Translations under genes and position numbers: made by a program
Notes under the pieces: model-generated
The model's input: the letters and a program-made list of their open reading frames with translations, nothing else
What the model was told of the DNA's origin: nothing
Database searches by the model: none
Origin: a virus
IMG/VR virus record: IMGVR_UViG_3300033571_005662
Span: 1-29,192 of that record
Reading direction: 5' to 3' (one strand)
Length of the DNA stretch: 29,192 bases
Shown: positions 1 through 29,192 of the stretch, piece by piece
Layout of the letters: each line of letters opens with the position of its first letter
How positions within the stretch are numbered: position 1 is the stretch's first letter

Positions 1-1
1 A

Positions 2-1102
2 GCACTCACTTACTTTACCGACAATAACCTCTACATCGACGCAAAAGACAGCACATCTAACATGATCTTCCGTGTCGGCAGCGATGCTGAGCGGATGCGC
101 ATCAATGCTAGCGGCAACGTCGGGATCGGGACTAGCAGCCCTGCGGGCCTCCTTGAAACGGCAAGCAGCAGCGACGGTAGCATTTTCGCTTCAACTTATG
201 TCGGTAGCGGGGTCGGCGGAAACTTCATTGGCCGCAAGGCTCGCGGCTCCCAAGGCTCGCCATCTGGCGTATTGAGCGGGGACACGCTCACTTCGGTGCT
301 TGGGCGTGGCTACACATCGGCGGGGGCTTTCAGCGCCAACGTGGGCGCTGTCTCTATTGTCGCGGCGGAAAACTTTAGCTCTACCGCCAACGGCACGAAT
401 ATTACTTTTGCCACTACCGCAACGGGCGCGACCTCGCGCACCGAACGCATGCGCATTGGCTCCAACGGCAGTGTGGCTATTGGGGGCACCGGAACAGACG
501 CTTCGCTGCACATCCAGTCGGCAGTGGGGGGCTACAACCGTCTGACCCAGATGTCTCCGAGCGGCACCTCGCTCGACGCCTTCAACATTATCGCCGCGAA
601 GGACGGCAGCGGGAGTGATTTGTGGTGGTCGTGGGGTGTGGATACCAGCAACCGCTGGCGGCTTAATCAAGGTGTGGGGTTCAGCACCAACGGCCTTTCA
701 ATCAGTGATACCGGTGAGGTCTATATCGCGGGCCTGACCGATCAAGGTGCCTACAACCTCCAAGTTAACGGCACGGGTGTGTGGGGCGCGGGTGCTTACG
801 TCAATGGCTCTGACCGCAACCTCAAGGAAGAAATTGCTCCGCTGGGCGATGCGCTTGATCTGGTCAACGCGCTGAAGCCTGTCACCTTCCGCTACAAGAA
901 GGATTATTCCAAGGACCAGTCCATCCAGCCCGGCTTCATCGCGCAGGAACTGCAAGAAGCTCTGGCCGATCAGGTCTATCTCGACGGCGTTGTGCAGGCT
1001 GGCCCCAAGCACCTCAACGTGGCATACCAGTCGTTGATCCCCGTCCTTGTAAAGGCCATTCAGGAACTTACCGCCCGTGTGGCAGAGCTAGAAGGAAAGT
1101 AA
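2..1102 (+). CDS. Tail fibre with C-terminal S74 chaperone/peptidase domain (5' partial)
   Basis: The reading frame is open to the first base of the window, so the gene starts upstream; 366 residues are visible. The N-terminal part has fibre-type beta repeats with the signatures ERMRI and VGIGTSSP, a shaft typical of tail fibres and adhesins. The C-terminal ~95 residues form a peptidase S74 intramolecular chaperone: Ser-Asp followed by RNLKEE (Ser about residue 270 of the visible frame), then GFIAQEL, and a final coiled coil ending AIQELTARVAELEGK. In characterised S74 proteins (endosialidase type) this domain drives trimer folding and then cuts itself off between Ser and Asp. The role is presumably host-surface recognition. 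It is a paralogue of the fibre at 16217-18439, sharing near-identical stretches. The first in-frame ATG is at 62, but nothing suggests it is the true start. The S74 call is strong; the receptor is unknown. Confidence 0.85.
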   Translation, partial: ALTYFTDNNLYIDAKDSTSNMIFRVGSDAERMRINASGNVGIGTSSPAGLLETASSSDGSIFASTYVGSGVGGNFIGRKARGSQGSPSGVLSGDTLTSVLGRGYTSAGAFSANVGAVSIVAAENFSSTANGTNITFATTATGATSRTERMRIGSNGSVAIGGTGTDASLHIQSAVGGYNRLTQMSPSGTSLDAFNIIAAKDGSGSDLWWSWGVDTSNRWRLNQGVGFSTNGLSISDTGEVYIAGLTDQGAYNLQVNGTGVWGAGAYVNGSDRNLKEEIAPLGDALDLVNALKPVTFRYKKDYSKDQSIQPGFIAQELQEALADQVYLDGVVQAGPKHLNVAYQSLIPVLVKAIQELTARVAELEGK

Positions 1103-1104
1103 AA

Positions 1105-1446
1105 ATGGCTATTACCAACATTTGGGCTGTCCAGCAGATGGACTGCTACCCCGAATACGAGGGCGAGACCGACGTAGTCTTCACTGTCCACTGGACCCTT
1201 ACTGCCACTGACGGCACCTACAACGGCTCTGTTTACGGCTCGATTGGCGTGACGCTCGATGAGGGTAGCACCTTCACTCCCTATGAGGACCTGACCGAAG
1301 CGCAGGTCATTGGCTGGGTGCAGGCCGCTATGGGCGAAGAACAGGTTGCGGCTTATGAAGCGAACGTGGCTGAGCAGATCGCAAACCAGATCAACCCACC
1401 TGTGGTCACTCCCCCTCTTCCTTGGGCCGCACCGGCTCAGGATTGA
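1105..1446 (+). CDS. Small tail-fibre-associated phage protein (DUF7936-like)
   Basis: A 113-residue protein starting two bases after the stop of the S74 fibre, with a purine-rich GAAGGAAAG site upstream, so it is translated from the same message. The N-terminal ~75 residues look like a small beta domain (WAVQQMDCYPEYEGETDVVF followed by a TYNGSVYGSIGV segment); the C-terminus is helical and then proline-rich (PPVVTPPLPWAAP). I recognise the N-terminal pattern as a small conserved protein often encoded behind tail-fibre genes, probably the DUF7936 group, but no biochemical function is known to me. A role as fibre accessory or assembly factor is inferred from position only. Confidence 0.65.
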   Translation: MAITNIWAVQQMDCYPEYEGETDVVFTVHWTLTATDGTYNGSVYGSIGVTLDEGSTFTPYEDLTEAQVIGWVQAAMGEEQVAAYEANVAEQIANQINPPVVTPPLPWAAPAQD

Positions 1447-1471
1447 TTTCCGCTAGGCAGGTGGCCATAAG
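1443..1471 (+). promoter_or_regulatory. Weak candidate promoter before the glycosyltransferase
   Basis: TTGATT (1443-1448) and CATAAG (1466-1471) are separated by exactly 17 bases and match four of six positions each to the sigma-70 hexamers. The -35 overlaps the stop codon of the upstream gene (TGA 1444-1446). A hairpin begins inside the -10, which could also mean the site is fortuitous. Confidence 0.25.
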
Positions 1472-1499
1472 GTAGCGTCCGCTATGGGCGCTATCTTAT
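1467..1499 (+). terminator. 15-bp hairpin, probable terminator/processing site
   Basis: ATAAGGTAGCGTCCG (1467-1481), loop CTA, and TGGGCGCTATCTTAT (1485-1499) pair along all 15 positions when three G-U pairs are allowed. The stem lies in the 62-base gap between the fibre operon and the glycosyltransferase gene. There is no true run of T after it, so it may be an inefficient terminator or an RNA processing hairpin. The glycosyltransferase ATG at 1509 lies only 9 bases beyond the stem, with no good ribosome site between. Confidence 0.5.
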
Positions 1500-1508
1500 A
1501 GGCTATCT

Positions 1509-2579
1509 ATGTCACTCAAAATTTGTGTGTACGCCATCTCCAAGAACGAGGAGATGTTTGTCGAGCGGTTCTGCAACTCTGCCAAAGATGCAGACCTCAT
1601 CCTGATTGCCGATACCGGCTCTACCGACAAAACAGTCAAGCTGGCCAAGAAGTGCGGCGCTAAGGTGCCTGAAATCTGCATCACGCCATGGCGCTTCGAT
1701 GACGCCCGGAATGCGGCTTTGGCACTGGTCCCACGCGATATCGATGTTTGTGTTAGTCTCGACCTAGACGAAGAGCTTCAGCCGGGTTGGCGTGAGGAGA
1801 TCGAGCGCGTTTGGACTGAGGGCACGACCCGCCTGCGCTACGGATTTGACTGGGGGGCAGGGATCGTCTTCAAGTACGAAAAAATCCACGCACGGCATGG
1901 CTACCGCTGGACCCACCCATGTCATGAGTACCCGATCCCGTATCTGATCGACGAGCAGTATGCCGACACCGACATGCTGATGGTGATCCACAAGCCCGAC
2001 AACACCAAGAGCCGAGGCCAGTACCTCCCGCTTCTGGAAATGTCGGTCAAGGAGGACCCTAATGACCCTCGTAACGCCTTCTACTACGCCCGCGAACTTT
2101 CCTTCCATGGCCAGTGGGAGAAGTCGATTGAAGAGTGCAACCGCTATCTGGCTCTTCCCGGTGCCAATTGGCCCAACGAACGATGCTATGCCTATCGAGT
2201 CATCTCTCGTTGCTATGATGCGCTCGGAAATTGGGATGCTGCAATGTCGGCTGCGCGACATGCTGTCATCGAAGCACCGCATACCAGAGAGCCATGGTGC
2301 GAGGTGGCCAAGCTTGCCTATCAGCGCCACCAGTGGCCAGAGTGCTACGGCGCGGCCATGTCGGCTCTTGCCATCGAGCATCGCGAATGGGTTTATACTG
2401 TTGACCCAGCCGTCTGGGGATCGCTGCCGCATGACTATGCCAGCATCTCCGCATGGCATCTTGGCCTAAAAGATGAGGCCCTGAAGCAGGCGCAGTTGGC
2501 GGTTGAGAAAAGCCCTGATGATGAGCGCCTCAAGCGCAACCTTGAGGGCATTATTAATGGCTTTGAAGACGAAGAGTAA
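1509..2579 (+). CDS. GT2-family glycosyltransferase with TPR-like C-terminus
   Basis: A 356-residue protein. Residues 1-90 are a GT-A fold start: a hydrophobic strand with NEE (KICVYAISKNEE), DTGSTD at 35-40, W-RFDDARNAAL at 61-71 and the DLDEE metal/nucleotide-sugar motif at 85-89, characteristic of family 2 glycosyltransferases. From about 190 to 345 the protein turns into helical pairs (RNAFYYARELSFHGQWEKSI, YRVISRCYDALGNWDAAMSA, LKDEALKQAQLAVEKSPDD), which read as TPR-like repeats. The sugar acceptor is not predictable. It sits alone between a hairpin and the head-tail adaptor gene, so it looks like an inserted accessory gene; it could glycosylate a virion protein or alter host surface glycan. 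The ATG has no convincing Shine-Dalgarno, suggesting low expression. Family call strong, role open. Confidence 0.85.
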   Translation: MSLKICVYAISKNEEMFVERFCNSAKDADLILIADTGSTDKTVKLAKKCGAKVPEICITPWRFDDARNAALALVPRDIDVCVSLDLDEELQPGWREEIERVWTEGTTRLRYGFDWGAGIVFKYEKIHARHGYRWTHPCHEYPIPYLIDEQYADTDMLMVIHKPDNTKSRGQYLPLLEMSVKEDPNDPRNAFYYARELSFHGQWEKSIEECNRYLALPGANWPNERCYAYRVISRCYDALGNWDAAMSAARHAVIEAPHTREPWCEVAKLAYQRHQWPECYGAAMSALAIEHREWVYTVDPAVWGSLPHDYASISAWHLGLKDEALKQAQLAVEKSPDDERLKRNLEGIINGFEDEE

Positions 2580-2646
2580 TGCATCTGGCGTGGCCAGTGA
2601 TTTCTTGCTAGAAACCTCCTGAACAGCACTAAGCTAGGCGGGAAGT

Positions 2647-3420
2647 ATGACAGCGCCACAGACCACGCCTCTGACCTATAATGGCTACGTTTCTCAAATT
2701 GCGACCATGGCAGTGGTGCAAACCACGACCGTAGGTGGCGTAGTTGAGGGCGTGGATGCGGAATTTAACTCCATTATCCCGCAGATGCTCAATTATGCCG
2801 AGCTTCGCATTCAGCGTGATCTTGACCTGCTGCCCTCCCAGACTTCCCGTAATTACACCCTGACGATTGGTAATAATCAGCTTCAGATCGACGTTAATGA
2901 CTTCGTCACCTTGCAGACGGTTCAAATCAATCAGGGCGGCAACACTTTTACGCTCCTACCCGTGACCAAAGAGGTGCTCCAGAATGTCTATGGCTCTTCG
3001 GGTTCGACGGGCCGCCCAATCTACTTTGCTATGTTTGGCGGCGATCTCTCTACTGGTGGCAACACTTATAATAACATCATTTTTGGCCCTTATCCTAATG
3101 CCGCTTACAACCTCACGATAACCGGCACCGTGCGCCTGCCGACTCTCTATCAGAATGCGGTTGCTCCGCTGGCCTCGACTGGGACCACGTTCATCAGCAC
3201 CTACCTGCCTGATTTGCTCATTCAGGCATCGATGATCTATATCGCCCAGTATCAGCGCAACTTCGGCCAAGCGTCGAATGATCCCGCGATGGGGCCGACT
3301 TACGAATTGCAGTACCAGAACCTTCTGAAGACTGCGATTGTTGAGGAAGCGAGGAAGAAGTACAGCGCAGCCGCTTGGTCGTCCATGTCGCCCGCTGTGG
3401 CGGCTACACCTTCGAGGTAA
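2647..3420 (+). CDS. Head-to-tail adaptor / tail tubular protein A-like
   Basis: A 257-residue protein. It has the usual build of the podovirus head-tail adaptor (T7 gp11 / P22 gp4 functional class): an N-terminal helical part (EFNSIIPQMLNYAELRIQRD at about 39-58), a middle beta part (LPSQTSRNYTL, NNQLQIDVNDFVTLQTVQI) and a C-terminal helix with YLPDLLIQASMIYIAQYQRN and YELQYQNLLKTAIVEEARKK. It would form the ring that joins portal to tail nozzle. The next gene, 6 bases on, encodes the nozzle-like protein, which is the expected order. The start follows a weak GGCGGGAAG site. The nearest named group is phage adaptor; assignment rests on pattern plus position. Confidence 0.75.
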   Translation: MTAPQTTPLTYNGYVSQIATMAVVQTTTVGGVVEGVDAEFNSIIPQMLNYAELRIQRDLDLLPSQTSRNYTLTIGNNQLQIDVNDFVTLQTVQINQGGNTFTLLPVTKEVLQNVYGSSGSTGRPIYFAMFGGDLSTGGNTYNNIIFGPYPNAAYNLTITGTVRLPTLYQNAVAPLASTGTTFISTYLPDLLIQASMIYIAQYQRNFGQASNDPAMGPTYELQYQNLLKTAIVEEARKKYSAAAWSSMSPAVAATPSR

Positions 3421-3426
3421 GCCGCT

Positions 3427-5517
3427 ATGCCTCATGCCAGTGTCAAGCTTAAGCCGGGTGTAGACCAGAACGAGACCCCAGCCCTTAACGAGGCTGGCAT
3501 TTCGACCAGCAATCTTGTGCGGTTCATTTATGACCGTGTGCAGGGTGCGCTGATCCAAAAGCTTGGCGGCTGGACCAAGTTCTACCCCAATACGACACCG
3601 GCAATTGTCCGGGCTCTGTGGGCTTGGGAGGATACTCAGGCCAGTTCATGGCTGGCGTATGGAACCGAGAACATCACCACCGCCGCTGAGTTGGGTGCCA
3701 TCAAGAATGGCGTCCAGCAAGATATCACGCCTCGCTATGCCTCTGACGATGTGGCGGCAGCAGCCTCGGCCATTTCTGGCAGCAGCTATGTGATCATCAC
3801 CGATGCCACCATAACGGGCATCACCCAATACGTCACTGTCTACATTGCGACCCACATTTCGGTTGGCGGCGTTGTGCTCTTTGGCCTCTACGAGTGCAAT
3901 CCTGATGGCTACATTGGTGGCACCACCTATTCAGTTCAGGCCGTAGATGCTCTGGGTGTACCTCTTTTGGCGACCAGCACGACTACGGCAACTTTTTTGC
4001 CCCTGTTTAGCGTCACTAGCGGCTCTACTGCTGTCACGGTGACGCTGCCTGACCATGGCTTTTCTGTAGGCGAAACTTTCCCTGTTTTGATGTCTACCAC
4101 TGTCGGTGGCGCGACCTTCCATGGCGGTTATCAGATTGTCAGCGTCACTGATGCCGACAACTTCGTGATCAATTCCACGACCACTCCGACATCAACGACC
4201 ACTGGCTATCTCAACGGCAATCAGGCCCACTACGTCTACAACTATGGTTTTGGCTCGATCCCTTCGGGCACTGGCTATGGCGTGGGGGCCTATGGCAGTG
4301 GCGGCTACGGCACAGGCACAGCCGTCATTCCCTCTACTGGCGCTCCTATTGCTGCGACCGACTGGAGCTTGGACAACTGGGGTGAGGTGCTTCTTTCCTC
4401 CCCGATCAACAGCTATTCTCCGCCTCTCCAGCCCATCTATCAGTGGGCTCCCAATGGTGGGGCACCCACGGCTGCGATCATCCCTAATGCCCCTCCGGTC
4501 AACGATGGGTTCTTTGTGGCGATGCCGCAGCGGCAGATCATTGCGTGGGGATCGACATTTAACGGCATTCAGGACCCGCTCCTGATCCGCTGGTGCGATG
4601 TCAATAACTACAACGACTGGATCGGGACCGTCCTCAATCAGGCTGGCTCCTATCGCATCCCTAAGGGCTCTAAGATTGTCGGCTGCATTCAGGGTCCGCA
4701 GCAGGGCCTTGTCTGGACTGATATCGGCGTCTGGTCGATGCAGTATGTCGGGCAGCCATTTGTCTATTCGTTCAACGAAATCGGCTCAGGTTGCGGCCTG
4801 ATCTCGCGTAAGGCGGCTGCCTCGATTAATGGCACCATTTACTGGATGGGGCCCTCTCAGTTCTTCTCGCTGACGGGCAGCGGCGTTCAGCCGGTCGCCT
4901 GCCCGATCTGGGACGTTATCTTCCAAGACCTTGACCAAGATAACGTGGACAAAATTCGCGTGGCGGTGAACTCGCGGTTTGGCGAGATCACATGGTATTA
5001 TCCTACCATGAGCAACGGAGGCGAGGTCAACGCCTACGCTAAGCACAATGTGCTGCTCGGCACTTGGGATTTCGGCACCTTGGGCCGCTCTGCGTGGATT
5101 GATCAGTCCGTTCTGGGTCCGCCAATCGGTTCCGATCCCAACACTCGCTATATCTATCAGCATGAGACTTCGACGGATGCTGATGGCCAACCGCTTCTGG
5201 CAAGCTTCCAGACCGGCTATTTTGCCATGGATGAGGCTGATGTCCTAACCTTTGTGGATCAGGTTTGGCCCGACATGAAGTGGGGTTATTATGGGGGCGT
5301 TCAGAACGCCACCGTTGATATCACCTTCTATGTGGCCGACTATCCGGGGCAGACGCCGAAGACCTTTGGCCCTTATCCGGTGACACAAAACACGACATTC
5401 ATCTCGCCGCGATTTAGAGGCAGGCTGGTGTCTATCGGCTTGTCCAGCAACGATGTGGGTTCATTCTGGCGTATCGGTAATATACGATACCGCCTGAAAG
5501 CGGATGGGAAGTTCTAA
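3427..5517 (+). CDS. Tail nozzle / packaged-DNA stabilisation protein (P22 gp10-like)
   Basis: A 696-residue, beta-rich protein. The opening (VKLKPGVDQNETPALNEAG, then LVRF and KLGGWTKF) is typical of P22 gp10-like DNA stabilisation or nozzle proteins, which form the beta-propeller tube below the adaptor and plug it after packaging. WAWED and WLAYGT, IPNAPPVNDGF and QRQIIAWGS, and the C-terminal W-R-I-GNIRYRLKADG belong to the propeller. An extra beta domain of about 65 residues (roughly 195-262: TVTLPDHGFSVGETFPV, then VSVTDADNFVI) is inserted and followed by a Gly/Tyr-rich segment with repeated YG-G-G units. The ATG has a GAGG site 9 bases upstream. It ends in TAATG, overlapping the next start. 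Confidence 0.75.
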   Translation: MPHASVKLKPGVDQNETPALNEAGISTSNLVRFIYDRVQGALIQKLGGWTKFYPNTTPAIVRALWAWEDTQASSWLAYGTENITTAAELGAIKNGVQQDITPRYASDDVAAAASAISGSSYVIITDATITGITQYVTVYIATHISVGGVVLFGLYECNPDGYIGGTTYSVQAVDALGVPLLATSTTTATFLPLFSVTSGSTAVTVTLPDHGFSVGETFPVLMSTTVGGATFHGGYQIVSVTDADNFVINSTTTPTSTTTGYLNGNQAHYVYNYGFGSIPSGTGYGVGAYGSGGYGTGTAVIPSTGAPIAATDWSLDNWGEVLLSSPINSYSPPLQPIYQWAPNGGAPTAAIIPNAPPVNDGFFVAMPQRQIIAWGSTFNGIQDPLLIRWCDVNNYNDWIGTVLNQAGSYRIPKGSKIVGCIQGPQQGLVWTDIGVWSMQYVGQPFVYSFNEIGSGCGLISRKAAASINGTIYWMGPSQFFSLTGSGVQPVACPIWDVIFQDLDQDNVDKIRVAVNSRFGEITWYYPTMSNGGEVNAYAKHNVLLGTWDFGTLGRSAWIDQSVLGPPIGSDPNTRYIYQHETSTDADGQPLLASFQTGYFAMDEADVLTFVDQVWPDMKWGYYGGVQNATVDITFYVADYPGQTPKTFGPYPVTQNTTFISPRFRGRLVSIGLSSNDVGSFWRIGNIRYRLKADGKF

Positions 5518-5858
5518 TGGCATCTCTTGGTGATCTGCTCACAGCAGCCAAAAATGGTGTTACAGCCATTGGCACCCTGACGCAGACCTACATTAATGTG
5601 CAGGGCGCGCAGAATTCTGGCCTGATCACGACTGACACTCTGGTGAAGCTTGGCCAGTCGCGGGTGGCATCAGTCTCCGTGATTACGGCTGGCAGTGCTG
5701 TCGGCTACATTTACGATGGCAACCAAGTCACTTCGACAACCAACCCGGTGTATGTTATTCCCAACACCGTTGGCATCACGGTCGTGAATATGCCTGTTGG
5801 TCTAGGTCTGGTTGTCGCGCCCGGTACGGGCCAAGAAGTCAACGTAAGCTATTCGTGA
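5517..5858 (+). CDS. Small conserved phage structural protein
   Basis: A 113-residue protein whose ATG shares one base with the stop of the nozzle gene (TAATG), implying translational coupling. The N-terminal ~35 residues are helical (MASLGDLLTAAKNGVTAIGTL, then TYINVQG); the rest alternates short strands (VASVSVITAGSAVGYIYDG, NPVYVIPNTVGITVVNM). No signal peptide and no cysteines are seen. Small proteins with this helix-plus-beta-sandwich look occur next to nozzle genes in phages of alphaproteobacteria, but I know no assigned function; a minor tail or virion decoration component fits the position. Confidence 0.6.
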   Translation: MASLGDLLTAAKNGVTAIGTLTQTYINVQGAQNSGLITTDTLVKLGQSRVASVSVITAGSAVGYIYDGNQVTSTTNPVYVIPNTVGITVVNMPVGLGLVVAPGTGQEVNVSYS

Positions 5859-5865
5859 GGTCGTC

Positions 5866-6876
5866 ATGCCGCTGAAGAAGGGTAAATCGCAGGCCACCAT
5901 CAGTGGCAACATCAGCGAGATGATCAAGGCTGGCCACCCGCAAAAGCAGGCTATTGCTGCTGCCCTTTCGACTGCGCGCAAGACCCGTGCTGGTGGTGGC
6001 CGCAATCAGGATGATATCCGCACCGCCAAGCGGCTTGGCATGGATGCCAGCAACATCTCTGAAGTGCGTGAAGCCGGTAAGCTGCGTGACTTCGATAAGG
6101 ACTTCCGCAGCAAGATGGCCGATAAGGCCCGCGATATTGCAGACCGGGTTAAGGCTGTTCGCGATAGCGGCGCTCTACCCTTCGAGGTCGGAACTCGCTT
6201 TACCACTCGGCATAGCCGCAAGAATAACTTGCCGCCCTTCCAAGTCGAAGGGCATTGGGCCGATCCGAAGGGTAATTATGGGTATAGCGTCCTTCGTGGC
6301 GACCCTGAAGGCGACGATTTTGAGCGCACTCGCGTTTATGGCATGCCTGAGCATCATGAGGGCTTTGAGCCCATGGGCGGCCTCAGGGCTGTCAAGCGCC
6401 ATGGCGGTCGCCTGACCCGCGCCACTGGCGGGCAGGTCACCAAGGTCCACACTGGCCCAATCCACAGCAGCGTTGCCGGTCGCACGGACCACCTGCCCAT
6501 GAACGTGCCCTCGGGTTCCTACGTCATTCCGGCTGACATCATCAGCGCCATGGGTGAGGGCAACACCATGGCTGGCTTCAAGCAGATGAAGCGCATCATG
6601 TATGGTGGCACTCCCTACGGCGCTGAGGGCGCTCCGTATGGCGCTAGGGGTGGTCCGTACAATGAGCCTCTGCCGGAAAAGGCCGCTGGCGGCTCGACCC
6701 AGACAGTCCCCATCATCGCTGCTGGTGGTGAATATGTGATCTCGCCTGAAGAAGTGTTGAAGGTAGGGAAAGGAGACCTCGATACTGGTCACCGAGTTCT
6801 TGATGAATTTGTAAAGCGTATGAGAGCCGAAACTGTAAAGACTCTGAAGGCCCTGCCGGGCCCCAAGAAGGATTAA
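5866..6876 (+). CDS. Conserved phage virion-module protein with duplicated YVI motif
   Basis: A 336-residue protein with a GAGG site 5 bases before its ATG. Residues 1-38 are a basic helical module (LKKGKSQATISGNISEMIKA, then PQKQAIAAALSTAR) common at the N-terminus of phage proteins; 50-105 is charged and helical; 125-170 carries an aromatic region with WADPKGNYGY. The C-terminal half contains two related units: 213-230 (VPSGSYVIPADIISAMG) and 281-301 (VPIIAAGGEYVISPEEVLKVG), each a Gly turn, a YVI strand and a helix. Between them lies a Gly/Tyr-rich linker (repeats of GxPYGA). RHGGRL, ATGGQV and AAGGEY resemble GG motifs in the two ejection-type proteins downstream, hinting at a shared assembly partner. 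No enzymatic motif is seen. Confidence 0.65.
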   Translation: MPLKKGKSQATISGNISEMIKAGHPQKQAIAAALSTARKTRAGGGRNQDDIRTAKRLGMDASNISEVREAGKLRDFDKDFRSKMADKARDIADRVKAVRDSGALPFEVGTRFTTRHSRKNNLPPFQVEGHWADPKGNYGYSVLRGDPEGDDFERTRVYGMPEHHEGFEPMGGLRAVKRHGGRLTRATGGQVTKVHTGPIHSSVAGRTDHLPMNVPSGSYVIPADIISAMGEGNTMAGFKQMKRIMYGGTPYGAEGAPYGARGGPYNEPLPEKAAGGSTQTVPIIAAGGEYVISPEEVLKVGKGDLDTGHRVLDEFVKRMRAETVKTLKALPGPKKD

Positions 6877-6892
6877 CTATAAAGGATTACCT

Positions 6893-7399
6893 ATGTCAGA
6901 TAAGAGCAAGTCTGAAGATATCATTATTCGCATTGGCACCCCTGAGGACCTCGATGGTCTGATGCAGATCGCCATGATGGCGACGGAAGAGAATGGATTT
7001 CTAGACCCTAATCCTGCCAAGCTGGCTGCCGAAATGTGGCCAGCCCTGCATCAGGATCACGGGATTGTGGGCATTATTGGCCCCAAGGATGGACAGATCG
7101 AAGGCGCTGTTCTTCTGCGGGTTGGAGACATGTGGTATTCGGATACTCAGGTTGTCGAAGAAAAGGCGATCTTTATCCACCCAGATTACCGCAGCGCCAA
7201 GGGCGGGCGCGCAAAGCGGCTTTGCGATTTCAGTAAAAAGGTAGCTGATGCTTTGGGCATCCCACTAATCATTGGCGTATTGTCGAATAGCCGCACTGAA
7301 GCTAAAGTGCGGATGTATGAACGCCAGTTTGGTAAGCCCAGCGGGGCTTTCTTTCTTTACGGCGCTAAAACTGGGATGAATTCCAGAGTGGAGCATTAA
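6893..7399 (+). CDS. GNAT-family acetyltransferase
   Basis: A 168-residue protein with an AAAGGA site before the ATG. It shows the GNAT layout: an N-terminal strand and helix (IIIRIGTPEDLDGLMQIAMM), central strands (GIVGIIGPKDGQIEGAVLLR, then DMWYSDTQVVEEKAIFIHPDYR) and the acetyl-CoA pyrophosphate loop at about 99-110 (YRSAKGGRAKRL, a variant of the R/Q-x-x-G-x-G/A signature), then helix, strand (LIIGVLSNS) and C-terminal YERQFGKPSGAFF. It transfers an acetyl group from acetyl-CoA to an amine; the substrate is unknown. It lies in the virion operon directly before the ejection-protein gene (TAA then ATG with no spacer), so a virion or ejection-protein substrate is possible, as is an injected enzyme that modifies host proteins. 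Confidence 0.8.
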   Translation: MSDKSKSEDIIIRIGTPEDLDGLMQIAMMATEENGFLDPNPAKLAAEMWPALHQDHGIVGIIGPKDGQIEGAVLLRVGDMWYSDTQVVEEKAIFIHPDYRSAKGGRAKRLCDFSKKVADALGIPLIIGVLSNSRTEAKVRMYERQFGKPSGAFFLYGAKTGMNSRVEH

Positions 7400-10300
7400 A
7401 TGGGCGGCAAGTCATCTCAGTCCACACAGCAAATCCAAATTCCGCCAGAGGTTTTGGCGAGGTACAATGCTGTCAACGCACGGGCTGAGATGGTTGCCGA
7501 ACGTCCTTTTCAGCAATACTCGACCGATCCGAATGCATTTGTTGCCCCGCTAACGCCCACTCAACTGGCTGGTATTTCTAATACCAACTATTATGCCGGT
7601 ACGGCGCAGCCCTATTATGCTTCTGCCACTCGGCAGCTTCTGGGCGCTCAGGACACCGCAATGCCTTTCTACGGTCAGGCTGCGCAGCAAGTTGGTCAGG
7701 CCCAAAATGTAGGCAATCGCCTTGCTGGCCTGTCTATGGAAAGCCTTTATGGTGCCCAAGGCGCTGCTTTCCAGCCCCAGCAGCAGGCGCAGCGGGCGTT
7801 TCAGCAAGGCTATTATGGTGCCCAGCCGTTCAACGAAGCCGCTGCCAGCCAATATTATGGCGGCCTTGCTGGCGCTCAGCCACTGCAAAATGCAGCCATA
7901 GCCAATCTTGCTGGCGCTCAGGGTATTGGAAGCGCCCTGTCCGGACGGTCCTTGGAAACTCTTGGAACCGCCCAAGGGCAGGCAGGATCAATCCAGCAAG
8001 GCGCACTTGGCGGTCTTGGGGCTGCTTACGGTATGGCTCAGCCGTTCAACATTGCCGCTGCTGGCCAGTATGCACAGGGATTGCAGCAGGGCCGTGGGAT
8101 GGCGGACCTTGCTGCTGCTGGTACGCAACAGGCGCTTTTGGGCGGCCAACCCTTCCAGCAGTCCGCTGCTCAGTTCATGGGCGCTGGTGCTCAGGCAGTT
8201 AATCCGGGTGCCTTGGGTGCTCAGCAGATCAACCAGTACATGTCGCCCTATCTGGCGAACGTGTTGCAGGGCACTGCCGCTCTCCAGAACCAAATGAACC
8301 AGCAGGCTCAGTCTGCCCAGCTTGGTAATGCGATCCGTCAGGGTGCTTTTGGTGGCGACCGTGCAGGCATTGCTGCGGCAAACCTCGCTCAGCAGCAGCA
8401 GCTTGCAAACTCGAAGATTTTCGCTGACATTCTCAATCAGGGCTATGGGCAGGCTCTTAGCGCCGCCCAGCAGCAGCAGCAGCTTGGTCTCGGTGCTGAG
8501 CAGGCTAACCGCGCAGCCCTCCAAAATGCTGCCCAGCAGTCTCTGGCCATTGGTCAGCAGGGCTTCGGTCAGGGCCTGTCGGCTGCTCAGCAGCAGGCGG
8601 CTCTTGGCCAGCAGCTTTATGGCATGGGCGCAGGCGGTGGCCAAAACCTTGCCGCCCTTGGGCAGCAGATTTTCGGGCAGGGCACAGGCACTGCCCAGCA
8701 GCAGGCCGCTCTGGCCAACCAGATGTTCGGTCAGGGTGCCACGACTGCCCAGCAGCAGGCCGCAATTGCCCAGCAGCTTTATGGTCAGGGGGCAGGCACG
8801 GCGCAGCAGCAGGCTGCTCTGGCGCAGCAAATCTTCGGTCAAGGGTCAACTTCTGGCCAGAACCTTGCGGCTCTGGGCCAGCAGCTTTATGGTCAGGGTA
8901 TTGGTTTTGGTCAGGCTCAGCAGGGGCTTGGTCAGCAGCTTTTCAATCAGGGCCTTGGGGCCTCACAGCAGTTCGCCAACCTCGGTCAGCAGCAGTTTGG
9001 GCAGGGCATGACTGCCGCGCAGCAGAATGCGGCGCTTGGCGCTGGCCTTTTTGGTATGGGCAGCCAGACCGCTCAGGGACTTGCCAATTTGGGCCTTGGG
9101 GCTCAGAGCGCAGGTCTTCAGGGTGCTCAGGCCCAGATGGCCGCAGGTCAGGCTCAGCAGCAGACGCAGCAGGCTGGCTTGCAGGCGCTCTACAACCAGT
9201 TCCTCCAGCAGCAGTCGTATCCGTTCCAAGTGGCGCAGTTCCTCGCGAACATCGCCATGGGGACGGGTGCGCTGTCTGGCTCGACCACTCAGACCAATCA
9301 GGCCATGGGTGGCTTCTCGGACAAGCGCCTGAAGGAGAACGTCAAGCCTGTTGGTAAGACCTTCGACGGCCAGACGATCTACAGCTACAACTTCAAGGGC
9401 GATCCCCAGACTGAAATCGGCCTGATCGCTCAGGAAGTCGAAAAGCGTCACCCTGAGGCTGTTGGTCTGGCTGGCGGCTACAAGACCGTCCGTTACGATA
9501 AGGCGACTGAAGACGCTGCGGATCGCGGCCACTTCGCCGCTGGTGGCTCCGCCATGGGCGGCGGTGTGATGCCGACGAACGCTGGCGAAGGCTACTTTGA
9601 TGGTGGTGCTGTGGGCTACGACCCCGCCATCATGCAGCAAATCCTTGCGTCCTATGAGCGGATGTACGCCCCGCTTCAGGGGGCAAAGGGCGGCCTTGGC
9701 GCTGCTTCTTTTGTCCCTGAAGCTGGACTCCCTGTCGGGCAGCTTATGACGGCTGGTGATCTTCCTGCCGCGCCTAGCGCCATGGAAGGTGTGCAGAGCA
9801 TGGTTGGCCTTGGCACTGGCCTTGGTGAGCTTGGCGGCAACCTTGGTGCTTGGGACTACACTGATGCCCAGCGCGCAGCGACTGAGCGCAAAAAGCGGGA
9901 AGAGGAAGCTCTTTCCGATGATGTCGAAGCCAAGGCTTATGGTGGTCTGGCCGGTGGGCGGCATGGTTATGAAGATGGAGGCGAAATCGTCGTTGAAGGT
10001 CGGCGTCAGACGCCTCCGGCGCAGCCGCCCAAGAAGATTGAAGTACCTTCGTCTACTCCGGAAGCAGCCAAGTTGGCTCCGGTCGCTAACATCGATACTT
10101 CTAAGACGATGGAAAAGCCCGCCTTCCAGAAGGTTGGGCTCGATATCCCGCAGATCGGTAATAAGGTCGGCATGGCTGTCGCTCCGGGCCTTTCCAGCCT
10201 GAAGGACAGCACGGGAGAAATCCTCGGCGCTATTGGCCAGATTGCTAGTGTCGCCTCTGACCGCCGCCTCAAGGAAAACATTAAGGCTGTCGGCAAGACC

Positions 10301-13063
10301 TTCGACGGCCAGACTGTCTACAGCTACAACTATAAGGGCGATCCGCAGACCCGCATGGGTCTGATCGCTCAAGAAGTTGCCAAGCATCACCCGCAGGCCG
10401 TTGGCCGGGTGAATGGCTATCGGACCGTGGACTACAAGCAGGCTACCGGTTTGGCGGCCAAGCGCGGCCACTTCGCCATGGGCGGTGAGGCTGGGGATAT
10501 GACCACCATGGCTCCGGGCATCGACATCCCGCTGCAAGGGGCTGGCACCGGCCTCGCTGTCGCTGCTGGCCTTGATCCGCTTAGGGACAGCACTGGCGAT
10601 TACCTCAGCGGTATCGGCAGCGTTGCCAAGGCCGGTAAGGATATCTTTGGTAAGGATAAGGACGAAAAGGCTCAAGGCGGCGCGATTGGCGGTCTCGGCG
10701 CGCTTGAATTCAAGCACGAAGGCCTTGAGCCGGACTTTGGGCTTGATCCTGAAGACCTGACCTCCGGCGAAGATGACAACTTTGAATACCTGATGCGTAA
10801 TCGTGGTATGCCGGTCGAGGAGGAGGCTCGTCCTTCTGGCCTCGCTGCCTTTGAGAAAGGCGCTCAGGACATTCGCGATATGCTGAGCGAAGAGCGTAAG
10901 CGGCCCGCAGGGCTTGCTGCTGCCTCCACTCGCGAAAACGCCCCAATGCCGTCTGATCTCGGAACCATTGCCAAGATGATCCGTGGCCATGAAGGCTTGG
11001 GTAAGAACCCGCTGTCTTCGGCTGTGGGTCCGTACCAGATGATCGACAGCACTTTCGTCAACTACTACCGCAAGCTCTATCCGGGGCAGGCTCAGGGCAA
11101 GTCGGATCGCGAAATCCTTTCGATCCGCCGGTCGCCCACTGGGATTGCTGTTTCGGAGCAGATCGGGCCCCAGATCATCCGCGATAACGCCCGCATTCTT
11201 CAGCGCAGTGGCTATGAGCCTAACGCCCGTAACGTCTATCTGGCGCACTTCTTTGGCCCTGAGACAGCCATCAAGGTGCTCTCAGCCAATCCGTCCACTC
11301 CGATTGAGCGTATTGTCGGTGATGCTGCTGTGAAAGCCAATCCCTTCCTGCGCGGTCGTGACGCCATGGGCGCTCTGAAGTTTGCTGAGCAGGCCATGGC
11401 CAAGCAGCAGCGCCGCCTGATGGGGCCCGGCAAGGCTGAGGGTGGGGGCCTCGCGGGGCGTCCTGCAAAGCAGCTTGGCGGAACATTTGAGGAAGAATTT
11501 GACGCCGCGTTCGGTAAGCCGAAGGAGGCTGGTCTTGCTGCTGCCGAAGCACCGGCTCCGGAGCAGCCGGCTGAGGCTGTCGGCACAGAAATCGTGGTTA
11601 ACGCCCCGTCCCGCCGCACTCCCCCTCCGAAGCCAGAACTGCCTGAGTTTGCCGGTGTGCGTCCGACCAGCTTTGGGCGCGGCGAGAAGCAGAAGCCGGT
11701 GACCTACGAAGGCGGCAACATTCCGAGCTACAGCTACGACTACATGACTGAGCCCTTTTTCAAGGGGCTTAAGAGTGGCTCGGCTCAGTCTTGGATACCG
11801 CTTCTGACCGGCCTTGGCACGTTTGCCACGATGCCGACCCGCAGTATGCTGAGCGGCTTCCTCGGCGGCGTTGGCGCTGGTGCCCAAACGTATGCCAACA
11901 TGGCCAATGAGCGGAACAAGCAGCTTCCGACCCGTCAGGCTGCTATGGCTCAGTACGGCACGGCTATGCGTGGCTTCATCGAAAAGGACTTCCAGCCGCT
12001 GGGCGGCGGACGTTGGTATTATGTCCCGACTGGCGAGGTCCTCACGCAGGAACAGTATTATGCTCTGCGCGCACGGATGCAGTCGCCCAATACGGTTACA
12101 CCGTTCATGGCCCCCGGTGGGATCGGTGAGCAGTACAATCCCGAAAGGGATAGCGGCTTCCGGCCTCCGAAGGCTCCGCCATCTCTGCCGAATATCCAGC
12201 CGGATATGAGCACTGTCGGCGGCATCTATGCCACCGCTTTTGCTGACCCTACGGTTGTGAGCGCACGGCAGCGCAAGTCTGCCGCGCAGACTACAATCGA
12301 AGACGGCACAAAGCTGCTTCAGGACCCACAAATCCTGTCCTCGTCTAATAAGGTCGAGGGTATTCGCTCGGCTATGGCGAATGCTCAGGTCGAACTGGCT
12401 TCCGCCACGAAGGATTACGACACCCGCATCGCTCAAATTACGGACGTTCCTCTCCAGAACCTCAGCGCGACCCAGCGGGCTGCATTCGAAGGCACACTGG
12501 AAAAGGCCTACCAGCTTGAAGCCGACAAGAGCGCGATGCGTCCGCTCATGCAGCAGTTTGCTGCGCTCAAGGGCGATTTTTCGGGTGGTACGGCGCAGGG
12601 CGCTTGGGCTCGTCTGGCTGACTTCGTGGCCAACTTCGGCAACCTGTCGGATGAGCAGAAGAAGCTGGTCGCTAACGGTGCTGATGCGAACTCGCGTCAG
12701 GCCATTATGCAAATCCTTGGCGGTCCGGTGTTCGATCCGAATATGCCGGGTGATGCCCTCAAGTGGGTCTACGACAATTACGTCCAGCCCCGCTACAAGG
12801 ACCTCGACATTCAGATCAGGTCGCTCAAGCCGTACACGACCCCGACTGGAGCCCCCCAAAGCTCGGTTGGCGTCAGCCCCACCATTGCACCTCCCCCTGT
12901 CACCCCGCCTGCGCGGACACAGGGAGCGCCCGTGGTCCTTGGCCGCGATGGCATCTGGCGCGGGGCCAGCGAAGAGGCTATTCAGGCTGACAACCGCATC
13001 AAACCGGGAACCCGTTATCGCATCCCGGACGGCAAGGGCGGCTTCATCGAAGGGGTTAAGTAA
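7400..13063 (+). CDS. Giant ejection/internal virion protein: 18-residue repeats, two S74-like modules, SLT domain
   Basis: A 1887-residue protein starting immediately after the GNAT stop (GGAG 6 bases upstream). Order of parts: residues 1-380, Gln/Ala/Gly-rich helical region; 386-565, ten consecutive 18-residue repeats (QQ-hydrophobic-F/Y-GQG...AQQQAALG); about 636-710, S74-like module 1 (Ser640-Asp641, KRLKEN, GLIAQEV); about 950-1025, S74-like module 2 (Ser953-Asp954, RRLKEN, GLIAQEV); about 1180-1340, lytic-transglycosylase domain with candidate catalytic Glu1198 (GHEG), GPYQ at 1210-1213 and AHFFG at 1282-1286; then linkers, an Ala/Leu-rich part and a long C-terminus. The SLT domain would cut peptidoglycan glycan strands during DNA entry, as in T7 gp16-like ejection proteins. 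Both S74 modules lack the long C-terminal coiled coil of fibre versions. Repeated Gly-Gly linkers and IVV-proline-rich segments occur twice (near 865 and 1395). It ends in TAATG, overlapping the next gene. Confidence 0.8.
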   Translation: MGGKSSQSTQQIQIPPEVLARYNAVNARAEMVAERPFQQYSTDPNAFVAPLTPTQLAGISNTNYYAGTAQPYYASATRQLLGAQDTAMPFYGQAAQQVGQAQNVGNRLAGLSMESLYGAQGAAFQPQQQAQRAFQQGYYGAQPFNEAAASQYYGGLAGAQPLQNAAIANLAGAQGIGSALSGRSLETLGTAQGQAGSIQQGALGGLGAAYGMAQPFNIAAAGQYAQGLQQGRGMADLAAAGTQQALLGGQPFQQSAAQFMGAGAQAVNPGALGAQQINQYMSPYLANVLQGTAALQNQMNQQAQSAQLGNAIRQGAFGGDRAGIAAANLAQQQQLANSKIFADILNQGYGQALSAAQQQQQLGLGAEQANRAALQNAAQQSLAIGQQGFGQGLSAAQQQAALGQQLYGMGAGGGQNLAALGQQIFGQGTGTAQQQAALANQMFGQGATTAQQQAAIAQQLYGQGAGTAQQQAALAQQIFGQGSTSGQNLAALGQQLYGQGIGFGQAQQGLGQQLFNQGLGASQQFANLGQQQFGQGMTAAQQNAALGAGLFGMGSQTAQGLANLGLGAQSAGLQGAQAQMAAGQAQQQTQQAGLQALYNQFLQQQSYPFQVAQFLANIAMGTGALSGSTTQTNQAMGGFSDKRLKENVKPVGKTFDGQTIYSYNFKGDPQTEIGLIAQEVEKRHPEAVGLAGGYKTVRYDKATEDAADRGHFAAGGSAMGGGVMPTNAGEGYFDGGAVGYDPAIMQQILASYERMYAPLQGAKGGLGAASFVPEAGLPVGQLMTAGDLPAAPSAMEGVQSMVGLGTGLGELGGNLGAWDYTDAQRAATERKKREEEALSDDVEAKAYGGLAGGRHGYEDGGEIVVEGRRQTPPAQPPKKIEVPSSTPEAAKLAPVANIDTSKTMEKPAFQKVGLDIPQIGNKVGMAVAPGLSSLKDSTGEILGAIGQIASVASDRRLKENIKAVGKTFDGQTVYSYNYKGDPQTRMGLIAQEVAKHHPQAVGRVNGYRTVDYKQATGLAAKRGHFAMGGEAGDMTTMAPGIDIPLQGAGTGLAVAAGLDPLRDSTGDYLSGIGSVAKAGKDIFGKDKDEKAQGGAIGGLGALEFKHEGLEPDFGLDPEDLTSGEDDNFEYLMRNRGMPVEEEARPSGLAAFEKGAQDIRDMLSEERKRPAGLAAASTRENAPMPSDLGTIAKMIRGHEGLGKNPLSSAVGPYQMIDSTFVNYYRKLYPGQAQGKSDREILSIRRSPTGIAVSEQIGPQIIRDNARILQRSGYEPNARNVYLAHFFGPETAIKVLSANPSTPIERIVGDAAVKANPFLRGRDAMGALKFAEQAMAKQQRRLMGPGKAEGGGLAGRPAKQLGGTFEEEFDAAFGKPKEAGLAAAEAPAPEQPAEAVGTEIVVNAPSRRTPPPKPELPEFAGVRPTSFGRGEKQKPVTYEGGNIPSYSYDYMTEPFFKGLKSGSAQSWIPLLTGLGTFATMPTRSMLSGFLGGVGAGAQTYANMANERNKQLPTRQAAMAQYGTAMRGFIEKDFQPLGGGRWYYVPTGEVLTQEQYYALRARMQSPNTVTPFMAPGGIGEQYNPERDSGFRPPKAPPSLPNIQPDMSTVGGIYATAFADPTVVSARQRKSAAQTTIEDGTKLLQDPQILSSSNKVEGIRSAMANAQVELASATKDYDTRIAQITDVPLQNLSATQRAAFEGTLEKAYQLEADKSAMRPLMQQFAALKGDFSGGTAQGAWARLADFVANFGNLSDEQKKLVANGADANSRQAIMQILGGPVFDPNMPGDALKWVYDNYVQPRYKDLDIQIRSLKPYTTPTGAPQSSVGVSPTIAPPPVTPPARTQGAPVVLGRDGIWRGASEEAIQADNRIKPGTRYRIPDGKGGFIEGVK
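8555..9094 (+). repeat. Ten tandem 54-bp (18-residue) repeats
   Basis: Ten in-frame units of exactly 18 codons run without any insertion. The unit is Q-Q-(L/I/M/F)-(F/Y)-G-Q-G-x-x-x-A-Q-Q-x-A-A-L-(G/A). A diverged eleventh unit precedes them, separated by 22 residues. At DNA level, CAGCAGCTTTATGGTCAGGG occurs at 8771-8790 and again at 8879-8898, exactly two periods apart. Eighteen residues equals five alpha-helical turns, which would put the hydrophobic positions 3, 4, 16 and 17 on one face, but glycine content is high for a plain helix. Confidence 0.9.
10172..10626 (+). repeat. Duplicated DSTG segment flanking S74-like module 2
   Basis: Within the giant protein, 10172-10246 (MAVAPGLSSLKDSTGEIL, then GAIGQIAS) and 10552-10626 (LAVAAGLDPLRDSTGDYL, then SGIGSVAK) encode clearly related 25-residue segments. 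The first leads straight into S74-like module 2; the second leads instead into a lysine-rich linker, as if the following module were lost. The S74-like modules themselves (about 9311-9535 and 10250-10475) are also duplicates, sharing the 20-base run AAGACCTTCGACGGCCAGAC. Confidence 0.75.
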
Positions 13064-16000
13064 TGACTCAGAAGGAAAAGCCGTGGTGGGAACGGGCTTG
13101 GGACTGGGCCGTCGAGGGCGAGGACACTCCTCGCGTTCCCTATATTGACCCCAAGACGAAGCGCGCTGTTACCAATGTGCAGCCTACCGGTCCTGACGGT
13201 CGCCGCACTGCGCCTAATCCGGAAACCAGTTGGACCGAGTTCTTTACGAACATCAAAAACAACTGGGGCCTTGGCCGTATGGCCGAAACTGCGCGTGGCA
13301 TGGTCCGTGGGATCAAGGATATCCCGCAGGCAGTGATGTTCTTCGACTCTGCGCGCCGAGGCTTCGAAGCAGAGGGAATGAGCCCTAAGCAGTATTACGA
13401 CACGTATTTGTCGGGAACTGGCATCGCGTCCTATGCTTTCGCGCCTAGGAGGCCACGCCCATCTGACGCGCAAATTCGGCAGGTTATGCAGCGCGACATT
13501 CAAGCTGCTAATGCTCTGGCTAACGCCTTCTCTTATCGAGATGCTAAGGGTGAATTGCATTTTGACTCGCAAGGCATGTGGCGCACGATTAGTCAGGACC
13601 CGACAGGCGCTCTGGCGGCTATTGCTATCGGCGGGGAGGGCGCTGCCCTTAAAGGTGCGGCTGCTTTCGGTAAAATTGCTCGAACCGCTCAGGCTGGATC
13701 GCGCACTGCAAAAATGGCGAATATCACCGAAAAAGCCCTGAACGTTGCGGCCAATACTGCCAAGACAGCCAAGTGGGTTGCTAACCCGATTATTCCTGCG
13801 ACTGCTGCCGCACTTCAGAGCGCGCCAGTCCGGGATGTGGCTACTGCAACCATCAATGCTGCGCGTGGGCGTCAGTCAATCTATCGCCCAGAGTTCAACA
13901 GGGCGTGGACGCCCTTCAAGGCTGCGGCTGAAGAGCGCCTGCGCGCTAATGGCGTTTCTGATGATGTGATCGCCTCGCCTGAGGCCCAGCAGCGCATCTA
14001 TGACATGTTCCAGCAGCAGACCAATGGCCGCTTTGCTGATCCTTTTACGGCCAAGGCTTCGGCAGCCATGCGTGAAGCCGATCTCGATCCGGCAGCCTAC
14101 GCCGCGCCGCATCTTGGCTCGATTATTGAAAACACGGTCAATGCCAAGCGCGGCATTACCCCGGCTATCATGAGCGAGGGCGCGATGCGCGTGGCCGGTG
14201 CCAGCAACGTCACCCGCAGCGCAGCGACTGGCGAAGCCCCCGGCATGATCTTCCGCAATCAGGAAGGCCCCGCCCGCGCCCGATCCGAAGCCGATATGGC
14301 GGAGACGCTTTCTAGCCGCTTTGCGCCTCCTCCGGGATCGCAGGCTCCGGGTCTGCGCGATGTCACCGATGACTTCATCAACACCCAGATGGAGCGGCGC
14401 AACGCTTTCGGCCAGTCATATGAGGCTGCCGCCCGGAATGATGGCGTCTACAGCGATCCGAATGCTTTTGTGGCCAATCTGGACCAAGAGGCCGCTGCCC
14501 TTCTGAGGCAGCGCGGCATCGATCCGACTGAGCTTCAGAGCAATGCTGATATCTTCCGTGGGGCCAATTCCGCATCTGCGAACCTACGCCGGAACATTGA
14601 AAACCATGGCGCAAGCGTCCCCCCGATTGAGGAAAGCGTTGGCGGCATCCTCTATTCGCTCGACCGTCAGTACAACATTTGGCTCGACCAGAATGGCAAC
14701 CCGGCACCTAATCTGGTGCAAAGGGCCCTGAATGCTGATCCGACTGTTCAGGCACGGATCAATGCACCTGCCCCGCAGCCGGTTAACCGCCTCAGCCTTG
14801 AGAACTTGGAGATCGAGCGCCGCAGGCTGAATGCAGCAGCCGAGCGCGCCTATCAGCAGGGCGTCCAGTCTGGCGACTTCCGCGAATATCAAGCGATCAC
14901 GGCCTACCGTGATGCGCTGGACAACACCTCGATCAACATGGGCGGCACTTTCACTGGTGATGCTCAAGCCGCGATCCCGCGCCTTCAGCAGGGCCGTGCT
15001 CAGTATCAGGAATGGCGCAACAGCGGCATCGACTCCCAAAATCCGATTGTGCGCGATGCGGCGCAGCGGGTGATGCAGCGCACTGAAGCCGATCCTGGCA
15101 CCGGCCAGTATCGTTTCAACGACACGCCGGGTGCCCGCGATGTCGTTGCCGATGCCTTTGCTGGCAAGATCGTCGGAACCGATGGTGTCGCCCCCTCTGC
15201 CACTTTCGGCAGCGGTTTGGCGACCACCAATCCGGCTGAAACCTTTACAGCCCTGTCTCGCACCCTCTCTCCGGATGGTCAGGGCGCTCTGCGCGGATAT
15301 GTGCGCGCAGAGGGCTATGGCCGTCCGGGTGCGACCACAAATCAAATTCTGGACCTTGACCGCGCATATGCCAGTCAGGGTGTCAATCTACTCACGCCGG
15401 AAGAGCGTAATTTCCTGAACATCAGCGTCGAGCGCCGCATGGCCACTTCGCCTCAGAACATCCCGCAGCGTGATCCATTCAACTGGAACCCGTTTGCGGA
15501 TGTCAACGCTGAGCAGGGCGCGCTCGATAAGGCGATGAAGATCGCTGGCCCCTTTGTGAAGGGCAGTGTCGGTTACGGCGTTGGCAACATGATCGGTGGC
15601 CCCGGTATGGGCATGGCCTTCAGCGGCATGGGCGCTCTGGAAGACCCGCTGGTGCGCGGCGCTAAGCAGATCGGCCTGTTCCGTAATGAACAGGGCGGCG
15701 CTCCGCGCTATGCGGTAGGCATTCCCGACACGCAGGCCCCACTGGCGATTGGCATGACCTATGGCAGCCAAGCGGCTCAGCAGAGCGCGGAAGAGCGTCA
15801 GAGGCGCGCTGACGAAGAAGCCCTGAGGCTCATGGGTCAACCGCCTTCCTTGACCGCCCCTGCGGCTCAGGGAACGTCACAGGTCCCTCCCGTATCCGCA
15901 CTTCCGGCCCGCAACGCTCAGAATGTCACGGCCAGCGAGGATGCAGCGTTCCTGAAAAGCCTTCAGCCCTCGACTGCTGATGAAGATGAAGCCTTCCTGA

Positions 16001-16206
16001 AGGGGCTGCCACAGCCCCGGTCCACAGGCGGTCGCGCTGCTTACAAGAGTGGTGGAGCGGTAAACGACATCGAGCCGTTGGTGCGGAACCTGATGAACAG
16101 GGCGCAGCAGGCAAAGAAAATGACCAACAAGGACACAGAGGCGCTGCTTAATTCGCATGATGATGCTATTGCAAGCGCACTTGAAGTCGCTCAGAAAGCG
16201 ATCTGA
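13063..16206 (+). CDS. Large internal virion/ejection protein
   Basis: A 1047-residue protein coupled to the giant protein by a TAATG overlap, with AAGGGG upstream. The N-terminus is tryptophan-rich (WWERAWDWAVEG), then WTEFFTNIKNNWGLGRM. Residues 180-280 are Ala-rich helices with small hydrophobic stretches (GALAAIAIGGEGAALKGAAA), which could insert in membrane. A long charged, helical middle follows, then a Gly-rich hydrophobic segment near 820-860 (GSVGYGVGNMIGGPGMGMAF). The C-terminus has the short repeat DAAFLKSL/DEAFLKGL and ends with a 60-residue tail: STGGRAAYKSGG, then IEPLVRNLMNRA, TEALLNS-DDAI and ALEVAQKAI. I recognise this tail as a recurrent ending of phage internal proteins, function unknown. 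Size, position between ejection protein and fibre, and membrane-compatible helices suggest a component of the DNA ejection conduit. Confidence 0.7.
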   Translation: MTQKEKPWWERAWDWAVEGEDTPRVPYIDPKTKRAVTNVQPTGPDGRRTAPNPETSWTEFFTNIKNNWGLGRMAETARGMVRGIKDIPQAVMFFDSARRGFEAEGMSPKQYYDTYLSGTGIASYAFAPRRPRPSDAQIRQVMQRDIQAANALANAFSYRDAKGELHFDSQGMWRTISQDPTGALAAIAIGGEGAALKGAAAFGKIARTAQAGSRTAKMANITEKALNVAANTAKTAKWVANPIIPATAAALQSAPVRDVATATINAARGRQSIYRPEFNRAWTPFKAAAEERLRANGVSDDVIASPEAQQRIYDMFQQQTNGRFADPFTAKASAAMREADLDPAAYAAPHLGSIIENTVNAKRGITPAIMSEGAMRVAGASNVTRSAATGEAPGMIFRNQEGPARARSEADMAETLSSRFAPPPGSQAPGLRDVTDDFINTQMERRNAFGQSYEAAARNDGVYSDPNAFVANLDQEAAALLRQRGIDPTELQSNADIFRGANSASANLRRNIENHGASVPPIEESVGGILYSLDRQYNIWLDQNGNPAPNLVQRALNADPTVQARINAPAPQPVNRLSLENLEIERRRLNAAAERAYQQGVQSGDFREYQAITAYRDALDNTSINMGGTFTGDAQAAIPRLQQGRAQYQEWRNSGIDSQNPIVRDAAQRVMQRTEADPGTGQYRFNDTPGARDVVADAFAGKIVGTDGVAPSATFGSGLATTNPAETFTALSRTLSPDGQGALRGYVRAEGYGRPGATTNQILDLDRAYASQGVNLLTPEERNFLNISVERRMATSPQNIPQRDPFNWNPFADVNAEQGALDKAMKIAGPFVKGSVGYGVGNMIGGPGMGMAFSGMGALEDPLVRGAKQIGLFRNEQGGAPRYAVGIPDTQAPLAIGMTYGSQAAQQSAEERQRRADEEALRLMGQPPSLTAPAAQGTSQVPPVSALPARNAQNVTASEDAAFLKSLQPSTADEDEAFLKGLPQPRSTGGRAAYKSGGAVNDIEPLVRNLMNRAQQAKKMTNKDTEALLNSHDDAIASALEVAQKAI

Positions 16207-16216
16207 GGAGGGCTAG

Positions 16217-18439
16217 ATGGCCAGTTCGTATACACCTAACAAGAACATCGAGAAGCCCGCCAACGGCGACTACATCAATACATGGTCAACCCCGGTCAAT
16301 AATGACTGGGACATCATTGATAAGGCATTTGGCGGTAAGACCACCCTTAACGTGGTCTCGGTGTCTGGCACGGTTCTTCTGACTGCATCCCAGTATCAGC
16401 CGCCAATCATTATTTTGAGCGGCGCACTGACGGCCAACATCAACTACCAAATTCCGGCTGGGGTCGGTGGCTTCTGGTTCATCTACAACAACACCAGCGG
16501 GTCTTTCACCGTCACATTCTCAAGTGCTGGTGGTGGCAGTTCGGTAAATCTTGTTCAGGGCAGGACTACGGCTGTCATTTCGGATGGTGCCAATATTGGT
16601 CTGGCCGATACCAACCTGTCACCCGCCGCTGGCAGCAATACGCAGGTTCAGTATAATAATGGCGGCCTTCTTGGCGCTTCTGCAAACTTCGTGTTTGATG
16701 CCAACAAGGTCGGCATTAATATCGCCTCCCCGAAGACCGCGCTGCAAGTTTCTGGGACTGCCTTCCTCAACGCGCCGGTCCTGACCAGCGCGACAGGTGC
16801 GCCACTCTACGTCACCAACGCAGACAGTTCCTATGGCTTGGTCGCGGGGGTCAACTCGGCAGACGGTCATGCTTGGTTCCAAGCGCAGCGCACTGACGGA
16901 ACGGCAACGGCGTCCAACATTACCTTTAATGAGGCGGGTGGAAACGTCGGGATCGGGACGAGCAGCCCTGCGGTGCCTTTGGAGGTTGCGGGTAACATCC
17001 GCTCTTCGGGCCTGTTCCAGCGTGTTGACAACTCCGGTCTGTCTTTGTCGGGCGGGACTACCTTCAACACTGGCGGTGCCGGTATCGCGCTTCGCGGTGT
17101 TTCCGCTGGTTTCAACACCTACGGCATGGAGTTTTACACAGGCGGCTCCGAACGCATGCGCATCACCAGCGGCGGCGACGTTGGGATCGGCACCACGTCG
17201 CCAAGTGCGCGGCTCGACGTTTCTGGCTCCAGTTCGCGCAGTCGCCTCGAAGTCACAACGACTACAGCTACGTGGGTTACGACCAACCCTGCGGCAAATG
17301 CCTACCTCGGCACGGCTTACGATGCGCTGTCCCACCGCTTTTTGACTTCTAGCTCCGAACGTATGCACATCACCAGCGGTGGCAACGTCGGGATCGGCAC
17401 TACTTCGCCATCCACGGCTCTCCAAGTTGTTGGTACCGTCACCGCTACGTCGTTCACTGGTGCGGGCACCGGGTTGACTGGCACTGCGTCAGGTCTCTCA
17501 ATCGGCGGAAACGCGGCGACCGCTACGTCCGCCACAACGGCTGGGTCGGCAACCACGGCTGGGTCGGTGACGAATGCAGTCACATTTAACAACAGCGGTT
17601 CGGGTGCTGCCTCAGGGACAACGTTCGACGGCTCTGTCGCCCGGACGATCAGTTACAACACGGTGGGCGCTCCCTCGACCGGCGGCGCTGGCGCGTCCGG
17701 AACGTGGGGCATCAGCATTAGCGGAAACGCGGCTACGGCTACGAGCGCGACTACAGCTACGTCAGCCACCACCGCTACAACCGCCACCACCGCTACAACC
17801 GCCAATGCGCTCAACACGGGTAATACCTATACCGCTGTTGGGTACGTCTCCACGGCTACGGCTGGCACGGCGCTGCAAGTTGGCGACAATTCAGGCATCC
17901 GTAACTTCGGCAACGGCTCCACGATCTATATCGACGTAGCGGGCGGCAGCGCGTCTGCGGGGTCGCTCGTCCTTCGAAATACGAACGCCTTCACCGCTAT
18001 GGCGACCTTTAGTGGTAGCGGAACCCAATTGACCTCGCTGGGCGTCGGGACAGCGCCGTCCGGCACTGCGGGTGAAATCCGGGCGACCAACAACGTCACG
18101 GCCTATTTCTTGTCGGACGCCCGTCTGAAGGAGAACGTGGCCGATATCGTTGGCGCTTTGGACAAGGTCTGCGCGATTGGCGGCAAGACCTTCGATTGGA
18201 CCGATGCCTACATCACTGCCCATGGCGGCGCGGATGGCTACTTCGTCCGCAAGTCGGACTTCGGCGTCATCGCACAGGATGTGCAGGCGGTCTTCCCGCT
18301 GGCAGTGCGTGAGCGTGAGGATGAGACGCTGGCAGTCGATTACGAAAAGCTGGTTGCCTTGGCCTTCGAGGCTATCAAGGAACTGCGGGCTGAAGTAGCT
18401 GAGCTGCGGTCTCAGGCGACCAAGGTGGTCAAGCCGTGA
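16217..18439 (+). CDS. Tail fibre with C-terminal S74 chaperone/peptidase domain
   Basis: A 740-residue protein with a strong GAGGAGG site 5 bases from its ATG. Residues 1-130 are a virion-attachment-type N-terminus (NGDYINTWSTPVNNDWDIID, then beta strands). The shaft has four VGI(G/N)-(T/I)-SP-LxVxG units (near 170, 245, 325 and 395), ERMRITSGG motifs, and two Ala/Thr-rich stretches containing GNAATATSATTA. The S74 domain begins at Ser633-Asp634 (ARLKENV), has FGVIAQDV and ends with a coiled coil (AFEAIKELRAEVAELRSQ). Established S74 behaviour predicts trimerisation and self-cleavage after Ser633, releasing a fragment of about 107 residues. Paralogue of the fibre at the window start; two S74 fibres in one phage suggest two receptor specificities or a fibre plus spike. 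It ends in GTGA, overlapping the next start. Confidence 0.88.
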   Translation: MASSYTPNKNIEKPANGDYINTWSTPVNNDWDIIDKAFGGKTTLNVVSVSGTVLLTASQYQPPIIILSGALTANINYQIPAGVGGFWFIYNNTSGSFTVTFSSAGGGSSVNLVQGRTTAVISDGANIGLADTNLSPAAGSNTQVQYNNGGLLGASANFVFDANKVGINIASPKTALQVSGTAFLNAPVLTSATGAPLYVTNADSSYGLVAGVNSADGHAWFQAQRTDGTATASNITFNEAGGNVGIGTSSPAVPLEVAGNIRSSGLFQRVDNSGLSLSGGTTFNTGGAGIALRGVSAGFNTYGMEFYTGGSERMRITSGGDVGIGTTSPSARLDVSGSSSRSRLEVTTTTATWVTTNPAANAYLGTAYDALSHRFLTSSSERMHITSGGNVGIGTTSPSTALQVVGTVTATSFTGAGTGLTGTASGLSIGGNAATATSATTAGSATTAGSVTNAVTFNNSGSGAASGTTFDGSVARTISYNTVGAPSTGGAGASGTWGISISGNAATATSATTATSATTATTATTATTANALNTGNTYTAVGYVSTATAGTALQVGDNSGIRNFGNGSTIYIDVAGGSASAGSLVLRNTNAFTAMATFSGSGTQLTSLGVGTAPSGTAGEIRATNNVTAYFLSDARLKENVADIVGALDKVCAIGGKTFDWTDAYITAHGGADGYFVRKSDFGVIAQDVQAVFPLAVREREDETLAVDYEKLVALAFEAIKELRAEVAELRSQATKVVKP
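17765..17800 (+). repeat. Exact 18-base tandem repeat in the fibre shaft
   Basis: GCCACCACCGCTACAACC occurs twice back to back (17765-17782 and 17783-17800), coding the Ala/Thr run in the tail-fibre shaft. A similar Ala/Thr block lies near 17510-17570. Such blocks can expand or contract by slippage and change shaft length. Confidence 0.8.
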
Positions 18440-19002
18440 CGCTCCCGTCCAGCGGCCCCTTGAGCCTCGCGGACATTCAGGGCGAATTCGGAGGCTCTAA
18501 CCCGATCAGCCTGAGCGAATACTATGCCGGGGGGGGGCTCGTTCCGGCTGGGACCACTGGCACTTTCGGCCCAGTGCCGACCCCCGGAAACCCGATCAGC
18601 ATCCGGGACTTCTACGGTACCAGCAACGTAGTGATTTCGATCTTTAACGACTCGGTCAACTTCTCTTCAGGGGGCCTCACCTCTGCTACTGCGGGGTACC
18701 GCCTGACCGATGGTGGGCAGATCGAACATAACCAGCAAAACTCTTACAGCAATGTCGGGCAGTGGATCACCCCCACTTCTCAGGCGAGTAACTATGAAGT
18801 GTTCGCCACCCTCGATTTTGGCACGCTCTCTAGCGGTACGACTGGATCGTGGTTGGCGCTTTCGTCCAGTCAGGAATGGCTCTGCTTTGCACCGCAGGGC
18901 GGCTTTGAACAGGCGATAATCACGCTTCAAATCCGGCGTATCGGCACCACCACCGTCCTCGGTAGTGCCCAGATCACCATCACAGCGGATGCGTTCCTCT
19001 AA
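18436..19002 (+). CDS. Tail protein with PSSGPLSLADIQGEFG-type N-terminus
   Basis: A 188-residue protein starting at GTG, overlapping the fibre stop by four bases (GTGA). The N-terminal SGPLSLADIQGEFGG and NPISLSEYY pattern is a hallmark of a common family of phage tail-tip or fibre-associated proteins; the signature recurs in part at NPISIRDFYG near residue 55, so the first 60 residues are a short duplicated element. The C-terminal 120 residues are beta-rich (QIEHNQQNSY, WITPTSQASNYEVFATLDFG), like a small sandwich domain. It probably joins the fibre at the tail tip. No catalytic motif is visible. Confidence 0.7.
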   Translation: MTLPSSGPLSLADIQGEFGGSNPISLSEYYAGGGLVPAGTTGTFGPVPTPGNPISIRDFYGTSNVVISIFNDSVNFSSGGLTSATAGYRLTDGGQIEHNQQNSYSNVGQWITPTSQASNYEVFATLDFGTLSSGTTGSWLALSSSQEWLCFAPQGGFEQAIITLQIRRIGTTTVLGSAQITITADAFL

Positions 19003-19313
19003 TGGCTGCGGAAGACGTTATCTCACTCAAATTGGAGGTCCTCCACAGCGATGTGGTGGAGATGAAGAAGGCCCTTAACGAGCTTTCCAAGGCCATCACC
19101 AAGCTGGCCCTTGTCGAGCAGCGGCAGAACCAGACTGCTGAGGCGCTAGAGAGGGCATTCAAGGCGATCTCCAAGCTGGATGATCGCACCACGGCCCTTG
19201 AGCTTATGGCCCCCAAGGGTCAGGAAACCTCGGTGTGGGTGGATCGTTTCATTCTTGGTGCTATAATGCTCGTCTTTAGCATTATCGGCGGAAAGATCGG
19301 AATTCACCTATGA
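19002..19313 (+). CDS. XhlA-like coiled-coil membrane protein (lysis module)
   Basis: A 103-residue protein whose ATG shares one base with the upstream stop. Residues 5-70 form an amphipathic coiled coil (KLEVLHSDVVEMKKALNELS, LVEQRQNQTAEALERAFKAI). Residues about 80-100 are one transmembrane segment (VDRFILGAIMLVFSIIGGKIGI) with almost nothing after it. This topology, a soluble coil plus one C-terminal membrane anchor, is that of XhlA/hemolysin-type holin accessories. It is followed by the amidase with an ATGA overlap, so it is most likely a lysis protein (holin, pinholin or regulator). Confidence 0.65.
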   Translation: MAAEDVISLKLEVLHSDVVEMKKALNELSKAITKLALVEQRQNQTAEALERAFKAISKLDDRTTALELMAPKGQETSVWVDRFILGAIMLVFSIIGGKIGIHL

Positions 19314-19735
19314 GCACTTTAGGACCTGTTAAGTTCCTCACGATCCACTGCGCCGCAACCCCGGAGGGGCGGCATGTCTCAGCGGATCAGATCACGCAGT
19401 GGAATAGGGCAAGGTTCGGCCAGCCGTCTTACCATTGGGTTGTTGAACTTGATGGCAATATGGTTCGTATTCTACGCGACAATCAAAGAGGGGCTCACGT
19501 TGGCGGCGCTAACACCGGCAACATTGGCATCTGCTATGTGGGCGGTGTTGACAAGAAGCTGAACCCCAAGGACACGCGCACCCCAGCGCAAAAGAAGTCG
19601 CTCCTGACGCTCGTTCGGACATACAAGGAGCGATATCCCGGCATTGTCATTCGCGGTCACCGCGACTGGCCGGGGGTCAAGAAGGCCTGCCCCAGCTTCG
19701 ATGTCGATAGCTGGCTGGCCGAAACAGGAGACTGA
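19310..19735 (+). CDS. Endolysin: T7-lysozyme-like N-acetylmuramoyl-L-alanine amidase
   Basis: A 141-residue zinc amidase (Amidase_2/PGRP fold). The active-site set of T7 lysozyme is intact and in order: His13 (LTIHCAAT), Tyr41 (PSYHWVVE), His117 (GHRDWPGV), Lys125 and Cys127 (KKACPSFD). The three zinc ligands would be His13, His117 and Cys127, with Tyr41 and Lys125 catalytic. It cleaves the bond between N-acetylmuramic acid and L-alanine in peptidoglycan. No signal peptide is present, so release depends on the membrane proteins encoded on either side. Whether it also inhibits RNA polymerase, as T7 lysozyme does, cannot be read from sequence; no phage RNA polymerase is seen in the window. Length is close to the 151 residues of T7 lysozyme. 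Confidence 0.92.
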   Translation: MSTLGPVKFLTIHCAATPEGRHVSADQITQWNRARFGQPSYHWVVELDGNMVRILRDNQRGAHVGGANTGNIGICYVGGVDKKLNPKDTRTPAQKKSLLTLVRTYKERYPGIVIRGHRDWPGVKKACPSFDVDSWLAETGD

Positions 19736-19737
19736 CC

Positions 19738-19920
19738 ATGCTCAAGAAGATTGCCAAATGGGCAGGCAAGCGCGCCAAAGAACGTTCGACCTATGCCGGT
19801 GTCGCCATTGTCGCCACAGTGCTGGGCGCTGACAAGCTTGGAGTGCAGATCGATCAGATCGGCCAAGCTGTTGGCCTAATCGTTGGTGGCGGCCTGATCG
19901 GCAGCCAGACTCACGACTAG
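19738..19920 (+). CDS. Small holin-like membrane protein
   Basis: A 60-residue protein with AGGAG 7 bases before the ATG. The N-terminus is strongly basic (LKKIAKWAGKRAKERS), followed by two hydrophobic stretches (YAGVAIVATVLGADKLGV and IGQAVGLIVGGGLIG) that could form a helical hairpin in the membrane. Position after the amidase supports a holin, though the glycine-rich segments are short. Its stop codon (TAG) overlaps the stop of the convergent gene in one shared CTAG. Confidence 0.65.
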   Translation: MLKKIAKWAGKRAKERSTYAGVAIVATVLGADKLGVQIDQIGQAVGLIVGGGLIGSQTHD

Positions 19921-20246
19921 CGCACCTTACCGTTAAGACGATCTGCGACTAGCTGGGCGTATCCTGCGATATCTGCCCAGCTATCGTCGTATGTGAAATC
20001 CCCGTTGAGGATGCGCGCCATCTTACTGGCCGCCATCTCAAGGGCCTCTTTCATGTCCGCTGGCAGCTTCTGCCAATTGCGGCTGTGCCGCATAGCGGCT
20101 TTAAGGTTCTGGGCGATCAAGGCCTGCTCAGCAAACGTGCCGTAGCGTCCATGCCTCTCGTCCAGAATTTCATCGACGGCAGGCTTGGCTGCCTCGGCCT
20201 GTTCCTCTTCGACAATCTTGCGGAAGGTATCGGCCAGTCTGCTCAT
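19917..20246 (-). CDS. DUF6378-like conserved phage protein
   Basis: A 109-residue protein, last gene of the minus-strand operon, starting in an ATGA overlap with the preceding gene. It carries the recognisable DUF6378 pattern: HGRYGTFAEQALIAQNLKAA, then W-KLPADMKEALEMAASKMARIL-NGD and D-SWADIAGYAQLVADRL. The function of the family is unknown. It is typically found near phage replication or nucleotide-metabolism genes, as here with a nuclease and an ssDNA-binding-like protein. Its downstream end meets the lysis operon with no spacer. Confidence 0.8.
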   Translation of the reverse strand: MSRLADTFRKIVEEEQAEAAKPAVDEILDERHGRYGTFAEQALIAQNLKAAMRHSRNWQKLPADMKEALEMAASKMARILNGDFTYDDSWADIAGYAQLVADRLNGKVR

Positions 20247-20488
20247 TGAGAAAACACCTTAATCTTGCCGATGAAGAGCGGGTTGATGGCCAGCTTGCCT
20301 ACGCTGTAGAAGTTGCCCATGCCACGGGCTGCATCGTTGTCCTTATAGATTTCATCGACGATGATGAAATCAGATTGAGACAGGATGTTCACCAGTTCTT
20401 CAAGGGTCTTCGCGGGGTGTTCTCCGATTACTTGGTGAACGGAGTTTCCGCTACGCGAGGGCATGTTCATCGTAATTTGAAATCGCAT
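20243..20488 (-). CDS. Small phage protein of unknown function
   Basis: An 81-residue protein. An upstream ATG at 20545 would give 100 residues, but that extension reads through a 17-bp hairpin (20500-20540); the ATG at 20488 follows the hairpin and yields a natural-looking start (MRFQITMNMPSRSG). The protein has one helix (PAKTLEELVNILSQSD) and strands (FIIVDEIYK, FYSVGKLAINPLFIGKIKVF). This layout is of a small alpha-beta protein; I do not recognise a family. The Shine-Dalgarno is weak (GGGA about 10 bases upstream). It overlaps the DUF6378-like gene by four bases. Confidence 0.6.
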   Translation of the reverse strand: MRFQITMNMPSRSGNSVHQVIGEHPAKTLEELVNILSQSDFIIVDEIYKDNDAARGMGNFYSVGKLAINPLFIGKIKVFSQ

Positions 20489-20499
20489 AGTGATAGTCC

Positions 20500-20540
20500 C
20501 AAAAGAGTGGGCAGGACTTAGCATCCTGCCCACCCTCTTG
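20500..20540 (-). terminator. 17-bp stem intrinsic terminator inside the minus-strand operon
   Basis: On the minus strand CAAGAGGGTGGGCAGGA, loop TGCTAAG, TCCTGCCCACTCTTTTG pair over all 17 positions (two G-U pairs). The descending arm ends in TCTTTTG, so it can act as an intrinsic terminator or attenuator just after the ssDNA-binding-like gene (stop at 20545). It would make that gene more abundant than the two genes after it. Confidence 0.65.
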
Positions 20541-20544
20541 TCCA

Positions 20545-21219
20545 TTAACCGAAGTCGTCGTCAGCCGTTGCGGGTGCGGCGACAGGGGTGGACCCGGTCG
20601 ATGGAGGCGTTGCCGCCGGTTGTGCCGCAGGCGCGGGAGTGTGAGCGGGAGAGCCACCACCCTTCGGCACAAACACCAGATCGTTGGGGCGGCTCACCCA
20701 GCTAACGATCTCGAACACCGGAGCGTAGTTGGTGGTCTTGACCGGGTTGCCCTTTTCGTCACGCCCCTGCGTCACGATAGGAACCGTGGTCTTGAGTGAG
20801 ACCACCGGGAGCTTGCCCGGATTGTTCTTTGCTTCGGCCACATATTCGGTGTGGCAGGCATCAAAAGCGCCCAGCACCGCCTTAGCGGTCGTGGCGATCT
20901 CGCGGATGTCACCACCGCAGTCCTTGCCGAGCTTCAGCATCATGCGGATGCCCTGACGGAACTTGCCGCCGGGGTTATCAGGCATGGCGCTGCCAATCGG
21001 CACCATACGGAATTCCGGTGCAGCACCAGCCGGGAAATTGATATAGCCGACCTCGATGTTCTCGAAGTCCATGACGGCCTTAAAGTTCTGGGTGATGTCC
21101 ACCGGACTGTTCTGGCCGTCTGCGCGGTCGATACGGAAGAAGCGGCCCGCACGGGCGTCGAACTTCAGAACCGGAACGATGTCGCCAGCGTTGCTCTCAT
21201 AGCTAAAACCAAATGCCAT
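20545..21219 (-). CDS. Probable single-stranded DNA-binding-like protein
   Basis: A 224-residue protein starting at ATG 21219 (MAFGFSYESNAGD), which has GGAG 9 bases upstream; a TTG five codons earlier lies on that same Shine-Dalgarno and is not credible. Residues 1-180 form a beta-rich domain (VPVLKFDARAGRFFRIDR, FKAVMDFENIEVGYINFPAG, VPVFEIVSW-like YAPVFEIVSWVSRP). The C-terminus is a Pro/Ala/Thr linker of about 35 residues ending in the acidic tip ADDDFG, the hallmark of SSB-type proteins that recruit partners through an acidic tail. It is co-transcribed with a RecB-like nuclease, fitting a recombination role. The core does not match bacterial SSB clearly, so the call is by architecture. 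Confidence 0.6.
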   Translation of the reverse strand: MAFGFSYESNAGDIVPVLKFDARAGRFFRIDRADGQNSPVDITQNFKAVMDFENIEVGYINFPAGAAPEFRMVPIGSAMPDNPGGKFRQGIRMMLKLGKDCGGDIREIATTAKAVLGAFDACHTEYVAEAKNNPGKLPVVSLKTTVPIVTQGRDEKGNPVKTTNYAPVFEIVSWVSRPNDLVFVPKGGGSPAHTPAPAAQPAATPPSTGSTPVAAPATADDDFG

Positions 21220-21237
21220 TTTACCATACTCCAATAT

Positions 21238-21278
21238 GCTGCAATTTAGCTTGCAGCGGGCTTCCCCGCACTATGCGG
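21238..21278 (-). promoter_or_regulatory. Cluster of three short hairpins in the leader of the ssDNA-binding-like gene
   Basis: In the 66-base gap between the nuclease stop and the next ATG, three inverted repeats are packed: GCTGCAA/TTGCAGC (21238-21257), GCGGG/CCCGC (21256-21269) and CCGCA/TGCGG (21266-21278). The last two compete for the same bases. The first ends immediately upstream of the GGAG ribosome site. This could be a translational operator or an attenuator. Confidence 0.45.
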
Positions 21279-21285
21279 AAACTGG

Positions 21286-22053
21286 TCAGACGCCCCACAC
21301 CTCAAACACCTCTTGGCGGATGGCGGGATCGTCAAAATAGAAGCTCTCAACGTCAGGCATCACGAAGGACGCCAGTTCCATGGGGTCGGTGCTGAGAGAC
21401 AGAAACTTCTGAATGGCCAGACCGATCTTACCCAGTGAGGCGACATGCTCACGCGCATTTTCCAGCGCGTAGGTCGCCCGCTTTTTGGAGGTGATGTAGG
21501 TCACCATGGCCTGAAGGTTGTCGCCACGGGCTGCGCGGTAAAGCGCCACCTGCCGCGCATGGTTGATCTTGATCTTGCTGGTGAGGGCGTGGCTGGTCTT
21601 GAGGTCAGTCAAGCGGCCATGCTGCTCCCACTCAAAGTCATAGTAGCCGATCATGGGCACCGTGAGGCCCTCAAACGTGTGGCTGATCGCACCCTGCGTC
21701 GATGAGGGAATGCCGTAGGGGCGAAGCTCTGCGAGGCCCATCTCGACCATGCCCGCGAGGCCGTTGCGCTCTTTCTCAACCTTCTCGCCGCTGAGGAAGG
21801 CGCACAGGGTATCAAACCTCTCGCGGGCGATCTTCACGCAGTCAGCCAGCGAGGCGTCAGGGTTCATCAGGCCGTGAGAAACGCCATCCTCAACGGCTGT
21901 GCCGCGATGTGCAGCAGCACCGACCACGTTGCTTTTCTTAAGGCACTTTTGCAGCACAAATGCCGCAGGTGAGGCCACAAATGTGTTGCAGGTGGAAGGC
22001 GACAGATGCGTGATGCCGTGCGCCTCGAAGGGATTGGTCAATGCGATCTCCAT
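21286..22053 (-). CDS. PD-(D/E)XK nuclease, RecB/Cas4-like
   Basis: A 255-residue protein, first gene of the minus-strand operon. It has the RecB-family nuclease set: LSPSTCNTF-A-PAAFVLQK near 17-36 (N-terminal S-S-L/F motif), GTAVEDGV with Glu55, Asp139 in IGYYDF, Asp150-Leu-Lys152 in LTDLKTSHA, and the motif QVALY with Gln168 and Tyr172. These are the metal-binding and catalytic residues of PD-(D/E)XK exonucleases. No helicase or cysteine cluster is present, so it is a stand-alone nuclease, likely processing DNA ends for recombination with the ssDNA-binding-like product. The ATG lacks a Shine-Dalgarno and the promoter lies only about 25 bases upstream, giving a very short leader. Established for the fold; substrate inferred. 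Confidence 0.85.
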   Translation of the reverse strand: MEIALTNPFEAHGITHLSPSTCNTFVASPAAFVLQKCLKKSNVVGAAAHRGTAVEDGVSHGLMNPDASLADCVKIARERFDTLCAFLSGEKVEKERNGLAGMVEMGLAELRPYGIPSSTQGAISHTFEGLTVPMIGYYDFEWEQHGRLTDLKTSHALTSKIKINHARQVALYRAARGDNLQAMVTYITSKKRATYALENAREHVASLGKIGLAIQKFLSLSTDPMELASFVMPDVESFYFDDPAIRQEVFEVWGV

Positions 22054-22077
22054 AGGTCGGTCGATAGGTATGCGCGG

Positions 22078-22105
22078 ACAATACGCCCTACATTTTTTGC
22101 GTCAA
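22078..22105 (-). promoter_or_regulatory. Promoter of the minus-strand nuclease operon
   Basis: On the minus strand TTGACG (22100-22105) and TATTGT (22078-22083) are spaced by 16 bases, five and four matches to the consensus hexamers. Between them lies a single TAGGGC, one arm of the 19-bp dyad found in the facing promoter, so the same regulator may touch both directions. Confidence 0.6.
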
Positions 22106-22119
22106 CCCCAAAAATGCGC

Positions 22120-22148
22120 TTGACGCCCTAGGGCACAGTGCCCTAGAG
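22120..22148 (+). promoter_or_regulatory. Promoter/operator A: TTGACG plus 19-bp dyad
   Basis: TTGACG (22120-22125) is followed two bases later by the perfect dyad CTAGGGCACAGTGCCCTAG (22128-22146; 9-bp arms around one base). It lies 64 bases before the ATG of the first plus-strand early gene. The -10 is poor (CTAGAG at 17-base spacing), which suggests activator dependence or that the dyad is an operator over the core promoter. First of three such sites. Confidence 0.65.
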
Positions 22149-22183
22149 GGGTGATGCGGATTGACCGCGCAAGGAGCAAAACG

Positions 22184-22771
22184 ATGAGCAAGCTGACCAA
22201 AAATATCCGTGAGCGCATGGCGCGCAGGCTAGTAAATCACCGCTATAAGGCTGAGGCCAATGTGCTGGTCGCGAAGAACCAAGAACTATTCGAGCGCGCC
22301 TACGCGCACTGCTACAACGAAGAACTTATTAATGCGGTGAAGCTGATCGAGAAGAATTTCCCGCACTCGATGGACAGCAACAACCAGATGACCGTTAACG
22401 CTGGCGGCTTCCGACTGACAATTGGAGGGAACTTCTCTTCACGCTGGGTAACTGTCAGCCAGCCCGCCGTGGAAGAGCGCGTCATGCATTCGGACTATCG
22501 ACCGCACAACATCACTGACCAAGCCTTGATCCAAGAGATTAAGGAATATGCCGATAGCCGCAGAACCTTCGATGAGAAGTGCCAGACCGCATACAATGAA
22601 GCCATGTCGGCCCTGAACACCATGACCACCGGTAAGAGGCTTGCAGAGGCATGGCCTGAGGCGATCCCGGTTATTGGCGACTTGATCCCTGCCGATCAGC
22701 GCACCCTACCTGTGGTGGTGGTGTCTGAGATCAACAAGAAGTTCGGGCTGCCGCCGGAGGAAGCGGCGTGA
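22184..22771 (+). CDS. Conserved phage early protein, unknown function
   Basis: A 195-residue protein. The start at 22184 is chosen over 22151 because AAGGAG sits 7 bases before it and the protein then opens with MSKLTKNIRERMARRLVNHR, a basic helical opening common in phage early proteins (some are filed as Nmad5, a putative nucleotide-modification-associated family; I cannot confirm that here). The middle has strands (MTVNAGGFRLTIGGNFSSRW) and the end is helical (EINKKFGLPPEEAA). It is the first gene under operator A and leads a run of small genes. No catalytic motif is visible. Confidence 0.65.
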   Translation: MSKLTKNIRERMARRLVNHRYKAEANVLVAKNQELFERAYAHCYNEELINAVKLIEKNFPHSMDSNNQMTVNAGGFRLTIGGNFSSRWVTVSQPAVEERVMHSDYRPHNITDQALIQEIKEYADSRRTFDEKCQTAYNEAMSALNTMTTGKRLAEAWPEAIPVIGDLIPADQRTLPVVVVSEINKKFGLPPEEAA

Positions 22772-22923
22772 TGGCCGAGAAGAGGCAGAAGCGGTGCTGG
22801 TTCAGGCATGACTGGCCCGCCAAGTGGGGTGAGCCGTTCACCCCGAAAGGCTACCGCGAAACCGTAGCTATCCAGCGCCGCACCTGTCGGCGCTGCAACC
22901 TGACCCAACAGCGTTTTGTTTGA
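22771..22923 (+). CDS. Zinc-ribbon-like small protein (50 residues)
   Basis: Too short for usual ORF cut-offs. ATG overlaps the upstream stop (TGATG), with GGAGG 10 bases before it. The sequence has Cys9-Trp-Phe-Arg-His13-Asp-Trp and, after a basic stretch, Cys39-Arg-Arg-Cys42, giving a C-x3-H...C-x2-C set able to bind zinc. Eleven or more Arg/Lys residues make it strongly basic. This CWxRHDW...CxxC arrangement is a recurrent tiny phage protein; nucleic-acid or protein binding is likely, function unknown. Confidence 0.7.
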   Translation: MAEKRQKRCWFRHDWPAKWGEPFTPKGYRETVAIQRRTCRRCNLTQQRFV

Positions 22924-22934
22924 GGAGCAAACCA

Positions 22935-23144
22935 ATGAGCACTACCATCGACGTATCTGACATCCTGTCCCGCGCCGAAGAGGCCTTTGAGGAATATGAC
23001 GCAGCCAAGGCCCGGTTCGACACCGCTCAGGCGCGGGTGAACCTTTTGGCCCGTGAGTTCAGCATCACCACCAAGACCTACGCCTTCAAGGATTACATGC
23101 TCCGCAAGGAGGTGAATTCTTGGCGCGGGCAAAAGTACGCTTGA
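22935..23144 (+). CDS. Small coiled-coil early protein
   Basis: A 69-residue protein. ATG at 22935 has GAGGAG 7 bases upstream; an upstream in-frame TTG at 22920 overlaps the previous stop and is rejected. Residues 5-45 form a continuous amphipathic helix (ILSRAEEAFEEYDAAKARFD, TAQARVNLLAREF), then a short basic tail. Its stop codon TGA (23142-23144) is embedded in the TTGACA box of promoter/operator B. Confidence 0.65.
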   Translation: MSTTIDVSDILSRAEEAFEEYDAAKARFDTAQARVNLLAREFSITTKTYAFKDYMLRKEVNSWRGQKYA

Positions 23145-23168
23145 CAGTCTAGGGCCTTGCGCCCTAGC
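23141..23168 (+). promoter_or_regulatory. Promoter/operator B: TTGACA plus 19-bp dyad
   Basis: TTGACA (23141-23146) is followed by CTAGGGC-CTTGC-GCCCTAG (23149-23167), same 7-5-7 layout and two-base offset as site A. The -35 box contains the stop codon of the upstream gene. It stands 69 bases before the ATG at 23210. A second TTGACT lies at 23178 but has no good -10. Confidence 0.65.
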
Positions 23169-23209
23169 CTCACCCCGTTGACTTTATCTATCTATCAAGG
23201 AGCAATCTT

Positions 23210-23389
23210 ATGTCGGCCCCCGAAGGTACATTCCACCTGCCTCGCATCGCGACTGCTGTGGTGCAACCAAATCCCAGAATTTGGGAGCTTTTCCTAAAGG
23301 AAGAACCTCTGACTGCCGATGAGTGGGCTGAGTTGGAATTGTACGAAGCCATCCAGAAAGAGGAAGAAGATGAGTTTCACGAAGGATGA
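23210..23389 (+). CDS. Small acidic early protein (59 residues)
   Basis: ATG at 23210 has AAGGAG 9 bases before it. The product is acidic (twelve or more Glu/Asp in the last 30 residues: EEPLTADEWAELELYEAIQK, then EEEDEF). It is the first gene downstream of operator B and overlaps the HTH gene by 20 bases, so the pair is co-expressed. Small acidic phage early proteins often bind host proteins, but no family is recognised. It is shorter than typical ORF cut-offs. Confidence 0.55.
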   Translation: MSAPEGTFHLPRIATAVVQPNPRIWELFLKEEPLTADEWAELELYEAIQKEEEDEFHEG

Positions 23390-23588
23390 GTTCAGAACTG
23401 CCAAGCAGGAGCTTGGCATGTCTGCATCGCAGCTTGCTAAGACTCTGCGGATGGGCACCCGTGCCGACCGCACGATCCGCCGTTACGAAAGCGGTGAAAC
23501 GCCTGTCCCCGGCCCAGTGTCAGTAGCCGTCGAGGCGCTGCTCACAGGCTTCCGACCTAAAAACTATGAGGACCAAAATGAGCAATGA
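23370..23588 (+). CDS. XRE/HTH-type transcriptional regulator
   Basis: A 72-residue protein starting at ATG 23370 (GAGGAAGAAG upstream), overlapping the preceding gene. It is essentially one helix-turn-helix domain: FTKDEFRTAKQELGMSASQL (helices 1-2), AKTLRMGTRADRTIRRYESG (recognition helix and the R-x-YESGE turn diagnostic of XRE/Cro folds), then VPGPVSVAVEALL. An unusual insertion, GTRADR, lies in the turn before the third helix. Location 200 bases after dyad B makes it the leading candidate to bind the three 19-bp dyads. No dimerisation tail is visible. Confidence 0.8.
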   Translation: MSFTKDEFRTAKQELGMSASQLAKTLRMGTRADRTIRRYESGETPVPGPVSVAVEALLTGFRPKNYEDQNEQ

Positions 23589-23868
23589 AGAAGAAGTCGG
23601 CGCTGAGCCGCAGCAGGGCGAAGTGCCCCGCATGACAGAAAAGGAACTCTGGGCTGCGGCTTGGAAGTACCATCAGTTGATGAGCGATGAGATCGAGAAT
23701 GCTGGAGACATGATCGGCGTTTCAGCCGTGCTGTTCACCAACATGCTGATCGCTGGTGTCGTCTCTGGTTTGGACAGAGCTATGGTCGGCGTCATGCTGA
23801 ACATGATCGCACGGGACGTTGAGGAAGGCGTCACGCAGATTTCTGAAACCAATAACACGATGCAATGA
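23578..23868 (+). CDS. Early protein with hydrophobic helical core
   Basis: A 96-residue protein; ATG at 23578 follows GAGGACCAAA and overlaps the HTH gene by 11 bases. The first 45 residues are acidic and helical (EKELWAAAWKYHQLMSDEIE). Residues 46-80 are hydrophobic (MIGVSAVLFTNMLIAGVVSG, then MVGVMLNMIARDV) but punctuated by charges, more like a helical bundle than a clear membrane segment. Family not recognised. Confidence 0.6.
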   Translation: MSNEEEVGAEPQQGEVPRMTEKELWAAAWKYHQLMSDEIENAGDMIGVSAVLFTNMLIAGVVSGLDRAMVGVMLNMIARDVEEGVTQISETNNTMQ

Positions 23869-23875
23869 GGAAGAG

Positions 23876-24082
23876 ATGAGCAGACTGAAGGACGATTACG
23901 TTTACCCCCGGATCACCGGTCTGGGCCAACCAGCACCGGGTATGGAACTGCGGGACTGGTTCGCTGGTCAGGTTCTGATCGCAGCCTGTCAGGATAACAG
24001 CCCGTGGGAAGCAGCGCGTCTGGCATATGAATATGCAGACCGCATGATTGAACAGCGCAATAAGGAGCAAAACAATGACTGA
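23876..24082 (+). CDS. Small conserved phage protein (MELRDWFAGQ type)
   Basis: A 68-residue protein; ATG at 23876 with AGGAAG just before it. The segment GMELRDWFAGQVLIAACQDN followed by AARLAYEYADRMIEQR is a widely seen motif of small phage and prophage proteins (LRDWFA, then A-x-AYxxADxML), with no known function to me. It overlaps the next tiny frame by 8 bases. Confidence 0.65.
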   Translation: MSRLKDDYVYPRITGLGQPAPGMELRDWFAGQVLIAACQDNSPWEAARLAYEYADRMIEQRNKEQNND

Positions 24083-24146
24083 AGAAGTAGCAGCAGAACG
24101 TCTTCGCCTCTTGATCGAGCTTTACAAGGAAACCCTTGGGCTGTGA
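24075..24146 (+). CDS. Tiny ORF (23 residues), possible leader for the resolvase
   Basis: ATG at 24075 has the full AAGGAGCAAAACA leader used by larger genes here. It codes a single amphipathic helix (TEEVAAERLRLLIELYKETL) and its TGA overlaps the GTG start of the RuvC-like gene (GTGA). It may be a real mini-protein or serve to couple ribosomes into the resolvase gene, which otherwise lacks its own ribosome site. Confidence 0.45.
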   Translation: MTEEVAAERLRLLIELYKETLGL

Positions 24147-24613
24147 TCGTTATCGGCATCGACCCCGGCTTGTCCGGGGCGGTAGCCTTCTACGACACCG
24201 TAGAGGGCACCGTAGAGATCGCGGATATGCCGACCGTCGAGCTTAGCCGTAATGGCAAGGCGAAGCGCGAGGTGAGTGCTGTGCTGCTGTCAGGCATCCT
24301 GATCCGCCACAAGGTTGAGGCTGCGTTCCTTGAGCGCGTCAACGCCATGGCGGGGCAGGGCGTCACCAGCGTCTTCAGCTTTGGCCGGTCGAGCGGGATT
24401 GTCGAGGGCATCCTAGCGGCATATGACATCCCAACGACTCTGGTAACGCCTCAGGCGTGGCAGAAGGCGGTCGGCCAAAGGGCGGGGAAGGACGGGAGCC
24501 GGGAGCGCGCTATGCAGCTTTTCCCGGCGCAGGCTGACCTATTTTCGCGCAAGAAGGACGATGGCCGATCTGATGCGGCGCTGATTGCATACTATGGGGC
24601 AAAAACACTCTAA
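24143..24613 (+). CDS. RuvC-like Holliday junction resolvase
   Basis: A 156-residue RNase-H-fold nuclease starting at GTG. The acidic site is intact: Asp7 in GIDPGLSG, Glu64 in AFLERV, and Asp140/Asp144 in the KDDGRSDAALIAYYG ending, equivalent to the E. coli RuvC D7/E66/D138/D141 set. FSFGRSSGIVEGIL and TPQAWQKAVGQRAGKDGSRE fit the family. It would cut branched DNA intermediates before packaging. Length is near the typical 150-175. It lies just upstream of the primase/helicase gene (23-base gap). Confidence 0.92.
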   Translation: MIVIGIDPGLSGAVAFYDTVEGTVEIADMPTVELSRNGKAKREVSAVLLSGILIRHKVEAAFLERVNAMAGQGVTSVFSFGRSSGIVEGILAAYDIPTTLVTPQAWQKAVGQRAGKDGSRERAMQLFPAQADLFSRKKDDGRSDAALIAYYGAKTL

Positions 24614-24636
24614 TCTTACCTATTGCGGGGTATATT

Positions 24637-26760
24637 GTGACATCTATTCTATTCGATCCCGACTTCGCGGGTCCAGCCGACTGGGCGGCGCTATATCGGC
24701 AACTCGGCCTTCAGGTTGTGCCCGCGAAGATGCCCCGCGAGGACAAGGCGTGGAAGCGCCCGATCATCAAGTGGCGTGAGTATGAAGGCAGCCTGACGGA
24801 CGATGCCACCTATGCCGGGTGGTATGGTCCGCAGGGCGAATTCCGCAACCGCGAGAACATGGGCCTGATCACTGGCGCTGCATCTGGCAACGTCTGGGTG
24901 CTCGACATCGACAGCCATAACCATCCGCAGGCGATGAAGTGGCTGCAAGCCCTGATCGATGAATGGAATGATGGCATCCCGCTCCGGACCGCTACCCAGC
25001 GGACCGGTGGCGGTGGTGTCCAGATTTTCTTCAGCGCCCCTGACGGCTGGGTGCCGCCCACGAACAAGACCAGCATGGGGATCGACATCCGGGGTGCTGG
25101 CGGCTTCGCCATGCTCCCACCCAGTATGCACGAAAGCGGCGTCAACTACGCTTGGATCAAGAGCTATGAGCCTTGGCTGGTCGGCATCATGGAAGCCCCG
25201 TCATGGATCGTGGAGGCCGTTGACGAACTGCTGAGCCAGTTCACCAAGGTCGAGCGCGGGGAGCGCACCGAAAGCCCAGCGCAGGCGGTCGATAGCTTTG
25301 GCCAGATCGTGGACGGGCGCGAGGATTACATGACCCGGCTGATCTGGGGTCGGGTGGTATCATTGTACCGTGAGTGCCCGTTCGATCCTCTGGATGGCCA
25401 CCAGCTTGAAATGCGCGAAGCGTGGAAGCTGTACGACAGCAACGTCAAGTCGCGCCTGTTCGAGCCGGGTACGCCAAACCATGTGCTGCTTGAGCGCGAG
25501 GGGCGTGGGCCCAGCCTGTTTGCCCAGAAATGGGATCAGGCGATCAGTCAATGGAACACTAAGGTAAAGGAAGCGGCGGCTCTTCCCGCACCAGAAAAAA
25601 AGCTAGAGAGCCCTCAGGAACGGCAGCAGGACGAAGACGTTGACCTCAGCCCTGAGGACATCATGGAAGATGTCTTCGAGTGGCTCGATGTTATGGGGAT
25701 CAAGAACCTCCCCGATCCTGAGTGGCTCATCGCCAAGATCATCATCGCCCGAAGCCTAGGCTTCATTTACGGCACCCCCGGCGCGGGCAAATCATTCATA
25801 GCACTTGGCATCGCCCTGTGCATCGCTGCTGGCATGAAGGATTGGTGGGGCCGCGAGATCAAGCACACCGGTCCTGTGATCTACATTTCGAGCGAAGGCG
25901 TGTCGGACATCAAGTTCCGCATCCGCGCTTGGGAAACCGCGCTGAACATCAACGCTGATGAGCTTCCCTTCTTCCTGATCCACCAGACCATCGATTTCAT
26001 GAAGGAAGAAGACACCAACAAGCTTCTGCGGACCATTAATAAGGTGGTTCAGACCACTGGGGAGATGCCGGTGTTTGTGGTGGTCGATACGGTCAGCCGT
26101 GTGCTGCCCGGTGCCGACGAAAACCTCCAGAAGGACATGACCCTGTTCATCAAGGCCTGTGACGAAGTGAAGGAAGCTTTCGGCTCGACCGTCTGCGGTG
26201 TCCACCACACCAGCCGTCAGGGCAATCTACGCGGATCGACCGTGTTCGACGGCGCTGCGGACTTTTTGCTTTCCGTCAGCCGCGAGGAAGGAAGCGAGAT
26301 CGGCCAACTTCACGCCAAGAAGATCAAGGCGGCTGAGGACGGCTGGACGCAGAACTTCAAGCTCAGGAAGATCGATCTGGGCGATATTGCTGGCAACACC
26401 AGCCTGTTTGCAGAACCGACTGATGAGCAGATCGAGGACAAGGAAGAAGGCGGCTGGCCGTCGAAGCCTGTCTGTCAGGAGATCGTGAACGCAATCCGCG
26501 ATGCGTGGAGCACGGGGAGGCCGTGGTCCAACCACCACCATGCCCGCAAGGATGGCCGCTACGCCATGCTGCACATGAACCAGCGGTGGGGTGTGGATGA
26601 GCGTACCGGGGCTCAGATGATCGAGGCGTGGCTGACCAACGGAATTCTTGAGGTTGCCCTGTTTGATCCGCGCACAAAAATGCGCGGGCTGCGAGTGCTC
26701 AACAATCTTTATGACGCTCAGTCGATGCCAAAGCAAAATTGGTACGAAAAAGATGATTGA
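24637..26760 (+). CDS. Prim-Pol primase-polymerase fused to RepA-like AAA ATPase/helicase
   Basis: A 707-residue replication protein starting at GTG (GGGG about 7 bases upstream). Residues 15-205 are a bifunctional primase/polymerase (AEP) domain: Asp90 and Asp92 in VLDIDS, a Gly-rich loop GGGGVQIFF at 124-132, and GIDIRGAGGFAMLPPS at 148-163. The histidine usual after the Gly-rich loop is replaced by Gln129. Residues about 340-600 form a RepA/AAA_25-type ATPase: Walker A GTPGAGKS at 379-386, Walker B VFVVVD ending at Asp484, and VHHTSRQGN then LRGSTVFDGAAD downstream. The C-terminal 100 residues look like a winged helix (MLHMNQRWGVDERTGAQMIE). It would prime and unwind at the phage origin. 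The stop TGA is inside the TTGACA of operator C. Confidence 0.88.
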   Translation: MTSILFDPDFAGPADWAALYRQLGLQVVPAKMPREDKAWKRPIIKWREYEGSLTDDATYAGWYGPQGEFRNRENMGLITGAASGNVWVLDIDSHNHPQAMKWLQALIDEWNDGIPLRTATQRTGGGGVQIFFSAPDGWVPPTNKTSMGIDIRGAGGFAMLPPSMHESGVNYAWIKSYEPWLVGIMEAPSWIVEAVDELLSQFTKVERGERTESPAQAVDSFGQIVDGREDYMTRLIWGRVVSLYRECPFDPLDGHQLEMREAWKLYDSNVKSRLFEPGTPNHVLLEREGRGPSLFAQKWDQAISQWNTKVKEAAALPAPEKKLESPQERQQDEDVDLSPEDIMEDVFEWLDVMGIKNLPDPEWLIAKIIIARSLGFIYGTPGAGKSFIALGIALCIAAGMKDWWGREIKHTGPVIYISSEGVSDIKFRIRAWETALNINADELPFFLIHQTIDFMKEEDTNKLLRTINKVVQTTGEMPVFVVVDTVSRVLPGADENLQKDMTLFIKACDEVKEAFGSTVCGVHHTSRQGNLRGSTVFDGAADFLLSVSREEGSEIGQLHAKKIKAAEDGWTQNFKLRKIDLGDIAGNTSLFAEPTDEQIEDKEEGGWPSKPVCQEIVNAIRDAWSTGRPWSNHHHARKDGRYAMLHMNQRWGVDERTGAQMIEAWLTNGILEVALFDPRTKMRGLRVLNNLYDAQSMPKQNWYEKDD

Positions 26761-26784
26761 CATTAGGGCGAACAGCCCTAATCT
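26757..26784 (+). promoter_or_regulatory. Promoter/operator C: TTGACA plus 19-bp dyad
   Basis: TTGACA (26757-26762) is followed directly by TTAGGGC-GAACA-GCCCTAA (26763-26781). Layout is as at sites A and B but without the two-base offset. TAATCT (26779-26784) at 16-base spacing from TTGACA is the best -10 of the three. It lies 54 bases before the ATG at 26811. Confidence 0.65.
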
Positions 26785-26810
26785 GAGGGTCTCTTACAAG
26801 GGAGGGAATT

Positions 26811-26933
26811 ATGTTTGATATTTTTTTGGTAGTTATCATGATTTTGGCCTCATGGTTCTACGGATATGCGGTCCGGGCCCTTCAGTATCCGGTCCAAAAG
26901 CGGGACAAGAGAGGTCGCTTCATCAAAAAGTGA
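26811..26933 (+). CDS. Small single-pass membrane protein (40 residues)
   Basis: ATG has a strong GGGAGG site 5-6 bases upstream. The first 20 residues are a membrane helix (FDIFLVVIMILASWFYGYA) followed by a basic cytoplasmic tail (KRDKRGRFIKK). It is too short for usual ORF cut-offs. It is the first product of operator C, so it is probably expressed early and strongly. A host-membrane modulator or superinfection-exclusion role is possible but unsupported by homology. Confidence 0.65.
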   Translation: MFDIFLVVIMILASWFYGYAVRALQYPVQKRDKRGRFIKK

Positions 26934-26954
26934 CAATTAAGCAAGGAGCAAAAC

Positions 26955-27245
26955 ATGAGGTCTGCGGCCATTTCTGCCTTAATGCAGGCAGCCGATATCG
27001 ATTTTAATGACGCCAAGCGCATTATTGCCAACCTCGAAGCTGCGGGCATGACAATTTACCGCAAAAAGGTTCGAAAAAATGGTCGCCGCCCCAAGGTGGC
27101 GCAGCCCATGACACCGGAAATTGCCAAGGCGATCCGGGCATATTTTGTCGCCTACCCCAATGCCACGCAGCAAGAGATCGCGACCCGCTTCAACGTCAAT
27201 ATTGGCCGGGTCAGTGAAGCTTTGGAAAGGAATAGAGATGCGTAA
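26955..27245 (+). CDS. DNA-binding-like HTH protein
   Basis: A 96-residue protein with the AAGGAGCAAAAC leader. The N-terminal 35 residues are helical ([15 protein letters not shown]); a basic linker ([12 protein letters not shown]) precedes a C-terminal helix-turn-helix at 52-90: [39 protein letters not shown]. The pattern, helix then QQEIAxxFxVNxGRVSEAL, is the common small phage HTH that resembles resolvase/winged-helix recognition helices. It may regulate phage transcription and is an alternative candidate reader of the dyads. Its stop overlaps the next ATG. Confidence 0.75.
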
Positions 27246-27420
27246 GTACATCACGGGTTTTATCGTCGGTCTGGCTGCGGGCGCTGTCGTGCCAGCGGCT
27301 GCGGCCTCTATCGTCGGCAGCACTGGTTACTTGGTTGGCTGGACTGTGACCAAGAACGGGGATGAGATTTGCTACATGCCCTATGTCTGGACCGGCGTCC
27401 GAGAAATCGAATGCGACTAG
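27238..27420 (+). CDS. Small exported Cys-containing protein
   Basis: A 60-residue protein; ATG at 27238 overlaps the HTH gene by 8 bases, with AAAGG upstream. Residues 1-24 read as a signal peptide ([20 protein letters not shown] ending in AAA-S). The mature part is about 36 residues with two cysteines, [19 protein letters not shown], a motif (C-x-PYVW-x-REIECD) that recurs in small phage proteins. Predicted periplasmic; may form one disulphide. Function unknown. Confidence 0.65.
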
Positions 27421-27584
27421 GGGGCTGCTGTCATGACCGCACTAAGCGAGAGGCCAGCATCGCTTGGCTCGTCATTCTCTGCCTGCTGGGCGCGTATCTG
27501 ATCGCGCTGGCGGCTGATTGCGAAAATCCGTCGCAAGTTTCCCGAACACCCCCACCCGCGCACGGCGCGATGAAAGGAGAATAG
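27411..27584 (+). CDS. Small membrane protein (57 residues)
   Basis: ATG at 27411 lies within the last codons of the preceding gene, a 10-base overlap, with only a weak GAGAA site. It has a Cys-Cys-His cluster at 6-8, one transmembrane helix ([20 protein letters not shown] at 15-34) and a Pro-rich tail (SRTPPPAHG). Start choice is uncertain; the frame is supported by the long hydrophobic helix and by tight spacing to the next gene (GGAGAA serves that gene). Function unknown. Confidence 0.5.
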
Positions 27585-27588
27585 ACCG

Positions 27589-28086
27589 ATGGGAACCACT
27601 GCAACAGCGGGAACCCGCAGCATTTACTTAAGCGACTGGTCAGACGAAATCATGCCGTGCGATCCGTCGCCCGAAGCGTGGGCGGAATGGCTCTCAAAGG
27701 GCGGTAGCCCCGAATGGCCGGTCGAGAACCCGCCGTCCGATGGCGATATTCTAGATGCCAGCGCGATCCTGTGGAGTGAGGACATCGTTGCTCGCCGCGT
27801 CAATGGCGAATGGCAGCTCTCGCGCCGGATTGCTGAAGGCGAGGACTTCGCCGCGCTGCGCTACGCGCAAGGGTTGGGATGGTCGCCTGACAATATTGTC
27901 ATGGAGGGGTTCAGCAATGTCGATGGCTTCATCGACGGCGACGAGACGTTCGAACAAGCTATTCTTCGGTGCCTGCGTGAGAATGACGAATACTGCGATG
28001 ATGTCGAATACGTCGCGGTCGGCACAAACGAAGAGCTGAAGCTGGTCTATCGCACCGATCCGGCGCGGTTGGAGACCGCCCGATGA
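27589..28086 (+). CDS. Acidic phage protein of unknown function
   Basis: A 165-residue protein with AAAGGAG about 10 bases before the ATG. It is rich in Asp/Glu/Trp: PEAWAEWLSKGG near 28-39, then ILWSEDIVARRVNGEWQLSR and the C-terminal DDVEYVAVGTNEELKLVYR. The middle (ALRYAQGLGWSPDNIVMEGF, then DETFEQAILRCLRENDEYC) suggests an alpha-beta fold. No family is recognised. It ends in ATGA, coupled to the next gene. Confidence 0.65.
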   Translation: MGTTATAGTRSIYLSDWSDEIMPCDPSPEAWAEWLSKGGSPEWPVENPPSDGDILDASAILWSEDIVARRVNGEWQLSRRIAEGEDFAALRYAQGLGWSPDNIVMEGFSNVDGFIDGDETFEQAILRCLRENDEYCDDVEYVAVGTNEELKLVYRTDPARLETAR

Positions 28087-28472
28087 CCCCGACCCGAGAA
28101 GAACTTCTGGCGCAACGCGCTGAGATCGACGCCAAGCTGGCTGCGCTGGATGCGGAGCGGGAGATTGCCGAGATTGCCGAAAAGGTTGTGGCCGAAAAAC
28201 ACGGCGGCACGCCCATGGTGTTTGCCGTTGCCGCCATCCGCGAGACCCTGCGCCGCGTGCCTGCTTGGCTGGGGGAGGAGGCTGATCCCTACATCGTTTA
28301 CGCTGACGACGAGGGCTGGTTTGACTGGCGCGGTGGCGAATGTCCGGTGCCTGCGGAGACGCCGGTGGTGATCGAGTGGTATTCAGGTCGCAGACAGGTT
28401 TTCAACGACGGTTATGACGGGCGTTGGCTGCACGTCAAACGCTACCGCATCATTCCGGGAGAAGAAGCATGA
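28083..28472 (+). CDS. Phage protein with coiled-coil N-terminus and WRGGECPVP domain
   Basis: A 129-residue protein in ATGA overlap on both sides. Residues 3-40 are a coiled coil (EELLAQRAEIDAKLAALDAE). Residues 75-125 carry a small domain often seen at the end of phage accessory proteins: DWRGGECPVPAETPVVIEWY, then WLHVKRYRII. The function of that domain is unknown to me. The tight overlaps imply one operon from 27589 to the window end. Confidence 0.65.
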   Translation: MTPTREELLAQRAEIDAKLAALDAEREIAEIAEKVVAEKHGGTPMVFAVAAIRETLRRVPAWLGEEADPYIVYADDEGWFDWRGGECPVPAETPVVIEWYSGRRQVFNDGYDGRWLHVKRYRIIPGEEA

Positions 28473-28702
28473 CCTACGACAAGAAAAACTCCGCCCGTGT
28501 TGGCGTTGACGAGGCCCGCCTGATCGCAGCCCTCCCGGAACTCGTCGAGGCGCTGCGGGAAACCGTCGGATTGATTGGCGCTCCGTCTGACTTTGACGGG
28601 CTTCGCAACACGGACACCGTAGACCACACGATCACCGTTTCAATTGGGCAGGTCAAAAGGTGGGCCGCCCTCTTGCGCAAGATCGAGGGAGACCCCGAAT
28701 GA
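28469..28702 (+). CDS. Small phage accessory protein (77 residues)
   Basis: Start at ATG 28469 (MTYDKKNSARVGV), overlapping the previous stop by four bases and preceded by GGGAGAAGAAGC. The frame also opens upstream, but that part lies in the preceding gene. It consists of a helix (EARLIAALPELVEALRETVG) and a C-terminal strand-helix (ITVSIGQVKRWAALLRKIEG). No recognised family. Confidence 0.6.
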   Translation: MTYDKKNSARVGVDEARLIAALPELVEALRETVGLIGAPSDFDGLRNTDTVDHTITVSIGQVKRWAALLRKIEGDPE

Positions 28703-28730
28703 TCCCCGACCGCACGAAAGGAACTGGCAC

Positions 28731-29123
28731 ATGGACGACTTGATCGCATTTTTCAGCGAGATGGAGTGCTACCCCGATCCCGTCATGCAGGAGCGCATCA
28801 AGATGGCAATCTCCGCCCTTGAAGCCCTGCAAGCCGAGAAGGCTGCACTGGAGAAGTGGCACGAAGTCGCAGCCGTAGAACTCAACGACGCTCACGCCCG
28901 CATCTGGCAGCTTGAGGCGGAACTGGCGGGGGCGCGGAAGCGTGACGCCGAGATTTACAGCTTGCTTCGACGCATTCGGACTTGGGGCATAACCTCGTCA
29001 GGATATGACGGTTCCGAGTGCATTGAGAACACCGCTGATGTCGATGCAATGATGCGCCGCCTGAACGAAGCAAAGCGAGCCGCCGATGCTATCGAACAAG
29101 GAGCGCACCATGCAGACCACTGA
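28731..29123 (+). CDS. Coiled-coil phage protein (130 residues)
   Basis: ATG at 28731 is preceded by AAAGGA; the upstream extension of the frame runs through the previous gene and is rejected. It has a 50-residue coiled coil (MAISALEALQAEKAALEKWH, then ARIWQLEAELAGARKRDAE), a middle segment with TWGITSSGYDGSEC, and a helical C-terminus (VDAMMRRLNEAKRAADAIEQ). Proteins of this shape are common accessory phage products with unknown role. Confidence 0.65.
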   Translation: MDDLIAFFSEMECYPDPVMQERIKMAISALEALQAEKAALEKWHEVAAVELNDAHARIWQLEAELAGARKRDAEIYSLLRRIRTWGITSSGYDGSECIENTADVDAMMRRLNEAKRAADAIEQGAHHADH

Positions 29124-29192
29124 CATCGCGCAGATCGCGGCGGGGCTTTCGAAGCCGCAAGCCTGCCTGATATTGGCCTTGAGTGGCGATGA
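29110..29192 (+). CDS. Start of a phage accessory gene (3' partial)
   Basis: ATG at 29110 has AAGGAG 6 bases upstream and overlaps the preceding gene by 14 bases. The 27 complete codons visible (IAQIAAGLSKPQACLILALS) match the opening of small phage proteins beginning with a DIAxIAxGLSKxQ helix, often HTH-like. The gene runs off the window. Confidence 0.6.
   Translation, partial: MQTTDIAQIAAGLSKPQACLILALSGD

Follow-up and report, generated by a model that had tools for sequence, protein, structure and literature searches.

What are two S74 domains doing in the middle of a phage ejection protein? The S74/ICA domain has been described as a C-terminal chaperone on fibres and spikes, and from MYRF in eukaryotes. 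The window analyzed here is the whole 29,192-nt virus record IMGVR_UViG_3300033571_005662, read on one strand, and it encodes a protein of 1887 residues in which an original prediction had placed two shortened, potentially self-cleaving S74-like copies ahead of a lytic transglycosylase. The analysis below asks whether these copies are S74 domains, how they came to lie inside the protein, and whether they would cut it.

Layout of the fused ejection protein

By homology, the 1887-residue product is a DNA ejection protein of the short-tailed-phage type, in agreement with the ejection-protein context first proposed for it. The family profile of its N region matches phiM5_27 (5e-24) and OH p40 (3e-24), both of which align end to end with phrog_4287 "DNA ejection protein", and a link to the "DNA ejection" family phrog_598 is seen through PAE2_13 only. 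The lytic transglycosylase expected behind the modules was likewise recovered, with matches to phrog_4067 (E = 9e-15), phiKZ gp144 (E = 2.6e-4) and the family profile (3e-55); a Pfam search of the 1887-residue protein is silent on this domain. The family profile of the C region matches the internal virion protein phiM5_29 at 6e-7, and a profile comparison with PAE2_14 is weak (1e-4). The Gln-rich repeat region (7400-9316) contains units like GQQLYGQGxGTAQQQAALA, and the length of this region before module 1 varies widely among relatives, from ~190 to 820 residues. Coordinates are collected in Table 1.

Table 1. Positions of the fused gene, its parts and the neighboring features in the window
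Feature	Position	Strand	Basis or remark
GNAT acetyltransferase directly upstream of the fused gene	6893..7399	+	Pfam
Fused ejection protein, 1887 aa	7400..13063	+	ORF, Pfam/PHROG comparison, relatives
Residues 1-639, Gln/Ala/Gly-rich first ejection protein part	7400..9316	+	Related to N region of phiM5/OH proteins (phrog_4287 class)
Module 1 (S74/ICA), residues 640-714	9317..9541	+	Predicted scissile bond Phe639/Ser640; dyad Ser640/Lys645
Spacer, residues 715-952	9542..10255	+	Starts with Gly-rich linker, ends with short apolar stretch
Direct-repeat segment preceding module 2, residues 913-949	10136..10246	+	Alignment score 99 against shuffle maximum of 58
Module 2 (S74/ICA), residues 953-1027	10256..10480	+	Predicted scissile bond Ala952/Ser953; dyad Ser953/Lys958
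Direct-repeat segment following module 2, residues 1040-1076	10517..10627	+	Alignment against shuffles
Lytic transglycosylase domain, ~residues 1194-1334	10979..11401	+	phrog_4067, phiKZ gp144, family profile
C-terminal part, ~residues 1440-1887, boundary approximate	11717..13060	+	Family C-region profile matches phiM5_29
Next gene, 1047 aa, positional counterpart of the last ejection protein	13063..16206	+	Inferred from gene order only
Canonical C-terminal S74 with long helix on tail fibre (internal comparison)	18113..18436	+	Pfam, sequence

Elsewhere in the window, an ORF among the structural genes (1509-2579) matches the phrog_13126 beta-1,4-glycosyltransferase (2e-103), a protein with an Nmad5 nucleotide-modification domain (22151-22771; PF18757, 6e-21) suggests modified DNA bases, and positions 24637-26760 encode a Prim-Pol plus AAA ATPase replication protein; phiM5 encodes a Prim-Pol protein too.

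Identity of the two modules and their Ser-Lys dyads

The motifs lie exactly where they had been predicted, with SDKRLKEN at residues 640-647 (9317-9340) and GLIAQEV at residues 674-680 in module 1, and SDRRLKEN at residues 953-960 (10256-10279) and GLIAQEV at residues 987-993 in module 2. Searched as a whole, the protein matches PF13884 Peptidase_S74 in two stretches (E = 2.7e-20), and the modules scored singly reach 43.7 and 42.4 bits against a Pfam gathering cut-off of 22 bits. As judged from these scores, the S74/ICA identity of both modules is a match far beyond chance. Since the matches span model positions 1-57 of 58, the copies are not shortened relative to the Pfam domain; what is missing is the trimerising helix behind it, and in that respect the description as shortened holds.

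AlphaFold2, run with alignments of 81 and 41 relatives, predicts a confident core in both modules (pLDDT ~80-85 for module 1 and 91-95 for module 2). Plain Foldseek against the PDB returned nothing significant for module 1. Among the PDB chains re-aligned, the best for both modules is the MyRF ICA domain, at low Z scores of 4.7 and 4.3, followed for module 2 by the GA-1 neck-appendage chaperone at a low Z of 3.7, while the best unrelated rows reach 2.4 (module 1) and 3.0 (module 2). In BFVD, many of the top matches come from phages and carry ICA domain names, several of these proteins being longer than 800 residues.

The two modules are 72% identical in protein and 73% in DNA (residues 640-714 versus 953-1027), and module 2 is bracketed by a direct repeat of 37 residues (GLDIPQIG...IGQIA and GIDIPLQG...IGSVA). 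The sequence upstream of copy 2 is apolar, as is that upstream of the C-terminal forms (mean hydropathy 0.99 and 0.88), whereas copy 1 follows a polar STTTTTQP linker (-0.24). Features of this kind would fit duplication of a spacer-module unit.

Both modules carry the candidate catalytic dyad with Lys at Ser+5, the spacing of MyRF S587/K592 (PMC8326128), T5 pb1 Ser1264/Lys1269 (PMC4690869) and endoNF S911/K916 (PMC8326128, PMC4690869). When modules were collected with a dyad-blind profile, built solely from columns downstream of the dyad, S-[DE]-x-x-x-K was found upstream in 191 of 192 distinct modules; in two scans with seeds that excluded the dyad, it is kept in 60/60 modules (N-region seed) and in 45/46 (bacterial genomes), and the sole exception is a gene fragment without an upstream reading frame. 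In second copies, S, D and K are all kept in 29/29, a set that had been picked by SD. Residues +2, +4 and +6 vary freely beside the dyad. All four TCN codons are used for the module serine, with AGC or AGT in 5/199. Structural residues (G+12, G+34, A+37 and P+45) are invariant as well, so invariance of the dyad alone is no proof of catalysis. Two variants were also noted: L179-L181 (~residues 430-512) have a 17-residue insertion right after SDPRLK with the dyad intact, and the second module of L052 is truncated (~residues 545-581).

The helical features that the original prediction held to be needed for S74 cleavage are absent in both sequence and structure prediction. Each module is followed, after V-x-Y, by a helix of just 10-12 residues and then a low-confidence Gly-rich linker, and the long C-terminal coiled-coil trimerising helix was not found behind either module in the sequence or in the AlphaFold2 models. 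In MyRF, by comparison, four heptads of coiled coil stand behind the ICA domain, and leucine-zipper mutations block cutting (PMC8326128). No upstream stretch is predicted by AlphaFold2 as strand before either module, as a triple beta-helix would be, and there is no Arg, the sensor residue, among the 40 residues before either module serine; MYRF cuts without the beta-helix sensor residue (PMC8326128). The tail fibre of the same window (16217-18439) does have the long helix in its sequence, and with its S74 domain added to the two internal modules, this one phage encodes three such domains, spread over two types of protein.

Relatives and the origin of the fused gene

Scans of viral contigs with the query protein, the module alignment and the N-region alignment gave 170 loci, some of which overlap in part. 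Internal modules recur among these environmental relatives in zero, one or two copies at the same place. The large relative ORFs, of 941-2086 residues, have one or two internal modules; given this range, the window gene is no longer regarded as unusual in length. The N-region scan is independent of module presence, and its 46 complete distinct ORFs comprise 7 with no module, 26 with one and 13 with two. A quick tree of the N region (62 sequences), in which many branches are weak, requires at least 13 changes in module count; for the no-module state the figure is 4, of which starred branches force 2, and for the two-module state it is 9, of which they force 3. All seven members of the window's own clade have two modules and the transglycosylase. 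The tree offers too few independent pairs for a correlation of copy number with transglycosylase presence.

In module-free relatives, the linker GALSGSTTTT continues directly into the Gly-rich stretch, and for this reason the module behaves as a cassette. One of these relatives (L172) has the N region and the transglycosylase but no module, from which it follows that cutting would not be essential to this ejection-protein family.

Where do the cassettes come from? In phages that keep the corresponding genes separate, the module is the C-terminus (the last 60-75 residues) of a protein of ~300-500 residues. Carriers are Ochrobactrum phage OH, Pseudomonas phage PAE2, a Bradyrhizobium prophage, Sinorhizobium phage phiM5, Sulfitobacter phage pCB2047-C, EBPR podovirus 2, Rhizobium phage RHph_N2, a Microcystis phage and others, and the proteins that end at the module include phiM5_27 (468 aa), OH p40 (379), PAE2_13 (303), that of pCB2047-C and others. 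Behind this protein, several of these phages have a gene with an annotation as peptidoglycan hydrolase, tape measure or internal virion protein, and according to GenBank phiM5_27 and the three genes that follow it were detected in the proteome of the particle. An acetyltransferase like the one directly upstream of the fused gene also lies upstream in several separate-gene phages and in MW202675. Taken together, these relations make a fusion of about three ejection-protein genes the best reading of the window gene, module 1 marking where the first once ended. The genes that fused would have encoded a first ejection protein ending in S74/ICA, a peptidoglycan hydrolase and another internal virion protein, and the S74 cassette would have remained at the fusion point, now doubled in the window's lineage. 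Since the window's transglycosylase profile matched no separate gene, the middle part of the fusion is assigned from gene order and annotation. The 1047-residue product of the next gene has no Pfam or PHROG match. The fused arrangement is shared across the lineage and did not arise with this gene. The original proposal that cutting would separate ejection functions gains from the separate-gene relatives, since module 1 lies where the first ejection protein once ended.

Possible self-cleavage, its alternatives and known systems

Does the protein cut itself? That both cassettes still self-cleave before their serine is plausible, and we regard the matter as evenly balanced; the prediction is drawn from the strict retention of the Ser-Lys pair. 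The cassettes would cut the bond before the serine after oligomerisation of the protein. This would probably happen as it assembles on the portal, with neighboring chains standing in for the missing coiled coil. T5 pb1 is cut at Thr1263-Ser1264 (PMC4690869) and MyRF at Pro586-Ser587 (PMC8326128), while one structure placed the serine on the other side of the cut, with weaker density (PMC4690869). By analogy with T5 pb1 and MyRF, a cut, if it occurs, would most likely fall before Ser, one residue earlier than in the original prediction, so that the expected new N-termini are Ser640 and Ser953 instead of Asp641 and Asp954, and the pieces would be of 639, 313 and 935 residues instead of 640, 313 and 934. 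The virion would then receive residues 1-639 as the first ejection protein, 640-952 as a middle part and 953-1887 as the part with the transglycosylase, a set resembling that of separate-gene phages. If cut, the fused gene would yield its three pieces in equal numbers, in contrast to P22, whose three injected proteins number ~12, 12 and 30 copies (PMC8402733). Internal translation starts were considered as another source of pieces and set aside, with only short candidate Shine-Dalgarno-like stretches seen.

A wider reading, which we hold possible but less likely than not, is that the ejection apparatus is a polyprotein cut twice by built-in S74 domains lacking a coiled coil of their own, with portal packing supplying the trimer and cutting reporting correct assembly inside the head. 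Oligomerisation without the helix, the cutting and its timing are steps that we infer. A serious alternative, though less probable than self-cleavage, is that the cassettes fold without cutting and serve as oligomerisation or docking beads along a long extended ejection protein, with Ser, Asp and Lys kept for the fold. The helix and the beta-helix sensor needed in the studied cases are absent here, conservation is just as strict at several glycines, one alanine and one proline as at the dyad, and module-free relatives exist, all of which would suit such beads. However, virtually every module, second copies included, has its Ser and Lys spaced exactly as in the dyad, beside positions +2, +4 and +6 that are free to change, and a structural role has no obvious need for Ser specifically across TCN and AGY codons.

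The same strict conservation bears on two further readings. It is unlikely that a single copy cuts, either copy 2 beside its apolar stretch or copy 1 at the fusion point, with the other acting as a folding aid; the differing upstream sequences, apolar for copy 2 and the polar STTTTTQP linker for copy 1, would allow for this, but both copies keep the dyad in all cases seen. Still more improbable is that the modules are relics of the fusion, persisting merely from their ancestral gene-end position and without present function. Module 1 does sit at the old gene end, copy number has changed repeatedly on the tree, and the second copy of L052 is truncated; yet the dyad is strictly conserved although the modules have diverged far elsewhere, nearly all copies are complete, and second copies are conserved too. 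The occurrence of such modules on ejection proteins makes polyprotein-like processing of these proteins after synthesis a testable question, and it raises the question of whether a coiled coil is necessary for cutting.

The domain, its chemistry, its internal use in MYRF and the existence of S74-tailed ejection proteins in databases are already known, and in UniProt proteins of this type appear as "Intramolecular chaperone auto-processing domain containing". A literature search for the S74/endosialidase chaperone domain on ejection or internal virion proteins found no description, and the arrangement seen here, fused, doubled and without the helix, is undescribed for ejection proteins in the literature searched. 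These observations extend the S74/ICA domain to a widespread class of ejection proteins, which pass the portal; the domain is C-terminal where the genes are separate and internal where they are fused.

With the phage S74/ICA chaperones of K1F endoNF, T5 pb1 and the GA-1 neck appendage, the window modules share the full-length Pfam domain, the Ser-Lys dyad at +5 and, tentatively given the low Z scores, the predicted core fold. They differ in being internal and doubled, in lacking the long trimerising helix, the upstream beta-helix and the sensor arginine, and in being carried by an ejection protein instead of a fibre or spike. To our knowledge, no S74 domain is known from P22 gp7/gp20/gp16 or T7 gp14/gp15/gp16, which are functional analogues by gene position and whose genes are separate. 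T7 gp16 also bears a transglycosylase (PMC8954989). The ejection proteins phiM5_27, OH p40 and PAE2_13 (phrog_4287 and phrog_598) have the same module, and in the phrog_4287 members an N region related to that of the window, but in these the module is terminal and later functions lie in separate genes. MW202675.1 "internal virion protein D" (1185 aa) has the same fused layout with the acetyltransferase upstream and an N region ~75% identical to the window's where aligned (17% of the query), and it differs in having one module and no match to the family transglycosylase profile. The best structural match among the re-aligned chains is eukaryotic MYRF, which like the window protein has an internal ICA domain with a functional part on each side, but in which four coiled-coil heptads are required for trimerisation and cutting and are followed by a membrane segment. 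An internal ICA domain dividing one protein into two functional halves is already known from MYRF (PMC8326128).
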